From Flexilinea flocculi (GTDB taxonomy: Bacteria; Chloroflexota; Anaerolineae; Anaerolineales; Anaerolineaceae), in NCBI RefSeq assembly GCF_001192795.1, contig NZ_DF968181.1, positions 2,160,974 to 2,224,973 on the forward strand: DNA of 64,000 nt, read 5' to 3'. The position numbers and the translations under genes are program-made. Of the stretch, positions 1 through 64,000 are shown one piece after another. Position 1 is the stretch's first letter; every line of letters begins with the position of its first letter. The notes beneath the pieces were generated by a model. It was given only the letters and a program-made list of their open reading frames with translations. It was not told where the DNA came from and made no database searches.

Positions 1-89
1 GATTCTACATGAAGAGAAACATTTTCAAGAGCTGTAAATGGTGAATTTTCTGTTTTAAATACTTTTGTTAAATTTTGGATTCGAATCAT
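1..89 (-). CDS. N-terminus of an ABC transporter ATPase (MetN-like), cut by the window edge
   Basis: Only the first 29 codons are present; the gene runs off the left edge. The translation begins MIRIQNLTKVFKT and continues to TALENVSL, the usual opening of an ABC ATPase before Walker A. The ending resembles methionine importers (MetN), but this much sequence does not separate MetN from other small ABC ATPases. The minus-strand leader in front carries a terminator hairpin, so expression is probably controlled by attenuation. Confidence 0.55.
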   Translation of the reverse strand, partial: MIRIQNLTKVFKTENSPFTALENVSLHVE

Positions 90-149
90 TACGGTTTTCC
101 TGATTTCACTTACCCGACTGGCTTTGTTTTTCTTTTTGATGGAGTGTTA

Positions 150-185
150 TAAAAAAAAAGCTCTTTTACTTTGAAATAAAAGAGC
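150..185 (-). terminator. Terminator hairpin in the leader of the MetN-like gene
   Basis: A 9-bp perfect stem (GCTCTTTTA at 160-168 with TAAAAGAGC at 177-185) and an 8-nt loop are followed on the minus strand by a run of nine T. It lies about 60 nt upstream of the ATG at 89 and downstream of a second structured segment. That position fits a conditional terminator better than the end of a gene, because no gene ends just upstream of it. Confidence 0.7.
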
Positions 186-230
186 CTCACGATTCGATAC
201 ATGAACTTCAATAATTTGAATTTGATCAGA

Positions 231-284
231 GATACGTTAAGCTCCACCGCCCTTCCCGGCGGCTGCACATCAACATTCCGTACC
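231..284 (-). promoter_or_regulatory. Candidate structured leader RNA (aptamer-like)
   Basis: On the minus strand an outer helix can form between GGTACG (279-284) and CGTATC (231-236). It encloses a GC-rich hairpin, GCCGCC with GGCGGT (258-263 with 246-251). The GC content is far above the surrounding AT-rich DNA. It precedes the terminator at 150-185 and the ABC ATPase start. I do not find SAM-I, T-box or other riboswitch consensus sequences, so any ligand is unknown. Confidence 0.4.
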
Positions 285-436
285 CCATCGTAAACAAATG
301 ATTCATAAAGATTAGTTTAGTATTTTTTCAATTACCGGTCAAGAGAGCCGCATAAACATGTGACAAATAACCAGTCACTCGAAATTTGGAAAAAGCCTTT
401 AAAAAAAGCAGAATTTTTCAAAACGTTAAGTGTATG

Positions 437-560
437 TCAGTAATTCGAAATATGGAGTGACTTTTCGAATAATGAAAGGAAATTGATTGTTCTTATGGTT
501 TACGTGAAGCGTTAAACCATAAGAACAACAATGAATTTTTTTCATAGTTCGAAGTACTGA
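437..560. repeat. Interspersed palindromic element, copy 1
   Basis: The ends are inverted repeats, TCAGTAATTCGAA (437-449) and TTCGAAGTACTGA (548-560), matching at 12 of 13 positions. The centre is a perfect 16-bp stem (487-502 with 513-528) around ACGTGAAGCGT. The element ends 12 bp past the araD stop, so its hairpin would form at the 3' end of the arabinose mRNA. The stem sequence is nearly the same as in the copy at 21.6 kb. Confidence 0.8.
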
Positions 561-572
561 TAATATTCCGGA

Positions 573-1289
573 TTATTTATCCTTTTTTCCCTGTCCATAA
601 TATGCATTTTTTCCGTGTTTGCGTAAAAAATGCTTGTCAAGAAGTTCTGACTGCATTGGAGGAAGCGCATTTCCCGAAAGAGAAAGATTGTGCCATGCCA
701 TAAACGCAACTTCTTCCATGACTACTGCATGATGCACAGCCTCCATTGGATCTTTTCCCCATGCAAAAGGTCCATGACTATGAACCAGTACACCTGGTAT
801 ATCCATCGGATTCATACCCCTGAAACGTTCGATGATGACAGAACCGGTTTCTTGTTCATAGTAACCGGGATCTCCTTCAATCTCATCCCGAGTCATTCGC
901 CGAGTGCATGGAATTTCGCCGTAAAAATAATCTGCATGCGTAGTTCCGAAAGCCGGTATTCCCCGGCCTGATTGTGCAAAAATTGTCGCCCAGCGGCTAT
1001 GCGTATGAATGATTCCCCCAATTTCTGGGAATGCACGATATAAAGCCAGGTGTGTCGCTGTATCAGTAGAATAGTTCAGAGATCCTTCCACCTTTTTGCC
1101 AGTCTCAAGATCAACTACCACCATATCCTCGGGCTTCATGCTCTCATATTCAACACCGGACGGCTTTATAACCACCAGCGCTTTTTCTCGATCAATACCG
1201 GAAACATTTCCCCAGGTAAAGGTCACCAATTGATATTTCGGAAGCATCAAATTAGCTTCACAAACTGTTTTTTTCAGCGACTCAAGCAT
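573..1289 (-). CDS. araD: L-ribulose-5-phosphate 4-epimerase AraD
   Basis: Cytoplasmic class II aldolase-fold enzyme that converts L-ribulose 5-phosphate to D-xylulose 5-phosphate, the last step of arabinose catabolism. At 238 residues it has the normal family length. The zinc ligands are visible as HTH (95-97) and H170/H172 in the segment LVHSHGPF. D76 in STDTATH matches a residue known to matter in E. coli AraD. The start ATG is preceded by AGGAT. It is the last gene of the sugar operon, 11 bp after araA. The assignment is secure. Confidence 0.95.
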
Positions 1290-1300
1290 AAGCGATCATC

Positions 1301-2785
1301 CTATAGCGACCGAAGTTTCCATGCCAGATCCGCAAGAAACAGTTGGTTCTTTAATGTTTCAACTGTCGTCGTCTCAGAAATATGAACATATTCGATGCCC
1401 ATCATCTCCGCCCAATCCTCCAGCATCTCTGCAGTACCAGCAAATGTCAATACCGTATGATGAGCACCGCCAGCAATAATCCAACAGTGTGCTCCGGTAA
1501 GAAGATCCGGCATGGCTTTCCACATGATTCGGGCAACCGGCAAATTCGGCATCTCATAAATTGGTTTTACGGCTTCCACATCCTGAACGATCAGGCGCAG
1601 TCGGCCACCCATATCAATCAATGAGGCGACAATCGCTTTTCCGCTATGCCCTTCAAAAACAAGACGAGCAGGATCATTTTTCCCGCCGATACCCAATGGA
1701 TGTACTTCAATTCGTGGTTTATCGGCTGCAATGGATGGACAAACCTCCAACATATGAGCGCCTAAAGATAATTCTTTTCCAGGTTCCAGATCATAGGTGT
1801 AGTCTTCCATAAATGTTGTTCCACCAGGAAGTCCTTCAGTCATCTGTTTGACAATATGAGTCATTGCAGAAACCTTCCAGTCACCTTCTCCGCCATATCC
1901 GTAGCCCATTTCCATCAGATGCTGAGATGCCAGACCGGGGAGTTGATCCATTCCACATAAATCTTCAAACGTATTCGAATATGCGCCAGCGCCCTCACGA
2001 TCCAGAATTCGCTTTATGGCAATTTCTTCTCGGGCTTGATAACGAATTGCGTCCAAATCATCGGATGCAATTTCATAATTCCTCCGGTATTCATCCATTA
2101 ATTGGTCAATTTCAGATTCTGTAACACGCTTCATTTCTGAAACCAGATCACCGGTAGCCCAGGTATTGACTTGCCATCCCAGAACAATTTGCGTCTCGAC
2201 TTTATCCCCTTCGGTCACTGCGACATTTCGCATGTTGTCGCCAAACCGCACTACTTTCAAGTTTTTACTGACTTTATAACCGATCGCAGATCGCATCCAG
2301 CTTCCGATTTTCTCCTGAACTTGCTGATCCTTCCAGAATCCGACGACAACCTTACGCGCCAGCCGCATCCGTGCTCCGATAAAACCATGTTCCCGATCAC
2401 CGTGCGCAGCCTGGTTCAAATTCATAAAATCCATATCAATATCAAGATTCGGAATGTTTCGATTATATTGTGTGTGTAAATGCAAATATGGTTTCTGAAG
2501 CAGGGCTAATCCGTTGATCCACATCTTCGATGGAGAAAATGTATGCATCCAGGTAATTATTCCAGCACAATGATCATCATAATTCGCTTCTTTTACAATT
2601 TTCGTAATTTCTTCAGGGCTCTTGGCAGTTACTTTATAAATAACTTTAAAGGGGATCCAAGGACTGGCACTTAACACCTCAGCCATTTCAGCAGCCCGTT
2701 TTTCAATTGTTTCCAAAACTTCAGGACCGTACAGAAATTGAGACCCCACAACAAACCAAAATTCACTTTTTGACAATTCAGACAT
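1301..2785 (-). CDS. araA: L-arabinose isomerase AraA
   Basis: Converts L-arabinose to L-ribulose in the cytoplasm, a Mn-dependent reaction. The 494 residues match the usual length of about 500. The N-terminus (FWFVVGSQFLYG) and the segment GEGDWK are characteristic. The metal and catalytic residues are present in TTFMEDYTYDL, GAHMLEVCPS and GGAHHTVLT. An AGGGGA ribosome site precedes the ATG. The gene sits between araB (7-bp gap) and araD, so it is translated as part of one message. No anomalies were seen. Confidence 0.97.
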   Translation of the reverse strand: MSELSKSEFWFVVGSQFLYGPEVLETIEKRAAEMAEVLSASPWIPFKVIYKVTAKSPEEITKIVKEANYDDHCAGIITWMHTFSPSKMWINGLALLQKPYLHLHTQYNRNIPNLDIDMDFMNLNQAAHGDREHGFIGARMRLARKVVVGFWKDQQVQEKIGSWMRSAIGYKVSKNLKVVRFGDNMRNVAVTEGDKVETQIVLGWQVNTWATGDLVSEMKRVTESEIDQLMDEYRRNYEIASDDLDAIRYQAREEIAIKRILDREGAGAYSNTFEDLCGMDQLPGLASQHLMEMGYGYGGEGDWKVSAMTHIVKQMTEGLPGGTTFMEDYTYDLEPGKELSLGAHMLEVCPSIAADKPRIEVHPLGIGGKNDPARLVFEGHSGKAIVASLIDMGGRLRLIVQDVEAVKPIYEMPNLPVARIMWKAMPDLLTGAHCWIIAGGAHHTVLTFAGTAEMLEDWAEMMGIEYVHISETTTVETLKNQLFLADLAWKLRSL

Positions 2786-2792
2786 ATTTCCC

Positions 2793-4463
2793 CTAAGCCT
2801 TCTTTACTTGTTTCTTGATTTCTTTCATGTGCTTCATTACGTTATTTTCACCACGGCCAAAGTAGTCATGTAAAATACTGTATTCTGCATAAATTTTGTC
2901 ATATACAACCTTGTTTTCAGGAATTGGTGTATATATTTTTTCATCCAGTTGACCCATTGCTAATGCAGCTGAAAACACATCATCATAACCGCCGTTTTCT
3001 TTTCCTGCTGCTACTGCTGCGAAGATTGCACTGCCAAGCGCAGGTCCCTGAGAAGATCCTGCAATCCGAATCGGCAATCCGGTTACATCGGAATAAATCT
3101 GCATCATCATCGGATTCTTTTGTGCGATTCCACCAGAAGCATAGAATTCATCGACAGGTACTCCGTTTTGAACAAAGGTTTCAATGATCTTCCGCGTGCC
3201 ATATGCCGTTGCTTCAATTAACGCCCGATAGATTTCTTCCGGTTTTGTCTGGAGCGTCATTCCAAGAATCATCCCGGTCAAGTCCACATCAACAAGGACG
3301 GAACGATTTCCATTCCACCAGTCCAATGCAACAAGCCCGCTCTCACCAACGGCAAGTTTTGAAGCCTTATCTGTCAAATATTCGTGAATACTTTTCTTTT
3401 CAAGTCTGGCTTCTTCAAAATATTCTGGCGGACAACAGTTTTCTACAAACCAGGCAAAATGGTCTCCGACACAACTCTGACCGGCTTCATATCCATAAAA
3501 TCCAGGATAGACACCGCCTTCAACCACACCGCACATTCCTGGAACTGTATGTTCTTCATCGCCAAGCAGAATATGGCAGGTGGAAGTTCCCATGATTGCA
3601 AGGACTTTACCGGATCCGGTAATTTTCACAGCTGGAACAGTAACATGTGCGTCAACATTGGCGGCTGCAACTGCAGTGCCTTCACGCAGTCCGGTCTTTG
3701 TCGCCATTTCTGCGGTGATACCTCCGACACGGCTTCCAAGTTGGACAATGGGATAATTCAATTTGTCTTCCACATAGTTTTCCAGCAGCGGGTTTAATGA
3801 TTTAAAAAATTCCTTTGATGGATATCCTTCCCGGTTATGCCAAATTCCCTTGTAACCGGCTGTGCAGGTATTTTTTGTGATCTGGCCGGATAATGCCCAG
3901 ATGACCCAATCTGCAGCTTCCATGAAATGGTCAGCTGCCGCATATACTTCCGGAGCTTCATCTACAACTTGCCAGACTTTGGGAACCTGCCATTCTGAAG
4001 AAATTTTTCCGCCATATCGAGAAATCCAGTCTTCACCGCGTTCGTATGCAATTTCGTTCAGACGATTTGCCTTGTCTTGTGCTGCATGATGCTTCCACAG
4101 TTTTACATAAGCATTCGGATTGGAACGAAATTCATCTAAGAAACAAAGAGGCGTACCATCTTTTTTCACTGGCATAAAGGTACATGCTGTAAAATCGATT
4201 CCAATCCCGATGATATCCGAAGGATTTACACCACTTTTCTTCAACAACTCCGGAATTGTATGATAAAACACATCCAAATAGTCTTGTGGATGCTGCAAAG
4301 CCCAATCGACTCCCAGTTTTGTTCCATCCGGAAGTGTCGTATCCATCACAGCATGGGGATAATCAAATACGCTGTCCGCAAGTTCAATCCCGTTGGAGAC
4401 ATCCACCAGAATTGCCCGCCCGGAAAGTGTTCCAAAATCAACACCAATAGTATATCTTTTCAT
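2793..4463 (-). CDS. araB: L-ribulokinase AraB
   Basis: FGGY-family kinase that phosphorylates L-ribulose to L-ribulose 5-phosphate. The ATP-binding N-terminal motif [11 protein letters not shown] and the ribulokinase block [19 protein letters not shown] are clear. The C-terminal FGGY signature region ([18 protein letters not shown]) is also present. The 556 residues fit the family. The gene follows the second permease after a 54-bp gap and is read with araA and araD. The combination fixes the substrate pathway as L-arabinose, or an arabinose-containing compound cleaved before catabolism. Confidence 0.96.
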
Positions 4464-4517
4464 CCAATTCCTCGTATTTTTTAGTGATTTTAATTTGATA
4501 GTACTGATTCATAATAC

Positions 4518-5540
4518 TTATTTGTTTTTAGCTTTAATCGAAGCAAATATACTTTGAAGAACAATAAAGAAAGCCAGCAATAGAGAGATGACGATTCTTG
4601 TCCACCAGGATGAAAGAGTACCCTGCGTTGTAATGAAAGATTCAATCGTTCCCTTAATCAGAACACCGAATAAAGATCCGATGACATTTCCGACACCACC
4701 CGTCAGTAAGGTACCGCCTATCACGGAAGAAGCAATAGCTTCCATTTCAAAACCGCGTGCCTGTTCAACAAATCCTGCGCACGTATTCAAACAAAACAGA
4801 ATGCCTCCCAGTGAAGCAAGAAAGCCGTTGAAAATATAGGTTTTCATCTTGGTGGTTCGTACATTCAACCCCATCAACAATGCGGATTGTTCACTTCCAC
4901 CAACTGCATAAATTGCTCGACCAAACTTTGTATATTTTAACATGATATAGATCAGAATCAGTACTACGAATGCGATGATCACACTTGGATAAATAAATGG
5001 CGTGATCAATTTGCCCTTTTTATTTAATGTGGCAAGAAATGGAAAATAGATTTTAAATTGGGCAATTTTGAGAAAAACCGCATTGGAAATATTAATCATT
5101 TCTGAATTAATGACCGCCGTCAAGCCTCTGCAGAAAAACATGCCAGCAAGGGTTACAATAAACGGCTGTATCTTTAAATATGCGACCAGAAAGCCTTGGA
5201 CGCAGCCAAATAAAATTCCATAAACCAGTACAACAGCCATTGCAAGTCCGGCAGGTATCTTCATGAATTCCATCATGTAAGCCAGCATCATACACGTCAA
5301 ACCTACAACGGAACCAACAGAAATATCAATACCCCCTGTAATCATGACCATTGTCATACCAACGGCTGTCACGATCAATCCGGCATTGTTAATAAACAAA
5401 TTAAAAAACATCTGCGGTTTTGCAAAACCTTTGTCAGCAAAAATGATCATGCCGGCACCATACATAACGATAAACATCAAAATGGTGATCAGCAATAAAT
5501 AAGTCTTTTCGTCAATGCGTTCTTTGAAAAATTTGATCAT
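4518..5540 (-). CDS. Sugar ABC transporter permease (YjfF/RbsC type)
   Basis: Inner-membrane permease of the BPD_transp_2 family, with about ten hydrophobic segments and the family motif GGIDISVGSVVG after the second or third helix. I place the start at the ATG at 5540 (MIKFFKERIDEKTY). It overlaps the stop of the upstream permease as ATGA and has AGAGG ahead of it. A longer reading to 5591 would run deep into the upstream gene. Two distinct permeases in one operon is the YtfT/YjfF arrangement of the galactofuranose importer, so this is probably the YjfF-like half. Confidence 0.9.
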   Translation of the reverse strand: MIKFFKERIDEKTYLLLITILMFIVMYGAGMIIFADKGFAKPQMFFNLFINNAGLIVTAVGMTMVMITGGIDISVGSVVGLTCMMLAYMMEFMKIPAGLAMAVVLVYGILFGCVQGFLVAYLKIQPFIVTLAGMFFCRGLTAVINSEMINISNAVFLKIAQFKIYFPFLATLNKKGKLITPFIYPSVIIAFVVLILIYIMLKYTKFGRAIYAVGGSEQSALLMGLNVRTTKMKTYIFNGFLASLGGILFCLNTCAGFVEQARGFEMEAIASSVIGGTLLTGGVGNVIGSLFGVLIKGTIESFITTQGTLSSWWTRIVISLLLAFFIVLQSIFASIKAKNK

Positions 5541-6577
5541 GATGCCGCCTCTGCTTTGATCGCATGTTTCCGTTTCAAATTTGAGAACCATTTTTTAAAC
5601 TCAGAAGATTGAATTGCAACAATGATAACCACAACAATGGCTTTGTATATTGGTAACTGATCTGCAGTCACCTGCATCGCATAAAGGGATGTCGTCAATG
5701 CCTGAATTGTGATTGCACCAATGACGGATCCTGCCAAAGAGAATTTCCCGCCGCCTAAACTGTTACCGCCCAAAGCAACAGCAAGAATAGCATCCAATTC
5801 ATAATTCAGCCCGATATTATTTGCATCGCAGGCTGCAATTCGGGAGCTCATAATCGAACCGGATATTCCAGAACACAAACCACAATAAATATAGGTCAGA
5901 AAAATGATCATGGACGAATTAATTCCGACAAGTCTGCCCGCTTTACTATTGATACCGACAGCCTGTATATACATTCCCAGAGCAGTATAACGCAGCATTG
6001 CCCATGTGATAAAAACGACCAGAATCGCGACAAAAACAGGTGTTGGAAACGGAACACCTGGCAGGAAACTCCCCAATAGTCGATAATCCGTCTTTTCCAC
6101 GTGAATGATTTGCCCGGCACAGATTAATTGCGCAATGCCTCTGCCGGCAGTATATAGAATCAATGTTGCCACCATCGGTTGGATTTTCATCTTTGCAACA
6201 AGAAAACCGTTCCATATCCCGCATAGAACCCCGCCTAATAAACCCAGAGAAATACCGACAAGGTACGGGACCTGATAGGCTTCCTGACTAGGTCCGAGAG
6301 AATAGCATATGATTGCGGCGGAAACTGCAGCTACAGCGCCAACTGATATATCGGTTCCGGCGGAAGAAGCAACAACCACAGTCATACCAATGGCGAGAAT
6401 GACCAGTTCGCTCGCTCGATTGATAATATCAATTATGAAACCATACAGCGTTCCATTCATAATGGTAATTTTGAAAAATGTCGGGGTTTTGATAACATTA
6501 AATACCAGCACCAGAATTAATGCTACAATCGGTAAAAACAGTTGAGATCGTGTGATCTTTTGTATGAATTTACTCAT
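5537..6577 (-). CDS. Sugar ABC transporter permease (YtfT/RbsC type)
   Basis: Polytopic BPD_transp_2 permease that pairs with the product of the next gene to form the membrane channel. It carries the motif SAGTDISVGAVAA and a later GGNSLGGGKFSLAG block. The ATG at 6577 (MSKFIQKI) is chosen because GGAGGTG lies 6 nt before it. An alternative GTG nine bases earlier would overlap that ribosome site. The gene overlaps the end of the ATPase gene by 8 bp and the next permease by 4 bp, which indicates translational coupling. Confidence 0.92.
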   Translation of the reverse strand: MSKFIQKITRSQLFLPIVALILVLVFNVIKTPTFFKITIMNGTLYGFIIDIINRASELVILAIGMTVVVASSAGTDISVGAVAAVSAAIICYSLGPSQEAYQVPYLVGISLGLLGGVLCGIWNGFLVAKMKIQPMVATLILYTAGRGIAQLICAGQIIHVEKTDYRLLGSFLPGVPFPTPVFVAILVVFITWAMLRYTALGMYIQAVGINSKAGRLVGINSSMIIFLTYIYCGLCSGISGSIMSSRIAACDANNIGLNYELDAILAVALGGNSLGGGKFSLAGSVIGAITIQALTTSLYAMQVTADQLPIYKAIVVVIIVAIQSSEFKKWFSNLKRKHAIKAEAAS

Positions 6578-8096
6578 CTTTTTCACCTCCGGCGATCGCT
6601 GCCATTACCGCATTTTCATTCATCTGGTCTTCTGCCAACTCGCCGACCAGCTCTCCATCCCGTAAAACATACATCCTGCCAACCGTTCGAAGCATTTCAT
6701 CGACTTCAGATGAAATAAACATGATGGTCATTCCCTCTTCAGCCAATTTTAGAACCAATTTTTGTATCTCTGTTTTTGTTCCAACGTCAATACCGCGTGT
6801 AGGTTCATCCAAAATTAAGAAATCCGGATGTGTCAGCAGCCAGCGAGCCAAGATTACTTTTTGCTGGTTCCCTCCGCTGAGTTGTTTGACCGGACTATCT
6901 GGATTTGCAACTTTTATTTGCAGTAATTTGATATATTTCTCTGTAAAATCTGCCTGTTCTTTTTTGTTTAAAGGTCGAAACATCCCTCTTTTTGTTTGAA
7001 GAGCGATGTTGATATTTTCACGCACGGATAAATCACTGATAATTCCTTCCGCTTTACGGTCTTCCGGTAAAAAACCCATGCCGGCTTTCATCGCATCGAT
7101 TGGTGCGGTAATTTTTTTCTTTTTTCCTTTTATGGACAATTCGCCGCTGTCCGGACGATCCGCTCCATAAATAGATCGCACCATTTCGGAACGGCCGGAC
7201 CCCAATAATCCGGTTAAACCGATCACTTCCCCTTCAAAAATCTCCGCATTGAAAGGTTTAATCGTCCCTCTGTGCCCGATATTTTTTGCTGTGATTAATG
7301 GTACTTCATTCGCTCTGTTGCGTCTTTCGATTCCTTCTTTTTTGATCGCTGCCAGGTCATCAAAATCTTTTCCTAACATTTTTGCGACCAATTGCACTCT
7401 TGGTAAATCTTTAATCAAGTATTCACCAACCAGTTCACCATTCCGCAAGACCGTAATCCGATCGCAAACCTGATAAACCTGTTCCAGGAAATGGGTGATG
7501 AAAATGATTCCCACTCCTTTGTCTTTTAATTGCCGCATGATTTGAAACAGTTTTTCCGTTTCCTGTTCATCCAACGAAGATGTCGGTTCATCAAAGATTA
7601 AAATCTTTGATTCGATATCCACTGCGCGTGCAATCGCCACCATTTGCTGAATGGCTACGGAATAATGTTCCAATGATTTCGTTACATCAATATGAGCGAG
7701 ATTCAGATCAGCAAGCAGTTTCTTTGCACAATCATTCATTTTTTTCCAATCAATCATGCCATTCTTCTTGGGTTCTCTCCCGATAAAGATATTTTCGGCC
7801 ACTGAAAGATTAGGGCATAGATTGATTTCCTGGTAGACCGTACTGATTCCGTTCTTTTGAGCCTCTTGAGGTGAATGATTGATCAAGGGTTGATCCATCC
7901 ATGAGACAAGAACTTCGCCTTCCTCAAAATCCTCAACACCGGTCAGTACTTTAATTAATGTGGACTTCCCGGCGCCATTTTCTCCCATCAGTGCATGGAT
8001 CTCACCGCTTCGCAACGTAAAATCAACATCAAATAATGCTCTGACACCCGGGAAATTTTTCGTGATATGTCGCATCGTCAATAACTCTTTGCTCAT
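6570..8096 (-). CDS. Sugar ABC transporter ATPase with two nucleotide-binding domains (YtfR/MglA type)
   Basis: This 508-residue cytoplasmic protein has two ABC domains, as in carbohydrate importers of the CUT2 class. The N-terminal half has Walker A GENGAGKST and Walker B KILIFDEPTSSLD. The C-terminal half has the usual degenerate Walker A (LLGSGRSEM), then signature LSGGNQQK and LILDEPTRGID. AGGGGA precedes the ATG. It lies after a terminator-like hairpin that separates it from the binding-protein gene, so it is probably made in smaller amounts than that protein. Confidence 0.95.
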   Translation of the reverse strand: MSKELLTMRHITKNFPGVRALFDVDFTLRSGEIHALMGENGAGKSTLIKVLTGVEDFEEGEVLVSWMDQPLINHSPQEAQKNGISTVYQEINLCPNLSVAENIFIGREPKKNGMIDWKKMNDCAKKLLADLNLAHIDVTKSLEHYSVAIQQMVAIARAVDIESKILIFDEPTSSLDEQETEKLFQIMRQLKDKGVGIIFITHFLEQVYQVCDRITVLRNGELVGEYLIKDLPRVQLVAKMLGKDFDDLAAIKKEGIERRNRANEVPLITAKNIGHRGTIKPFNAEIFEGEVIGLTGLLGSGRSEMVRSIYGADRPDSGELSIKGKKKKITAPIDAMKAGMGFLPEDRKAEGIISDLSVRENINIALQTKRGMFRPLNKKEQADFTEKYIKLLQIKVANPDSPVKQLSGGNQQKVILARWLLTHPDFLILDEPTRGIDVGTKTEIQKLVLKLAEEGMTIMFISSEVDEMLRTVGRMYVLRDGELVGELAEDQMNENAVMAAIAGGEKDE

Positions 8097-8134
8097 ATTG
8101 ATATTCCCCTATCTATATTTATTTTTTTTTGAAA

Positions 8135-8166
8135 AAAATGGCAGGTGGGCTACCACCTGCCATTTT
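8135..8166 (-). terminator. Intercistronic hairpin between binding-protein and ATPase genes
   Basis: A perfect 14-bp inverted repeat (AAAATGGCAGGTGG at 8135-8148, CCACCTGCCATTTT at 8153-8166) with a 4-nt loop is followed on the minus strand by T-rich sequence. It sits inside the sugar operon, just after the binding-protein stop. Partial termination or 3'-end protection here would give an excess of binding protein over the membrane parts, as known for many binding-protein operons. Confidence 0.85.
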
Positions 8167-8185
8167 GATCATCCTATCTTACAAA

Positions 8186-9151
8186 TTAGTATGTACGAGT
8201 TGGAAGAATTTCTGCTGCGTTCTTGATATCAAATACACCTTCATCAACATATTGGATCTTATCAACTGTTTCGCCAGCTTCCAATTTCTTGATGATTTCA
8301 GCAACACGAGGACCATGCAGCGGGTTGCATTCAACAGTCACGTTTAATTCACCAGCAATCACCTTCTCAAATGCACGGCGGCCGGAATCGTAGGAAATCA
8401 TGATGATATCTTTTCCAGGAACTTTACCAGCTGCTTTGATTGCTTCCATGGCGCCATAGCCCATGTCATCATTTTCTGCAATTACGACATCGATATCGTC
8501 ATAGGATTTCAGGAAGGATTCCATAACTTCCTGACCTTTGGCCTGGGTAAATTCGCCGGTTTGCTTGGCAAGCAGATGGTATTTCGGGCGATCAGCAAGT
8601 AATTTTTCGACGCCTTCTGTACGGCCAACCTGAGCGGATGAACCGATAGTACCCTGTAATAACACGATATTGATATCTTCGTTCTCTCTGCCATTTTCTT
8701 TCAGATAGCCATCGAGCCATTCAACAGCATTGTAGCCTTCCTGAAGGAAGTTACCACCGACCCATGCAACATACAAGGAATCATCGGTAACTTTAATCTG
8801 GCGGTCAGAAAGAATCACAGGAATTCCTGCTTCTTTTGCTTCACCAAGAACAGTCTCCCATCCGGTTTCAACAATCGGTGCTAAGACGATGTAATCAACT
8901 TCCTGCTGAATGAAGTTTCGGATTGCTTTAATCTGATTTTCCTGTTTCTGTTGTGCATCATCAAAAATCAATTTAAAGCCATTTTCTTCAGTGAAAGTGG
9001 ATTTGAAAGATTCTGTATTTGCTGTGCGCCAATCGGATTCAGCGCCAATTTGAGCATAACCAACAGTAATAAGATCAGCAGCGCTGACTGTCATCGCAAA
9101 CAAACTCGCGAAAATCAAAACACAAACAAGCATACTTACAAACTTTTTCAT
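8186..9151 (-). CDS. Sugar-binding protein, YtfQ-like
   Basis: Exported solute-binding protein of the periplasmic-binding-protein type I fold that feeds the ABC importer encoded downstream. Residues 1-24 are a signal peptide with a cleavage site after VSA; there is no lipobox cysteine. The mature start VGYAQIGAESDW, the block AQQKQENQIKAIRNF and GQEVMESFLK closely resemble E. coli YtfQ, which binds galactofuranose. Here the araBAD genes in the same operon suggest arabinose, possibly in furanose form. GGAGGG lies 4 nt before the ATG. A close paralogue is encoded at 11071-12075. Confidence 0.94.
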   Translation of the reverse strand: MKKFVSMLVCVLIFASLFAMTVSAADLITVGYAQIGAESDWRTANTESFKSTFTEENGFKLIFDDAQQKQENQIKAIRNFIQQEVDYIVLAPIVETGWETVLGEAKEAGIPVILSDRQIKVTDDSLYVAWVGGNFLQEGYNAVEWLDGYLKENGRENEDINIVLLQGTIGSSAQVGRTEGVEKLLADRPKYHLLAKQTGEFTQAKGQEVMESFLKSYDDIDVVIAENDDMGYGAMEAIKAAGKVPGKDIIMISYDSGRRAFEKVIAGELNVTVECNPLHGPRVAEIIKKLEAGETVDKIQYVDEGVFDIKNAAEILPTRTY

Positions 9152-9210
9152 TTTCCCTCCTAAGGAATCTGTATCATACGGAATATCCGCATTGAATCAA
9201 TGTTATTCTT

Positions 9211-9239
9211 ATTCTATGAGACTCAAGTTTTTTTTTCAA
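9211..9239 (-). promoter_or_regulatory. Promoter of the sugar transport and araBAD operon
   Basis: On the minus strand TTGAAA (9234-9239) and TAGAAT (9211-9216) are separated by 17 bp, close to the sigma-70 consensus. Transcription would start near 9204, about 53 nt ahead of the binding-protein ATG. The spacer is unusually A-rich in its upstream half. Confidence 0.65.
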
Positions 9240-9258
9240 TTGACATTCTTTTGACATT
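9240..9258 (-). promoter_or_regulatory. Direct repeat next to the -35 box, candidate activator site
   Basis: TTGACATT occurs twice on the plus strand (9240-9247 and 9251-9258), 11 bp apart, immediately upstream of the -35 box. One helical turn between repeats next to -35 is what an AraC-type regulator would use. The YesN-like regulator at 13560-15194 is the obvious candidate. This is inference from position and spacing only. Confidence 0.5.
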
Positions 9259-9517
9259 AGAAGGTTTTTTTTTTGATCTATTCATTTTGTTCGTTTTTTT
9301 CAGTATTTTTTTGTATTTCTTATTCCAGTTGAATGAAAATCTTTTATTACATGCTTTTGCACCATTTTTCTTAAAAATCTTTTTTTGAAAATATCAAAGA
9401 AAATCATTGGATGCTTTTTTCATAAAACGCAATAGCATTACAGCATCAGAATATGCTTCAATACTTCAAATCATTGATTTAATATCAGCAAATTGTAGTA
9501 CGGATTATCTTTTCGAA

Positions 9518-9643
9518 TTGCTATTACGAAATATGAAAAGCGTTTTTTGTTATAGTGTTATTTTTACGCTCCGCGTAAAAATAACACTATAACAACTTTT
9601 CCCGTTTATCTTATATGGCTTTATCAAATTTCGAATTTCTGAT
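9518..9643. repeat. Interspersed palindromic element, copy 2 (23-bp perfect stem)
   Basis: The core is a perfect 23-bp stem (9547-9569 with 9573-9595) with a 3-nt TCC loop, among the longest palindromes in the window. The left flank has ACGAAATATGAAAAG and the right flank TTCGAATTTCTGA, both matching other copies. It lies between the divergent sugar operon and lrgA. Apart from this, the promoter and the direct repeat, the gap 9152-9759 is AT-rich with nothing recognisable. Confidence 0.8.
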
Positions 9644-9759
9644 TTCATTTGAATTTTATTGAAAAAATCCATGCTATCATTTAGAAAATCGAACGGATCT
9701 TATTTCAGCAGCCGTTTTGATAAAATAAAAACAAATTCGTTCTATAAAGAATAATAACT

Positions 9760-10131
9760 ATGCGATACTTAAGACAAATTGGTATTATTTTTTTGATCTG
9801 TTACATTTCAAAAATAATATCTACTGTGATCCCAGCGAAATTTCCATCCAATGTCATCAGCATGATCCTGCTATTTTTGCTTTTAATTACAAAAGCCATA
9901 AAACCTGAGTCAATTCGTGATTTTTCTGAATTCCTATTGAAAAATATGGCGTTTTTCTTTATTCCTTCAGGAGTCGCCATCATGGATGAAATTCCATTTC
10001 TTCTTAATAAAATTCATTTGATCCTTTTCATTCTTTTTATAACATTTGTATGCTCATTTTGGGTAACCGCAATCATCGTTGAAACAATGATGAAGCGAAT
10101 AAAAGGATGTGAAGAGGTAGACCATGAATAA
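9760..10131 (+). CDS. lrgA: CidA/LrgA family holin-like membrane protein
   Basis: Small membrane protein of 123 residues with four predicted hydrophobic helices, the normal size for LrgA/CidA. Family motifs include the segment with FPSNVISMILLFLLL near residues 28-42 and FFFIPSGVAIMD near residues 65-77. In Staphylococcus such pairs affect murein hydrolase activity and cell lysis; in other bacteria related proteins take part in pyruvate or acetate transport. The stop overlaps the start of the LrgB-like gene by 8 bp. The role here is unknown beyond the family. Confidence 0.88.
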   Translation: MRYLRQIGIIFLICYISKIISTVIPAKFPSNVISMILLFLLLITKAIKPESIRDFSEFLLKNMAFFFIPSGVAIMDEIPFLLNKIHLILFILFITFVCSFWVTAIIVETMMKRIKGCEEVDHE

Positions 10132-10813
10132 CTTCGCTGCAGAGCCATTATTCGGGATCATCATCAGTATTGCCTTTTATCTGTTCGGTGTGTTTCTAAG
10201 GGAAAAAATCAAATCGGATTTCATCAATCCGCTTTTGCTGACGATAATTGGAATCGTCTTGACATTAATATTGTTTAAGATCCCCTTTGATGACTATAAT
10301 CAGGGTGGACAAATTATCAATTTATTTCTTGGACCAGCAACTGCCTCAATCGCCTATTCCGTTTTTAAGCAAATCAGAATATTAAAAAAATGGGCAATTC
10401 CAATTATTGCCGGTTGTATTGGTGGATCACTCGCTTCCATCGGCAGCGTATATTTCTTATGCAGGGTCTTTGGTTTCAATGATGCTTTAACGTCATCGAT
10501 AATTCCAAAATCAGTAACAACACCTATCGCAATCGAAATCAGCGCTCAATTAGGGGGAATGCCATCCATCACAGTCTCTCTGGTAATTCTCACTGGAATA
10601 CTGGGGGCTTTATTTTCACCATTTCTGATCCGTTTTTTTCATATTTCAGAGAGAATTGCAGCTGGAACCGCGATTGGTGTCAGCAGTCATGGAATCGGTA
10701 CATCCAAAGCTATCGAACTTGGGGAAATCGAAGGGGCTGTCAGTGGAATCGCCATGGGATTGAGCGGGTTATTCACTTCGATTTTTATTTCGCTTGTCCA
10801 GTTTTTTGGTTAA
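10124..10813 (+). CDS. lrgB: LrgB/CidB family membrane protein
   Basis: This 229-residue polytopic protein shows the LrgB blocks FLGPATASIAYSVFKQ, IPKSVTTPIAIEIS and GVSSHGIGTSKAIELGE, all strongly conserved in the family. Its gene overlaps lrgA by 8 bp, so the two are translated together, as is usual for this partner pair. No LytSR regulator pair is adjacent, although a YesM/YesN system lies just downstream on the other strand. Confidence in the family is high; the physiological substrate or role cannot be read from sequence. Confidence 0.92.
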   Translation: MNNFAAEPLFGIIISIAFYLFGVFLREKIKSDFINPLLLTIIGIVLTLILFKIPFDDYNQGGQIINLFLGPATASIAYSVFKQIRILKKWAIPIIAGCIGGSLASIGSVYFLCRVFGFNDALTSSIIPKSVTTPIAIEISAQLGGMPSITVSLVILTGILGALFSPFLIRFFHISERIAAGTAIGVSSHGIGTSKAIELGEIEGAVSGIAMGLSGLFTSIFISLVQFFG

Positions 10814-10883
10814 TTCGGAAAATTGGTGGATCGAGTTTTCAACAACAGGCAGGTAATTCTTCAGCAATCCTGTCACTGATTCT

Positions 10884-11022
10884 GCAGTAATTCAAAAAAA
10901 GACTTGCTATTGCTATTCGAATCAACTAAGAAAGACTTGTAATTGTATAGTTTTAATGTTTTTCCGCAATACTCATAAAACTTCACAACTACAAAGAATC
11001 CTCCCCAAATTTCGAATCGCTG
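10884..11022. repeat. Interspersed palindromic element, copy 3 (degenerate)
   Basis: The left end is GCAGTAATTCAAA and the right end TTTCGAATCGCTG. In between is an imperfect stem pairing the AATTGTATAGTTTTA segment with TAAAACTTCACAACTA (about 13 of 16 positions). The right portion AAGAATCCTCCCC-AATTTCGAATCGCTG is shared with the copy at 15.3 kb. It occupies the converging ends of lrgB and the lipoprotein gene. Confidence 0.65.
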
Positions 11023-11070
11023 CCGATACTGAAAACCTGTTTTGTAGCTTGCCAGATCAGAATTTTTGTA

Positions 11071-12075
11071 TCAATACAATCGGTTCGGCAATTCTTTCGC
11101 AGCATTTTCCTGATCGAAAACCCCTTCAGGGACATACTGGATTTTTTCGACTTTTTGACCGGACTCCAGTTTCTGAATAATTTCTGCCACACGCGGCCCA
11201 TGCAGCGGATTGCACTCAACAGATGCATTCAGCTCACCGCGAATCATTGCTTCAAAAGCCGCGTGTACAGCATCGAACGATATGATAATAATATCTTTTC
11301 CAGGAACTTTTCCGGCTGCTTTTATCGCTTCTATAGCTCCAAAAGCCATGTTATCATTTTGGGCGATGAGAACATCAATATCAGGATAGGTCTTCAGAAA
11401 AGATTCCATCACTTCTTTTCCTTTGGATTGGATGAAATCGCCGGTCTCAATAGCGATAAGATGATAATTCGGTTTTTGCGCAATCATTTCAGCGACACCG
11501 TTTGTTCGCCCGATTTCAGCAGAAGCGCCTAACGTCCCCTGCAATTCGACAATGTTGATCGATTCATCTGCCCGTCCCATTTTTTCCAGATATTGATTGA
11601 GCCAAAGGATCGCGTTTCGGCCTTCCTGTATAAAATCTCCTCCGACCCATGTCATATATAGTGAATCATCTTCCACATTGACCATGCGATCGGATAAAAT
11701 GAGCGGGATATTCGCTTCCTTCACTTCTGCAAGAACACTGTCCCAGCCCGATTCAATGATCGGAGCTAAAACGATATAATCCACTTCCTGCTGGATGAAA
11801 TTTCGTAAAGCTTTTATTTGATTTTCTGATTCCTGCTGGCAATCAATAAAAATCAATTCATAACCATTCTCCTCAGTAAAAGTGGACTTGAAAGATTCTG
11901 TATTTGCAACCCGCCAATCTGATTCCGCTCCAACTTGAGCATATCCTACTTTAATCAAATCTCGATGCATGCCTTCTTCAGTTGGAATTTCTATTGACTT
12001 TCTGATATCGCTGCAACCTGAAATGAGCATCAAGATACCAAAATAAAAAAAGAATTTTCTCATTTTTTTCAACAT
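11071..12075 (-). CDS. YtfQ-like sugar-binding lipoprotein, probable sensor subunit
   Basis: This 334-residue binding protein is very similar throughout to the transporter's binding protein at 8186-9151; long blocks such as FIQQEVDYIVLAPI and NPLHGPRVAEII are identical. It differs at the N-terminus: a lipobox LISGC makes Cys21 the likely lipid-modified residue, so it is tethered to the membrane. AAGGCGG precedes the ATG. It is the third gene of an operon with a YesN regulator and YesM kinase and has no permease or ATPase beside it. That suggests it senses sugar for the kinase rather than carrying it. Confidence 0.9.
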   Translation of the reverse strand: MLKKMRKFFFYFGILMLISGCSDIRKSIEIPTEEGMHRDLIKVGYAQVGAESDWRVANTESFKSTFTEENGYELIFIDCQQESENQIKALRNFIQQEVDYIVLAPIIESGWDSVLAEVKEANIPLILSDRMVNVEDDSLYMTWVGGDFIQEGRNAILWLNQYLEKMGRADESINIVELQGTLGASAEIGRTNGVAEMIAQKPNYHLIAIETGDFIQSKGKEVMESFLKTYPDIDVLIAQNDNMAFGAIEAIKAAGKVPGKDIIIISFDAVHAAFEAMIRGELNASVECNPLHGPRVAEIIQKLESGQKVEKIQYVPEGVFDQENAAKELPNRLY

Positions 12076-12111
12076 AAATCCGCCTTACTACGCAAATCGA
12101 ACCTTCCATTA

Positions 12112-13563
12112 TCATGAATCATGTTTTGTCTGGTCAATTTTTTCCAGAGGGATACAAACGGTTACAACGGTCCCCGTTCCATATTCGCTCTGAATATTCA
12201 AACCAAATTTATTTCCATAATACAAACGGATCCGCTCCTGGACGTTTGTCAAACCGAATCCGATTTTATTGCCGGTGTTAATAGACGTCCTCAGTTTCGA
12301 CAAAACATCCTCTTCCATCCCGATACCATTATCGGTTACGACAAGAATCAGATTATTCTGATCGGTTTTTGCCAATACATCAATTCGACCTTTGCCTCTC
12401 TTGTTTTTAATACCATGATATAAAGCGTTTTCGACAAGCGGCTGTAATGTTAATTTTGGTACTTTGGAATCATAAAGATCGCTTGGCACGTTTATTTCAT
12501 AGTCCAAAATATCCCGATAACGTGATTGTTGTATTTCCAGATAGCTCCGAACATGAATTTCTTCTTCTTTGAGACTGATAAAATCCTCGCCACGACTTAA
12601 AGTCGTCCGGAAAAAATTGGAAAGCGAAGTGATCATTTTTACTACTTGTTCATCCTGATGATCCTCAGCCAGCCAGATAATCGTGTCAAACGTATTGTAC
12701 AAAAAATGAGGATTGATCTGTGCCTGAAGCAATTTTAATTCCGTTTGGCGTAAATTGGTCTGTTCTTCTTTTACATCTTCCAGCAGACTTCCAATTTGAC
12801 CCACCATTCCATCAAAAGCGACACTCAGTGTTTGGATCTCATCATCATAACTTTCAACAGATCGAACCGTAAAATCGCCGCTTCCAACCAGACGAATATT
12901 TTCAGATAATTCTTTAATCGGATGCGTAATACTGTTCGCAATTAAGATGGAAACAAACCACAAAACGCCGATAAGAATAATCGACCCCAAAGCAAATAAA
13001 AGAATTGTATTGCGGATTTCGCGATTCGTCCGCTGTTGAATCACTGCCAGTTCATTTGTTTCATAAAAGATATATTCCTGGACTTTTTCCTGGATGAGCG
13101 CTGTTAAAACGCGAATATCATATTTCAAACTGGTGTAATTTTTCTCATATCCGCTGGTGTTGTGAATATTGATAATTTTGTTTTCAAGATTCGTCAGAAA
13201 ATCTTCGATATTCTGCAAGCGCTTGAGACTGTCATTTCGCGTGGTCGTCAATTTGAGCTTTTTTGTGACATCTCTTGCGTTTTTTACATCCGCCAAAGGA
13301 TCCAACGTATCGAAGTTTTTACCATCGCCAATCACATATTGAAACATCTTATAATCAAGTGTTTCTTTAAAATCAAAATTAAACTGACTGGCAGTCACAA
13401 GATTCTGCACGATCAGATTATATTGATTGGTTGATCGGATCAGGATAGCCAGCATGACAACAATCATGAAAACCATCGTCATCATGATTAATGTCATCAG
13501 CGAATTCAATTTTACGCTTAATGAAGAATGCTGAACCTTTTCAAAAAAGCGAGTATGTCTCAT
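12112..13563 (-). CDS. Sensor histidine kinase, YesM/LytS-like
   Basis: Membrane kinase of 483 residues. There are two transmembrane helices (about 20-42 and 185-209) enclosing an extracytoplasmic domain, then a HAMP linker (about 209-262). The His_kinase domain (PF06580 type) has phospho-acceptor H286 in INPHFLYN. The HATPase domain shows QPLVENALYHG, DNGIGM and GFGLTNVQERI. The start overlaps the regulator stop as ATGA. The lipoprotein gene follows after 36 bp. The extracytoplasmic domain is the likely docking site for that lipoprotein. Confidence 0.93.
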   Translation of the reverse strand: MRHTRFFEKVQHSSLSVKLNSLMTLIMMTMVFMIVVMLAILIRSTNQYNLIVQNLVTASQFNFDFKETLDYKMFQYVIGDGKNFDTLDPLADVKNARDVTKKLKLTTTRNDSLKRLQNIEDFLTNLENKIINIHNTSGYEKNYTSLKYDIRVLTALIQEKVQEYIFYETNELAVIQQRTNREIRNTILLFALGSIILIGVLWFVSILIANSITHPIKELSENIRLVGSGDFTVRSVESYDDEIQTLSVAFDGMVGQIGSLLEDVKEEQTNLRQTELKLLQAQINPHFLYNTFDTIIWLAEDHQDEQVVKMITSLSNFFRTTLSRGEDFISLKEEEIHVRSYLEIQQSRYRDILDYEINVPSDLYDSKVPKLTLQPLVENALYHGIKNKRGKGRIDVLAKTDQNNLILVVTDNGIGMEEDVLSKLRTSINTGNKIGFGLTNVQERIRLYYGNKFGLNIQSEYGTGTVVTVCIPLEKIDQTKHDS

Positions 13564-15194
13564 CCGTTTTCCGTTTTACCCGCCCGATATTCTTTCGGTG
13601 TACAACCCTGAAGTTTCTTAAATATATAACTGAAATAATGCGGATCCTTGTAACCGATCGCATATCCGATTTCTGAACTTTTTAGACTGGAACAACGCAG
13701 CAGTTCTTTTGCCTTCTCCATTCTGACTTCAGTCAGATATTCAATAAAAGTCACACCCTTTTCCTGACTGAAAATCGTGCTGAAATGGGTGGGACTGACG
13801 TTAACAGCCTGTGAGACCATATTCAATGACAAATCTTCAGAATTATAATGATCTCGAATAAAATTTTCTGCCTCTTGGAGCAGCGTTCGATATTTTTGTT
13901 TTGCAGATTGATCACGCAGCAAGAGTGTGCCATCAATAATTTTTTTAATATTTGCTTTGGTTGTTTCAAGCGAAGATAAGTCAGCAGTAATCTGATCCAA
14001 ATCACCGCATTTATCAATCAACGCTTTCTTTCCGATACCGATTTCTTCCAAAAAGGAAGCGGCGTTGATATGGATATCCATCGCGATATATTGCCTGAAC
14101 ATCAGCGAATTGATATGCTCTCTTCCAACACTCTCAAAATAATCATCCACAAAATGCGCGACATTCTCTCGTAATCCGCTCTTGAAAAATCGTTCGATGA
14201 TCGTTTTGTCAATCTTTGCCGTGTCAAGGGTTTTCAGGCTTAATCCTGCATTCTGTGCAATGGGAGCTTTTGCAATATCATCATAAAAAACAACCTGATT
14301 CTTACCAATAATATAACGATATGCAAATGCCCTGCAGGCTTCATCAAAAGATTTCCGAATTTGTTGCAGACGTTGCACCGGCATACCGGAGCCAATGTAA
14401 TAATCCAAATTTTTTTCTGCTTTAAACAATGTTTCCAGTTCCTGGATGCATCTTCGCGTAACCGCCGATGCGGGTTCATGTTCGCTTCCTTTTACCAGAA
14501 TCGCCCATCCTTCCAAAGACCGGCTGAATAGAACCATATGATTTCTGATTGCAAAGCTTTTTTGAATCCGCTCCTCCATTTGAATTATTAATTCGGAGTA
14601 TTGTTCGCTTATCTCCTCTTCATCTTGATAACATTTGAACAATATGATGTTATAGCTTTGTGCGCTCAGTTCAATATCAAGTTTTTTGGCTTTCTGCAAT
14701 AATTCAGTAACCGATAGAGAATTATCCACAAGCTGCGTAAAAAAATTACGTCTTTGAAATTCTTCATTTTCCTGCATTTCCAATTTATACTGACGGCTCA
14801 AGTTCTGCAGGTTTCTTTCATCTTCGACCTTCTTTTTGATGAGAAGCATCGTTTCAAGGATTTTCGAGCTTGTTATCGGTTTTAATAAATAATCAGTTAC
14901 GCCAATGCTGATTGCATCTTTGGCATATTGAAATTCGTCATATCCGCTGAGGATGACTATTTTTATCCAGGGCATTTCCTGTTTAACCAGGCGGCTCAGT
15001 TCCAAACCGTCCATAAAGGGCATCTTGATATCAGTAATCAGAATGTCCGGTTTTAAATTTTGAATCATCGGGTAAGCAAGCTCGCCATCACTGGCTTCCC
15101 CAATAAATTCAAAATCGTGCTCCGCCCAATTGACTTTATTTTTAATTCCCTGACGCACAACAATTTCATCTTCCACTAAAAAGACTTTTAGCAC
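13560..15194 (-). CDS. Response regulator with AraC-type DNA-binding domain, YesN-like
   Basis: This 544-residue regulator has an N-terminal receiver domain (phosphorylation site D55 in ILITDIKMPF, conserved K in LLKPI). A long central region of unassigned fold follows, then a C-terminal AraC double helix-turn-helix (HFSTIFSQEKG and IGYAIGYKDPHYFSYIFKK). The start is a GTG with GAGGA five bases ahead. It heads the three-gene sensory operon. The probable target is the sugar/ara operon promoter near 9.2 kb, which carries an 11-bp direct repeat; that link is inference. Confidence 0.93.
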   Translation of the reverse strand: MLKVFLVEDEIVVRQGIKNKVNWAEHDFEFIGEASDGELAYPMIQNLKPDILITDIKMPFMDGLELSRLVKQEMPWIKIVILSGYDEFQYAKDAISIGVTDYLLKPITSSKILETMLLIKKKVEDERNLQNLSRQYKLEMQENEEFQRRNFFTQLVDNSLSVTELLQKAKKLDIELSAQSYNIILFKCYQDEEEISEQYSELIIQMEERIQKSFAIRNHMVLFSRSLEGWAILVKGSEHEPASAVTRRCIQELETLFKAEKNLDYYIGSGMPVQRLQQIRKSFDEACRAFAYRYIIGKNQVVFYDDIAKAPIAQNAGLSLKTLDTAKIDKTIIERFFKSGLRENVAHFVDDYFESVGREHINSLMFRQYIAMDIHINAASFLEEIGIGKKALIDKCGDLDQITADLSSLETTKANIKKIIDGTLLLRDQSAKQKYRTLLQEAENFIRDHYNSEDLSLNMVSQAVNVSPTHFSTIFSQEKGVTFIEYLTEVRMEKAKELLRCSSLKSSEIGYAIGYKDPHYFSYIFKKLQGCTPKEYRAGKTENG

Positions 15195-15212
15195 GTAGTC
15201 CTCATTTCATTT

Positions 15213-15326
15213 ACCGGCAATTCAAGATTTAGAAACATCATTTGAAAAAATTGAGAAAATCCGTTATTGTATCGATTTTCTGCACCGCACAATACTTAAA
15301 AATCCTTCCCCAATTTCGAATCGCTG
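15213..15326. repeat. Interspersed palindromic element, copy 4 (degenerate)
   Basis: The left flank contains GGCAATTCAAGATTT and the right flank is AATCCTTCCCCAATTTCGAATCGCTG, nearly identical to the right end of the copy at 10.9-11.0 kb. The central stem is weak. A further fragment with the shared right-end block AAGAATCTTCCCC lies at about 15549-15577. Together with the next copy these fill most of the gap between the regulator and tatB; I see no gene in 15195-15842. Confidence 0.6.
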
Positions 15327-15623
15327 GTTGTTCGCGCGAATTCAAGAAGTTTTGTAGATATTATTGTAACGGCTTTTTCAAATCTTTTGCCGAAACAGCA
15401 ATCACCAATCCGAAATACAGGAGAGAATTCTTTGGTAATTTTAAATCGCTTTTCTATAATTCGAGAAATAAATTTTCTGTTCGGATAAAGAGAAAAAATT
15501 TGTTTTTGTGATCCATTTTCACAAAAGACAAACGCATCACAACAACAAAGAATCTTCCCCATAATTAAAATAGCAGATCGCTTATCGGTATGAATTCAAC
15601 GATATAATTTTCATGTTGATAAG

Positions 15624-15747
15624 CAGCAATTCGAAATTTGATAAAGCCTTATAAGAAAAAAAAGGAAGCCTTTATCAGTGATGTTTTTGCACAGATCGCA
15701 AAAACATCACTGATACAAATAATCCTTTTTATGTATCGAATCGCTGA
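15624..15747. repeat. Interspersed palindromic element, copy 5 (18-bp stem)
   Basis: The ends are CAGCAATTCGAA on the left and TCGAATCGCTGA on the right. The core is a perfect 18-bp stem (15673-15690 with 15698-15715) and a 7-nt loop. The flank ATAAAGCCTTATAAGAAAAAAAGGA matches in outline the copy at 34.85 kb (AAAAGCCTTTTAAGAAAAAAAG). The stem sequence itself differs from every other copy. Confidence 0.8.
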
Positions 15748-15842
15748 TTCGTAAGAGAGAAGGTATATCGTTTTCCTCTCAATCAAATTCAATGCGCAGT
15801 GAATGTATTTTTAGATTTTGACAAGGATAATACCTGGAAAAA

Positions 15843-16241
15843 ATGAACTTTTTTAATATTGGATTCTCAGAATTAATGGTCGTTCTCGTAATCATGCTGA
15901 TTTTTCTGGGTCCGCATCGCATGACTTCCGCAGCCTATCGCTTTGCAAGATTTCTTAGGAAAATCATGCGATCTGATACGTGGCGTAATTTTTTCGATAT
16001 CTATAAAGAAATTAAACAATATCCTTCGCAAATTATGCAGGAAGTCAACATGGAAGAAATCAAAAAGGAGCTAAGAGATATTCAACAAAAAACAGACAAT
16101 GAAATTCAAAAAATCAATCAGGAAATAAACCCGCAAAAGATCAATTTACAAGAAACTGAACAATCACGAGAAACCAACGCGGAATCACAACAAGAACAAT
16201 CGGCAGCGCATATTGATCCGGAGAAAATTCATGAGCAATGA
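15843..16241 (+). CDS. Sec-independent translocase TatA/TatB-like protein
   Basis: Membrane component of the twin-arginine export system. It has a short N-terminal transmembrane helix followed by the hinge FLGPHRM and an amphipathic helix, then a long charged coiled tail rich in Glu, Lys and Gln. The 132-residue length and the long tail resemble TatB more than TatA; no second TatA-type gene is nearby. It overlaps tatC by 11 bp. Confidence 0.85.
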   Translation: MNFFNIGFSELMVVLVIMLIFLGPHRMTSAAYRFARFLRKIMRSDTWRNFFDIYKEIKQYPSQIMQEVNMEEIKKELRDIQQKTDNEIQKINQEINPQKINLQETEQSRETNAESQQEQSAAHIDPEKIHEQ

Positions 16242-16986
16242 AGAAAATGAATCTTTGTCTGCAAAAGAATTCCTGAGTGCGATGAGCGAACATATTTATG
16301 AGCTCAGGAATCGCATGATCATCGCGATCATCGCCCTGATTTTCGGGACAGTGCTTTGTTTGTTTTTCTCGGAGAAATTATTTGAGATTATTTGTATCCC
16401 CATCGGAGGTATTGATAAACTGCGATCAATCGAAATCACCGAAAATGTCAGTGCGGTTTTCCGTATTGCGCTTCTGGGCGGTGTAATTCTGTCATTTCCG
16501 GTAATCTTATATGAGATTTTTGCTTTCATCCTGCCAGCATTAAAAGCCAATGAAAAACGTCTATTGTTTTCATTTCTTCCTTCAGCCATTTTCCTCTTCC
16601 TGTGCGGAATCAGCTTTGCATATTTTCTGCTGCTGCCGACTGCCATTCCATTTTTAACGACATTTATGGGAATTGAAACCGAAGTTCGTCCTGCAAATTA
16701 CATTTCATTTGTAACCAGCATGATTTTTTGGGTGGGGGTCGTCTTTGAATTGCCCATCATGGTTTATATACCTGCCCGCATCGGATGGATCACTGCGAAA
16801 CAACTGTTGCGGAATTGGAGATATGCGGTCGTAATTTGCGCAATCCTCGCAATGCTGATCACTCCGACAGTCGATCCGGTAAACATGACAATCCTGATGA
16901 TTCCGCTGATCGCCTTATTCTTTATCAGCATTCTGTTCGCACAAATCGCTGAAAAAAAGCGAAAACAGGTAAGACCCGCTGCATAG
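16231..16986 (+). CDS. tatC: Sec-independent protein translocase TatC
   Basis: Core receptor of the Tat pathway, which exports folded proteins bearing SRRxFLK-type signals. Six hydrophobic segments are evident. The N-terminal block LSAMSEHIYELRNRMI matches the TatC cytoplasmic start, and FILPALKANEKR and ITPTVDPVN are family motifs. I choose the ATG at 16231, which has GGAG upstream; an in-frame TTG at 16213 would add six residues without a better site. The gene converges on a small Tat-substrate gene at 17.3 kb. Confidence 0.93.
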   Translation: MSNEENESLSAKEFLSAMSEHIYELRNRMIIAIIALIFGTVLCLFFSEKLFEIICIPIGGIDKLRSIEITENVSAVFRIALLGGVILSFPVILYEIFAFILPALKANEKRLLFSFLPSAIFLFLCGISFAYFLLLPTAIPFLTTFMGIETEVRPANYISFVTSMIFWVGVVFELPIMVYIPARIGWITAKQLLRNWRYAVVICAILAMLITPTVDPVNMTILMIPLIALFFISILFAQIAEKKRKQVRPAA

Positions 16987-17319
16987 TATCCAAAATAATA
17001 AAAAAAATCTGAATTGCCATCGCAAACTTTCTTGACTTTGGCTCTTTCGTCATTAAATCGCGATAATCTTCCATGATTCAGGCATATTCATTTCCCTGGC
17101 TATTTTGTATGTGTAAACTACTCATCTGCTTTTTTCTCTGTCAGATTCAATTCAATCGCAATATATCATTATTATATATACAATAGCCAAAATAAAAGTT
17201 GCTTTTTTTCTCTCTTTTATTCGTAAATGTCACCTTTTAATGATTTTTATCTGCCAAAGTCGGAAAAAAATCCTGAATTAACTTTTTTGTGTTGATTTTT
17301 TTATATTAAAATATTTTTT
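16987..17319. other. Intergenic gap, nothing recognised
   Basis: AT-rich sequence between the converging tatC and Tat-peptide genes. I find no open reading frame with a ribosome site, no strong hairpin and no copy of the interspersed element. Confidence 0.6.
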
Positions 17320-17667
17320 TTAGTATCCTGTGGGTGTAGGTTCAATATATGGAGTTCCTGTAAGTGTTTCAGTCGGGGTTTCTGTTGGTGTTCCCGTTGG
17401 AGTTTCCGTCGGAGTTCCGGATGGTTGTTCCGTCGGAGTTTCCGTCGGAGTTCCGGATGGTTGTTCCGTCGGAGTTTCTGTCGGGATGTTCGTTGCAGAC
17501 GGAGTAGTTGCAGTCAGCGTCACAGATGTTTGAGCATGAGCGGGAATAACTCCGGCTCTGACAATTGGTTTAATCCATTTCTCTGGCAAGAAGGCTGAAG
17601 CAGTGATGCTGCCAGTTGCGGCTAATACTAACTTGAATACATTGCGACGTGAAATCATTTTTCCCAT
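17320..17667 (-). CDS. Small Tat-signal protein with Pro/Thr repeats, candidate modified peptide
   Basis: This 115-residue predicted export substrate begins with a twin-arginine signal (SRRNVFK at 6-12, hydrophobic core to about 25). A conserved-looking stretch LPEKWIKPIV (27-36) and IPAHAQTS (41-48) follow, with AHA a likely cleavage site. The mature part is almost only Pro, Thr, Glu, Ser and Gly. It includes two exact copies of the 12-residue unit PTETPTEQPSGT, from a 36-bp DNA repeat. It has no catalytic domain. It lies 156 bp beyond the HPr-kinase-like gene on the same strand and close to tatC, so it is the natural candidate substrate of both. AAGGGA precedes the ATG. Confidence 0.75.
   Translation of the reverse strand: MGKMISRRNVFKLVLAATGSITASAFLPEKWIKPIVRAGVIPAHAQTSVTLTATTPSATNIPTETPTEQPSGTPTETPTEQPSGTPTETPTGTPTETPTETLTGTPYIEPTPTGY
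17399..17477 (-). repeat. 36-bp tandem repeat inside the Tat-peptide gene
   Basis: A 36-bp unit containing GAGTTCCGGATGGTTGTTCC occurs twice in tandem, flanked by partial units of GTTTCCGTCGGA type. It encodes the 12-residue Pro/Thr repeat. Being in-frame, it could change copy number without breaking the protein. The boundaries are approximate. Confidence 0.8.
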
Positions 17668-17823
17668 TCATCGATCCCTTCATCAAATAATAGTTATTTT
17701 CAGTATCTCAAAGAGTAAACCATTAATTTGTAATTTTAACCAGTATCTCGAAAAAAAAGAATCACTTTATAAGCGATCCTGATTTTCGATCGTATTACCT
17801 GAGCGCAATAAATGTAAAAATTT

Positions 17824-18696
17824 TCATGTATGCTTCTTCTCTGTGTGGATCACGCGAAGAATATTCTCATAGATTTGATTAAAAGAGGAATATGTAAATA
17901 GATATCCTTGAACTTTATTCATTAATCGAGTGGTTTCAGAAAAACCATATCCTTCCAAATTTCTTGCATTTACAAGGTTTTGCATCAGATGAAAACTGGT
18001 CTCAGCAGCCGTTAAGGAAGACCACTGAACAGATGAATCATATTGATATTGAGGGAATAGAATAACTTTAAGAGTATCTTTCCTGATCTGCGATTCACCG
18101 GAGTAATTTCCGGGAACAGCTATCAAATCGGAAAACTGACAGGAGATATGATACTTTTCTTCAATACGATCGACATCCAAAAATGGTTGAATGACAGGAA
18201 GTGATGCTTTTTTTAGATGAAGCGGACGATGAAACGATTGAACAACTTTTTTCCCGAACGGGAAAAAAACTAACTCGTCCGTTAAATACTTACACCCCAT
18301 CTGCTTGACTAACCAGCTTATCAAGGTTGTTTTCCCTGATCCGCATTTACCGGGAATTAAAATACAATTCTCCTGGTATTGAACTGCACCTGCATGAAAT
18401 AATAGGCCATTGTTGCACCGGTCTGCGAAATACCAGCATAACTGACTCAAGAATTTTTCAGCCAGATATCCGGAGTCGGTTCCTTTCCATATTAATTCAT
18501 CGTTCTGGAATAATGAAAAATTTCCGGAATTGTTCGCGCTTAGAAAAAAAGATACACTGGATTGCGTAGTTTCATTACCTCTATCTGCATCCGGGGGAAT
18601 GATAAAATCACAAATCCTGCGCGCAATAAGCCCATCGCATTCAATCACAGCACGGCTTCCTGCAAACACAACTTCTCTGGTGCAGAGGCTGCTCAT
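17824..18696 (-). CDS. HPr kinase-like protein of a PqqD/nucleotidyltransferase system
   Basis: This 290-residue protein is related to the catalytic domain of HPr kinase. HAGAV (101-105) and the P-loop PGKCGSGKTT (115-124) are followed by YLTDELVFF (137-145), which corresponds to the acidic stretch after the P-loop in HprK. It lacks the N-terminal regulatory domain of true HprK, and no HPr gene is nearby. Relatives act as peptide kinases in some lasso-peptide clusters and occur in so-called HPr-rel-A systems. Its start overlaps the PqqD-like gene's stop by 4 bp. The substrate is unknown; the Ser/Thr-rich Tat peptide downstream is a candidate. Confidence 0.8.
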   Translation of the reverse strand: MSSLCTREVVFAGSRAVIECDGLIARRICDFIIPPDADRGNETTQSSVSFFLSANNSGNFSLFQNDELIWKGTDSGYLAEKFLSQLCWYFADRCNNGLLFHAGAVQYQENCILIPGKCGSGKTTLISWLVKQMGCKYLTDELVFFPFGKKVVQSFHRPLHLKKASLPVIQPFLDVDRIEEKYHISCQFSDLIAVPGNYSGESQIRKDTLKVILFPQYQYDSSVQWSSLTAAETSFHLMQNLVNARNLEGYGFSETTRLMNKVQGYLFTYSSFNQIYENILRVIHTEKKHT

Positions 18697-18965
18697 ATGA
18701 ATTGGATCACATCCCGCTCAAGGAATCGTTGCATAGTCTCAATTACATCTGTTCGAATTTCAGATGCAGCCTCAGGATAGGTCTCAATCAACAAATCAAT
18801 CATGTCCTGTGTGGTTAATATTCCATTCATCAGGCTCCAAATTAAGGCAGCGGATTGATTCAGATACATGATTTCCAAATTTTCTGTATTGAACAGAACA
18901 AATTCCTTATCGATCTTTTCGATTATAAAGTTACTTCTGGCTTGTGGCTTTCCGCATAAATTCAT
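18693..18965 (-). CDS. PqqD-like peptide chaperone
   Basis: This 90-residue protein matches the PqqD/RRE fold: a short beta-rich N-terminus, then the hallmark LNQSAALIWSLMNG (about 56-69) and two helices ending in a hydrophobic strand. PqqD-type proteins bind leader peptides and present them to modifying enzymes. It is translationally coupled (ATGA) to the HPr-kinase-like gene and follows the nucleotidyltransferase gene by 58 bp. No PQQ biosynthesis genes or radical-SAM partner lie in the window, so it is not true PqqD. Confidence 0.85.
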   Translation of the reverse strand: MNLCGKPQARSNFIIEKIDKEFVLFNTENLEIMYLNQSAALIWSLMNGILTTQDMIDLLIETYPEAASEIRTDVIETMQRFLERDVIQFI

Positions 18966-19023
18966 CTGTCTTCCTTTTTTCCATTTTTTTGAGTTGGTTT
19001 CAATTCATATTGGAGATATTTAC

Positions 19024-20190
19024 TTAACCATGAGGAATTCGCAAAAAATGGCCAAAATTTTTTCTGATCCGCAACTGAATTCGTTCCCGTGATTCAGCAA
19101 ATAAATCGGTTATATGATTCTGCCAGTATGGATAAATAGAGGTTTGACCATTTTTTCCATAATGCAGATAAAGCCACCAATCCGAAGGGAATAATGTCCT
19201 CTTGAGTGTTTTTAAAAATCCTCTGCGCCGGAATTCTGAAATAGGAATCATCGGCCAACCGAATGATTCACTTCCAGCATGATGATAGCGACAGGATGTA
19301 TCAAATCCCAATTTTGAAATCAAATTTTCGGATAGGGGGACAAAACCATTTAATACAGATAATGAGTTAATGACAATCGAAAAATCTCTTCGAATTACAT
19401 CCCAGTTAATTTGTTCTTTAAATTTTTCTGCATAATTGAGAATATCGCTGATCCAAAGATAATTCAAAGGCTGGAAGCTGCGATGATCATAAAAAGCATG
19501 CCAGCAAAGATGGAAAAGCATTTCCTCATGGAAAAGATACGAAACCGGACATCGATCAAACAACATAAACTGCTGCGTCGGATACTGCAGATCATCCAAT
19601 GTCAACCACGGATGTGACGATGTATCCTGACATAAAAATTGATGAATTTCAACATTAACCGGGAAACCGTCTTGTTTAATTTGTAAAGTCGGCAGATGAG
19701 CACAGGAGTGATAAGAATTGGCATTGGTTACACAAGAAAAGCCCATTTCTTTCATGATAGCTGAAACCTTCGCGGTCATGGATTGAGAAATGAGCACATC
19801 TAAATCAGCCATTGGCCGATCAGATAGATTCGGATACAAGACATTCGCCAAAGCAGCACCTTTCAAAGCGATGGACTGAATTGAATTCTCCTGAAAAGCC
19901 ATAGTAATCTTTTCCAGGACGCGCATTTTTGCCTCATTTGAAAGATAATGCCGTTTGACGATTATTTGACACATCAATTCCGCTTCCGCAGGTAAGGAAA
20001 TATCAAATTCTTTTATTTTTCCATACAATAAAGAGGTAAAACCAAACTTTTCAGCATAGCAAATAATCTCCATCCAATCATGGATAGTATCTGTTAGATA
20101 TCGGATTTCATTGTTTTGTGTTTTACAGACAGGAATACAACAACCAAATAACTTCACCATCGCTTCATAATTCATAAATTCAATGTCCAA
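19024..20190 (-). CDS. Nucleotidyltransferase family protein (NTP_transf_5 type)
   Basis: This 388-residue protein has the motif set of PF14907 nucleotidyltransferases: ALKGAALA (108-115), a following Arg (RPMADLDVLI, 125-134) and the catalytic-type DLD. The rest has helices rich in His and Trp, with no other recognised domain. Members recur next to PqqD-like and HPr-kinase-like genes and in lasso-peptide loci, but their chemistry is not settled. It is the first gene of the four-gene set. The start is uncertain between TTG 20190, ATG 20175 and ATG 20160, and none has a good ribosome site. Confidence 0.82.
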   Translation of the reverse strand: MDIEFMNYEAMVKLFGCCIPVCKTQNNEIRYLTDTIHDWMEIICYAEKFGFTSLLYGKIKEFDISLPAEAELMCQIIVKRHYLSNEAKMRVLEKITMAFQENSIQSIALKGAALANVLYPNLSDRPMADLDVLISQSMTAKVSAIMKEMGFSCVTNANSYHSCAHLPTLQIKQDGFPVNVEIHQFLCQDTSSHPWLTLDDLQYPTQQFMLFDRCPVSYLFHEEMLFHLCWHAFYDHRSFQPLNYLWISDILNYAEKFKEQINWDVIRRDFSIVINSLSVLNGFVPLSENLISKLGFDTSCRYHHAGSESFGWPMIPISEFRRRGFLKTLKRTLFPSDWWLYLHYGKNGQTSIYPYWQNHITDLFAESRERIQLRIRKNFGHFLRIPHG

Positions 20191-20589
20191 TCGATGAGTA
20201 AATGGTTTTCAGAAAAAAAAGCTTGATGTCTTAATAAAAATCAATTCTAAATATTGACTTGTATTCCGATTCTATCAAGAAAACTTGTTCTTGTGTTGTT
20301 ATTCGCCAAGCACAAAATCGTTCCACAACGAATAATGTTTTCTTTATAATCGAATAGCTGATCTTTTTTATCAGAGTAATCTTTCAGAACATAGCACCGT
20401 TGAATCTTTACGAAGGATAAATTATCAAAATCGCAACCATCGGCTAAACAGTTCCCTTCTATGCTTTCTTCTGTTGCTATCCTATGACACGATTGTCAGT
20501 CTGTACTCATTTTCACATTGGATGTACTTCTTTATAAGCAAAACTTCATTTCGTCACTTGCAGAACACATGTTTTTTCAAAATTTAAAT

Positions 20590-20700
20590 GATTGCTTCCT
20601 CAGGCTAATGCATTCCTCACAATGACAGATTATCTTATGAGTTACATTGTTATGAATCTTGTCATTTTTAATTACCATTAAGGGCAAAAGCATCCGCTAT
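20590..20700. repeat. Second repeat family, copy A (GATTGCTTC...CAATGACAG)
   Basis: GATTGCTTCCTCAGGCTAAT and the following CACAATGACAGATTATCTTATGAG align closely with the copy at 29.89 kb over about 50 bp, and a weaker inverted half follows. This type of GATTGCTTC/CAATGACA dispersed repeat is common in many bacterial genomes. The rest of 20191-20713 shows nothing I can name. Confidence 0.65.
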
Positions 20701-20713
20701 CCCTTGAGAACAT

Positions 20714-20744
20714 AAAAAAAACACGCTTAGAAAGCGTGTTTTTT
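20714..20744 (-). terminator. Terminator of the phosphodiesterase/small membrane protein operon
   Basis: AAAAAACACGCTT (20716-20728) and AAGCGTGTTTTTT (20732-20744) form a 13-bp stem with a 3-nt loop and a T-run on either strand. It begins 17 bp past the stop of the 47-residue gene on the minus strand. Confidence 0.88.
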
Positions 20745-20760
20745 CGCTTTCAATTGCCGT

Positions 20761-20904
20761 TTATCGGCGAGCATTTACACAGACAAGGAAAAAACCAACT
20801 ACGAGCAGCCAATAGTTATACTCAGATGCAAATCGAATATACGTAAAATGACTGATAATACCTAAAACACCCAGGAAAAATCCAAAAATCCATCCCGCAC
20901 TCAT
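20761..20904 (-). CDS. 47-residue membrane protein
   Basis: This short gene starts at ATG 20904 with GAGGAGA six bases ahead and ends with TAA at 20761. Its product begins MSAGWIFGFFLGVLGIISHF and has two hydrophobic segments (about 5-20 and 31-44) separated by a polar turn (TYIRFASEYN), ending in ARR. The start lies 2 bp from the stop of the phosphodiesterase gene and a strong terminator follows, so it is a real cistron of that operon. I do not recognise a family. Confidence 0.75.
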   Translation of the reverse strand: MSAGWIFGFFLGVLGIISHFTYIRFASEYNYWLLVVGFFLVCVNARR

Positions 20905-20905
20905 T

Positions 20906-21568
20906 TTATCTCTCCTCAGAACAAAAAATTTTCCTGTCTAATTCCTTATTGCAATAACTATGCCATTCTGTTGTTTTATAAAATATCTCTATGCTTATCC
21001 GCTGCGGTTCAAACCACCGAATTACAGCAAAGGAGGGTTCCGGGAAATGCTTATCAGGATTTTCAATAAACAGAGATCCCGGATTCAATAATACGCGTTG
21101 ATCGTCATTCCAAAGAAACGGGAAATGAGTATGTCCATGAATAAGAATTTGCGCATCTTTTGCTTCCTCAGGTATCTGATCCAAAAGATACAACGGGTTA
21201 ATGGTTCTAAAAATACTGATTATTTTTAACCGCAAATAATGCCAGAAATCACCTTGCCCATGAAAAAGCGAGATTTTTACCCCTTGAAATGTAAAGTTAC
21301 AGATAGCCGGATAATGATTCCAATACAGGACATCCCGATTGCCTCTTACAGCAAAGACAGGAGCGATTAAGTTCAATTCTTGAATTACATTCGGTTTTTC
21401 GATATCCCCGGTATGAAAAATGATCGATGGAGTTAAGTCCCGGATCCGGTCGATTGTGTCATCAGGGATCCTGTCCATGTCCGAAGGAATATGCGTATCT
21501 CCCAATACAACAACGGTCATCGGACATTTGCAGGTCGTATTTAAATCCACATTCAGAATTGATCTCAT
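20906..21568 (-). CDS. YfcE/MJ0936-type metallophosphoesterase
   Basis: Calcineurin-like phosphoesterase of 220 residues. The motifs are in order: LGDTHIPSD, HTGDIE, VRGNRD, LFHGQGD (in place of the usual GH), and IHGHTHFP, all typical metal ligands of the YfcE family. Such enzymes hydrolyse phosphodiesters in vitro; the physiological substrate is generally unknown. The ATG at 21568 adds a 16-residue extension before the usual family start (MTVVVLGDTH, ATG 21520); neither has a clear ribosome site. A TATAAT (21577-21582, minus strand) lies so close to 21568 that the message would be nearly leaderless. Confidence 0.88.
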   Translation of the reverse strand: MRSILNVDLNTTCKCPMTVVVLGDTHIPSDMDRIPDDTIDRIRDLTPSIIFHTGDIEKPNVIQELNLIAPVFAVRGNRDVLYWNHYPAICNFTFQGVKISLFHGQGDFWHYLRLKIISIFRTINPLYLLDQIPEEAKDAQILIHGHTHFPFLWNDDQRVLLNPGSLFIENPDKHFPEPSFAVIRWFEPQRISIEIFYKTTEWHSYCNKELDRKIFCSEER

Positions 21569-21595
21569 CGTTTGTAATTATAATTGATGGAAAAC

Positions 21596-21720
21596 ACCAA
21601 TTCGAAATATGGATTGACATTTCGAATAAATAAAAAAAAACGGTTGTTCTTATGGTTTTACGCTTCGGATAAAAACCATAAGAACGATAAAGAATTCTCT
21701 TCATAATTCGAATTACAGAT
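21596..21720. repeat. Interspersed palindromic element, copy 6
   Basis: The left end is ACCAATTCGAAATATGG and the right end TTCGAATTACAGA. The core is a 14-bp stem GTTCTTATGGTTTT with AAAACCATAAGAAC (21646-21659 with 21672-21685). Both the stem and the flank GATTGAC-TTTCGAATAA match the copy at 437-560, making these the closest pair in the window. It separates divergent genes. Confidence 0.8.
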
Positions 21721-21801
21721 GAGAATTTCGGAATAAAAGAAAAATATCAAACAAATTTTCTCGTTCCGTTCGAACAATACGGAGATCGATCATCGAAATC
21801 A

Positions 21802-22527
21802 ATGAATCAAAAAATAAAATTCCGCCATGGGACGTTGTCAGATTGTCATACTGCAACAGATTTTGTTGTCGTCATCGATGTGTTAAGGGCATTTACGACA
21901 GCAGCCTATGCCTTCCAGTCAGGAGCGAAGGATATGTTCTGTGTCTCTGAAGTTGAAGAAGCTTTTCACCTGCATACACAGATGAAAAATTCATATTTAT
22001 TGGGAGAAATAAATGGCTATCGAATTCCAGGATTTCATTACAATAATTCTCCGGCAGCGATCAGCAGTGTGGATTTAACCGGCAAAACCATCATTATGCG
22101 CACGACAGCCGGAACACAGGGATTAATTCGATCCGTTCATGCAGAAACGATACTTGCCTGCAGCTTTGTCAACGCATCAGCAACTGCAGCATACATTCAA
22201 ACACATCAGCCGGATGAAGTTTTTTTTGTCGAAACCGGAGTCACAGCTGATGGCAGAGGGGATGAAGATATTGCATGTGCAGAATATGTCGAAGGAATCA
22301 TAACCAACCAGAGGATTCCCGAAGAAACGCTGAAGGAACGGGTGATCAATTCAAAGAATGGTATGCGGTTTCAGAATCCGTCTTCAAAGGATCTGCCGAA
22401 AGAGGATCTCGATTTTGTTTGTTCGTTTGACCTGTTTCATTTTGCCATGACAGCAGAAAGAATAAACAGCCGTCTCATTCGGCTACATGCAATTGATATT
22501 GATGACGGATCACAGTGCACAATCTGA
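21802..22527 (+). CDS. comB: 2-phosphosulfolactate phosphatase family protein (ComB)
   Basis: This 241-residue protein matches the ComB family (PF04029): FVVVIDVLRAFTTAAYA, LLGEINGYRIPGFHYNNSP, RTTAGTQGL and ETGVTADGRGDEDIACAEY are all conserved blocks with Mg-binding acidic residues. In methanogens ComB makes sulfolactate for coenzyme M. Many bacteria have a homologue without that pathway, and no other coenzyme M gene is present here, so the physiological reaction is uncertain. The start ATG lacks a strong ribosome site. Confidence 0.9.
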   Translation: MNQKIKFRHGTLSDCHTATDFVVVIDVLRAFTTAAYAFQSGAKDMFCVSEVEEAFHLHTQMKNSYLLGEINGYRIPGFHYNNSPAAISSVDLTGKTIIMRTTAGTQGLIRSVHAETILACSFVNASATAAYIQTHQPDEVFFVETGVTADGRGDEDIACAEYVEGIITNQRIPEETLKERVINSKNGMRFQNPSSKDLPKEDLDFVCSFDLFHFAMTAERINSRLIRLHAIDIDDGSQCTI

Positions 22528-22607
22528 CCCAGAGACTTGAAATATGAGAAGAACGAAAAGACCAATAAAATCAAAGAATACAAACATAGAATTGAGAAGG
22601 ATTGATT

Positions 22608-23648
22608 ATGATTCTATTATCGGACTCTGATAATATCGTTTTAATTCCTGTAAAAATACCTGGAGAAAATTTTCATTCATTGGAACCGGAATTTACAATC
22701 GTTGAACCGATAAATGATTACGCTGCCTTTTCCAATGACGAATTGGCTGAAATCCTTCCGCATACTAAAGCGATCGTAGCATTGACCGGTATCAATTCGG
22801 ACATGATTGCAAAGGCTTTGTCTCTGAAAGTCATCGTCGTTAACGGAGCCGGATTCGATCATATTGATATTGCCGCAGCCACTGCTCGAAAAATTCCTGT
22901 TGTCAACGTACCTGACACAACAGCGATGACAACAGCCGAGCTGACACTTGCGTTAATGCTGGATGTCATGCGGAAAGTTACAGAAAACGATCGGCAATTG
23001 CGCAATCCGGTCAACAACGAGGAGGAAATCTTCCAACCCGGGAAAAATCTTTCCAGGAATTTATGCGGCAAAACGCTCGGCATTGTCGGATTAGGCCATA
23101 TCGGGTCGGCATTAGCTGAGATTTGCAGTCCATTAAAAATGAATATGATCTATACCAGCCGGCACCGAAAACCGCTTGCCATCGAAAAAGCCATCCGTTT
23201 TGTTTCGTTCGATGAATTAGTGGAGACTTCTGACATCATTTCAATCCATTGTCCATTCAACAAAGATTCCGAAAATCTCTTTTCTGCAGATGTATTTCAA
23301 AAAATGAAAAACGGAGCTGTTCTGATCAATACAGCAAGAGGCAAGATTGTTGATTATGAAGCCCTGATCCATTATTTAGAAAATGGGAAACTCTATGGAG
23401 CAGGGTTGGATGTGTTTCCCGATGAACCACATATCCCGACAAGATTAAAACAGATAGACAATGTCGTTCTGACTCCCCATATCAGTGCAAATACCAGCGA
23501 GGCGCGGCAAGCAATTGCTGATGCAGTTTGTGATGTGATTCGAAAAATTTGTAGGCTAGGAGCAGGAGAATACCCTTATGCATTCCCCGGTTTGATTAAT
23601 CCCGGGATTCTGCAAAAATTTGAGAGGGGCTCAATCCATGAAAATTAA
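22608..23648 (+). CDS. D-isomer-specific 2-hydroxyacid dehydrogenase
   Basis: NAD-dependent dehydrogenase of the phosphoglycerate/hydroxypyruvate reductase type, 346 residues. The Rossmann motif LGIVGLGHIGSALA, the catalytic Arg in INTARGKIVD, Glu in FPDEP and His in LTPHISANT are all present. The C-terminus lacks the ACT domain of SerA, so it may not be the serine-pathway enzyme. I start at ATG 22608 with GAGAAGG seven bases ahead; a TTG six bases earlier is too close to that site. It overlaps the following exported-protein gene by 11 bp. Confidence 0.9.
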   Translation: MILLSDSDNIVLIPVKIPGENFHSLEPEFTIVEPINDYAAFSNDELAEILPHTKAIVALTGINSDMIAKALSLKVIVVNGAGFDHIDIAAATARKIPVVNVPDTTAMTTAELTLALMLDVMRKVTENDRQLRNPVNNEEEIFQPGKNLSRNLCGKTLGIVGLGHIGSALAEICSPLKMNMIYTSRHRKPLAIEKAIRFVSFDELVETSDIISIHCPFNKDSENLFSADVFQKMKNGAVLINTARGKIVDYEALIHYLENGKLYGAGLDVFPDEPHIPTRLKQIDNVVLTPHISANTSEARQAIADAVCDVIRKICRLGAGEYPYAFPGLINPGILQKFERGSIHEN

Positions 23649-25641
23649 AGCTTTTTTTTCAGGATGCTTTTTCCTCCTGATACTCAGTTTGTCCCTTTTC
23701 ATTCGATCTGTCGATGCATTGGATGCGGATGATGTGACGTTGATCGGGAAAAACGAGGCACTTTTTTCTCTCAAGGAAAACAAAACCGCGGAAATTCTGA
23801 CATCAGCCGATGAAAAAGCGGTCATCGAGATTAATGATGGAATCGTCAATGAAGGCAGCATTCTGATACGCTTCATTGTTTGGGGACTCCCGCAAAGTTG
23901 GGAGTCAAAGATTTCTGATCAGAATCGTTTGAATGGCAGTTATCTGCCAATAGCTGAGTTAGGGATCCCTTCCGGTGAATGGCTTACTCCTGGATCCGGT
24001 TCTCATTTCAGTTTCATTAATCAGGGCGATACATTGATTATCGCCGGATTACTGGAATTCCTCACAAACGAAACACCGGAAATTGTGTCGTTCGATTTTA
24101 ACCAAATTCCTTTTGATGAGCAGCCATTGAAAGAAGGAGCTGTCATTGTATTAGACTTCGAAGCTGGTGATTCCCGACAGCGTATCGAAAAAAAAAGTGT
24201 CATCGATGAAAAATCTGGCGTTTTCTTTTCGCTCTTAAACACTGCACAGACTCCTGAGATTTCGATGATCCAGCCTGCATTAAGCGTATCAAGGACTGAT
24301 GAACAAATATCGCGAGTTGGATGGGTTTCACTATCCCAAAGCGATGGAAAAAAATACGTCCTAAAGAGAGATTATGCGTACGGTTTCAATATTGCGGATG
24401 ATGATCGTTTCATGGTCAATAATTCGTATATATTCCAGCCTATTCATGATGCTGAGCCTCGAACCATTTCTTTAGATTTTGTTTACGTTAAAAGAAAGTC
24501 CGCAGGAGAAGTAAAACTTTCGCTGGAAGCAATATCTGAAGAACAACCTATTAAAGCGTTAGATATTCCGCTTTCTTTGGATGAGTTTTCGGCAAGAATA
24601 AGCGGGTATTCCATTTATCAGGACATCGCTGAAGATCATCATACGATTCCAACGCTGAGATTATTCATGGATTCAGAAGGACCTGTTTCTTCCATAAATT
24701 TCTCGACTGGTGATTCTGATAGCGAGCTTATGCCTGCAGTCTGCGGATTCTTGCCGGAATCAGAGCAATTCGCATGTGATGTTCCCTTGTTATCAATGGA
24801 TCAAACTGAACTGACGCTGAATTACGATTCATTTGAATATCGGATCGATGGGAACTGGTCATTTCAATGGAATCCCATTCCAATACCTGCAAGGGATCAA
24901 ACCAGTGAGCAAACCGTATTACCCTATAAAATGGATTCCATGAATTTTTACGACGGATCGGATCCTGAGGTTGAAAAAACAGTAAAAAAAATACAGGAGT
25001 TTTCTGCAGCTCTCAGCTCAAAAAGCGGTTGGATTTTTCAACGATATGAAACAAAGATGAGTATCGCCGGAGGGGACTATCCGGATTTAATCGATCACTC
25101 ACAAAAAAACACTCAAATGAACCACATCATCGAAGAATCCTGGGATCAAATCCAACCGGATGGCACCGTACTCAGCAATATATCGCTTGTAAGGAATCTT
25201 TCCGGTCAGATCATCAGCGGAACTTGGAATTTAGCAGACCGCCAGATCGTTCTGCCGCAAGGACTTCTCATTCAAAATCAGGGATATAATACAGGTTATG
25301 TTTATCCGTTCGTATATGGCAGTGATTTTTATACGCTTTTCAGGACAAATGCCAAAATAGTGGAACAAAAAGAATGCGAATATGAAAACCGTTCAGCATG
25401 GTGCTATCGGTTTTTCCATACCTTAGGTTCTGCAAAGGATATCGGAAATTTACCTGAAAATTCATATTTATTTTGGATTGAACAGAAGACAGGGAAAATC
25501 CTGCAAAAACAAATCGACTGCCAACTGAACGGGATCGATCAGCCTTCTGAAACTTGTGTTGTTCGAAAAACTTTAGAAATTCGTCATTCTGATGATCTGG
25601 ATTCGGAAATCAGAAATTTGATTGAATCATTTATTTATTAA
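23638..25641 (+). CDS. Exported protein of unknown function
   Basis: This 667-residue protein has an N-terminal signal peptide (MKIKAFFSGC, hydrophobic through residue 24, cleavage near VDA). The mature part is acidic, rich in short beta-like stretches, and has no motif I recognise, no lipobox and no later membrane helix. It is read with the 2-hydroxyacid dehydrogenase upstream (11-bp overlap) and the GH1 gene downstream (close coupling). GAGAGGGG lies eight bases before the chosen ATG. A surface role linked to carbohydrates is only suggested by context. Confidence 0.7.
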   Translation: MKIKAFFSGCFFLLILSLSLFIRSVDALDADDVTLIGKNEALFSLKENKTAEILTSADEKAVIEINDGIVNEGSILIRFIVWGLPQSWESKISDQNRLNGSYLPIAELGIPSGEWLTPGSGSHFSFINQGDTLIIAGLLEFLTNETPEIVSFDFNQIPFDEQPLKEGAVIVLDFEAGDSRQRIEKKSVIDEKSGVFFSLLNTAQTPEISMIQPALSVSRTDEQISRVGWVSLSQSDGKKYVLKRDYAYGFNIADDDRFMVNNSYIFQPIHDAEPRTISLDFVYVKRKSAGEVKLSLEAISEEQPIKALDIPLSLDEFSARISGYSIYQDIAEDHHTIPTLRLFMDSEGPVSSINFSTGDSDSELMPAVCGFLPESEQFACDVPLLSMDQTELTLNYDSFEYRIDGNWSFQWNPIPIPARDQTSEQTVLPYKMDSMNFYDGSDPEVEKTVKKIQEFSAALSSKSGWIFQRYETKMSIAGGDYPDLIDHSQKNTQMNHIIEESWDQIQPDGTVLSNISLVRNLSGQIISGTWNLADRQIVLPQGLLIQNQGYNTGYVYPFVYGSDFYTLFRTNAKIVEQKECEYENRSAWCYRFFHTLGSAKDIGNLPENSYLFWIEQKTGKILQKQIDCQLNGIDQPSETCVVRKTLEIRHSDDLDSEIRNLIESFIY

Positions 25642-25651
25642 GGAGTCGGCC

Positions 25652-26965
25652 TTGCCTTCAGCTACTTTTAATTTTCCAAAAAAATTCTATTGGGGTACTG
25701 CAACTTCATCTCACCAGGTTGAAGGACAAAATAAGAATAATTGGTCTGTGTGGGAATCTTCTCGCGGAAAAATCCTGAACGGCCATACCAGCGGTTTGGC
25801 ATGCGATTGGTGGGGAGGCCGATGGAAAGAAGATTTTGATCGGGCTGCAGAAACTGGACAGAATTCTCATCGTCTGTCCATCGAATGGTCCAGAATTCAG
25901 CCCGAATATGATCGCTGGGATGAGGAAGCTTTGGATTATTATCGCGAAATCATCCGGGGGCTCATCAGCAGAGGAATCCGTCCGATGGTCACACTGCACC
26001 ATTTTTCTGATCCATTATGGTTTACGGAAGTCGGTGGATGGGAATATGCTGATGCACCAGTTGTGTTCATGAAATATGTGGAAAAAGTCGTGTCGGCTTT
26101 TAAACCGCTTGTCAAAGAGTGGATTACGATCAATGAACCGAATGTGTATGTCCTCTGCGGTTATCTAACCGGGACATTTCCACCAGGAAAAAAGATGGAC
26201 TTGCCATCTGCTTTTCAGGTGCTTTCCAATATGGTGCAGGCACACGCACTTGCTTATCATTTCATCCATCGACGTCAAACCGATGCAAAGGTGGGCGTTT
26301 CCATCAACTATCGTGGCTTCACGCCAAAAAATCATACTCCTAGAGACCGCTGGCTGGCAAATGTATTGAATTCGAATTTCAACAATTCATTCATGAATGC
26401 AATCAGCAAAGGACGACTGAAATTTGGTCTGCGATCTAATTCGCAAAAAAAAGCCAAAGACACGTTTGATTTTGTCGGGTTGAATTATTATACGTGCAGT
26501 CAGGTTCACCTCGGACCGTATCTCAATCGTTTTTTAAGTTATCCGGAAGATGCCGTTCTGAGCGATTCCGGATTTATTGCAAACCAGCCAGAACACTTCT
26601 ATCAAGCGATTGAATGGGGAGCTTCCTACGGAAAACCGGTAATCGTGACAGAGAATGGAATCGAAAATGCTGATGACAGCATTCGTCCGGAATATTTGGC
26701 TGATCACATCTATCAGTTGTGGCGGGCTTACAATAATAATTTGCCGGTTCAGGGATATTATCATTGGACTTTAGTGGACAATTTTGAATGGGATCGCGGT
26801 TGGACACAGCGTTTTGGCTTATGGGGTCTGGAAAACAAAACCCAAAAACGTATCCGTCGCCCATCGGTAGATTTCTATCAGGAAATCTGCAAAAAAAATT
26901 ATCTGGATTCGGAAGATGTAGCAAAATTTGCGCCTAAATCCTTCGAAAAACTTTTCGAATCGTGA
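25652..26965 (+). CDS. Glycoside hydrolase family 1 (beta-glucosidase/galactosidase type)
   Basis: Cytoplasmic GH1 enzyme with (beta/alpha)8 fold; no signal peptide. The N-terminal motif FYWGTATSSHQVEG, the acid/base Glu in TINEPNVY and the nucleophile Glu in IVTENGIE are present. The 438-residue length fits the family. AAGGAG sits seven bases before a TTG codon at 25652 (MPSATFNFPKKFYWG), which I take as the start; an earlier TTG at 25622 lies inside the upstream gene. Substrate (glucoside, galactoside or mannoside) cannot be told. The last codons contain TTCGAAAA and TTTTCGAA as an inverted pair. Confidence 0.92.
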   Translation: MPSATFNFPKKFYWGTATSSHQVEGQNKNNWSVWESSRGKILNGHTSGLACDWWGGRWKEDFDRAAETGQNSHRLSIEWSRIQPEYDRWDEEALDYYREIIRGLISRGIRPMVTLHHFSDPLWFTEVGGWEYADAPVVFMKYVEKVVSAFKPLVKEWITINEPNVYVLCGYLTGTFPPGKKMDLPSAFQVLSNMVQAHALAYHFIHRRQTDAKVGVSINYRGFTPKNHTPRDRWLANVLNSNFNNSFMNAISKGRLKFGLRSNSQKKAKDTFDFVGLNYYTCSQVHLGPYLNRFLSYPEDAVLSDSGFIANQPEHFYQAIEWGASYGKPVIVTENGIENADDSIRPEYLADHIYQLWRAYNNNLPVQGYYHWTLVDNFEWDRGWTQRFGLWGLENKTQKRIRRPSVDFYQEICKKNYLDSEDVAKFAPKSFEKLFES

Positions 26966-27012
26966 TTTCTGTTGGTCCATCAATGCGCAGTCTGGTCTGC
27001 AACTTGAAGAAT

Positions 27013-27079
27013 CAGTAAAATTTTATGTTGTTGTATAGTTTTTGCATAAAGCGAAAAAACTATACAACAACATATTTCA
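27013..27079. repeat. Interspersed palindromic element, copy 7 (truncated, 20-bp stem)
   Basis: A perfect 20-bp stem (27024-27043 with 27055-27074) is built from TATGTTGTTGTATAGTTTTT and its complement, with an 11-nt loop containing GCATAAAGCGA. A weak left flank ATCAGTAAAA is present, but the right terminal repeat is missing because the GrpB gene begins at once. It may also act as the terminator for the GH1 operon. Confidence 0.75.
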
Positions 27080-27709
27080 ATGAAGAAAATTATGAACATT
27101 GATTCGCCAGCGCTTGAAGCCATGAGCCGACAAGAATTAAGTCGACTGTTTCCGATTATCCTTGTCAAATATGATCCGGAATGGCCTTTCCGTTATGAGC
27201 ATGAAGCCGCTGACATTCAAAGATCTATCCCCGCAAACAACTGGTATAGAATCAGACATTTTGGCAGCACATCAGTCCCAGGTCTGGATGCAAAACCAAC
27301 CATCGATATTCTGTTGGAAATTCACATCGGATCTGATTTGGATTCCATCATCGAAATATTCAAAAATCGATCCTATTATTATTCTCCGCAGCCGGAGAAT
27401 CCAGCTCCTCATATGATGTTTATGAAGGGTTATACTCCTGATGGTTTTTCCGGACAAGCATTTCATGTCCATGTACGCTATCCAGGGGACTGGGATGAAA
27501 TTTACTTCCGGGATTTTCTGCGAATACACCCGGAAACAGCCGCTGAATATGCTTCTTTAAAACATCAATTGAAGAATCAATTTGAATATGATCGAGATGG
27601 TTATACGCATGCTAAAAGCGATTTTATCCAACATTACACGAAAATTGCCAAAGAGAATATCAAAAATTTATCAGCCAAGTATTCTGATGGCCAACAATCC
27701 GATTGTTGA
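27080..27709 (+). CDS. GrpB family protein (UPF0157)
   Basis: This 209-residue protein has the GrpB/nucleotidyltransferase-like core: VKYDPEWPFRYEHEA, RIRHFGSTSVPGLDAKPTIDI and HVHVRYPGD-FRDFLR. The GST-S-VPGL-KP-ID block resembles a nucleotidyltransferase active site, but the activity of the family is not established. The start is either ATG 27080 or ATG 27092; the first abuts the hairpin element, and neither has a strong ribosome site. It stands alone and converges on the next gene. Confidence 0.88.
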   Translation: MKKIMNIDSPALEAMSRQELSRLFPIILVKYDPEWPFRYEHEAADIQRSIPANNWYRIRHFGSTSVPGLDAKPTIDILLEIHIGSDLDSIIEIFKNRSYYYSPQPENPAPHMMFMKGYTPDGFSGQAFHVHVRYPGDWDEIYFRDFLRIHPETAAEYASLKHQLKNQFEYDRDGYTHAKSDFIQHYTKIAKENIKNLSAKYSDGQQSDC

Positions 27710-27721
27710 AATCTCCGCCTT

Positions 27722-29842
27722 CTACAGCCAAAACATTAATGCATAAGCGATTTTCTGGAAAAGAATTGGATTATGATACTCGAAGAAATTGCTGACGTCT
27801 AATTGAGCCTCTCCGCATGATAGAGCGATATAGAAACCTGTGTTAATCAGCAGGCAAATCAATAATACAGCCTGAGAAAATTTTTCCAAATGAATTTCCT
27901 GCAGCTTTTCAACAGCAAAAAAGGCTGCTGTCATTCCAGCTAAAACAATCATCCAGGAGAAATCCATCATGTAACGTTGATAGGTGCCGACGGAGGATCC
28001 GACATATCCGGCTATGAAAAGCGGAATCAAGATCAACCCTGCCAAAAGAGCTGAAAAAAGCCGGTCGCGTGTCCGTTTTATGAGCGGATAATAAGGGACT
28101 AATAATAGCAAAAAAATGAACGGGCAAATGGAAGCTGCTGAAAAACAATTTTTCCAGTATTTTGTTCCGGCAAAGCCAAATGTCAATGGCTCCGGCGCGA
28201 CAAGAAACGGGAAATCTGTGCTGAACTGTATCCCCGGGCGGAAAATCAGGTTGAAAATTCCGAGCAAATAATTCGGAACAGTTAATCCGTTGATTGCTGC
28301 ACGGTTATCAACGATTGTCAACTGATAATTCTGTCCAAATTCAAAAACAGATCCAAAACGCAATTGGTTGTAAATCATCAAGAATAATCCGATGATCAGA
28401 TACGGAATGATGACAGCAAAAAATGGCTGTATTTGTAAATGTAGCCGCCTGTTTTCCTTTTTTGAAAAAATCAGCGGTAGCAAGATCGGAATATTTAAGA
28501 GCGAAGCAAAAATGGAAATCGGCCTGCAGCCAACTGCACACGCCATGAAGAGGCATCCGAAAGCCAGCTTCAGATTCCGATGCGTTTCATTCGATACAGC
28601 GCTAAGATTCAGAGCAAAACCGCAGACAGAAAAACAGAACGCAGAAACCATTGCCAATTCATAGGAAAGCGGGCGCCTGATACACCAGATCAGACCGGTT
28701 GATTGAACCAGGAAAATCAAACCAATGAGGAATGTCGCTGCCGACAAATGGTTGAAAAACCGCCTCGTGATCCAAAAGAGACAATAAGCCAATCCGAAAG
28801 AGCCGAGTATTGCATAGAATAAAACTGCAAAATCGTTCAATAAATAATGACCGGTTATCAGTTTATAAGGAAGAAGGAGCGTGACAACAGGGATAACGCC
28901 AAAATAAACGTAATACTTGCCTTCATAATACGCTGTATCCCAATAGATATCCGCATCGGAAATCTGATTCGCAGCTCTTTCTGCAGCATCATAAGGATTT
29001 TGCAGCGTCTTGAGGATTTCCGGCGGTTCTGCCAGCAGAGACAATGACCGATGGGAAAGAGCTTCGGTTAATAACTGATAATGGTCTTTATTCCAGAAAG
29101 CAAAGTTGTCCGAATGAATCATTGTCTTCAGATTCGGATATGTGCTGACAGAGACAAACAGAAATGTACCGGCAAAGTATAAAAAAATCCCGAACAGCCA
29201 CCTTCTCTGGCAGCGCTCTTTCAAATGCAAGCGCGTCTGATGTAAAAAAGAACCCGGCCGAAAACAATAAATGACAGACACAATCAGAATCAATATACTA
29301 AAACGATAAAAATTGAAGTGAAAGGGTACTGGAGAGTTGATGCCTAATGAAATCGCTTGCGGTTCCAGGTTTTCCAACGTCAGCGTGATTTCAGAAACAT
29401 TTTTACTTGGATACAGGAAAATGAATCGGCTGTGTTCTATACCGGGAATTATTTCAATTTTTCGTGTATGTCCTGCAGCAAAACCGACCTCAGTGGTATG
29501 GACAGTACCCCGAATTCGATCCTGCAAGACATTTTCCAACTGGATCTCCAAATTGCGTAAATCGTCGGGGATACCCTGATCTTTGTGGATGGCTAATACC
29601 AGTTTCTTTTCGCCCCCCAAATCCGAAAATTCCATCTCGGATTTGGAGACTGAGATCCTTTTTTGAGAGTTGCTTCCAATTAATTCAAAACTGCGAATAT
29701 TAAACAGAAATATTTCGAGTAATCCGCAAATCAAAAAAATGGTTAATGCAACTTTTATTCGTCTGTTCTGGATCAACGCCACAAATTTCCCTTCGAATCT
29801 ATATTTCCGGATACAACAGTCTGTTATAGCATTATTTCTCAA
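27722..29842 (-). CDS. Large polytopic membrane protein, GT-C-like
   Basis: This 706-residue protein has an N-terminal helix, an extracytoplasmic domain of about 120 residues, then ten or more hydrophobic segments. A loop reads DIYWDTAYYEGKYYVYFG before a long set of helices. The overall arrangement resembles GT-C glycosyltransferases or related surface-polymer proteins, but I cannot assign a family. Its position beside polysaccharide genes supports a role in the envelope. The start may lie further in, at an ATG nearer the first hydrophobic helix. Confidence 0.6.
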   Translation of the reverse strand: MRNNAITDCCIRKYRFEGKFVALIQNRRIKVALTIFLICGLLEIFLFNIRSFELIGSNSQKRISVSKSEMEFSDLGGEKKLVLAIHKDQGIPDDLRNLEIQLENVLQDRIRGTVHTTEVGFAAGHTRKIEIIPGIEHSRFIFLYPSKNVSEITLTLENLEPQAISLGINSPVPFHFNFYRFSILILIVSVIYCFRPGSFLHQTRLHLKERCQRRWLFGIFLYFAGTFLFVSVSTYPNLKTMIHSDNFAFWNKDHYQLLTEALSHRSLSLLAEPPEILKTLQNPYDAAERAANQISDADIYWDTAYYEGKYYVYFGVIPVVTLLLPYKLITGHYLLNDFAVLFYAILGSFGLAYCLFWITRRFFNHLSAATFLIGLIFLVQSTGLIWCIRRPLSYELAMVSAFCFSVCGFALNLSAVSNETHRNLKLAFGCLFMACAVGCRPISIFASLLNIPILLPLIFSKKENRRLHLQIQPFFAVIIPYLIIGLFLMIYNQLRFGSVFEFGQNYQLTIVDNRAAINGLTVPNYLLGIFNLIFRPGIQFSTDFPFLVAPEPLTFGFAGTKYWKNCFSAASICPFIFLLLLVPYYPLIKRTRDRLFSALLAGLILIPLFIAGYVGSSVGTYQRYMMDFSWMIVLAGMTAAFFAVEKLQEIHLEKFSQAVLLICLLINTGFYIALSCGEAQLDVSNFFEYHNPILFQKIAYALMFWL

Positions 29843-29890
29843 TTATAAAGAAAATCCTTGATATTCCATTGAGATTTGATTGCAGGAAAA

Positions 29891-29996
29891 GATTGCTTCA
29901 TCGGGCTTATGCCCTTCTCGCAATGACAGGTTGCCTTGCAAGTAATACAGGGACAATATTTGTCGTTGCGAGCCACGCAGGGGTAAAGCAATCTCC
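29891..29996. repeat. Second repeat family, copy B with inverted halves
   Basis: GATTGCTTCATCGGGCTTAT...CGCAATGACAGG is followed by an inverted half, TGTCGTTGCGAGCC...AAAGCAATC, giving a long imperfect palindrome of about 105 bp. It matches the copy at 20.59 kb. This is the widespread GATTGCTTC/TCATTGCGAG type of dispersed repeat; whether it is mobile is not known. Confidence 0.72.
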
Positions 29997-30014
29997 TTTT
30001 ACATGAAAATCATA

Positions 30015-30035
30015 ACCACCGGCTAAGCCGGTGGT
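30015..30035. repeat. 9-bp perfect palindrome, possible IS200/IS605 end remnant
   Basis: ACCACCGGC, a TAA loop, then GCCGGTGGT. Hairpins of this look occur at the ends of IS200/IS605 elements, but no transposase gene or fragment can be identified beside it. The gap 29843-30152 otherwise contains only the repeat at 29891-29996. Confidence 0.4.
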
Positions 30036-30152
30036 ATATACATGTTTTATCAGAGAGCTTAATCCTGTTATATGCGCGAGAGAGTCCTTAAGATTAAAAA
30101 AGCTTATCTACAGGATGAAGCCAAAAATATTTATTCAGATGTAGAAGACAAA

Positions 30153-31196
30153 TTACTTTTCTAACAATTTGATAAACGGCTCAGCAATTCGATCGATTTC
30201 GCGTAATTCCTCATCAGAAAAATTCAATTGATCCAATACTCTCAGATTTTCATCCACTTGGTCAACGCTGCTGGCGCCAAACAATGCGCTGGTGACACGA
30301 GTATCTCGCAGAACCCAGGCAAGGGACATCTGTGCCAAAGTCTGTCCGCGTTTTTGTGCAACTTCATTAAGAGCTTTGATATATCCTATCGTCTGTTCAT
30401 TAATTAAATTGCTTTTCAGATGTTTGTTCAGGGAAGCTCGCGAGCCTTCCGGAATACCATTAAGATATCTTCCTGAAAGCAATCCTCTTTGAAGCGGTGA
30501 AAAAACAATGACACCGATCCCGTTCTCAGCTGTGATGTCAAACAGATGGTCCTTTTCAGTCCACCGATTGAGAATGGAATAGGATGGCTGATGGATCAAG
30601 CAAGGAGTGCCAAGATCTCGTAGTATTTTCGCTGCTTTTGCAGTGAGGTCAGCCGGATAATTGGAAATTCCGGCATAAAGAGCTTTCCCCTGCCGGACAA
30701 CGTGATCCAACGCACTCATTGTTTCTTCTAATGGCGTCTCAGGATCCGGGCGATGATGATAAAAGACATCCACATAATCCAGCCCTGTGCGTTTCAAGCT
30801 CTGATTCAAACTGGAAATCAGATATTTGCGAGATCCAAAATCGCCATATGGGCCAGGCCACATATCATACCCCGCTTTGGAAGATATAAATAACTCATCC
30901 CGATACGGTTTCAAATCCAGAGCGAATAACTGTCCGAAAACACGCTCAGCAGCGCCATAGGGAGGTCCATAATTATTTGCCAGATCAAAATGAGTAATTC
31001 CCTTATTAAACGCATGACGAACCATAGCTCGAGCAGTTTCAAAACTTTTATAACCGTCAAAATTATGCCATAACCCGAGTGTCAGTACGGGCAGTTTAAT
31101 TCCGCTTCGTCCACAGCGTCGATAAATCATTGTATCGTAACGCGAAGGTGAAGCAGCATATACGTCGGATAAATTTTCGTTATGAGCATCGATCAT
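30153..31196 (-). CDS. Aldo/keto reductase (YghZ-like)
   Basis: NADPH-dependent oxidoreductase of 347 residues. The catalytic tetrad is visible: D and Y in HFDLANNYG, K in FISSKAGYD, H in DVFYHHRPD. The GPPYGAAERVFG block is typical of the YghZ/Kv-beta group, which reduces L-glyceraldehyde 3-phosphate and other aldehydes. Its start overlaps the stop of the upstream membrane glycosyltransferase gene as ATGA, so it belongs to the polysaccharide operon, where such enzymes may modify a sugar precursor. Confidence 0.9.
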   Translation of the reverse strand: MIDAHNENLSDVYAASPSRYDTMIYRRCGRSGIKLPVLTLGLWHNFDGYKSFETARAMVRHAFNKGITHFDLANNYGPPYGAAERVFGQLFALDLKPYRDELFISSKAGYDMWPGPYGDFGSRKYLISSLNQSLKRTGLDYVDVFYHHRPDPETPLEETMSALDHVVRQGKALYAGISNYPADLTAKAAKILRDLGTPCLIHQPSYSILNRWTEKDHLFDITAENGIGVIVFSPLQRGLLSGRYLNGIPEGSRASLNKHLKSNLINEQTIGYIKALNEVAQKRGQTLAQMSLAWVLRDTRVTSALFGASSVDQVDENLRVLDQLNFSDEELREIDRIAEPFIKLLEK

Positions 31197-33235
31197 TGTT
31201 TTCCTCCTTGTATTCGTTCAAACACACCCCATTGATCATTCATTCCTTCATTAATCGTTTCGCGATATTGGTAATTCTGACATAAAAAATTATACGTTTC
31301 CAACTGATAATCTGCCAGATTTAATTCGCTGCAAAATCCTGAATCGGAAAATGGTATTTTCGCAAGGTAACTTTCATTGGTATAGATAATAAATCGTGGC
31401 GGATTTTGCTTCAAATCATATAAAAATTGTGACCATTGTTTTTCCTGGACATATCCGGGAAATAAATATAAAGGACGGACATTAAAAAATCGTGTCGGCG
31501 CTGATCGTTCAGCCAGGACATACGATGCCAATCCGCCACCCCAAATGATTACCGGATCAGTTTTATTCGTGTTTTCCTTCAGGAAATCGGCAGTTTTTGT
31601 GTAAACAGACGGCATCCGAGGATTGTAGTTTTCCCGATAAAGTGAAACGATCGGAATCGATGTGACGATGAACAAGAGTATAACCAGGAACACAGCGGTC
31701 TGAGTTTTCATATTTGTATTAAGAAAATCATAGATCCGCATTCCCAGCCAGATAACCAGCACACAGACTGGTGGGAAACACAAGATAAAATAATGCTGAT
31801 AATTCATCCCGGATAAACCCGCCAGCAACAATTCAATTGGCAGCGAAAGGAAAGCCCATAAAAGAATCGGAGGATTTTCAATTGATCCAAAGAAACTGCC
31901 GCTTTTCATTCGCAGACAATTAAGAAATCGAATAAAAACAATCAGCCATGATAGAAAACCGGAGGAAAGAAAAATGGAAATCCCTGGCAAGAAAGTCAGC
32001 GTTGTCAATCCGGTTGCCCAGCGGTTGGCAGCGCTTTGCTCCGAGTAAATCAGATTATACAGAAAAGCGACATCCCAATACTCCTGAAGTGCACCTTTGT
32101 TCCAAAAGTAAAAAGCCCAAATTCCATTAATGGCAATCAATCCGAACAGAAAAAAGATCCATCGATGGATAATTTCCTTGCGATCTTTTTTCCATTGAAT
32201 CCATGAAAGAATTTCCATGATCGAGAAAGTAGCCCAAATACCGATCGTATTCTGTTTGCAGGTGAAAGCCAGTCCGCACAATAATCCGGAAGTTAACCCT
32301 GACAGGAATGGTCTGGTTTTCCAAAATCGGGAAAAAAACAATCCCAGAGCGAGAATCTGAAAAAATAGCGCATACTCTTCAGTGTAATTTCCAAAATCAA
32401 ATACTCTGACGTAATGCAGGATTATCAGAATGACTGCCGAGAGGGTTATGGATTCGGGGAAAAAACGTGACAGTAGTTTGAATAAGATAAAAGCCCCGGT
32501 AAATAATGCGAACAGCTCCAGCAGCCATATACCCGTAAGTGATCCGTCTGCCAAAAATAAACCGAACGCATCCAGATAGAAAACCATCGGCGGTTTATGG
32601 TCCCAAATTTCAAGATAGGGGATTTTCCCGTTCCGAATTTGTTGACCGATGTATGAAAAAATTGAGTAATCATAGGAAGGATAATAATTTTTTCGCAGCG
32701 GGAAAAATGCTCCCATGAGCAACAGACAGGCAAGAAAAATCAACGCTGTCTGCCAGACGATTCTTCCATTCAAAAAAATCCGTCTGCATGTCTGTCCAAT
32801 ACGTTTTTCAAGTTTGAACAGCAAATAGAATAGAACGAATGATCCCTGAATCAGGTAAAACCCAAAAAAAATCAATGCCGGTACAGCCTGGCGTATATAA
32901 CGAATGATATGGTCTACTGGTGGATGATCATAATAAAACTGAGAGGCAATCGCGATTGTAAAACTGATCACACTGGTGAAAAACAAACAAAGGATTGTCT
33001 TTTCGATGATACTTCTCTTTAGCGCCAGACGCATGAATATCACTGGTCCGTTTTTCTTGAAATACCACAGCCAACCTGCCCAAATCAGACAAGCGGCGAT
33101 AAAGACAATCAGAATAAAACCGGACCTGATTAAAGACAGTCCGGTTTCAGATGGCTTCCATAAAAAGAAAATGGCGCAAAAAGCTTCAAGAATTGTTAAA
33201 GAAGGGATGAAAAAACGCAATGTCAATTTTTTCAT
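31193..33235 (-). CDS. GT39-like membrane glycosyltransferase
   Basis: This 680-residue polytopic protein has the GT-C hallmark after an early helix: YYPSYDYSIFSYIGQQI and then IPYLEIWDHKPPMVFYLD, where acidic residues would bind a lipid-linked sugar donor and the KPP motif is characteristic of PMT_2/GT39 proteins. Around ten further helices follow and a soluble C-terminal domain of about 130 residues. It probably transfers a sugar from a polyprenyl phosphate donor on the outer face of the membrane. It is coupled to the aldo/keto reductase gene. Confidence 0.82.
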   Translation of the reverse strand: MKKLTLRFFIPSLTILEAFCAIFFLWKPSETGLSLIRSGFILIVFIAACLIWAGWLWYFKKNGPVIFMRLALKRSIIEKTILCLFFTSVISFTIAIASQFYYDHPPVDHIIRYIRQAVPALIFFGFYLIQGSFVLFYLLFKLEKRIGQTCRRIFLNGRIVWQTALIFLACLLLMGAFFPLRKNYYPSYDYSIFSYIGQQIRNGKIPYLEIWDHKPPMVFYLDAFGLFLADGSLTGIWLLELFALFTGAFILFKLLSRFFPESITLSAVILIILHYVRVFDFGNYTEEYALFFQILALGLFFSRFWKTRPFLSGLTSGLLCGLAFTCKQNTIGIWATFSIMEILSWIQWKKDRKEIIHRWIFFLFGLIAINGIWAFYFWNKGALQEYWDVAFLYNLIYSEQSAANRWATGLTTLTFLPGISIFLSSGFLSWLIVFIRFLNCLRMKSGSFFGSIENPPILLWAFLSLPIELLLAGLSGMNYQHYFILCFPPVCVLVIWLGMRIYDFLNTNMKTQTAVFLVILLFIVTSIPIVSLYRENYNPRMPSVYTKTADFLKENTNKTDPVIIWGGGLASYVLAERSAPTRFFNVRPLYLFPGYVQEKQWSQFLYDLKQNPPRFIIYTNESYLAKIPFSDSGFCSELNLADYQLETYNFLCQNYQYRETINEGMNDQWGVFERIQGGKQ

Positions 33236-33244
33236 CGTATTAAG

Positions 33245-34765
33245 TCAATGAATAGGATCGAATTGATAGATGACCGATTGGCTGATTTTGCTTTCCTTAG
33301 CAAGTCGGGAGAAATACTCGCCAGTTCTTTTTCCGGCAGATCCATCCGTATAAGTACATTCATCCTGAATGAACTTTAAGCGTTCAGCTTCATCAGTCTC
33401 CGGATGCTCCAGATACAAATTGATGGCATCCTTCAATTGTTCCTTGTTGTAAACAACACGGCCAGCCTTGGCATTTCGAAAACGCTCATGTGTAGGCCAT
33501 TTGCCGATTTCTGACAGAGACAAACTGAATTTTTCCGGTTTGTTCCATCCGCCAGGAGCATCGATGCAGACACTGACAATCGGCCGATTGTGGATTGCTG
33601 TCTCCACAACCATCGTTGAATAGACCGTCAAAAAGACATCCGACCAGGCCATCATGGAAGACTTCTCCGGCATATCCTCTCCAGAGTAGAATCCAAGATC
33701 ACCACCCAACGCGACAGGTTCAACCAGATGGATATAGGGTTTCCCTTTGATCAGTTCCCGGATACGATTTGCCTCTTCTTCAAAAAGGGATCCGGCAAGA
33801 AAGTGATTGGGATGGAGCCGAATCAATAACTGGCAGGGTTGATTCAATGCATCTTCAGAGACTAATTGAACTAATGCTTCAATATCCTGAAAGTTTGGGG
33901 AGAAGGTAACAAAACTGCAAGCAAAAGATATCAGTTTTCGATTCAAATCCAGTTGATGCATTTGAAAATACGCTTCCCGTGAAAGCTGCCATTTCTTTTG
34001 GAAATATCCATCATAGGTGGGAATTCCGCCGATATTCACCCGATCTTGATTCCAATCAGCCCCTTCCGTCAGTTCCTGTTTCTGAATCTGTGACCAGCAA
34101 TTCGCCCACTGCATTGGCGCCCCGGGCAGGCGATAACTGCTTGGATTATCCCATCCAATTACAGCCATGCAAGTTTCAATCCCTCTTTGAGCAGCTTCCC
34201 GCAGTAAATAACGATCCAATCGCCATCCGGATGTACTGGCAATAACGAGTGTTGGTGAATATTTCTCAAAAAGATCTGAATAGATGGCTGGCGTATAACG
34301 CATCTGGCTCCTCACCAGATTCTTCCGCGCATATCCTGATTTCCGCAGAATGCGGATATACCCTTTGAGAAAAGGCATCAAGAATTTGCCGCGTCGTGAT
34401 GTTTCATGATTCATCTGCCGTAAATGGCTGTCAATTGCTGTTGTGTTAACCTGATCAGAACCGCCCATCCAACGTAAAAAATGCAGCCAATACTGGCGAT
34501 TATGATGAACGCTTTTGAAATATTTTTTAAGCCCGTCAAGCCGTAAGCCTTCAAAATACAGGTTATCCGCAGCAAATCTCGAGCGGACTTTATCGGTCAC
34601 GCCATCATCGGTCAGGACGACTACGCGAATTCCATTAGACAACATCGTATTGACAACATCTGTCTGTAAAAAATAAACCAATGCCAATCCATGATCAGCG
34701 CTGATAAAGACTGTTTTTTGTTTTTTTTCAATTAATTCGTTATTCATGCTATTTATAATTTTCAT
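33245..34765 (-). CDS. Putative polysaccharide biosynthesis protein, GT-B-like
   Basis: Soluble protein of 506 residues. The C-terminal half contains IRLHPNHF, a segment with SDVFLTVYSTMVVETAIHNRP and a GGW-KPE block, reminiscent of capsule or CDP-glycerol-type polymer transferases with a GT-B fold. It is similar in plan to the protein at 43250-44869. The acceptor and donor are unknown. The start is uncertain between ATG 34765 and ATG 34747. Confidence 0.6.
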   Translation of the reverse strand: MKIINSMNNELIEKKQKTVFISADHGLALVYFLQTDVVNTMLSNGIRVVVLTDDGVTDKVRSRFAADNLYFEGLRLDGLKKYFKSVHHNRQYWLHFLRWMGGSDQVNTTAIDSHLRQMNHETSRRGKFLMPFLKGYIRILRKSGYARKNLVRSQMRYTPAIYSDLFEKYSPTLVIASTSGWRLDRYLLREAAQRGIETCMAVIGWDNPSSYRLPGAPMQWANCWSQIQKQELTEGADWNQDRVNIGGIPTYDGYFQKKWQLSREAYFQMHQLDLNRKLISFACSFVTFSPNFQDIEALVQLVSEDALNQPCQLLIRLHPNHFLAGSLFEEEANRIRELIKGKPYIHLVEPVALGGDLGFYSGEDMPEKSSMMAWSDVFLTVYSTMVVETAIHNRPIVSVCIDAPGGWNKPEKFSLSLSEIGKWPTHERFRNAKAGRVVYNKEQLKDAINLYLEHPETDEAERLKFIQDECTYTDGSAGKRTGEYFSRLAKESKISQSVIYQFDPIH

Positions 34766-34834
34766 AGCCCTGACATTTCTCAGGTTTTTTTCGATGATGA
34801 CAGGTAAATGCTCCGTTCAGATTGACTTCTCCCA

Positions 34835-34960
34835 TCAGCGATTCGAAGGATGGAAAAGCCTTTTAAGAAAAAAAGAACAACCTTGTTATAGTGATGGTTC
34901 TACGTTTCGCGAAAAACCATCACCACAACAAATACTCCCTCTTATAATTCGATCCGCTGA
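34835..34960. repeat. Interspersed palindromic element, copy 8
   Basis: The ends TCAGCGATTCGAA (34835-34847) and TTCGATCCGCTGA (34948-34960) are inverted at 11 of 13 positions. The central stem pairs TTGTTATAGTGATGGTT with AACCATCACCACAACAA with two A-C mismatches, around an apex CTACGTTTCGCGAAAA. The left flank AAAAGCCTTTTAAGAAAAAAAG matches the copy at 15.6 kb. It divides the polysaccharide cluster into two blocks. Confidence 0.8.
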
Positions 34961-34990
34961 TTTCCCATACATTCTCCAAATTTTGGTTTA

Positions 34991-35950
34991 TCATGACCTT
35001 TGATCATAATACCAGTGAAAAATCTTATTATATATACTTAAAAGGATTTTTTTAACAGGCGGAGTATCAACAAAGCGACGCCGCATCACTTTGTTATTTT
35101 TTACACCATCGGTCGGGCTGGAAACAAACGTTATCGTATTGCTCATGTTCATCGCCAATGGCTGCGGGGTCATTAATCGCAGATATCCTTTTTCATTCAT
35201 CCGCATATCCAATTGTTTTACCTGGCCCATCGGACGATCCATCTGGAAAGGAAGGAATTCGGACAAGACACTACGATAAGCGGTAAACTGCCAGTGAGAC
35301 GCGCCAACCATCGCCTGAACATCATGATAGGTTAATAAATGGTCTTCGCTGGAATCATAATGCGCGCGAATTTCTTCTTCAGATTGTCCCAAACTTAAAT
35401 CGAATTCACGAAAGGTTTCATAAGGGACAAGCTGCCCGGATTTGTACTGAACATCTTCCTGGTTTTTTGCCCATTTGAGCGTGTTTGAATAATAATCCGG
35501 ATTGGTACGGAAAGGTCGGGCAGTCACCATACCGGTATGGGGATAGGTTTCCAAAATTTCAAGACTTTTCGATAGCCAACCTGGAGAAAAGAGGCAATCA
35601 TTATCCGTATATGCGATAACATCGCCTGGTGCCCCATCCAGAATGATATTCCAGGCACCTCCTTTGCCAAGATTTTTTTCAGAAAATATCAGATATTGAA
35701 TATTGCCCGATTTTTGTTCGTTCAATAGATATGCTTTGATTTCATCGCAGCTCCCGTTGTCAAAAACCATCAGATCATAATCGACATCCGTTGTGCTGTT
35801 TCGAATACCGTTCAAGCAAGCTTTTAAGACTTCAGGCATTTCCGCATAGAAACCACTGATAAATGGGATGTAATTCAGAACTGCCACTGTCACTCTGGCC
35901 GGTTTTGCTACATCCTTCACAAATTTTGCAGGATTTTGTCCAATTCGCAT
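34991..35950 (-). CDS. Glycosyltransferase family 2
   Basis: Cytoplasmic GT-A enzyme of 319 residues with nucleotide-sugar binding. The N-terminus VTVAVLNYIPFISGF, the acidic VFDNGSCDE and the DXD-like YTDNDCLFSPGWL are the usual signature. It would add one sugar to a growing glycan. The C-terminal third has an amphipathic segment and no extra domain that I recognise. It follows the next transferase gene by 35 bp. Confidence 0.85.
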   Translation of the reverse strand: MRIGQNPAKFVKDVAKPARVTVAVLNYIPFISGFYAEMPEVLKACLNGIRNSTTDVDYDLMVFDNGSCDEIKAYLLNEQKSGNIQYLIFSEKNLGKGGAWNIILDGAPGDVIAYTDNDCLFSPGWLSKSLEILETYPHTGMVTARPFRTNPDYYSNTLKWAKNQEDVQYKSGQLVPYETFREFDLSLGQSEEEIRAHYDSSEDHLLTYHDVQAMVGASHWQFTAYRSVLSEFLPFQMDRPMGQVKQLDMRMNEKGYLRLMTPQPLAMNMSNTITFVSSPTDGVKNNKVMRRRFVDTPPVKKILLSIYNKIFHWYYDQRS

Positions 35951-35985
35951 GGTGTCTTCCTCTTATTCCACATCATCCATCGATG

Positions 35986-36915
35986 TCAGGAATTCTTATT
36001 ATTTTTTGTTAAGAATTTGCGTAATTCACCATACGCTTTTTTCGGATGAAATACGGCAAAAAATGCTTCTCCCAGAAGTCTTGATTTCAGAGTTACCAAA
36101 GGAAAAATTTCGATCTCCCTTAATATTTTTTTCACTGTTAGACTTGGGCGTGTTAAGGAGCCGTCTTTTTTCATTTTCCAGTCACAATCCAGTAAAGTGA
36201 AAACAGTCCGCTTCCCGCCTGCTAATTTTACATTTTCGAAGGATTCCTGTTGCCGGTAATGAGGCTGTCCTCCCGGAAGATGCGCGTAATCGTGATCCTG
36301 ATGGATGATATCGATCACGTCCGAACAGTCGATCAGTTTCCAACCTCTCATCCTTGCTTCATAAAACATCCAGTTATCCCAACCAGATCTGCCGATTGCA
36401 AAATCAGGCATTTTCATAAAACAATTTCGTGGGAAAATAAAATAATCGCTGCCCCCTGCCGGATGACGTCTGCCACGATTTTTTATATCCTCTCGGATAC
36501 GATCAATCCATCCATCAGACATATTGATTTTTTCCCGAATATCCAAATCCCAACGTTGTCCAACCAGCAGGAATTGCTTCTCATAACTCAATATGCTTTC
36601 GGCTATTTCCAAAAAATTCGGGAGAAGAATAATATCTGCGTTGACATATGCCAATAAAGGAGAAATGGAAGTCTCCCGTGCTAAGGAAAAGATATCGCTC
36701 AACAACGGTGTTCCAGATGAATTGCGCTTCACATGAGGAATATATCGGACTTCCAAATCAATGGACGCTTCTTCTACACCAGGATCATCGCCGATCAGGA
36801 CAATGTCAACATCTTTTCCAAATTGTTTCCAGGATTGAATTGCATTCCATTGAATTGTTGCGATATGGTCACGGATGAAAGCTTTAGGAGAGATAAAAAT
36901 TGTCATCACACTCAT
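35986..36915 (-). CDS. Glycosyltransferase-like protein
   Basis: This 309-residue protein begins TIFISPKAFI and has VLIGDDPGVEE and YVNADIILLPNF, a weak DXD-type (NAD) motif as in some GT-A enzymes, followed by a conserved-looking GGSDYFIFPRNCF and WDNWMFYEARMRGW segment. It resembles proteins of unknown activity found in polysaccharide clusters. Its start overlaps the cytidylyltransferase stop by 4 bp. Confidence 0.65.
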   Translation of the reverse strand: MSVMTIFISPKAFIRDHIATIQWNAIQSWKQFGKDVDIVLIGDDPGVEEASIDLEVRYIPHVKRNSSGTPLLSDIFSLARETSISPLLAYVNADIILLPNFLEIAESILSYEKQFLLVGQRWDLDIREKINMSDGWIDRIREDIKNRGRRHPAGGSDYFIFPRNCFMKMPDFAIGRSGWDNWMFYEARMRGWKLIDCSDVIDIIHQDHDYAHLPGGQPHYRQQESFENVKLAGGKRTVFTLLDCDWKMKKDGSLTRPSLTVKKILREIEIFPLVTLKSRLLGEAFFAVFHPKKAYGELRKFLTKNNKNS

Positions 36916-37679
36916 GTTTTTTTCAAGCTCCTTTCATCCACAACATCAACCTGTTTTGCATGAGTAGATTCGTTAATCCGTTCTAAATCCGGGTTTTGCT
37001 CGATGATTTTCAATACATCATACCATGAAGCTTGCAGCGGATCTGATAACCGTTTAAAGATTTCCTGTAAGAGCAAGTAATCATCCAATGTGTCGATTGT
37101 CCAGCGATGATTTCCATAATCCGGATAATGATCCAGAATCTCTACTTTAAAGCGACCTGGAACGGAATAAAACCAGGGCATGACATGTTCTCGTTCAAAA
37201 GGTTCTCTGGCTTCCTGCCATGCTTTTTTGAGATTCATGAAGCTGACTACTTCCACATCCAGACCAATAGGGAATGTTCGATGCCAGGGCGGAGGCAGAC
37301 GATTTGCAGTAAAATCTGCTCCGGTATTGAGGAAATGCCGTATTGTATCATCAATTACTTTGGGATCAATCAAAGGACAGTCAGCCGTTACACGAATGAT
37401 CAGATCTGAGTGAACGGAAAGTGAAGCCTGATAAAATCGGTCCAAAACATCAAACTCGGATCCGCGAAAGCAGGCAATTCCATGCTCCAGGCACCATTTT
37501 TCGATCGGGTCATCTGCTACATTCACTGTTGTAGCCACAAGCACTTCATCCACGAACGCCGCCTGGGCTCCGCGCCTTACAACCCATTCGAGAACCGGTC
37601 TGCCCTGCAAATCTAAAAGTACTTTCCCGGGCAGCCTGCTTGAACCCATTCTGGCTTGAATTATCAATGTTTTTTTCAT
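36912..37679 (-). CDS. Cytidylyltransferase, SpsF/NeuA-like
   Basis: Nucleotidyltransferase of 255 residues related to acylneuraminate and spore-coat SpsF cytidylyltransferases. The P-loop-like IIQARMGSSRLPGK near the start, ITADCPLI-type RVTADCPLIDP and HEHVMPW-type REHVMPWFY match SpsF/NeuA proteins. It would activate a sugar as a CMP derivative. I set the start at ATG 37679, with AGGA ahead; the ORF extends to 37775 without family similarity. Together with the NeuB-like gene it suggests a nonulosonic-acid-like branch. Confidence 0.82.
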   Translation of the reverse strand: MKKTLIIQARMGSSRLPGKVLLDLQGRPVLEWVVRRGAQAAFVDEVLVATTVNVADDPIEKWCLEHGIACFRGSEFDVLDRFYQASLSVHSDLIIRVTADCPLIDPKVIDDTIRHFLNTGADFTANRLPPPWHRTFPIGLDVEVVSFMNLKKAWQEAREPFEREHVMPWFYSVPGRFKVEILDHYPDYGNHRWTIDTLDDYLLLQEIFKRLSDPLQASWYDVLKIIEQNPDLERINESTHAKQVDVVDERSLKKT

Positions 37680-37805
37680 GTGATGATCCTGAAATTCATC
37701 ATCTGTATTATTTCCTTTACTGCTCTGATATTTCGAGGTTTTTTTCTGCGAAAAAACTTCCATTTTTTCAGTCACTTCTCAGTAGAAAAATGCAGGTTCT
37801 GCATG

Positions 37806-38939
37806 TTATCTGGAAAAACCTCTTTGCTTTGAAACAGCAATTGCTTGTTCATAAGCAGTTGTTAATTGGAACTTATTCTTTTCCCAATCTGCTTTTTCCT
37901 CAATCATTTTCCGCGCATTCTTTATCATCGAATTCAGTTTCCCTCTGTTTTCATAACAAAACAGAATTTTTTCTGCCAACATCTGCTCGTTATTGGGCTC
38001 AAACAATAAACCGGTTTCATCCGCTGTTACCCATTCAAGATTACCCGGAATTGCGGAGACAAGCACAGGAACTTCAAATGCCATCGCTTCCAACAACGAT
38101 ACGGATGTTCCATCCGTAATCGAAGCGCTTAAATAAAGATCAGAGGCGCAATAATAATCCTTCAATTCATCATTCTTTTTCCGTCCGATCCAAAAAATCC
38201 GCTTTTGGATTTCCTCAGGAGCCGATGAAGCCATTTGTTGAAGCATCGCTTTTTGGCTGCCGTCCCCTAACAGTAACAATTTCAAAGACGAAACATTTTG
38301 TGCCGCCAACAAAAAGCCTTTCACAATTGTTGCGACATTGTAATTCGGTTCCATGGTTCGCAGACTGATGAGGACAAAATCATCATCCTGCACGAATTCC
38401 CCTCGAAGTAGACTTTTTTTGCGAGTCAGTTTTTGCAGATCAATTCCCCACGGAAAAATTGTTGCATGCGCTGGATTTAATCCCAGCGATGCTGCCGTAT
38501 CACGCTCAACATAACAATCACCGAGAAACCAGTCCGCGTTCTGCAGAGCGAAAGCAGTTGTTTGTCTCATGGCATCGCTGATTTCAATATCATGCATCAG
38601 ATCAAAGCCCCAAGACATCGCCGCATGCGGATGCAAACCTGCCCTGGCTGCCAACCAGGAGACATCTGGAAGCGGTCCAGTATGAATCACATCCGGTCGG
38701 ATTTCATTCCAAATCGTTTTCAAATCGGATATGACATAGGGATCGTTAACTGGATCTCGAGGTGATTTTCCCCATTTCCAGTTAATCACATGCACAGAGT
38801 CTGGAAGTTTCCTGCGTTCCAGACGTTGGCCACGGTCTTCCAGCCGCAGGTAATAACATTCATGGCCGATTTCTGCAATAGCTTTCAAAAACCGATAATC
38901 ATGCGGGGTATAGTCTCTTGAAAAAAAAAGTACTTTCAT
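37806..38939 (-). CDS. Glycosyltransferase family 4
   Basis: GT-B enzyme of 377 residues. The N-terminus RDYTPHDYRFLKAIAE and the donor-binding C-terminal block TDGTSVSLLEAMAFEVPVLV, with the E-X7-E type acidic residues, are typical of GT4. It probably transfers a nucleotide-activated sugar to the polymer under construction. It lies 30 bp after the stop-to-start junction of its neighbours and has no overlap with them. Confidence 0.85.
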   Translation of the reverse strand: MKVLFFSRDYTPHDYRFLKAIAEIGHECYYLRLEDRGQRLERRKLPDSVHVINWKWGKSPRDPVNDPYVISDLKTIWNEIRPDVIHTGPLPDVSWLAARAGLHPHAAMSWGFDLMHDIEISDAMRQTTAFALQNADWFLGDCYVERDTAASLGLNPAHATIFPWGIDLQKLTRKKSLLRGEFVQDDDFVLISLRTMEPNYNVATIVKGFLLAAQNVSSLKLLLLGDGSQKAMLQQMASSAPEEIQKRIFWIGRKKNDELKDYYCASDLYLSASITDGTSVSLLEAMAFEVPVLVSAIPGNLEWVTADETGLLFEPNNEQMLAEKILFCYENRGKLNSMIKNARKMIEEKADWEKNKFQLTTAYEQAIAVSKQRGFSR

Positions 38940-39032
38940 AAATTTTTATGAACAGTTTTTGGTCCTATTTATAATTTCGTGTTGATCGATTTATTAGCAT
39001 GAAGACCGATAGGCAATAGTATTTCGGTTATC

Positions 39033-40100
39033 TTATCCTAATAGTTTCCAACTGAGTTCTTTGCCGAACGGGATATCTTCCAATGCCTTCATGCCGATCA
39101 CGTTATCGATTTCCGGCGGTTTGATGGCTCCCGGCACTGCAGGACGCAAAACGTCAATCATATTCCTTGAGAAAACCTCGCCGGCACGAATATCCCTTGC
39201 CGCGCGGAGACAACGCCGCTGGATTACCGAGGTTTCTAATTCATTCTCATTGATGTACTTCTCCGAAGAACCCAGCGCTTTCTCTAACTGACGTGTATTT
39301 TCGACCATTGCTGCCCAGGAGACAGGATTCATCGCAAATTTATGATCCGGTCCTTCCCGATTGTTATCATCCGTAAAATGCTTTTCAATCACACGGGCAC
39401 CGAGAGCTACTGCGCCTAACACGGTCGCATGTCCGGGTGTGTGATCGGATAAGCCCAAAATCAAATCCGGCCAAATCGTCGCATAGGTCTGTAAAACACG
39501 CAGATGAATGTATTGAAAGTTTTCAAGGCTGGCTGTATAGTTGGTATTGCACTGCATCAAAACCAGTTGTGAATTCTTTGCAAGGATTGTATGAACAGCC
39601 CGCTGCACATCACAGAGATCAGAGGCTCCAGTTGCCAGCAAAACGGGTTTTCCTTTAGAGGCAATGCGTTCCAAAGATTCAAGCCAGTCAATATCCCCGG
39701 ATCCGATTTTATAGACGGACATGTACGCATCCAGCCAGTCAATTGATTCAAAGTCATATGGAGCCGAGAAATATTCAATTCCTTCTTTATCACAGGTCTC
39801 TTTCAATTCGGATGACCAACGATCAGGTACTGAAGCATCCTGATAGACCTCAAACACGGATTTTTTCCATTTTGCCTGATGGGATTGCTGCCCGCCCATC
39901 GTACGAAAGCCGTAATCCGAGACAATTTTTGCAGCTTTAAAGTTTTGAAATTTTGCTGCATCAGCGCCGTTCTCTTTTGCGATATGAATTAATTGTTTTG
40001 CCCGATTCAGATCACCGTCATGATTGGCAGCGATGTCAGCAATAAAATAGACAGGTTCATCGATTCCAATGGTTTTTTTCCCGATCTTTATTTTTTCCAT
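39033..40100 (-). CDS. N-acetylneuraminate synthase family protein (NeuB/SpsE-like)
   Basis: PEP-dependent condensing enzyme of 355 residues. VYFIADIAANHDGDL, FQNFKAAKIVSDYG, VYKIGSGDI, LMQCNTNYTA, LGLSDHTPGH and EKHFTDDNNREGPDHKFAM are the family motifs, with His and Glu residues that bind metal. The C-terminal SAF-like domain (about 290-350) with LRAARDIRAGEVFSR and GAIKPPE is also present. I start at ATG 40100 (MEKIKIGK), with GGGA ahead. The product is a nonulosonic acid or a related 2-keto sugar acid; which one cannot be told. Confidence 0.85.
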   Translation of the reverse strand: MEKIKIGKKTIGIDEPVYFIADIAANHDGDLNRAKQLIHIAKENGADAAKFQNFKAAKIVSDYGFRTMGGQQSHQAKWKKSVFEVYQDASVPDRWSSELKETCDKEGIEYFSAPYDFESIDWLDAYMSVYKIGSGDIDWLESLERIASKGKPVLLATGASDLCDVQRAVHTILAKNSQLVLMQCNTNYTASLENFQYIHLRVLQTYATIWPDLILGLSDHTPGHATVLGAVALGARVIEKHFTDDNNREGPDHKFAMNPVSWAAMVENTRQLEKALGSSEKYINENELETSVIQRRCLRAARDIRAGEVFSRNMIDVLRPAVPGAIKPPEIDNVIGMKALEDIPFGKELSWKLLG

Positions 40101-40134
40101 AATCATCCCGTTTGTGGTATCAGTCTTTTGACAA

Positions 40135-40300
40135 ATCAGCAATTCGCAATTGATTCAAGAGAGTGTTTGATAATTCGCATTGTTGCAGACAAATTGAATT
40201 GTCTTTCAAGAAAATATCGTTTCTTCCGATAATTCAAAATATGAAAAGAATTCTTTGTCAGTTCTTTTATTCTGCAAATTAATCCATAGTACGAATTACT
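40135..40300. repeat. Interspersed palindromic element, copy 9 (degenerate, possibly two)
   Basis: ATCAGCAATTCGCAATT opens the region and CATAGTACGAATTACT closes it, with an internal second left end AATTCAAAATATGAAAAG at 40230. The stem has decayed. It lies between the NeuB-like and RfbD-like genes, a second break point in the polysaccharide cluster. Confidence 0.55.
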
Positions 40301-40342
40301 ACTTTTCTGCTCGTTTCTAAAAAGGCTTTTCCAATTTTCGAG

Positions 40343-41317
40343 TTATTGTAATCCAATCTGCTTCAATAATTCCGGCAATCCATCCTGATAGGCTTGATAA
40401 AAATCTTCAAGACAATCCTTTTGGGTCGGCAGATTCTCACCCAGCAACCGGTGCAGTTTGTCAGTATTCATAATCAAATTTGGTGATCGTTTTGCAGTAA
40501 GCCCGCTATCTTTCCACGAAACCGGAGATATTAATGAGGCATCCAAACCAAATCGTCGCGCGATGGAGACACCAAAATCATATTTGCTCTGAAAATCAGA
40601 GCTAAAAACATGATATAAACCGGAAGCATCCATTTGAATTAATTGATCGAGAATACGAACCATATTCTGGACATAAAGCGTACAGAAAAAAACATCGGTA
40701 AAGCCCATCATTGTTTTCTTCTCTGCCAGATTATGAAAAAAAATCTCCCCCAGACTCCGGCTTTGCGTCACACTCCAGCCATAAAAATTTACTCGTGCTA
40801 CCAGAGCCTCTGGATTTTGATCCAGGACATTCTGCTCTCCAAGTAATTTTGTTTGCGCATAAACGTTGATGGGGTTTGTCTGATCCTCTTCATGGTAGCC
40901 TTCTTCACCGCAATCCAGACCGTCGAAAACCGCATCAGTGGAAATATGAATTAGACGGATTTTGTGTTTTCGGGCAAGAGAAGCAATCTCGCCCGGAATC
41001 TCGCCATTGATCTGCCGAGCCATCAACGGATTTTTCTCACAGGCATCGATATTAGCCATTGCAGCACAATGAATGATCGCATCCGGTCGCGCTTCTGCAA
41101 TCATTCTTTCAGCAGTGCCTTCAATAAAAAAATCCCCCTGAATCAAATCAAAGGGAACTTGCTGCAGCTGCTTCTTGTTGTAAACTCCAATCACATGATA
41201 CGCATCCTTCAACTGTACAGCCAGATTCAAACCCAACAAACCGGAAGCCCCTGTTACCAATAAACGGGGTTTGCTTTCCGGTGAGTCGCTGGATGAATTA
41301 TGATGAAGCAGATTCAT
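40343..41317 (-). CDS. dTDP-4-dehydrorhamnose reductase-like protein (RfbD type)
   Basis: Extended short-chain dehydrogenase of 324 residues. LLVTGASGLLGLNLA binds NAD(P), and IHCAAMANIDACEKNP, HISTDAVFDG and VYAQTKLLGEQ (YxxxK) are RfbD motifs. Immediately after a PseB/FnlA-type dehydratase and overlapping it by 4 bp, it may reduce the 4-keto sugar made by that enzyme (as FnlB/WbjC do) rather than make rhamnose; no RmlA, B or C genes are in the window. Confidence 0.8.
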   Translation of the reverse strand: MNLLHHNSSSDSPESKPRLLVTGASGLLGLNLAVQLKDAYHVIGVYNKKQLQQVPFDLIQGDFFIEGTAERMIAEARPDAIIHCAAMANIDACEKNPLMARQINGEIPGEIASLARKHKIRLIHISTDAVFDGLDCGEEGYHEEDQTNPINVYAQTKLLGEQNVLDQNPEALVARVNFYGWSVTQSRSLGEIFFHNLAEKKTMMGFTDVFFCTLYVQNMVRILDQLIQMDASGLYHVFSSDFQSKYDFGVSIARRFGLDASLISPVSWKDSGLTAKRSPNLIMNTDKLHRLLGENLPTQKDCLEDFYQAYQDGLPELLKQIGLQ

Positions 41318-42321
41318 TGAAGTTGTCCATTTTCAAAAGCTTCTTTAAAAGGAGCAATCATCCGTTTGACCCCTTCCAGGTCCAGCCATTCTGAATTATT
41401 GTCGCTGGAATAATGAAATCCTTCCGGTAATGGCTTGCCAATTTTTTCCCATTCACGACCGAACCATGTCGTTCCTGTCGGCTGCACCACAAACATGTCA
41501 TTTAATTCCACAGAGTTTCTTGCTTCATCTTCGGAAATCAGGACTTCATGCAATTTTTCACCTGGTCGAATTCCGGTATAAATGATCTCTGCTTCCGGAG
41601 CAATAGCAATTGCCAGATCCTTAACTGCCATACTCGGAATTTTCGGAACAAACACTTCGCCACCATACATTTGTTCTATGCAGCGAATGACAAAATGAGC
41701 GCCATTTTCCAGTGATATCCAGAATCGCGTCATCCGTTCATCCGTAACCGTTAATGTGCCGTTCGCGCTTTGACGAAGGAAAACCGGAACTACCGATCCG
41801 CGGCTGCCAACTACATTTCCATAACGAACGCAGGAGAAGCGCACGGTACGACCACCAGCATATGAATTGCTTTGAATAAAGAGTTTTTCAGCAGCTAACT
41901 TCGTCACGCCGTACAGATTCAATGGATTGACTGCCTTATCTGTACTGATTGCAAGGACTTTTTTTACTCCGGTATCGAGGGCAGCCTCTATTACATTCTG
42001 GCTGCCAAGTATATTCGTCTTAACGGCTTCCATCGGATTATATTCACAAGCCGGAACCTGCTTCAGCGCTGCAGCATGTACCACAATATCCACACCTTCA
42101 AAAGCTCGTTTTAGCCTGGGAAGATCACGGATGTCGCCAAGAAAGTATCGTAAACTCGGATTATCATAACCTGAAGTTTGCATTTCATATTGTTTTAATT
42201 CATCTCTGCTATAAACAATGATCTTTGCAGGATGATATTCTGTCAGCATCGTCTTGATAAATTTTTTACCAAAAGAACCGGTTCCGCCGGTAATTAAGAC
42301 TACTTTATTCGTCCAGTCCAT
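41314..42321 (-). CDS. pseB: UDP-N-acetylglucosamine 4,6-dehydratase (PseB/FlaA1 type)
   Basis: SDR enzyme of 335 residues that makes UDP-4-keto-6-deoxy-HexNAc. It begins VVLITGGTGSFGKKFIK and contains YSRDELKQYEMQ, VHAAALKQVPACEYNPMEAVKTNI, AISTDKAVNPLNLYG and RYGNVVGSRGSVVPVF, nearly the standard PseB sequence. The start has no unusual features and the RfbD-like gene overlaps its end. In pseudaminic acid synthesis the next steps need PseC, PseH and PseG, which are absent here, so the final sugar is open. Confidence 0.92.
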   Translation of the reverse strand: MDWTNKVVLITGGTGSFGKKFIKTMLTEYHPAKIIVYSRDELKQYEMQTSGYDNPSLRYFLGDIRDLPRLKRAFEGVDIVVHAAALKQVPACEYNPMEAVKTNILGSQNVIEAALDTGVKKVLAISTDKAVNPLNLYGVTKLAAEKLFIQSNSYAGGRTVRFSCVRYGNVVGSRGSVVPVFLRQSANGTLTVTDERMTRFWISLENGAHFVIRCIEQMYGGEVFVPKIPSMAVKDLAIAIAPEAEIIYTGIRPGEKLHEVLISEDEARNSVELNDMFVVQPTGTTWFGREWEKIGKPLPEGFHYSSDNNSEWLDLEGVKRMIAPFKEAFENGQLQ

Positions 42322-42362
42322 TCAATTCTCCTTCCAGAAATTCGGAATAAGACTAAAAATTA

Positions 42363-43250
42363 TTATTTTTCAGTCTCCGAGTGAGCAATTTTCTTAATAA
42401 TAATTAACGGATACTGCCCATATTCACCGTAGAATTCAGGCCTTTTTTCTTCATTTCGGAATAATATCCGCAAAGCAAGTCTGCCAAATGGTTGATGGAT
42501 TAAAGCCCGCAGCCATCGCACACTGACACTGCGCCAGCATCGGATGTCTACAGATAAAATTCCCGGCATATCCAGTTTGCTGCGGATCCAGGAAGCATCG
42601 AGTTTCTGCACAAAGGTTCCAGTAGCTTGAGCGGTATCAGACACCGCTCGCTTTCCTTTTTGATCCTTTTTCAGTTCTTTCCCCCGAATTCTTGCAATAA
42701 GACGACCGATTTTTTCCATCTTTTCCATCATCGGCTGCCACTTTTTCATCATTTTTGATTCTGTCCAACCATTAACCACCACCGCGGTTCTTTTAGGAGC
42801 CAGCACACGAATCAGATCCATCCAGGCTTTTTCCTGTTCATCCAGAGGTAAATGATGCAATGTATGGAGGGAAACAATACCATCAAAAGCCCCCGCTGTA
42901 AACGGAAGGTTCGCAATATCCGCTACCACAAAAAGACCATGTGCGCCGATTTTTTTCCGTGCTTCAATCAGAGCAGTTATGGAGATATCCGCACACACCC
43001 TTTTCTCAAAATTCATTGAATAGGTTAAATATTCAGGATATTGAACCGGACCAGAACCGGCATCCAGAAAAAATTTACCTCCGTCCGAAAAATATGGCGT
43101 AATCCGCAAATGACAGCGGTGAATATATTCAGCAGATACCGGACGTAAATCTTCATATCGCGCATTTTGATAATATCCGTCGGACTCCTTCTTCCAGCCA
43201 ATCTGGTCATAGAATTCTCGGACGTTTTGTTTTATCTCAGGTTCATTCAT
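42363..43250 (-). CDS. SAM-dependent methyltransferase
   Basis: Class I methyltransferase of 295 residues: FFLDAGSGPVQYPEY is the SAM-binding motif I, CADISI motif II and the FDGIVSLHTLHHLP block motif III. It could methylate a sugar of the glycan, or an amino group. Its first base is the last base of the upstream stop (TAATG), so it is translationally coupled to the GT-B-like gene. Confidence 0.85.
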   Translation of the reverse strand: MNEPEIKQNVREFYDQIGWKKESDGYYQNARYEDLRPVSAEYIHRCHLRITPYFSDGGKFFLDAGSGPVQYPEYLTYSMNFEKRVCADISITALIEARKKIGAHGLFVVADIANLPFTAGAFDGIVSLHTLHHLPLDEQEKAWMDLIRVLAPKRTAVVVNGWTESKMMKKWQPMMEKMEKIGRLIARIRGKELKKDQKGKRAVSDTAQATGTFVQKLDASWIRSKLDMPGILSVDIRCWRSVSVRWLRALIHQPFGRLALRILFRNEEKRPEFYGEYGQYPLIIIKKIAHSETEK

Positions 43251-44869
43251 TATTTTTCCAATTTATCGGCAAATATTTCCGCCCAGTCTAATTTTTTCCC
43301 GATCAGATACTCAAAACTGGTCCCATATTCAACTTGTCCTTCCTTACTCAAAATATAAGAAAAAGGACGCCTGTCAAAATCATCCCACATTTTTACCAGA
43401 TGCCAGGGGAATGGCCTTGCATACTCAAAGAAAAACGAATAAGCATATGCCCATGCCTGTTTCACTTGAGTTTCACTTAATACTGCCTTTTCCGGGTCAT
43501 CCAGCATCCCGCCCAGTATCTTATAATAGCTGACCCAATTTTCCGGATCAAAAGTAAATCCCCTGCCGCGATAATGGGTTTGTCCGGCGACAATCACCGG
43601 CACACCACTCATGGACATTTCAAGTCCCATCGTTGTAGTGTATACCAAACCTAAACGAGCAATATCCACCAGATCATAGGAATTGGTCTTATCGGTCGGT
43701 GTAATCAGATGGATGTGCTCCGGCAGTTTAGGCAGCAGGTTTCGGACGACGTCCACCATGGAAGTTCCATGCGTCAGCTGTTCTCCGGGATGTACGCGGA
43801 TGACCAGTTGCGCATCGGTTCGTTCAACAAAATACTGAACAGTACGCTCGATCCATTCCGCCATATTTTTCGAAAATGTATGCCTGCCCAGTGTTAAACT
43901 GTCGCCCAGTACATTCGTTGCCAGAAAGACAACCGGACGATCATCCAGCTTCAAACTTTCTCGAACTTTTTCACTGCCCACACGATCGCTTCCCTGCCAA
44001 CGGCGAGAAAAATTCTCCCAGATATTCGCATGTTGTCTGGCGCCAAACATCGCCTTGACTTTTTCGAGTTCCTCATCAGTAACTTGGATATTCTTCCGGA
44101 TTTCCCAAAGATCATCCGTCTCCTGACGCATCACTTCACGGTTTTGCGCTATCCAGATTCGTTTTCGTTGTTCTCCAAATTCATAGGTTGTAACGGGTAT
44201 ATTCATCCATTTCGCAATACGATATGCCACACCCATTTCCTGAATCGTACCATTGGGTATGATCACATAATCTGGACGGTTATTTTTCAACCAGGAATAA
44301 AGAAGCCTTGCAAATGATTCATTCCGTTCCATCCGCATTTTGAATAACGGATCATTCTGGTCAAATTCCTCCACTTGAAGCGTATATTGTGTATCATAAG
44401 TGCTGACCTCTTCAATAATATGATGCAGCTCTTCTGGAATGGACTTATAGGAAGGGTGAATCGGCAGGAAAGAGACGATATCCATATATTTCTCAGCGTC
44501 TTCAAAGACTTTCTTTGTATACAAGTCCTGCCTGCGTAAATCGAACTTATTGACGGGTTTCTGCCAATCTGCATAAGGGAGATATCCAAAAGTGACATGA
44601 TGTCCCTTTGCGGCAAAATAGAGTGAAACCGTAGCAGCTTGTTCAACCCAATAGTGGAGTGATGTAAAAACAAAAATCTTTTTTGGTTTCTTTTGTTCGG
44701 TTTTAAATTGTTCAATATCTTTTAGAATTTGCGGAAGTCGTGCTTGAATATTTTTTAATGAATAACGGGTTCCAGGTTCACCCTTATTCTTTAACTGGAA
44801 ATAGAATTCGGCTGTTAAGGGAATTTCGCCTAAAATTTTGCTGATAGTTTCTTTATAAGTCGTTTGCAT
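43250..44869 (-). CDS. Putative polysaccharide biosynthesis protein, GT-B-like (second)
   Basis: Soluble protein of 539 residues. IFVFTSLHYWVEQAATVSLYFA near the N-terminus and VIRVHPGEQL, LVYTTTMGLEMSMSGVPVI toward the C-terminus resemble capsule-synthesis or CDP-glycerol-type transferases (GT-B). Both ends are joined to neighbours by one-base overlaps (TAATG). Its gene lies between the exporter ATPase gene and the methyltransferase gene, a place often held by chain-terminating or priming transferases, but this is inference. Confidence 0.6.
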   Translation of the reverse strand: MQTTYKETISKILGEIPLTAEFYFQLKNKGEPGTRYSLKNIQARLPQILKDIEQFKTEQKKPKKIFVFTSLHYWVEQAATVSLYFAAKGHHVTFGYLPYADWQKPVNKFDLRRQDLYTKKVFEDAEKYMDIVSFLPIHPSYKSIPEELHHIIEEVSTYDTQYTLQVEEFDQNDPLFKMRMERNESFARLLYSWLKNNRPDYVIIPNGTIQEMGVAYRIAKWMNIPVTTYEFGEQRKRIWIAQNREVMRQETDDLWEIRKNIQVTDEELEKVKAMFGARQHANIWENFSRRWQGSDRVGSEKVRESLKLDDRPVVFLATNVLGDSLTLGRHTFSKNMAEWIERTVQYFVERTDAQLVIRVHPGEQLTHGTSMVDVVRNLLPKLPEHIHLITPTDKTNSYDLVDIARLGLVYTTTMGLEMSMSGVPVIVAGQTHYRGRGFTFDPENWVSYYKILGGMLDDPEKAVLSETQVKQAWAYAYSFFFEYARPFPWHLVKMWDDFDRRPFSYILSKEGQVEYGTSFEYLIGKKLDWAEIFADKLEK

Positions 44870-46137
44870 TAGTTTTTCGCCTCAATTTCCCATGATAATC
44901 TTGGACGAATCAATCCGGTGCGCGGTTCCGGCCATTGCGTTCCCGGCGCTCCGGTGCCATCCACATGAAATACAAGCGCTTGTTCATCGTGAAAATATCT
45001 CTTGATTTTAAAAGTACTTGCATTGACTCCTAAAACAAAACGTCCTTCATTCAAGAAATCCGCAGGAATTGTGCATCGGCTGATGTAAGTTCCCTTGTCA
45101 CGTACGCTGAATTCCTCGAATCTTTCTGAATCATCGACGTCAAAAGAAGTAAAAATAAATTCCCCCCGTACACTGATTAAATAGATGCCAACCCGCAATC
45201 CGGTGATCGCTTCCTCTAATTGATATTCGAACTCGATATGAATCGGCTGTGTTGAACGAACAGTATCCGAAATGTTTCCTTGATCGTTCAGAATTCGTAT
45301 CGCCACCGGTACAAAGGGAGCTGCTTCGGCAGGAATTTCATCCGGAGTCCATACTCGAAACCCTTCCTGTGAAAAACCATGTGATAAATAGTAATCTACT
45401 GCTTCAGCTGAGGGAGCCTGCATTACGAGTTTGCCTTTTTCCAAAACAATTGTCTCTTGCGTAAGCCGTAGAATGGCTGACATATTATGACTGACAAACA
45501 GCACGGTTCTGCCCTGATCGGCGACATCGCTCATTTTTCCGAGGCATTTCCTTTGGAATTCAGCATCGCCGACAGCTAATACTTCATCAATCACTAATAT
45601 TTCCGGTTCGAGGTGAGCCGATACTGCAAAGGCAAGACGCAGATACATACCGCTTGAATATCGTTTTACAGGTGTATCAATAAACTCTTCTACTTCTGAG
45701 AAGGCAATAATTTCATCCATTTTTCGGGATATTTCTTCATGCTTCATCCCTAAAATCGCACCGTTTAAATAGATATTTTCCCTTCCCGTTAATTCGGGAT
45801 GAAAACCTGTTCCAACTTCCAGCAAAGATCCGACTCTTCCGGAAATGGTCGCAGACCCGACAGTTGGTTCTGTCACTCGGGAAAGAATCTTCAATAATGT
45901 GCTTTTTCCGGCGCCATTGCGACCGACGATCCCCAACGCCATCCCTTTTTCAACATTAAAGGAAATATCTTTTAGTGCCCAGAAAGAATTTGCATCAGTC
46001 ATTTTCCCATGCAGACGTTTTTTAGGTTTGGTAAACGTATCGATTAACGTCTCCCGAAAAGTTCGATAAGAGGCAGGCGCAGCACCGATCCTGTATCTCT
46101 TGCCAATATGACTTACAATGACTGAATTTTGAGGCAC
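44869..46137 (-). CDS. wzt: Polysaccharide ABC exporter ATPase with glycan-binding domain (Wzt)
   Basis: ATPase of the O-antigen/teichoic-acid export class, 422 residues. Walker A VGRNGAGKST (71-80), signature RYSSGMYLRLAFA and Walker B ILVIDEVLAVGD are present. The C-terminal region (about 290-420) is a beta-rich Wzt-like domain that recognises a modified chain end before export. It follows the Wzm permease gene after 12 bp. The extension indicates an ABC-dependent, not Wzy-dependent, pathway. Confidence 0.93.
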   Translation of the reverse strand: MPQNSVIVSHIGKRYRIGAAPASYRTFRETLIDTFTKPKKRLHGKMTDANSFWALKDISFNVEKGMALGIVGRNGAGKSTLLKILSRVTEPTVGSATISGRVGSLLEVGTGFHPELTGRENIYLNGAILGMKHEEISRKMDEIIAFSEVEEFIDTPVKRYSSGMYLRLAFAVSAHLEPEILVIDEVLAVGDAEFQRKCLGKMSDVADQGRTVLFVSHNMSAILRLTQETIVLEKGKLVMQAPSAEAVDYYLSHGFSQEGFRVWTPDEIPAEAAPFVPVAIRILNDQGNISDTVRSTQPIHIEFEYQLEEAITGLRVGIYLISVRGEFIFTSFDVDDSERFEEFSVRDKGTYISRCTIPADFLNEGRFVLGVNASTFKIKRYFHDEQALVFHVDGTGAPGTQWPEPRTGLIRPRLSWEIEAKN

Positions 46138-46149
46138 GATGTACTCCTC

Positions 46150-46998
46150 TTAAATGAGATCGGCGAATTGCTTTTCCATCCGCCGGAAATAGACCAAGCC
46201 GCTGATCAAAATCAGAATTGAGATCACCGAACTGAAAACAATGCTTTGTATCGGCACTGTATTGTAAACACCTAATAAAGATGAACGAAATCCATTGACA
46301 ACGCCCACCATCGGATTCAGATTATAGATAAACTGCAATTTTGGATTTGAAATCATTCCTGATCCATATGCAATCGGAGTTAAATACATCCAAAGCTGAC
46401 AAATAAATGGAATGATGTAGCCAATATCCCGATATAAAACATCCATTGCCGAAAACCATAAGGCAACCCCAAGGGATGTAATGATGGTTAAGAGAATGTA
46501 AAATGGAATTAATAGCAAATAAATGTTTGGTGAATAATGATAGTAAATCATCATAAAAATTAAAATAGGTACAGCAACGAAAAAATCCACGATGCAAGCC
46601 AAAACACTGGAAAGCGGCAAAACCACACGCGGAAAATAAATTTTTGTGATCATATTGCGGTTTGTAACCAGAGAACGGCTGGCATTTCTTAACGAATTTT
46701 CAAAGAGCTGCCATGGAAGCAAACCGGCCAGTGAAAACAATGGATAAGGGATGCCATCCGAAGGTACTCTTGCCAATCCACCAAAGAAAATCGAAAAGAC
46801 AACCATAGTCATGACAGGTTGAATAATCGCCCAGGCAACGCCTAAGACAGTCTGTTTATAGCGGACTTTCAGATCCCGCCATGTCATAAAAAATATCAGT
46901 TCGCGCGATCGTATTAATTCTTTTAAATCGACAATTTTCCAGCCTTGTGAAGGTTGAATGATCGTTTTAGTTGTTTCTGGTTCATTGATTACATTCAA
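46150..46998 (-). CDS. wzm: Polysaccharide ABC exporter permease (Wzm)
   Basis: ABC-2 type permease of 282 residues with six hydrophobic segments. It includes the RSRELIFFMTWRDLKVRYKQTVLG opening, LLPWQLFENSLRNASRSL and NPMVGVVNGFRSSLLG typical of Wzm/TagG/RfbA transporters. It forms the channel that carries lipid-linked glycan across the membrane together with Wzt. It is second after the GDP-fucose-synthase-like gene by 14 bp. Confidence 0.92.
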   Translation of the reverse strand: MNVINEPETTKTIIQPSQGWKIVDLKELIRSRELIFFMTWRDLKVRYKQTVLGVAWAIIQPVMTMVVFSIFFGGLARVPSDGIPYPLFSLAGLLPWQLFENSLRNASRSLVTNRNMITKIYFPRVVLPLSSVLACIVDFFVAVPILIFMMIYYHYSPNIYLLLIPFYILLTIITSLGVALWFSAMDVLYRDIGYIIPFICQLWMYLTPIAYGSGMISNPKLQFIYNLNPMVGVVNGFRSSLLGVYNTVPIQSIVFSSVISILILISGLVYFRRMEKQFADLI

Positions 46999-47012
46999 AA
47001 TATTGCTCCGAA

Positions 47013-47984
47013 TCAGCCTTTTTTCAATATTGCATCACGGTTTGAAATGTAGTATTCAATCGTATTTTTCAATCCGGTATCAAAATCCATCTTTGCGGAA
47101 AAGCCAAAATATTCTTTTGCCCGTGTTACATCCAGCGCCCTCCGCGGTTGTCCATTTGGTTTTGTCGGATCAAAGACAATTTTTCCTTTAAAACCGGTCA
47201 ATACTGCTATTTTTTCCGCCAGGTCTCGTATGGAAATTTCGTTGCCAGAGCCGATGTTAACAGGATCGGGACCATTATAAAACTCGGCAGCCATGACAAT
47301 ACCTTCAGCTGCATCACCCGCGTAAATAAATTCTCGCGTTGGAGTTCCATCGCCCCAAATGATGACTTCCGGATCGCCCTTCAGTTTGGCTTCATAACAT
47401 TTGTGAATTAGTGCGGGAATGACATGAGAAGAGCGTGGACTGAAATTATCACGCGGACCATATAAGTTGACCGGCAGCAGATAGATCGAATTAAAGCCGT
47501 ATTGCTGACGATAAGCTTGTGACTGAACAAGAAGCATCTTCTTCGCTAATCCATATGGGGCATTCGTTTCTTCCGGATATCCATTCCAGAGATCGGATTC
47601 TTTGAATGGAATCGGCGTGTATTTTGGATAAGCACAAATGGTACCGACTGCCACCATTTTTTCAACACCGAATTTCCACGATTCATGGATCAGTTGAACA
47701 CCCATCATCAGATTATCATAAAAGAATTCTGCAGGATGTTCTCGATTAGCGCCGATCCCGCCCACATTGGCGGCCAAATGGATGATGACATCCGGTCTGG
47801 AATCTTCCAGCATTCGTTTGATATCAGCGGCATTGATCAAATTGTAATTTTTTGAGGCAGGAATAAAAAAATCATGAATTCCGCGTCTATGCAAACTTTC
47901 CTGAACAAATGATCCTAAAAAACCTGAGCCGCCAGTGATACAAATTCTTTTACCTGAAAGCGGAGAAACTTCCGTCATAAACAT
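47013..47984 (-). CDS. fcl: GDP-L-fucose synthase family protein
   Basis: SDR epimerase/reductase of 323 residues. [44 protein letters not shown] and APYGLAKKM (YxxxK) are the standard motifs of GDP-L-fucose synthase (WcaG), which converts GDP-4-keto-6-deoxymannose to GDP-L-fucose. No GDP-mannose 4,6-dehydratase (gmd) gene is in the window. The start is ATG 47984 or ATG 47978; both have GGAGGGGTAAGGA nearby. It is the first biosynthetic gene of the locus. Confidence 0.9.
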
Positions 47985-48006
47985 GTCCTTACCCCTCCGT
48001 CAGAAA

Positions 48007-48537
48007 TTATTTCGAATCATCAGGGATTGTTAAAAACAACTTTAATCCCTGGATATCAACAACCGGCAACTTCATCTCTTTCTGAGCAGCCGTTTTTTGA
48101 TCAATGATTTTGAAACCTTGTTCAATTCCGGTCAGTCGGCAGATTTCAGCGACGTCTCCATCCCCGTTTAGAATCAAAGCACTATAATGTGCTTCAGAAC
48201 ATTGATCCAAAACAGATTTCATTCGTTGTCTTAATAATCGATAAAGCTGAAAGGAAGAATGAATATAGTCAACTGCCAAACGTGTGCGAAGAGCCAATCC
48301 TTCCGGAGTAATGATATATTTGAGTTTCCTGCGCTCCAGTCGTTGGATCTTCAAATAGCCCTTATCCACCAGATGCTTGACATGCCAGTTAATTGTTCCG
48401 ACAGCTACACCAAGCTTGTTCGCAAGGACTGCCTGGGTGGAATTCGGATTTTCCTCAAGCAATTCCAAAATATCCAGGTCTTTCAGGTCTTCATTATCGT
48501 CATATCCCTGATCGGGGCTTAATATCGTCATAGGCAT
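48007..48537 (-). CDS. Winged-helix transcriptional regulator of the polysaccharide locus
   Basis: This 176-residue protein has an N-terminal winged helix (LDILELLEENPNSTQAVLANKLGVAVGTINWHVKHLVDKGYLKI), similar in plan to the EPS-associated MarR-like regulators found at the heads of exopolysaccharide loci. The rest is a helical domain followed by a short nucleotide-recognising-like segment (LILNGDGDVAEICRLTGI), function unknown. The gene is the first of the long minus-strand operon, so it probably regulates the locus and itself. The start may be ATG 48537 or ATG 48531. Confidence 0.82.
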   Translation of the reverse strand: MPMTILSPDQGYDDNEDLKDLDILELLEENPNSTQAVLANKLGVAVGTINWHVKHLVDKGYLKIQRLERRKLKYIITPEGLALRTRLAVDYIHSSFQLYRLLRQRMKSVLDQCSEAHYSALILNGDGDVAEICRLTGIEQGFKIIDQKTAAQKEMKLPVVDIQGLKLFLTIPDDSK

Positions 48538-48555
48538 CTAATATTCAATAGCTGA

Positions 48556-48583
48556 ATTATACCTTGTTTTCATCGAAGGTCAA
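48556..48583 (-). promoter_or_regulatory. Promoter of the polysaccharide locus
   Basis: On the minus strand TTGACC (48578-48583) and TATAAT (48556-48561) are 16 bp apart, close to consensus. The predicted start point near 48549 leaves a 5' leader of only about 12 nt before the regulator ATG. Confidence 0.65.
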
Positions 48584-48652
48584 GGTAAGCCATTCAGTTC
48601 TGATTTGTCAGGGTCATTTGTCTTGATAATCAAAAACAAATGTCATTACATT

Positions 48653-48775
48653 TCAGCGTTTCATAAGATGGGGAAATTTTTTTTGTTGTGCTGTTATTGT
48701 GCGAAGCGCAAAACCAACACAGCAACATGTTTTCTCGATTGATTCGAAAGGTTGGTTTCTATTGCGAATGGCTGA
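48653..48775. repeat. Interspersed palindromic element, copy 10
   Basis: The left end TCAGCGTTTCATAAG and right end TTGCGAATGGCTGA are degenerate inverted ends. The imperfect stem pairs TGTTGTGCTGTTATTGTGC with GCGCAAAACCAACACAGCAACA around a GAA loop. A weaker related patch at about 48906-48977 (ATCAGCAATTCC with TATTTCAAATTGC), then an inverted pair ACCATAGAATCC/GGATTCTATGGT at 49068-49114 and a degenerate right end to 49206, fill the rest of 48538-49214; no gene is seen there. Confidence 0.65.
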
Positions 48776-49241
48776 TTACATTGATTATTTGAATTTCCCG
48801 AGGGATGCAAATAATTCTGCTATGAACGGGAGTGATTCATTATAGCTGAATCACACTGAAGGATTATCACTCTTTTCGCAGCATAATTCAACCTTTCATT
48901 TGAAAAATCAGCAATTCCATATTTAATAGAGCCAATTGAATGATGAGGGAACTCTTTCCTCCCGATATTTCAAATTGCATACGTAATAATGGACAAAACT
49001 GGTAATAATTGCCTTGAAATACAATATAAAAAGTTGTTCTCAGATTAAAATCAAAAAAAAGACAGAAACCATAGAATCCAATGATTTCAATATATATAGA
49101 AAGGATTCTATGGTGTTGTGTTGTCTGTGTAATCCGTATTCAAATCACACAACAGTCTTTATTTCCAATTGATTCAAAAAGAAAGACGGTATTTCAAATC
49201 ACTGCAATGAATCGATGAAGTTTGACAGAATGGAGCAAAAA

Positions 49242-50405
49242 ATGGATATTCCGCAAGATTTCGATAACCAGATCATACACTGGCGTCGCTTTTTTCATCA
49301 AAATCCTGAAGTTAGTCTCAAAGAAAAAACGACAACACAAAAAATCGATGAGATATTACAGTCCTTAAATATCTGGACCTATGCCATCGGTCCGACAGGA
49401 ATTTGCGGCATTGTAATCGGAGAAAAGAAAAGCATCAATGCAACAGTCTGCCTGAGGGCTGACATCGATGCATTATGTATGGAAGAACAGAGTTGCACCC
49501 CTTATCGATCTGTAAATAAGGGAGTAGCGCATGCCTGCGGTCATGACGGACATACAGCTTCTCTCCTGGGAGCTGCACGTTTGCTACAGCGAAACAGGGC
49601 TTCGTTTGGCGGTACAGTTAAATTACTCTTTCAACCTGCTGAAGAAATCTGTGAAGGGGCAAAAATTCTTGTCGAAAAAGGGGAGTTTGATGATGTTGAT
49701 TGTGCGCTTGGAATACACTTTATGCCGACGCTTGAATATGGGAAAATCTGTTGTGCCGCCGGTCCGGTGATGGCTGGTTGTGACTATTTTCAAATAACAG
49801 TTCAAGGAAAAGGTGGACATATCAGCACCCCTCATCTGGCAGCGAATCCGTTGCTTGCCGCAGCTCAAATTTTGAACAGTCTCCAATCTATTATCACACA
49901 GCAGTTTTCGCCATCAGAAGAGATATTAATAGGGGTCGGGAAGTTTTCAGGAGGAACACAATATAACATTATTCCCAATGAAGCGTGTATGGAAGGAACC
50001 ATTCGATATTATGATCCGAATTCCCAATCAGCCGCACAGACAGCGATACGCAACATGGCTGAGAATATCGCCAGAGCTTACCATACAGAAGCAGTAGTTG
50101 CGTTTAAGGAATTTACACCGCCAGTGATCAATCCGGAGAATCTTGCAGAATTCGGGCAAAAAATTGCTTCAGAAATTGTCGGAGAGAAAAACGTCATAGC
50201 CAAATTCGAGAAATCGCTGGCTGGAGATGATTTTGCATTTTATCAGCGAAAAGCCCCCGGATTATATGTGAAAATCGGATCAGCAAATCCAGAAAAACCG
50301 GAGACTCTGCACCCGCTGCATCACGCCGCATTCGATATCGAAGAAAAAGCGTTATCGATAGCAGCCAGGTATTATACAGAATTTGCCATAAAATACCTTA
50401 ATTGA
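49242..50405 (+). CDS. M20-family amidohydrolase (aminoacylase/IAA-amide hydrolase type)
   Basis: Metal-dependent hydrolase of 387 residues that cleaves N-acylated amino acids or small amides. The motifs are LRADIDAL, ACGHDGHTASLLGAA, QPAEEICEGA, GIHFMPT and GDDFAFY, with the conserved Cys/His/Glu metal ligands. I prefer ATG 49242 (MDIPQDFDN), which has GGAG six bases ahead, over ATG 49215. It is followed by the peptide transporter operon and an amidohydrolase, together suggesting use of acylated amino acids or peptides. Confidence 0.9.
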   Translation: MDIPQDFDNQIIHWRRFFHQNPEVSLKEKTTTQKIDEILQSLNIWTYAIGPTGICGIVIGEKKSINATVCLRADIDALCMEEQSCTPYRSVNKGVAHACGHDGHTASLLGAARLLQRNRASFGGTVKLLFQPAEEICEGAKILVEKGEFDDVDCALGIHFMPTLEYGKICCAAGPVMAGCDYFQITVQGKGGHISTPHLAANPLLAAAQILNSLQSIITQQFSPSEEILIGVGKFSGGTQYNIIPNEACMEGTIRYYDPNSQSAAQTAIRNMAENIARAYHTEAVVAFKEFTPPVINPENLAEFGQKIASEIVGEKNVIAKFEKSLAGDDFAFYQRKAPGLYVKIGSANPEKPETLHPLHHAAFDIEEKALSIAARYYTEFAIKYLN

Positions 50406-50410
50406 GTCTG

Positions 50411-50508
50411 GCAGCAGTGAGTCGAAGTATGAAAAGAACTCGTTGTCGTTCTTACGGTCTAACGCGTTTTCTTCAAAACAACGATAAATTTTTCAAATAA
50501 CTGCTGAA
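50411..50508. repeat. Interspersed palindromic element, copy 11 (degenerate)
   Basis: GCAGCAGTGAGTCGAA on the left and TTCAAATAACTGCTGAA on the right are inverted ends. The core has TCGTTGT...ACAACGA, a short stem. It follows the M20 gene and lies just before the promoter of the next operon. Confidence 0.6.
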
Positions 50509-50523
50509 TTGTAATAAGATATC

Positions 50524-50551
50524 TTGACGAAACACCTAATCTTTTTATAAT
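50524..50551 (+). promoter_or_regulatory. Promoter of the peptide transporter operon
   Basis: TTGACG (50524-50529) and a perfect TATAAT (50546-50551) with a 16-bp spacer. The start point would be near 50558, about 235 nt ahead of the binding-protein gene, leaving a long leader. Confidence 0.7.
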
Positions 50552-50557
50552 ACCTGC

Positions 50558-50641
50558 ATGTTTAATTTTAAGAACCAGTTATATATAATTATGTGCTTGT
50601 GTACCTGGCGGGGAATTCCTTTTCTGAACAGCTTTGGCTGA
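50558..50641 (+). CDS. Possible 27-residue leaderless leader peptide
   Basis: An ATG falls almost exactly at the predicted transcription start of the peptide-transporter operon and opens 27 codons (MFNFKNQLYII, then MCLCTWRGIPFLNSFG) ending in TGA. There is no ribosome site, so translation would be leaderless. Downstream is a terminator hairpin, so it could act as an attenuator leader. It may equally be chance. Confidence 0.3.
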   Translation: MFNFKNQLYIIMCLCTWRGIPFLNSFG

Positions 50642-50666
50642 TGTTCTTGCAACTTTAGACAAACTG

Positions 50667-50717
50667 ACGAACGGAATTCCTCGTTATTTTATTGGCTGAG
50701 AAGTCCGTTCGTTTTTT
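50667..50717 (+). terminator. Terminator-like hairpin in the leader of the peptide transporter operon
   Basis: ACGAACGGA (50667-50675) pairs with TCCGTTCGT (50704-50712), and CTC/GAG can pair inside; TTTTTT follows. It lies between the promoter and the first gene, so it is a candidate attenuator. The sequence GGAATTCC occurs twice in the leader (50612-50619 and 50673-50680), is self-complementary, and could form a competing pairing. Confidence 0.65.
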
Positions 50718-50793
50718 AATTTAACCAATATCATCAAGATGGAGGCTTGCGAACGGGATATTTTTTGACTCGAAAAAAACGAAGGAGTAAATC

Positions 50794-52386
50794 ATGAAAA
50801 ATCGAAAGTGTCTTGTTTTAATCTTGTCCCTGTTTGCTGTATTGTTTGGCACTGTGGCAGTGCCTGCCCAAAGCGGAACCAACGCTTTGACAATCGGAAT
50901 CTCTGTTGAACCCATATCTCTCGATCCAGCCGGTGGATTATATGTTCCTGAACAATTCTTAATTCAACAAATCTTCGATCCGCTGATCGCTGCAGATCCC
51001 GCATTAAATCTGCATCCTGCATTAGCAAAAAGCTGGGAAGTTAATGAAGATGGAACAGAATTTACATTTCATTTAAGAGAGGATGTGAAATTCCAGGATG
51101 GGACAAAATTCACAGGGGAAGCAGTAAAAATCTCCTTCGATCGTGCAGCAAAAGGAACCACTGTTGCAGCCGCTGCCCCCACAATTTTTTATGATTACAT
51201 AGAAACCCAGGTTGTTGATGATACAACTGTCGTCGTAAAATTTTCATCACCGCACGCTACATTTCTGCAGGATCTTACACGTCCCTGGCTGATGATTTCT
51301 TCTCCTGCTGCCATTGAAAAATATGGCGAAGATTATGGACAGCATCCAGTCGGCACGGGTCCCTTCATCCTGAAAGAATGGGCAACGCAGGACCACATTA
51401 CACTGACGAAAAACCCGGATTACAACTGGGCACCTGAATACATGGCTCACAACGGACCAGCTTTGCTGGATGAAATCACGTTCCGTTTTCTGCCGGAACA
51501 AGCTACTCGTATTGCAGCATTCCAGTCAGGTGAAGCTTCATTAGTACAGGATCCATCTTACTTAGAAGCATCACAAATGGCGACAGATCCGAATGTACAA
51601 CTCTTCACATTTGTCAATCCAGGCATGACATCCCATCAAATGATCAATGTGGAAAAAGCGCCGACTGATGATATCAATGTACGCAAAGCATTAATCTATG
51701 CAGTCGACCAGGAAACAATCTCACAGATTGCTTTCTATGGTCTGCAACCGGCTGCACATAGTGTGATTTCTCCCAGCACATGGGGATACAACGAAGAAGC
51801 TGCCCAACTATACAGTTATGATCCGGAAAAAGCTGCTGCATTGCTGGAAGAATCAGGATGGATTGACAGCAACGGTGACGGAATTCGCGAAAAAGACGGC
51901 GTGAATCTGCATATTGAGTACCCTGCCCTTCCGACATATGAAGAAGCGTTCATGGAACTGCTGGCATCGTATCTGCAAAAGGCAGGATTTGAAGTCAACA
52001 TAACAAAATTGGATGACGCTGGTATCTCTGAATTTGGTTTCGCAAGCAAACATAATATATTAAATATGGGTTGGATCAGCCGAGATCCCGCTGTACTGAG
52101 TTATGTTTATGATTCAGAAAATATTGAAGGCGGCAATCAATCCAGTTATACCCGTTTCCGCAACGATCGTCTGGATGAGATATTAAGGACTGCTCCGCAG
52201 ACAATCGATGAAGAAGCCCGCAAAGCATTGTATCAGGAAGCACAAATGATCATCATGGAGAATGCAATCGCGCTCCCGATTCATTGTTATGGCAGCGTTT
52301 ACCTTGCAGATTCAAATATCGCCGGATTCCGCTTTGATCCCGAAGGATTCCCTTATCTTTACGAAATATCAATCACGGCGGAATAA
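50794..52386 (+). CDS. Peptide/nickel-type ABC transporter binding protein (SBP family 5)
   Basis: Exported binding protein of 530 residues with an N-terminal signal peptide (cleavage near VPAQS). The family 5 signature is visible as LAKSWEVNEDGTEFTFHLREDVKFQDGTKFTGEAV. Residues such as VGTGPFILKEW and FEPGMTSHQM-like NPGMTSHQM fit DppA/OppA relatives. AAGGAG lies seven bases before ATG. The substrate is probably a peptide or N-acyl compound, given the neighbouring M20 and amidohydrolase genes. Confidence 0.92.
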   Translation: MKNRKCLVLILSLFAVLFGTVAVPAQSGTNALTIGISVEPISLDPAGGLYVPEQFLIQQIFDPLIAADPALNLHPALAKSWEVNEDGTEFTFHLREDVKFQDGTKFTGEAVKISFDRAAKGTTVAAAAPTIFYDYIETQVVDDTTVVVKFSSPHATFLQDLTRPWLMISSPAAIEKYGEDYGQHPVGTGPFILKEWATQDHITLTKNPDYNWAPEYMAHNGPALLDEITFRFLPEQATRIAAFQSGEASLVQDPSYLEASQMATDPNVQLFTFVNPGMTSHQMINVEKAPTDDINVRKALIYAVDQETISQIAFYGLQPAAHSVISPSTWGYNEEAAQLYSYDPEKAAALLEESGWIDSNGDGIREKDGVNLHIEYPALPTYEEAFMELLASYLQKAGFEVNITKLDDAGISEFGFASKHNILNMGWISRDPAVLSYVYDSENIEGGNQSSYTRFRNDRLDEILRTAPQTIDEEARKALYQEAQMIIMENAIALPIHCYGSVYLADSNIAGFRFDPEGFPYLYEISITAE

Positions 52387-52389
52387 TCG

Positions 52390-53316
52390 ATGTGGAGATA
52401 TCTTGGGCGTAGACTTCTGACATCCTTGTCGGTATTGATCGGCGTGTCGATCTTCACATTTTTGATGCTCCATCTGGTACCAGGTGATCCTGTCCACGCA
52501 CTTCTGGGCAGACAGGCAGTTACGCCCGAAAGACTTGAAGAACTTCGACAGGAATTGGGATTGAATGATCCCATTCCTGTCCAATATTTTAACTATATAA
52601 AAAATGTCGTACAAGGTGATCTCGGCCGGTCCTTAAAAACGAATCGCTCGGTTCTTGATTCGATCAAAGAACAATTTCCAAGCACACTTCAATTGACATT
52701 TTTTGCTCTATTGATCTCCAGTACATTCGGCATCCTCATCGGGACAATCTGTGCATTTTCACATAACTCCTGGTTTGACAAGATCCTGTCAATCGTTACA
52801 ATCAGCGGAATTTCGATTCCACCCTTTTTTTTTGGTTTGCTATTAATCCTGTTTTTCTCTGTAAAATTGAACTGGCTTCCGGCAGTCGCTAAAAGCAATG
52901 ATCCGGGGGGTTTAATTCTTCCAGCTTTCACGTTAGCAATTGGCGAAGCATGCTGGCTCGCACGTCTCGTACGGTCAAGTATCCTGGAAGAATTTAACAA
53001 AAACTATCAATGGACGGCACGGGCAAAAGGTGTTCGTGAAAGCACTGTCCTTTTTTATCATGTGCTCAGAAATTCTCTGATTCCCATTGTCACTGCAATC
53101 AGTTTGCAGTTTGTTTATTTGATGGCCGGATCTGTCGTGGTTGAATCCATTTTTGCCCGTCAGGGAATCGGGCGACTGGCTGTTACAGCAATACAAAACC
53201 GTGATTTTCCACTGGTACAGGGAACAGTTGCTTTTATTGCAGTGATTTATGTTTTGATCAACACGATTACTGATCTAATCTATGCTGTTGTTGATCCGAG
53301 GGTTCGATTGAAATGA
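52390..53316 (+). CDS. Peptide-type ABC transporter permease (DppB-like)
   Basis: Inner-membrane permease of 308 residues, six helices, with the DppB opening YLGRRLLTSLSVLIGVSIFTFL and HLVPGDPVHALLG. The conserved EAA loop region (ARAKGVRESTVLFYHVLRNSL) meets the ATPase. It begins 3 bp after the binding protein stop and overlaps the next gene by 4 bp. The usual two ATPase genes (DppD, DppF) are not found beside it. Confidence 0.93.
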   Translation: MWRYLGRRLLTSLSVLIGVSIFTFLMLHLVPGDPVHALLGRQAVTPERLEELRQELGLNDPIPVQYFNYIKNVVQGDLGRSLKTNRSVLDSIKEQFPSTLQLTFFALLISSTFGILIGTICAFSHNSWFDKILSIVTISGISIPPFFFGLLLILFFSVKLNWLPAVAKSNDPGGLILPAFTLAIGEACWLARLVRSSILEEFNKNYQWTARAKGVRESTVLFYHVLRNSLIPIVTAISLQFVYLMAGSVVVESIFARQGIGRLAVTAIQNRDFPLVQGTVAFIAVIYVLINTITDLIYAVVDPRVRLK

Positions 53317-54182
53317 ATAAGATAAATGATTTTCGACATGGCCTAATTTCCAAACCGCCCTCAGTCCTTTCATTGCTGAGCCATAACTTTTATTTTATTC
53401 TCGGGGTAGTTATCCTGATTCTCTTGATCTTGATCGCTGTTTTTGCGCCTCTGCTTGCAACGCATGATGTAAACTCAGCCGATCCAACAGCAACGTTTAT
53501 CGCTCCGAATGTGAATCAATGGATGGGGACAGATAACATCGGACGAGATATTTGGTCACGATTTGTCTTCGGTTCCCGGATTTCGCTCCTGGTTGGTCTG
53601 GCTGCGATGGTGATCGGGATGCTTTTCGGCTCAATATTAGGCATCATTGCAGGGTTTTATGGCTCTCTGATTGACAGTCTTCTTTCCTGGCTGACTGAAG
53701 TTTTAATGGCTTTCCCTGGAATGCTGCTTGCGTTATCCGTAATGGCGGTCTTGGGACCAGGTTTGACGAATGTCATTATTGCAGTAGGAATTGGATCCAT
53801 TCCTTCATTTATGCGGATGGCTCGCAGTTCTGTATTAAAAACGCGTGAAATGGATTACATTGAAGCAGCCAGAACGATCGGCTGTAAAGATTCCAGAATT
53901 CTATTTCGTCATATTCTTCCAAATATTCTAAGACCGTTGATTGTCCTGGCAACGCTGGGAATCGGCGGTGCAATACTGGAAGGTGCTTCACTCAGTTATC
54001 TCGGGCTTGGCGCCCAACCGATGACGCCAGAATGGGGTTCCATGCTTTCAGCAGGCAGAGGGTTTCTGACAAATGCCTGGTGGGTCAGCGTTTTTCCAGG
54101 TTTAGGAATTTTTCTGGCAATTCTCAGCATCAATCTGATCGGCGATGGACTTGGCGATGTGCTCGATCCGATTAATAAATAA
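53313..54182 (+). CDS. Peptide-type ABC transporter permease (DppC-like)
   Basis: Second permease of the transporter, 289 residues, beginning with a short cytoplasmic stretch and ending with NLIGDGLGDVLDP, the typical DppC end. MGTDNIGRDIWSRFVFGSRISLLVGL is the DppC hallmark and ARTIGCKDSRILFRHILPN the EAA loop. It is the last transporter gene; the 138-bp gap to the amidohydrolase holds no ATPase gene. Confidence 0.93.
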   Translation: MNKINDFRHGLISKPPSVLSLLSHNFYFILGVVILILLILIAVFAPLLATHDVNSADPTATFIAPNVNQWMGTDNIGRDIWSRFVFGSRISLLVGLAAMVIGMLFGSILGIIAGFYGSLIDSLLSWLTEVLMAFPGMLLALSVMAVLGPGLTNVIIAVGIGSIPSFMRMARSSVLKTREMDYIEAARTIGCKDSRILFRHILPNILRPLIVLATLGIGGAILEGASLSYLGLGAQPMTPEWGSMLSAGRGFLTNAWWVSVFPGLGIFLAILSINLIGDGLGDVLDPINK

Positions 54183-54319
54183 GAATTCATCCGGAGATTT
54201 GGAGTTATGAATCGGTATCATATAAGATTCGATCATTTCACAAAAGCAGGTGCATCTGAATTTTGAAAAATGAACCGATTTTTTTAAGAAATTCGCAATT
54301 GGTATGGTTATATGAATAA

Positions 54320-55858
54320 ATGAAAAAGTTAATTGTCAACGGAAAAATTATTACTATGGATATTTCTCATCCGTCAGCAGAGGCAGTCCTCTTTGAAGGA
54401 GAGCGTATCATAGCAGTTGGTAACAGCAGCAATCTAAAGAGCACCTATTCGGTCAATAACAAGGACATTTTCGATGCAAAAGGAGCCGTGATTGTTCCCG
54501 GTTTCATCGATGCACACAATCATTACACACTGATGGGCGTCCAAAAATTTGAGCTGGATTTAGGCGGAATTTTTAATCGGGAGATGATTTTAAATCGAAT
54601 TCATGAAGAACACTTGAAATTAGATCCAAATTTACCATTGATTGGAATTAATTACGAAGTAGACCATATTCCGAAAGAACATCATATTTATAAATTTGAC
54701 TTACAGAAAGCTGCGCCCAATCGAATCATACAAATCTCGGACCGCAGTTCGCACATGTCAGTTACAACCGACCAAACGCTGCAGGTTGCAGAAATCAACC
54801 TGGATCCTAAAGAATGCCTTCAGTGTATGGTGCCTTGTAATTTGAAAATCGCCGGTTTCACAGGCGAAATATGCGGTTTGGCTAATTCGGCACTTCATCA
54901 TTACGTTCAAAAAGGACTTCGCAATCCAGAGACATTAAAATCAGCCTGGAAGTATGCTTCGTCAATTGCCGCTGAACATGGAGTTACATCGATCCATGCC
55001 ATCGTCACCGAAGAGGAGATGAAGGGACTTATCTATTACAAAGATATCCTGCCCATCGATTTGAAGATCTATACCGAGACAAAGAATGTCAAGGCAGTCA
55101 AAGCTGCCGGACTGAAACAAATCGGCGGATGCGGCGCTGTGATGGTTGATGGTGATTCTGGTCCATTTACTGCCGCTTTTTTGGAACCGTATACAGAGCG
55201 ACCAGAAACCAGCGGTCTGCTTTATTATTCTGATGAAGAGTTGGAAGATTTTGTTTGGGAAGTTCACTCGGCCGGTTTACAGCTTGCATTACACTGCGTT
55301 GGTGACGCAGCGTCACAACAAGTGTTGAACGCTGTCGAAGCTGTTCAAAATCGAAGCGGCAGGAAAATACGGCATCGAATTGAACACTTTGAGTTTGGTA
55401 CAAAAGAACAGATGGATAAAGTGAAACGGTTGGGAATGTGTTTGTCGATTCAACCGAATTTCAATCATTTTTGGAATCACACAACCTACATCGAACAGTT
55501 AGGTATATCCAGAGCGATGAGAGCAGATCCGATACAAACGATTGTAAAGAAAGGAATTCCAATGGGGTTCGGTTCAGATTGTGCAGTCACTCCCTGTGAT
55601 CCGCTTCTGACAATATCCAGCGCTGTTAATCATTCGCTTCCCGATGAACGGATTTCTCCAACAAACGCACTGTACTTTCACACCATAGGAAGCGCCTATA
55701 TTGGAATGGAAGAAAAAGATAAGGGCAGCATTACCCCCGGAAAATTTGCTGACATGGTATTTCTGGATGCTGATCCAACAGAAGTTGACTCCAGTGAAAT
55801 TAAAGACATTCCTGTAAAAATGACCATTGCCAAAGGACACGTCATTTATTCGCAATAA
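54320..55858 (+). CDS. Amidohydrolase family protein (YtcJ-like)
   Basis: Metal-dependent hydrolase of 512 residues. VIVPGFIDAHNHYTLMG carries the HxH metal motif, and HCVGDAASQQVLNAVE, RHRIEHFEFG and GFGSDCAVTPCDPLLTIS give the later His and Asp ligands. The C-terminal GSITPGKFADMVFLDADPT is the usual composite domain. YtcJ-type proteins act on amide bonds of unknown compounds. It probably processes the cargo of the transporter upstream. It has no clear ribosome site. Confidence 0.87.
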   Translation: MKKLIVNGKIITMDISHPSAEAVLFEGERIIAVGNSSNLKSTYSVNNKDIFDAKGAVIVPGFIDAHNHYTLMGVQKFELDLGGIFNREMILNRIHEEHLKLDPNLPLIGINYEVDHIPKEHHIYKFDLQKAAPNRIIQISDRSSHMSVTTDQTLQVAEINLDPKECLQCMVPCNLKIAGFTGEICGLANSALHHYVQKGLRNPETLKSAWKYASSIAAEHGVTSIHAIVTEEEMKGLIYYKDILPIDLKIYTETKNVKAVKAAGLKQIGGCGAVMVDGDSGPFTAAFLEPYTERPETSGLLYYSDEELEDFVWEVHSAGLQLALHCVGDAASQQVLNAVEAVQNRSGRKIRHRIEHFEFGTKEQMDKVKRLGMCLSIQPNFNHFWNHTTYIEQLGISRAMRADPIQTIVKKGIPMGFGSDCAVTPCDPLLTISSAVNHSLPDERISPTNALYFHTIGSAYIGMEEKDKGSITPGKFADMVFLDADPTEVDSSEIKDIPVKMTIAKGHVIYSQ

Positions 55859-55861
55859 GAA

Positions 55862-55940
55862 AAAAAGTTTTATTGGCAAATAGTCTGTGCGCACAGACTA
55901 TTTGCCAATTTTTATTTTCCCAGCATTTCGAATTGCTGAA
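55862..55940. repeat. Interspersed palindromic element, copy 12 (38-bp perfect palindrome)
   Basis: The core, 55872-55909, is a perfect 19-bp inverted repeat with no spacer (ATTGGCAAATAGTCTGTGC and its complement), followed on the plus strand by TTTTTATTTT. It can therefore also end the amidohydrolase transcript. The right end TTTCGAATTGCTGAA matches the family; the left end is missing. Confidence 0.78.
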
Positions 55941-55981
55941 TTCTCATCTATGAAAATTCAGCTTTCGGACTGCGCTTGGGA

Positions 55982-57397
55982 TCAGTTTTTTCGATCCCAA
56001 CGCCAGGTCGTACCGTCTTTCGTATCCTCAAGAACAACTCCTTTTTCAGAAAGTTGATTTCGGATTTGATCCGCTAATCCCCAATTTTTCTGTTTACGAA
56101 GTTCAAGACGTAAATCCACCAATAATTGAACAAATGGATCCGCTTCTGCCGATTGCTGTTTTTCAGATTTGACATCCAGCGTCAAACCCAATACGCTGGT
56201 CAGCTCCAATAACAAGTCTTGTGCAGGCTGTAATTCTGCTTGAGTTGCCCCTTCATCGCGGGAATAATTGATTACACGAATTAACTCGAAAATATACCCC
56301 AATGCACCGGCAGAATTAAAATCATCATCCATTGAGCTTTCGAAACCATTTCTGGTTGCAGCGATTTGCTGTGAAAGGGCTTGTTTGACGTCTTCGGATG
56401 CGCCTTTTGCCCCTTCCGCTGCCGGATGAAACGCGAACCGAATTCGATCCAGCGCTTTTTCCGCCTGAAGTAAAACATCTTCATTAAAAACGATCGGATT
56501 TCGATAGGCTGAATTCAGAATCAGGTAACGAAAAGAATCAGCACTGTGATGAGACAAAAACTCATCAATGCTGATAATATTACCGATGGATTTCGACATT
56601 TTTTCGCCGCGAAGCTGCAGCATTCCATTATGCACCCAGTATCGGGCAAAAGGTTTACCAGTAAATAACTCACTTTGTGCAATTTCATTTTCATGATGGG
56701 GAAAAATCAGATCATTTCCACCGCCATGAATATCAATCGAATCGCCAAAATAATGATAATTCATTGCTGAACATTCGATATGCCATCCTGGACGCCCAGG
56801 ACCCCATGGGCTATCCCAGGCCGGTTCCCCCGGCTTTGCTGATTTCCATAAAGCAAAATCCATCGGATCCTCTTTCCGATCATCCGCTTCCTTACGTACG
56901 CCGGCTCGCATATCATCCAAATTCCTTCCAGAAAGTTTTCCGTAATTCGGATCATTACGAACGCGAAAATAAACATCGCCTTCCAATGGATAAGCTGCGC
57001 CTTTGTCAATCAATCCTTGTACAATCGCAATGATCTGATCGATTTCTTTGGATGCCCGCGGATTAAAGGATGCCGGCTTGATATTCAAATCAGCCATATT
57101 TTTCTGAAAGTCTTGAATATAACCTTCTGCAAGGGCAAATGGATCCATTCCCATTTCATTCGCCCTCCGAATGATTTTATCGTCTACATCGGTAAAATTC
57201 ATAGCGAATTGAACGTTGAATCCCCGATATTCCAGATATCGGCGAATGATATCAAAAACCAGCGCAGACATCGCATGACCGATATGCGCTTTGTTATAAA
57301 CTGTCGGACCGCAAACATACATGCGGACTTTCCCCGGTTCGATTGTTTCTAACGGTTCTTTTGTTCGGGTCAGTGTGTTATAGATTTGAATGCTCAC
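55982..57397 (-). CDS. cysS: Cysteinyl-tRNA synthetase
   Basis: Class I aminoacyl-tRNA synthetase of 471 residues, full length. MYVCGPTVYNKAHIGHAMS holds the HIGH motif and the first zinc Cys, IECSAMNYHYFG and HHENEIAQSE the other zinc ligands, and EKMSKSIGN the KMSKS loop. The C-terminal helical domain is present. The upstream PIN-TRAM gene overlaps its start by 4 bp (ATGA), so both are read on one message. Confidence 0.97.
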   Translation of the reverse strand: MSIQIYNTLTRTKEPLETIEPGKVRMYVCGPTVYNKAHIGHAMSALVFDIIRRYLEYRGFNVQFAMNFTDVDDKIIRRANEMGMDPFALAEGYIQDFQKNMADLNIKPASFNPRASKEIDQIIAIVQGLIDKGAAYPLEGDVYFRVRNDPNYGKLSGRNLDDMRAGVRKEADDRKEDPMDFALWKSAKPGEPAWDSPWGPGRPGWHIECSAMNYHYFGDSIDIHGGGNDLIFPHHENEIAQSELFTGKPFARYWVHNGMLQLRGEKMSKSIGNIISIDEFLSHHSADSFRYLILNSAYRNPIVFNEDVLLQAEKALDRIRFAFHPAAEGAKGASEDVKQALSQQIAATRNGFESSMDDDFNSAGALGYIFELIRVINYSRDEGATQAELQPAQDLLLELTSVLGLTLDVKSEKQQSAEADPFVQLLVDLRLELRKQKNWGLADQIRNQLSEKGVVLEDTKDGTTWRWDRKN

Positions 57398-58473
57398 CGT
57401 TTCGCTCCTGTTCCCTTTTCCTGTCGGGCAAAAATCATTCTGCCGGCAGCCGTTTGGAGTATTTTTGTAACAACCACATAGATATCCTGATTTAAAAAGT
57501 TCCTGCCATTCTCGATCACGACCATTGTGCCATCTTCCATATAACCGACGCCTTGATTATGCTCTTTCCCTTCCTGAATGACTTTAATCTGCAGCCCTTC
57601 ACCCGGAAGCAGCACTGATTTTACTGCATTCGCAAGATCATTTACATTTAAGATACCAACACCCTGCAGATCAGCGACTTTATTCAGATTATAGTCATTC
57701 GTAAGAATCTGACAATTCAATTGACGTGCCAGCACAACCAACTTCGCATCGACATCTTTCACGCCGTCAACTTCAAGATCGCTGATTTTCACTTCTGCGT
57801 TAGGTTCTTTTTGAAGTTGAGCCAAAATTTCTAAGCCGCGCCTTCCGCGCTGCCGCCGCAGACTGTCTTCAGAATCCGCAATGTACTGTAGTTCCTGCAG
57901 AATAAATCGCGGGATAATCATAATGCCAGGGATAAAACCTGTATGTGCAATATCTGCAATTCTGCCGTCAATAATAACGCTTGTGTCTAAAAGAACATTT
58001 TTTTCATGACGAATCAACGGTTCATTGATTTCAGCCCGCCCAGAAGCCAGATGCATCGTTAACGCATTGATTTCCTGGTATTTCGCCATTCCTATTACAA
58101 TGCCAAGATAACAGAAGACAGCGCTAAAAACGATTGGCAGCACTCTCCCAAAGAACCCCGGCAAGAATGAGAGAGGAATCGAAATTAAAGCTGCTGCAAT
58201 AAGTCCCAATAACAGGCCAAGTAAACCGGCCGTCAGCCGATTCATCGGAATCAGCTTCAATTTAGTGCTGAGTTTCCGCAGCGGAATCACAGTGAAAAAT
58301 GGGGTTAGGAAATAACCGATAATCACTCCTAATACGCAGTAAATGATTTCTGTCTGCAAATGTCCCCAACGTTCTGGGAAAAAAGCCGGTGCATACGATT
58401 TTCCAAGCCAATAACCGCTAAAGCCAAAAACAATAAGTCCAATAATTCGAATAATTTGATCAATTTTCCTCAT
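57394..58473 (-). CDS. Membrane PIN-TRAM protein (YacL-like)
   Basis: This 359-residue protein has about four N-terminal transmembrane segments (1-130), then a PIN domain with acidic residues in LLDTSVIIDGRIADI, LQELQYIAD and LTNDYNLNKVA, and a C-terminal TRAM-like RNA-binding domain (about 290-350). The family occurs in many Gram-positive-type bacteria and Chloroflexota, usually near cysS or nearby housekeeping genes. A nuclease role is presumed from the PIN fold. Confidence 0.9.
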   Translation of the reverse strand: MRKIDQIIRIIGLIVFGFSGYWLGKSYAPAFFPERWGHLQTEIIYCVLGVIIGYFLTPFFTVIPLRKLSTKLKLIPMNRLTAGLLGLLLGLIAAALISIPLSFLPGFFGRVLPIVFSAVFCYLGIVIGMAKYQEINALTMHLASGRAEINEPLIRHEKNVLLDTSVIIDGRIADIAHTGFIPGIMIIPRFILQELQYIADSEDSLRRQRGRRGLEILAQLQKEPNAEVKISDLEVDGVKDVDAKLVVLARQLNCQILTNDYNLNKVADLQGVGILNVNDLANAVKSVLLPGEGLQIKVIQEGKEHNQGVGYMEDGTMVVIENGRNFLNQDIYVVVTKILQTAAGRMIFARQEKGTGAKR

Positions 58474-59024
58474 GAATAATTCCTTTTTCCTAAGAAAATA
58501 CTGATTATGCGCAACAGAAACACATCTGATGCGTCATTTGTCTGGAAAAAACACGAGCAGACACCAGAAACAGGAATGTCTTATTCCCTTATCCAGCGCT
58601 GTGATTCACAATGAGGATTTATTGATGAGACGAAAAAATTTGAATAAAAAAACGAGAGAACGAAAAATAATTGCTCAATAAATACCGCTGAAACTGTCTC
58701 GTAATTCAATAAAATATAATAAATCCCCTAACTACTATTCTATCCCTATTATTGATATACTAAAGTAATACTATCATTATTCTTTCGATGACATTCTTCT
58801 TAAGAAAAAGTTACAATAACTACCTTTTGACACAATCGATTCGAATCATAAAACAGCTGAATGGATATCAGGACATTCTTGCAACTCGCTGAAATTTGGC
58901 AAAACAGCAACTTTTTTTCTTTTTTAATAAAAGGAATTACAAAATTTCGAATAAATGGAGTATAAAATACGGTAAAAAAAATTGAAGAGACAGATACTCC
59001 TTTTTTCAATAAAAAAAAGCATCG
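58474..59024. other. Intergenic gap, nothing firmly recognised
   Basis: AT-rich sequence upstream of the PIN-TRAM gene and downstream of the MFS gene. I see no reading frame with a ribosome site and no clear terminator. A weak TTTCGAATAAATGG patch near 58948 recalls the interspersed element, but no paired end was found. Confidence 0.5.
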
Positions 59025-60248
59025 TTATCCTTGCTCTGTAAGCCGAATTGAATGTCTGTTTTTCCGATACAAAACGCAAAAGCCCAATGCTGCAGTCATC
59101 GCGCAAATGGATCCAAAAATCCAGATGCTCTGCGGATAGAAGACATCATAGAGATATCCGGCACAAGCCGGTCCAATTCCGTATCCGAATGGATGTGCCA
59201 GACTCAGGATGCTCATATACCTTCCTCGTGCATCCGATGGAGATAACCTTGCTGCCAAAGCGGACATCGTCGGAGACATGAGGATTTCTCCGATTGTCAG
59301 TATGGCCATACAAAAACAAAACCACAGGACATTGGGGAAAAGCGCATATCCGCCTATTCCCACCATATAAAATAGTGCAGAAAAAATCATCGTCTTTAAA
59401 GGGTGCTTTCTGCGACTGATCTTTAAAGCCGGAAGCTGAAGGAGGACACAAAGAATTGCATTGACTGAATAGACATAACTGACCTGATTCTCCCTTAATC
59501 CATAAGTTTCACGACTATATAATGAGAGCAAATTAAAAACAACCGATGCGCCCATAAAAATGACACTCATAAAGAAGATTGCGGAAATAAATGTTCGATC
59601 GCGAAAAACATCAGCGAATTTCGTTTTTGACTCAATCTTTTCTACCGGTAAAAGGTGTCTTGAGAAAGTCTCCTTAATTGTCAAGATTGAAATCAGGAAA
59701 GAAATAAGATAACCGATTGAAGCGCAGTAAAAAATCAACGCATACGATTTTGTCGCTAGGAATCCACCAACAATCGGCCCGATTGCAAAACCTGAATTGG
59801 ACATCATCCGCAGCCAGGAATATGCTTCAATCCGATCAGCATCAGAAACCAGGTCTGCAACCATAGCGCTGGAACTGATGGAATAGAATAGATCCAAAGC
59901 GCCCCATGTCCCCATTAGCACTGCAAACTGCCATAAAGTTGTTGCTGAATACATCAGGAAATAATATGTAGCACCTCCAAAAAGGGAGGTAAGGAGCAAT
60001 CCGCGTCTTCCAAATCGGTCGGCAAAGGAACCTGCAAAAAAGGATGCAAGAATTCCGGTAACGGAACGGAGGGAAATCAATAACGTCGTCACACGCAGCG
60101 GGAGATCAAGCCGTTCTCGCAAAAATATATTCAGATAAGGCCAAGCCATGGAAGACCCTATTGAGAAAATTAATGCACTCCCCATAATAATGTAGAGTTG
60201 AATCGGAAATTTCCCGTATTTTCCGCGAGAAGGCTGTACGAAATTCAT
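59025..60248 (-). CDS. Major facilitator superfamily transporter
   Basis: Twelve-helix transporter of about 407 residues. The helix 2-3 loop motif GSFADRFGRRGLLL and the later LAARLSPSDARGRYMS are typical of drug/metabolite exporters of this superfamily. GGAGG lies 11 bases before ATG 60248, and a TTG in frame at 60251 is also possible. The substrate cannot be told and no regulator is adjacent. Confidence 0.88.
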   Translation of the reverse strand: MNFVQPSRGKYGKFPIQLYIIMGSALIFSIGSSMAWPYLNIFLRERLDLPLRVTTLLISLRSVTGILASFFAGSFADRFGRRGLLLTSLFGGATYYFLMYSATTLWQFAVLMGTWGALDLFYSISSSAMVADLVSDADRIEAYSWLRMMSNSGFAIGPIVGGFLATKSYALIFYCASIGYLISFLISILTIKETFSRHLLPVEKIESKTKFADVFRDRTFISAIFFMSVIFMGASVVFNLLSLYSRETYGLRENQVSYVYSVNAILCVLLQLPALKISRRKHPLKTMIFSALFYMVGIGGYALFPNVLWFCFCMAILTIGEILMSPTMSALAARLSPSDARGRYMSILSLAHPFGYGIGPACAGYLYDVFYPQSIWIFGSICAMTAALGFCVLYRKNRHSIRLTEQG

Positions 60249-60393
60249 CAATCTGCAATCCTCCAATAATTCGAAAATCGATCTGTCTGTTCGAGCTATG
60301 AGAGAAAAATATCTCTTAGTATTTTATAATATTGACGACTCATTTTTAATTCAGTCTCATTAGTTTATCATATTCAATCGGAATTCAGATTTC

Positions 60394-60510
60394 TTGCAAT
60401 TATTCGAAATAAGGATTGACTTTTAAAATAAGAAAGGAAACTTGTTGAACGTATATACGTGCAAAATAATACATTCAAAAATGAATATTTTTCATAGTTC
60501 GCATGACTGG
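60394..60510. repeat. Interspersed palindromic element, copy 13 (degenerate)
   Basis: TTGCAATTATTCGAAATAAGGATTGAC at the left and TTTTTCATAGTTCGCATGACTGG at the right match the ends of the copy at 437-560, but the central stem has lost most of its pairing. It lies in the gap 60267-60746, which otherwise holds only the next copy. Confidence 0.6.
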
Positions 60511-60514
60511 ATTT

Positions 60515-60640
60515 TCTGCAGATACGCAAAATTTGAAGAGACTTTTTTAGAAAAGATCGAAGGATTGTTGCAGTTTCTTAGATTAGCTCCATCAAGAATA
60601 AAAACGCAAACATTTTTTCCCCGCATATCGAAATGCTGAA
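60515..60640. repeat. Interspersed palindromic element, copy 14 (degenerate)
   Basis: The left end TTCTGCAGATACGCAAAATTTG is weak and the right end CATATCGAAATGCTGAA clear. The right flank TTTTTTCCCCGC resembles the CTCCCC block of the copies at 11.0 and 15.3 kb. No stable stem remains. It lies directly next to copy 13. Confidence 0.55.
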
Positions 60641-60746
60641 AATCAGGAAAACACAATTAACCCGTCTCATCTATGATAAAATTTTCAACGATTCGTAACA
60701 TCAAAAAAATTGGATGATAAATCCTTTTCAAAAACAGAGGCAAAAA

Positions 60747-62525
60747 ATGAAAGAAAAAATTCTCGTAACAGCAGCCTGGCCTTACGCTAACGCTTATATC
60801 CATGTCGGAAATCTTACCGGAGCCTACCTTCCGGCTGACATCTTTGCCAGATTTCAACGGCTGATGGGACGAGAAACTTTATTCGTCTCAGGTTCTGATG
60901 CACACGGTACTCCGATTACGGTCCGTGCAGATGCCGAAAAATCAACTGCTGAAGCTGTTTATAAAAGATTCCATGAATCGTTTCTGGACATGCAGCATAA
61001 GGTCGGTATCACCTATGATCTTTTTAGCAGTACGCATACAGAAAATCATTTTAAAGTCTCTCAAGATGTTTTTTTGGCACTAAAAGAGAATGGTTACTTA
61101 TACAAAGCAACTGATAAGCAATGGTACACGCCTTCTCAGAAAAAATTTCTTCCAGATCGATATGTTGAGGGAACCTGTTACATTTGCGGTTATGACAATG
61201 CCCGCAGCGACCAATGCGACAAATGCGGCAATTTGCTGGATCCGGAAAAACTGATCAGCCCCCGCTCAAAGATTGATGGATCCATGCCGGAATTAAGAGA
61301 GACGGAACACTATTATCTGGATCTCGGTAAGCTGCAAAACAGAGTTGTTAATTTTCTGAAAGCACGAGAAGACTATTGGCGTCCCAACGTTCTCCGTCAA
61401 TCCCTGGGACAAATATTAGCTGAAGATCTGCATGGCAGAGCAATCACACGTGATTTAGACTGGGGTATTCCGGTTCCCGTAGAGGACGCAGCAGGAAAAT
61501 GCCTCTATGTTTGGTTTGAAGCTGTAATTGGCTATCTTTCGGCTTCGATTGAATGGTCAAAATTACAGGGGACACCAGATGCCTGGAAAAAATGGTGGGA
61601 AGAATCTGACAGTAAATCGTATTATTTCATCGGAAAAGATAACATTCCGTTTCATGCGGTGATCTGGCCTGCTCAATTATCCGGAATGGGAACAAAATTC
61701 GACCTTCTGTTCGACGGGAAAGAAGGCGAGGCGTTGAATCTGCCGTACGATGTACCGGCCAATGAATTTATGAATCTTGAGGGTCAAAAAATCTCTGGCA
61801 GCCGCAATTGGGCAATTTTTGTCAACGATTTTCTGGAAGATTTTGACCCCGATCCGCTGCGTTATTATTTGACTGTAAATATGCCAGAATCACAGGATAC
61901 GGATTGGGACTGGGAAGATTTCCTCAAACGAAACAACAATGAATTGGTTGCGAATTGGGGCAATCTTGCCAACCGGGTGATTTCATTTGCCAATAAACAT
62001 TGGGGAGAAATTCCAAACCCAGGTGATCTGGATGAAGATGACAAACAATTACTGGAAACAATCGAATCCGGATTTGAAAGTGTTGGAAAAGAATATGATG
62101 CAGTCCATCTGCGCGCTGGCCTGGCAGAATCACTGCGTCTCGCGACAGAAGTCAACCGTTATCTGGATATCGCTGCTCCATGGCAATTGGTAAAAACCGA
62201 CAAAGAAGCTGCCGGAAGAAAAATCTATACAGCATTACGAGCGATCGATTCATTAAAAATACTATTTGCTCCGATTCTTCCTTTCTCCTCGGAGAAACTG
62301 CATAAAATGCTGGGGTATGAAGGACAGATTTTCGGGGATCTTGTAACAAAATCCATTCAGGACAAACTGGGCGAACACACAGTAAATTGTTATGACCCAA
62401 CAAAAGCGATTGGGAAATGGGAACCGTCGAAACTGCCTGCCGGACAAAAATTCGGTGAGATTTCCCCGCTATTCAAAAAATTAGACCCTTCCATTGTCGA
62501 AATCGAACGGGCAAAATTGGGATAA
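60747..62525 (+). CDS. metG: Methionyl-tRNA synthetase
   Basis: Class I synthetase of 592 residues. The HIGH-like motif is IHVGNLTG, the four-Cys zinc knuckle CYICGYDNARSDQCDKCG is present, and KISGSRN stands where most enzymes have KMSKS. There is no C-terminal EMAPII tRNA-binding domain, so it is the short form. I start at ATG 60747 with GAGG six bases ahead; ATG 60714 would add 11 residues unlike the family. A terminator follows. Confidence 0.95.
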   Translation: MKEKILVTAAWPYANAYIHVGNLTGAYLPADIFARFQRLMGRETLFVSGSDAHGTPITVRADAEKSTAEAVYKRFHESFLDMQHKVGITYDLFSSTHTENHFKVSQDVFLALKENGYLYKATDKQWYTPSQKKFLPDRYVEGTCYICGYDNARSDQCDKCGNLLDPEKLISPRSKIDGSMPELRETEHYYLDLGKLQNRVVNFLKAREDYWRPNVLRQSLGQILAEDLHGRAITRDLDWGIPVPVEDAAGKCLYVWFEAVIGYLSASIEWSKLQGTPDAWKKWWEESDSKSYYFIGKDNIPFHAVIWPAQLSGMGTKFDLLFDGKEGEALNLPYDVPANEFMNLEGQKISGSRNWAIFVNDFLEDFDPDPLRYYLTVNMPESQDTDWDWEDFLKRNNNELVANWGNLANRVISFANKHWGEIPNPGDLDEDDKQLLETIESGFESVGKEYDAVHLRAGLAESLRLATEVNRYLDIAAPWQLVKTDKEAAGRKIYTALRAIDSLKILFAPILPFSSEKLHKMLGYEGQIFGDLVTKSIQDKLGEHTVNCYDPTKAIGKWEPSKLPAGQKFGEISPLFKKLDPSIVEIERAKLG

Positions 62526-62569
62526 GAAATTGCTGTGATTCGAATGACCGTAACAGCCATGAATCATAG

Positions 62570-62595
62570 GGACCTGACTTTGTCAGGTCCTTTTT
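62570..62595 (+). terminator. Terminator of metG
   Basis: GGACCTGAC (62570-62578) and GTCAGGTCC (62582-62590) form a perfect 9-bp stem with a TTT loop, followed by TTTTT. It lies 45 bp past the metG stop. Confidence 0.92.
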
Positions 62596-62655
62596 ATACG
62601 GCAATGAAAGTCATTTCCGTTAATTTCATCTGTTTCGGCAGCAATCCTTTGAGAA

Positions 62656-62769
62656 ACAGCTATTCAAAATATCCACTTAATATTAAATAAGGAAAAAATG
62701 TTATTGCGTAGTTTTTATGCGAAACGCAAAAACAATGCAACAAACACTTTTATTTTTCGAATTGCTGAA
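62656..62769. repeat. Interspersed palindromic element, copy 15
   Basis: ACAGCTATTCAAAATAT on the left and TTTTCGAATTGCTGAA on the right are the ends. The imperfect stem TGTTATTGCGTAGTTTTTATGCG pairs with CGCAAAAACAATGCAACA around an AAA apex. It lies between the converging metG and AI-2E-family genes. Confidence 0.7.
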
Positions 62770-62786
62770 TGGGAAATCAATCAGGG

Positions 62787-63992
62787 TTATTTTTTAGTGT
62801 GAGTCTTTAACGTTTCAAAATCTAATTCCGGTATATGAGACAGTTCAGGATAAGGGTCTTCTTTGCGAATTTTACACATCATAAAATTCAAGATCTCTTT
62901 TGCAATACCAATTATCGGAGCGGCCAGGAGCGCTCCAAACAAACCAAGCCTTGAGCTCAAGATCAGAATACCCAGTGTGATAATAACTGGATGAATGTTC
63001 AATGCTTCGCTCATAACACGCGGTGTGATCAGGATGTTTTCCATTTGCTGTATCAAAAGATAGGCAGCGATGACTACCAAAACCATCAGAAAATTATTAA
63101 GCGGAATCCATTCCGAGCCAAAAATCATGGCGGACAGGATTGCCGGAAAGCTCGATATGATCGGGCCGATATTGGGAACTACTTCACAAAAGCCTGCAAT
63201 AATCCCCAGCCACAACGCCCATTTCAGCCCAAGTCCTGTACAGACAAGAAACGTGATAATACCGATTGAAATCATCAGTTTCAATTCGCCGACAAAATAA
63301 TTATTCCAAACCCCTCCAAGACGATTGATCAGTTCTCGAACTTCAGCGCGGTAAGATTCCACAAATTGATTGGCAATCCAATCCTTTATTTTCCAGCCAT
63401 CATTACTGAAATGAAACGAAGCCATAATGGTTGTTAAAATTGCGATGGATACATGGAAAGCAGTACTCAACACATTTGCTGATACTGAGATCACAGATTG
63501 CAGCATCCGTGAGAGATCCGGAATAATGGATGAAACATTTATTTTTGAAATATCAAAGGAATTAATGGTTTTTCTTAATTCAACCAACGGAACCGTCAGA
63601 TCGATACCAACACTTCCGATTTTTAATTGTTTCACTTCCAATTCAAGGATAATGTCACCGAGCCATGTATCGATACTCTGAATCACCATTGGCCAGTCTG
63701 TCGAAAGGAACACTTGAAATTTACTGGTGATTAATGGAATTACCAGGCTGGAGAGCAATACAACAAGAATAATCAGGATCAAATAAGAAAAGATTACAGC
63801 AAGACTTTTCTTAAAACGCAGAATCCTGACTTGAAATCGAACCAGCGGCGATAAAATATATGCGATAAGTCCCGCAATAAGAATTAAATTTAAATTACTT
63901 CGTGCAAAAGAGAACAGGATTATGGACAGAATAATAATTCCTGTTACTGCCATATAGCGCAGCGTATCACTCCATTGTCGTTTTGTTTCCAT
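62787..63992 (-). CDS. AI-2E transporter family membrane protein
   Basis: This 401-residue protein has two N-terminal helices, a long extracytoplasmic or amphipathic region (about 90-200) and five or more C-terminal helices. GGVWNNYFVGELKLMISIGI, AGFCEVVPNIGPIISSFPAI and ILITPRVMSEALNIHPVIITLGI are family blocks (PF01594). The name comes from E. coli TqsA, but most members have other or unknown cargo. The start ATG is 8 bp from the right edge of the window, so an earlier start cannot be excluded. Confidence 0.88.
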   Translation of the reverse strand: METKRQWSDTLRYMAVTGIIILSIILFSFARSNLNLILIAGLIAYILSPLVRFQVRILRFKKSLAVIFSYLILIILVVLLSSLVIPLITSKFQVFLSTDWPMVIQSIDTWLGDIILELEVKQLKIGSVGIDLTVPLVELRKTINSFDISKINVSSIIPDLSRMLQSVISVSANVLSTAFHVSIAILTTIMASFHFSNDGWKIKDWIANQFVESYRAEVRELINRLGGVWNNYFVGELKLMISIGIITFLVCTGLGLKWALWLGIIAGFCEVVPNIGPIISSFPAILSAMIFGSEWIPLNNFLMVLVVIAAYLLIQQMENILITPRVMSEALNIHPVIITLGILILSSRLGLFGALLAAPIIGIAKEILNFMMCKIRKEDPYPELSHIPELDFETLKTHTKK

Positions 63993-64000
63993 CGAAATCC

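Follow-up and report, generated by a model that had tools for sequence, protein, structure and literature searches.

The 64,000-nucleotide stretch of Flexilinea flocculi DNA analysed here (the window) carries four minus-strand genes that, on balance, probably encode a leader-guided protein modification system, in which a PqqD-like protein, an HPr-kinase-like kinase and a nucleotidyltransferase-fold protein act on a Tat precursor before its export. This lasso-type trio of enzymes appears to have been re-used in at least two bacterial phyla to tag exported proteins that share one leader, and among the matches that a literature search listed, judged largely by title, there was no earlier description of such a system.

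Results

An earlier note on this DNA had described a minus-strand run of nucleotidyltransferase, PqqD-like, HPr-kinase-like (4-bp overlap) and Tat-protein genes, and an ORF check of the window together with family searches confirmed the four reading frames, at the coordinates it had given, and the gene set. The transferase (19024-20190), a putative 'N'-type tailoring enzyme, matches PF14907 (NTP_transf_5) with 118 bits, over a cut-off of 31.2, and its residues K110-G111, D129 and D131 are invariant in an alignment of 23 sequences, with the DxD motif kept. Its start is listed as TTG and may sit five codons too early, an ATG lying downstream; its profile, searched against the PDB, gave only chance-like matches to 3C proteases (best E 0.013). 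The PqqD-like protein (18693-18965), a 'B1'-type RiPP recognition element (RRE), scores 48.4 bits against PF05402, over the gathering cut-off of 23.4, and 33.6 bits against the PQQ biosynthesis PqqD family TIGR03859, where the cut-off of 46 is not reached. A profile of 20 such sequences found as its best PDB match a PqqD family protein (9x8z), followed by the lasso B1 protein TbiB1 (5v1u), PqqC/D (5sxy) and TfuB1 (6jx3).

The PqqD frame overlaps that of the 'K'-type, HPr-kinase-like protein kinase (17824-18696) by four bases. The nearest named family is HprK-related kinase A, TIGR04352, and all three kinases tested fall far under its cut-off of 200 bits (89.9 for the window kinase, 108.9 for L084 and 72.6 for L117). 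PF07475 (HPr kinase/phosphorylase) does not match the window kinase, and in two relatives it reaches 23.4 and 22.2 bits against a cut-off of 33.3. Identity between the window kinase and its relatives is 21-33%; H101, G119, G121, K122 and D140-E141 are invariant across the alignment. A kinase profile gave weak matches to HPr kinase among PDB sequences, and the predicted fold most closely resembles PEPCK, with HprK/P next. In a tree of 43 rows the window kinase clusters with L117, L212 and L214 (support 86/85, not starred), a grouping that is a hint only, since several rows have long branches and the three labels need six changes.

Downstream of the kinase gene, a terminator-like hairpin (17758-17780, minus strand, consensus match only) precedes the Tat gene, which may therefore form its own transcript. 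The four-gene set is adjoined by tatB (15843-16241) and tatC (16213-16986) on the plus strand, which the earlier note had drawn into the system. This part of the proposal did not survive comparison of the window with 14 related loci: the window's tat genes belong to no ORF cluster shared by at least three loci, and a conserved tatBC neighbourhood was accordingly rejected.

The Tat gene (17320-17667) encodes a precursor of 115 aa, the proposed substrate, which begins MGKMISRRNVFK, a twin-arginine signal by sequence, with R7-R8 (SRRNVFK) at 17644-17649. No Pfam or NCBIfam Tat model matches it; among the precursors of relatives Pfam TAT_signal finds some matches, all under the cut-off. The leader aligns with 16 others and is the sole leader match in its own genome. 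It contains W31-I-K-P34 (17566-17577), a WxxP element that we propose as the PqqD recognition motif, then A43-H44-A45 (17533-17541), which under the AxA rule we take to be the signal peptidase site, with cleavage predicted after A45, and then S48 (17524-17526), mature position 3 and the proposed phosphate acceptor. The segment that the earlier note wrote as 'KW-KP...PAHAQTS' is the conserved leader element. The Pro/Thr segment, to which the note had drawn attention, is a 12/24/36-base tandem repeat outside the conserved part, and this low-complexity tail leaves export in a folded state unsupported for the window protein.

Across 76 distinct leaders (31 from Chloroflexota, 45 from elsewhere) the element is a rigid module, WxxP-(7)-PxHA-xx-[S/T]. 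W(-15), P(-12), P(-4) and A(-1) are each present in 76/76, the alignment regex having required these four residues and 122/122 ORFs having passed it, and the W-to-P and P-to-A spacings are identical in all 76. H(-2) is found in 75/76 and Ser or Thr at +3 in 76/76 (62 Ser, 14 Thr), 30 of the leaders having been found with a DNA pattern in which H(-2), A(-1), Q(+1) and S(+3) are fixed; the background of Ser/Thr at +4 to +13 is 168/760. A profile trained on Ser only led to regions with 25 distinct leaders, of which 14 have Thr and 11 have Ser at +3. Conservation stops at +4, and the RR-to-W distance is variable, at 16-25 for the 74 leaders that have RR. The histidine of LPAHA was considered as a modification target and rejected, one leader having Phe there (LPAFAQGS in L208, the same as L171). 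Other Chloroflexota Tat signals match the leader profile only up to position 42 of 51. Among RR-signal-like ORFs of the studied loci 32 of 58 distinct ones carry the motif, a control that is not independent, as the loci had been chosen by motif.

Behind this leader the precursors vary in their mature parts and are about 100-500 aa long, and there are up to 20 leader matches per genome, with several proposed substrates per genome in Proteobacteria. In the common Anaerolineales relative (L084) the mature domain is confidently predicted to be a beta-sandwich; a more specific fold was dropped when Foldseek returned low TM-scores to many beta-sandwich folds.

The earlier note had proposed asking whether relatives keep the three enzymes together with such a peptide, and we find that the four genes stay linked in close relatives and, where they are unlinked, still occur in the same genomes. 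A first genome scan using the kinase alone matched 29 stretches, none of which was confirmed. At E<=1e-15 the kinase is matched in 13 of the 301 genomes of the order, the window's own included; PqqD and transferase accompany it in 12/12 close relatives, beside or near an intact Tat precursor in 11 of these and with a precursor cut at the contig end in the twelfth. Searching by leader motif gave 24 Chloroflexota loci, 17 of which hold all four genes (10 being genomes already counted); linkage is seen in about 20 Chloroflexota genomes. Because gene order varies (Tat-PqqD-Kin-N; N-PqqD-Kin-Tat in the window and L117; PqqD-Tat-Kin in L208), what is linked is not a single fixed block; in L193 PqqD and kinase are fused, and a transferase gene comes after them (kinase match E 1.2e-31). 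The leader is found at E<=1e-3 in 14 genomes of the order, 12 of which have a close kinase; the two that do not, G206 and G232, have leader contigs of 4.9 and 3.1 kb, that of G206 holding PqqD.

The leader system seems to be in use in Chloroflexota, in Gammaproteobacteria and in one Desulfobulbaceae genome. In a gammaproteobacterial order of 109 genomes, leader and kinase are both present in 32, the leader only in 7, the kinase only in 1 and neither in 69 (Fisher p 1.2e-19, for genomes that share ancestry and uncorrected for phylogeny). The two are mostly unlinked there, L207 being one linked case, and 0/17 non-Chloroflexota leader loci contain the whole cassette within 6 kb flanks. Of the 39 genomes with the leader, 7 have no strong kinase, G724 with its 11 leader matches being one of them. 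A cassette-type transferase is present in two of the seven, G699 and G725, the kinase of G725 being cut by a contig end, and is absent from the other five.

Discussion

The published account of the lasso cluster bsf describes the same three components as in the window, a PqqD-type B1, an HPr-kinase-like K and a nucleotidyltransferase N, and reports that BsfK phosphorylates Ser3, accepting Thr and not Tyr, that B1 strongly boosts this phosphorylation and that the authors left the role of N unassigned (PMC10368454). For pseudomycoidin, PsmK is reported to make a phospho-Ser and PsmN to be required for adding hexoses to it (PMC9266682). Phosphorylated lasso clusters have in common with the window leader a [Y/W]xxPx[L/V] motif, and bsf shares Ser/Thr at position 3 with the Tat leader family; the Pro-to-Ser distance is 14 residues in the window precursor versus 16 in BsfA. 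A W/Y/LxxP/L/I motif is likewise reported for the PqqD, FusE and McjB groups of RREs (PMC12710340). That source also describes DUF2063-type RREs linked to export-signal-bearing DUF2282 precursors, which differ from the present case in using Sec rather than Tat, in family and in having no specific RRE motif reported.

We propose that the Tat signal peptide carries a second module in its C-terminal part. The PqqD protein would bind WxxP and present the precursor to the kinase, which would phosphorylate the Ser/Thr three residues past the predicted signal peptidase site; the transferase-fold protein might then extend the phosphate by a sugar or nucleotide, and export by Tat with cleavage after AHA would yield a mature protein with a tag close to its N terminus, possibly for a role outside the cell. 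The proposal builds on the conserved leader with its fixed spacing and invariant Ser/Thr, on linkage and co-occurrence, and on active-site motifs that are intact. The earlier note's suggestion of enzymes that would work on the Tat protein ahead of its export is favoured by linkage and co-occurrence, the modification itself being a prediction; its pointer to the adjacent tat genes fails, and folded export is unsupported for the window protein.

Cytoplasmic proteins that bind Tat leaders are familiar as signal-peptide chaperones of the TorD/DmsD type, and the PqqD-like protein, of a different family, would resemble them in the leader binding proposed here; to our knowledge, such chaperone systems contain no modifying enzymes. 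An export quality control in which PqqD is the chaperone, export is timed by a reversible mark that kinase and transferase put on the leader, and the mature protein stays unmodified would suit a conserved block lying almost wholly within the signal peptide and ending just past the predicted cut. We consider it unlikely, however, given the invariant Ser/Thr on the mature side, the failure of other Chloroflexota Tat signals to match the profile beyond position 42 and an enzyme trio reported from the tailoring of peptides. Rather improbable, too, is that the block serves just for sorting or as a special signal for signal peptidase, with the trio a neighbour that has another target: leader genomes without a strong kinase, the 0/17 loci outside Chloroflexota and the reappearance of an AHA-like motif in some mature parts (a strict 'P.A[HN]A' gave 6 matches, and the wider A[HNQM]A was used instead) speak for it, against linkage in differing gene orders in about 20 Chloroflexota genomes and gammaproteobacterial L207, and the 32/7/1/69 table.

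The B1-K-N trio, as in bsf, might instead suggest a degenerate lasso peptide cluster that has lost its protease and cyclase, and the window does combine an RRE (PF05402) with a YxxP-type leader, WxxP in 76/76 and W being a variant listed in PMC12710340. This reading is largely contradicted, and we give it very little credence: in place of a short precursor for a threaded peptide there are full-length proteins with a Tat signal, and the cassette is without a B2 protease. PF13471 (B2) has 0 matches in the window's genome and none in 10 of 12 Chloroflexota genomes, the window's included; where present, in 9 of 20 genomes tested, it is always on a contig other than that of the cassette. Among the recurrent neighbour genes, which were grouped by clustering and for the most part left unnamed, no asparagine-synthetase-like cyclase (C) was recognised. 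That the kinase simply regulates sugar uptake as an ordinary HPr kinase, beside an unrelated Tat protein, is equally far-fetched, its HprK-like predicted fold and weak HPr kinase matches being set against scores under the HprK family cut-offs and the constant company of PqqD and transferase in close relatives.

The leader-guided modification that we favour might be one case of a general 'tag-before-export' scheme, an extension that we hold tentatively and with some doubt: a bipartite Tat leader, its WxxP...S/T half acting as a lasso leader does, would direct as many as 20 unrelated proteins in a cell to one cassette, which would place a phospho-sugar or phospho-nucleotide on the third residue of the mature chain. 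The secreted proteins would then share an N-terminal chemical handle that might serve to attach them to surface polysaccharide, and other PqqD fusions in the same genomes, with a glycosyltransferase or a 2OG oxygenase, would be alternative taggers for this leader. RRE-guided tailoring is familiar from peptide natural products; here that grammar of recognition, set within a Tat signal peptide, seems to be applied to secreted proteins. If this is true, bacterial protein modification would gain a new class whose site is precisely predicted, orphan PqqD-kinase-nucleotidyltransferase gene sets would be explained and the leader could be transferred to other proteins.

Gene set and its linkage to the leader protein

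The four minus-strand open reading frames proposed in the earlier note were all recovered at the same positions. Family searches assigned the nucleotidyltransferase to PF14907 and named the PqqD domain protein, while for the HPr-kinase-like protein the nearest family was HprK-related kinase A, with a score far under that family's cut-off, and no family scored above cut-off for the small Tat protein. A terminator-like hairpin lies between the kinase gene and the Tat gene, and so we do not claim a four-gene transcript. A second such hairpin (20745-20715) lies on the other side of the transferase gene, and the ~500 bases between that hairpin and the transferase gene (20191-20714) hold no ORF of at least 60 aa.

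The kinase and residues 1-51 of the Tat protein were used as queries against 301 genomes of the order, including the window's own. Some kinase match was present in 29 genomes, 13 of them at E<=1e-15 (the window's genome included). In the co-occurrence check that the earlier note proposed, a Tat leader accompanies the kinase: the precursor was found in all 12 other close-kinase genomes, being intact, with PqqD and transferase genes adjoining or nearby, in 11 of them (in G036 the set is divided between two neighbouring pieces and a second precursor is present) and truncated by a contig end in G132. The other 16 kinase matches had E values of 3.9e-7 or weaker, and the leader was not found at the 8 of these loci examined (L042-L049, some on short contigs). 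In the reverse direction, the leader was detected at E<=1e-3 in 14 genomes of the order, 12 of which carry a close kinase; in the two that do not, G206 and G232, the leader contigs are 4.9 and 3.1 kb long. When ORFs from 14 related loci and the window were clustered, no sense-strand genes besides these four recurred in more than 10 of the 15 loci. The neighbouring tatB and tatC lie on the opposite strand, and the window's tat genes fell into no cluster of at least three of the 15 loci.

A leader-motif scan of 84,980 species matched 124 stretches, yielding 41 confirmed loci (24 in Chloroflexota, 17 in Proteobacteria or Desulfobulbaceae). All four genes were present at 17 of the 24 Chloroflexota loci, 10 of these in order genomes already counted, and five of the seven loci lacking the full set lie on short contigs or at a contig end. 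At L099 and L100 the flanks are present and the cassette is absent from them; each genome has a PqqD gene and a close kinase gene at another locus (L212, L214), and the L099 genome has a second set (L208) in which PqqD and kinase genes sandwich the leader gene. A functional link between the leader protein and the enzyme set is, in our judgement, very likely.

Co-occurrence in Proteobacteria

Within the flanks examined, none of the 17 proteobacterial or Desulfobulbaceae leader loci carried the whole cassette. PqqD was nevertheless present in all 19 leader genomes searched (the window's included) versus 3 of 14 control genomes. Across 40 PqqD-centred stretches, PqqD adjoined or was fused to a close kinase (E<=1e-31) in 12 of the 18 leader genomes besides the window's (nine from Proteobacteria or Desulfobulbaceae, three from Chloroflexota), mostly with the transferase too. 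A strong kinase was also present in G667 and G669, and no close kinase was seen in the PqqD-centred stretches read from G670, G679, G680 and G682; in G680, leader, PqqD and transferase lie together (L221). At the gammaproteobacterial locus L207, a leader-bearing gene lies immediately upstream of the trio.

Of the 109 genomes in the order to which G673 belongs, 39 carried a strong leader at E<=1e-9, with as many as 20 matches in one genome; six more genomes with E 0.0017-0.0094 were left out of this count. A strong kinase (E<=1e-50) was present in 33. Both were found in 32 genomes, the leader only in 7, the kinase only in 1 and neither in 69, giving a Fisher p of 1.2e-19, which overstates the case because shared ancestry among the genomes is ignored. 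Among eight genomes with a weaker best kinase (E 1e-10 to 4e-34), two had the leader, G699 and G725; in both the transferase is of the cassette type (E 1e-89 and 3e-107), and a contig end cuts the G725 kinase. The other five leader-only genomes, including G724 with 11 leader matches, have weak transferase matches, or in one case none at all. These five count against strict dependence.

A constant leader on changing cargo

The 122 leader ORFs gave 76 distinct leaders (31 Chloroflexota, 45 Proteobacteria or Desulfobulbaceae). Counting from the predicted signal peptidase site, all 76 share W(-15), P(-12), P(-4), A(-1), the residues that the alignment regex required, and none of the 122 ORFs failed that regex; less strictly kept are H(-2) (75 leaders), L(-5) (74), Q(+1) (72) and T(+2) (67). 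Position +3 (S48 in the window protein) is Ser or Thr in all 76 (62 S, 14 T), with 30 representatives coming from a DNA pattern that forces Ser(+3); the Ser/Thr background at +4 to +13 is 168/760, and conservation ends at +4. A profile trained solely on Ser leaders returned 20 regions with 25 distinct leaders, 11 with Ser and 14 with Thr at +3. Since W-P and P-A spacing is constant in all 76 leaders and the RR-W distance varies from 16 to 25 residues (KR replacing RR in two), a rigid W...S/T module is carried by a Tat signal of looser build. Weaker matches to the leader profile in a 400-genome sample of the phylum all stopped at or before position 42 of 51 and are presumably other Tat signals.

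The mature parts are diverse. That of L084, which represents the common precursor type of Anaerolineales, is predicted to form a nine-strand beta-sandwich (pLDDT >=90 at 97 of 160 residues), L274 cargo has a fasciclin domain, L107 cargo an S74 chaperone domain, and the remainder is Gly-rich or of no named type. The Pro/Thr tail of the window protein (17323-17532) is a tandem repeat and differs from the cargo of most Anaerolineales relatives. A constant leader on changing cargo has the look of a recognition sequence.

A second A[HNQM]A motif, often reading LLDxL(V/I)PxAHA, follows the first within ~100 residues in 15 of the 45 precursors from Proteobacteria (against a mean of 3.2 and a maximum of 9 in shuffles), namely those of L101, L102, L113, L115, L206 (two proteins), L207, L256, L259, L261, L264, L268, L270, L272 and L273, and in 1 of 31 Chloroflexota precursors, the chance expectation. 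It might mark an additional site of cleavage or recognition.

Enzymes and proposed chemistry

In alignment with relatives the kinase retains the H, P-loop and DE residues, which have catalytic roles in HprK. Its predicted model most resembles PEPCK and then HprK/P, which are two branches of one kinase superfamily. The transferase retains KG and DxD, and the PqqD profile best matches 9x8z, a PqqD family protein, followed by lasso B1 and PqqD structures.

According to PMC12710340, many PqqD-type RRE groups bind W/Y/LxxP/L/I. The lasso cluster reported in PMC10368454 includes B1, K and N, and its leader has YxxPxL; there K phosphorylates precursor Ser3, accepting Thr and refusing Tyr, B1 boosts the reaction greatly, and N is given no function. 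In PMC9266682, PsmN is required for hexoses on the phospho-Ser made by PsmK, with nucleotidylation followed by a host glycosyltransferase left standing as an alternative. The leaders described here have WxxPx[L/V/I] and Ser/Thr at position 3. Compared with the cluster of PMC10368454, position 3 is counted here from the predicted signal peptidase site and there from the lasso protease site, and Pro and Ser are 14 apart here versus 16 there; the likeness thus lies in the grammar and does not extend to exact geometry. By this analogy PqqD would bind WxxP, the kinase would phosphorylate Ser/Thr(+3), the transferase would extend it and Tat would export the product, a specific chemistry that we regard as somewhat favoured. 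At L193 a PqqD-kinase fusion, followed by the transferase, would join two of these steps in a single protein.

Other PqqD fusions were seen. L115:6658-8793, from a gammaproteobacterium, encodes a PqqD-GT2-GT25 fusion, whose reading frame is still open where the contig ends, immediately downstream of a leader-bearing gene; RRE-glycosyltransferase fusions are already on record in PMC7470986 and PMC12710340. A PqqD-2OG-Fe(II) oxygenase fusion (L194:6248-8002) occurs in G672, a genome with 8 leader matches, and at L206:1-2285 two leader-bearing genes adjoin a 283-aa PqqD protein, cut by the contig end, whose remainder has no named domain. Large proteins also adjoin or lie near leader-bearing genes in both phyla, among them L081:2-3286, with an Ig-like Big_12 domain (homologues L040:3105-6059 and L041:4692-7544), and a family at four gammaproteobacterial loci (L103, L112, L118 and L121, the last with DUF7933 repeats); they are possible partners.

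Genes of the B1, K and N kinds are common in lasso-cluster rumen genomes, according to PMC7533575. We do not class the present set as a lasso cluster: it lacks the protease, and its proposed substrates are proteins. The open-access literature searched, a scope outside which most subscription papers fall, held no earlier description of the system. We place the system with RRE-guided modification, as a variant of it.
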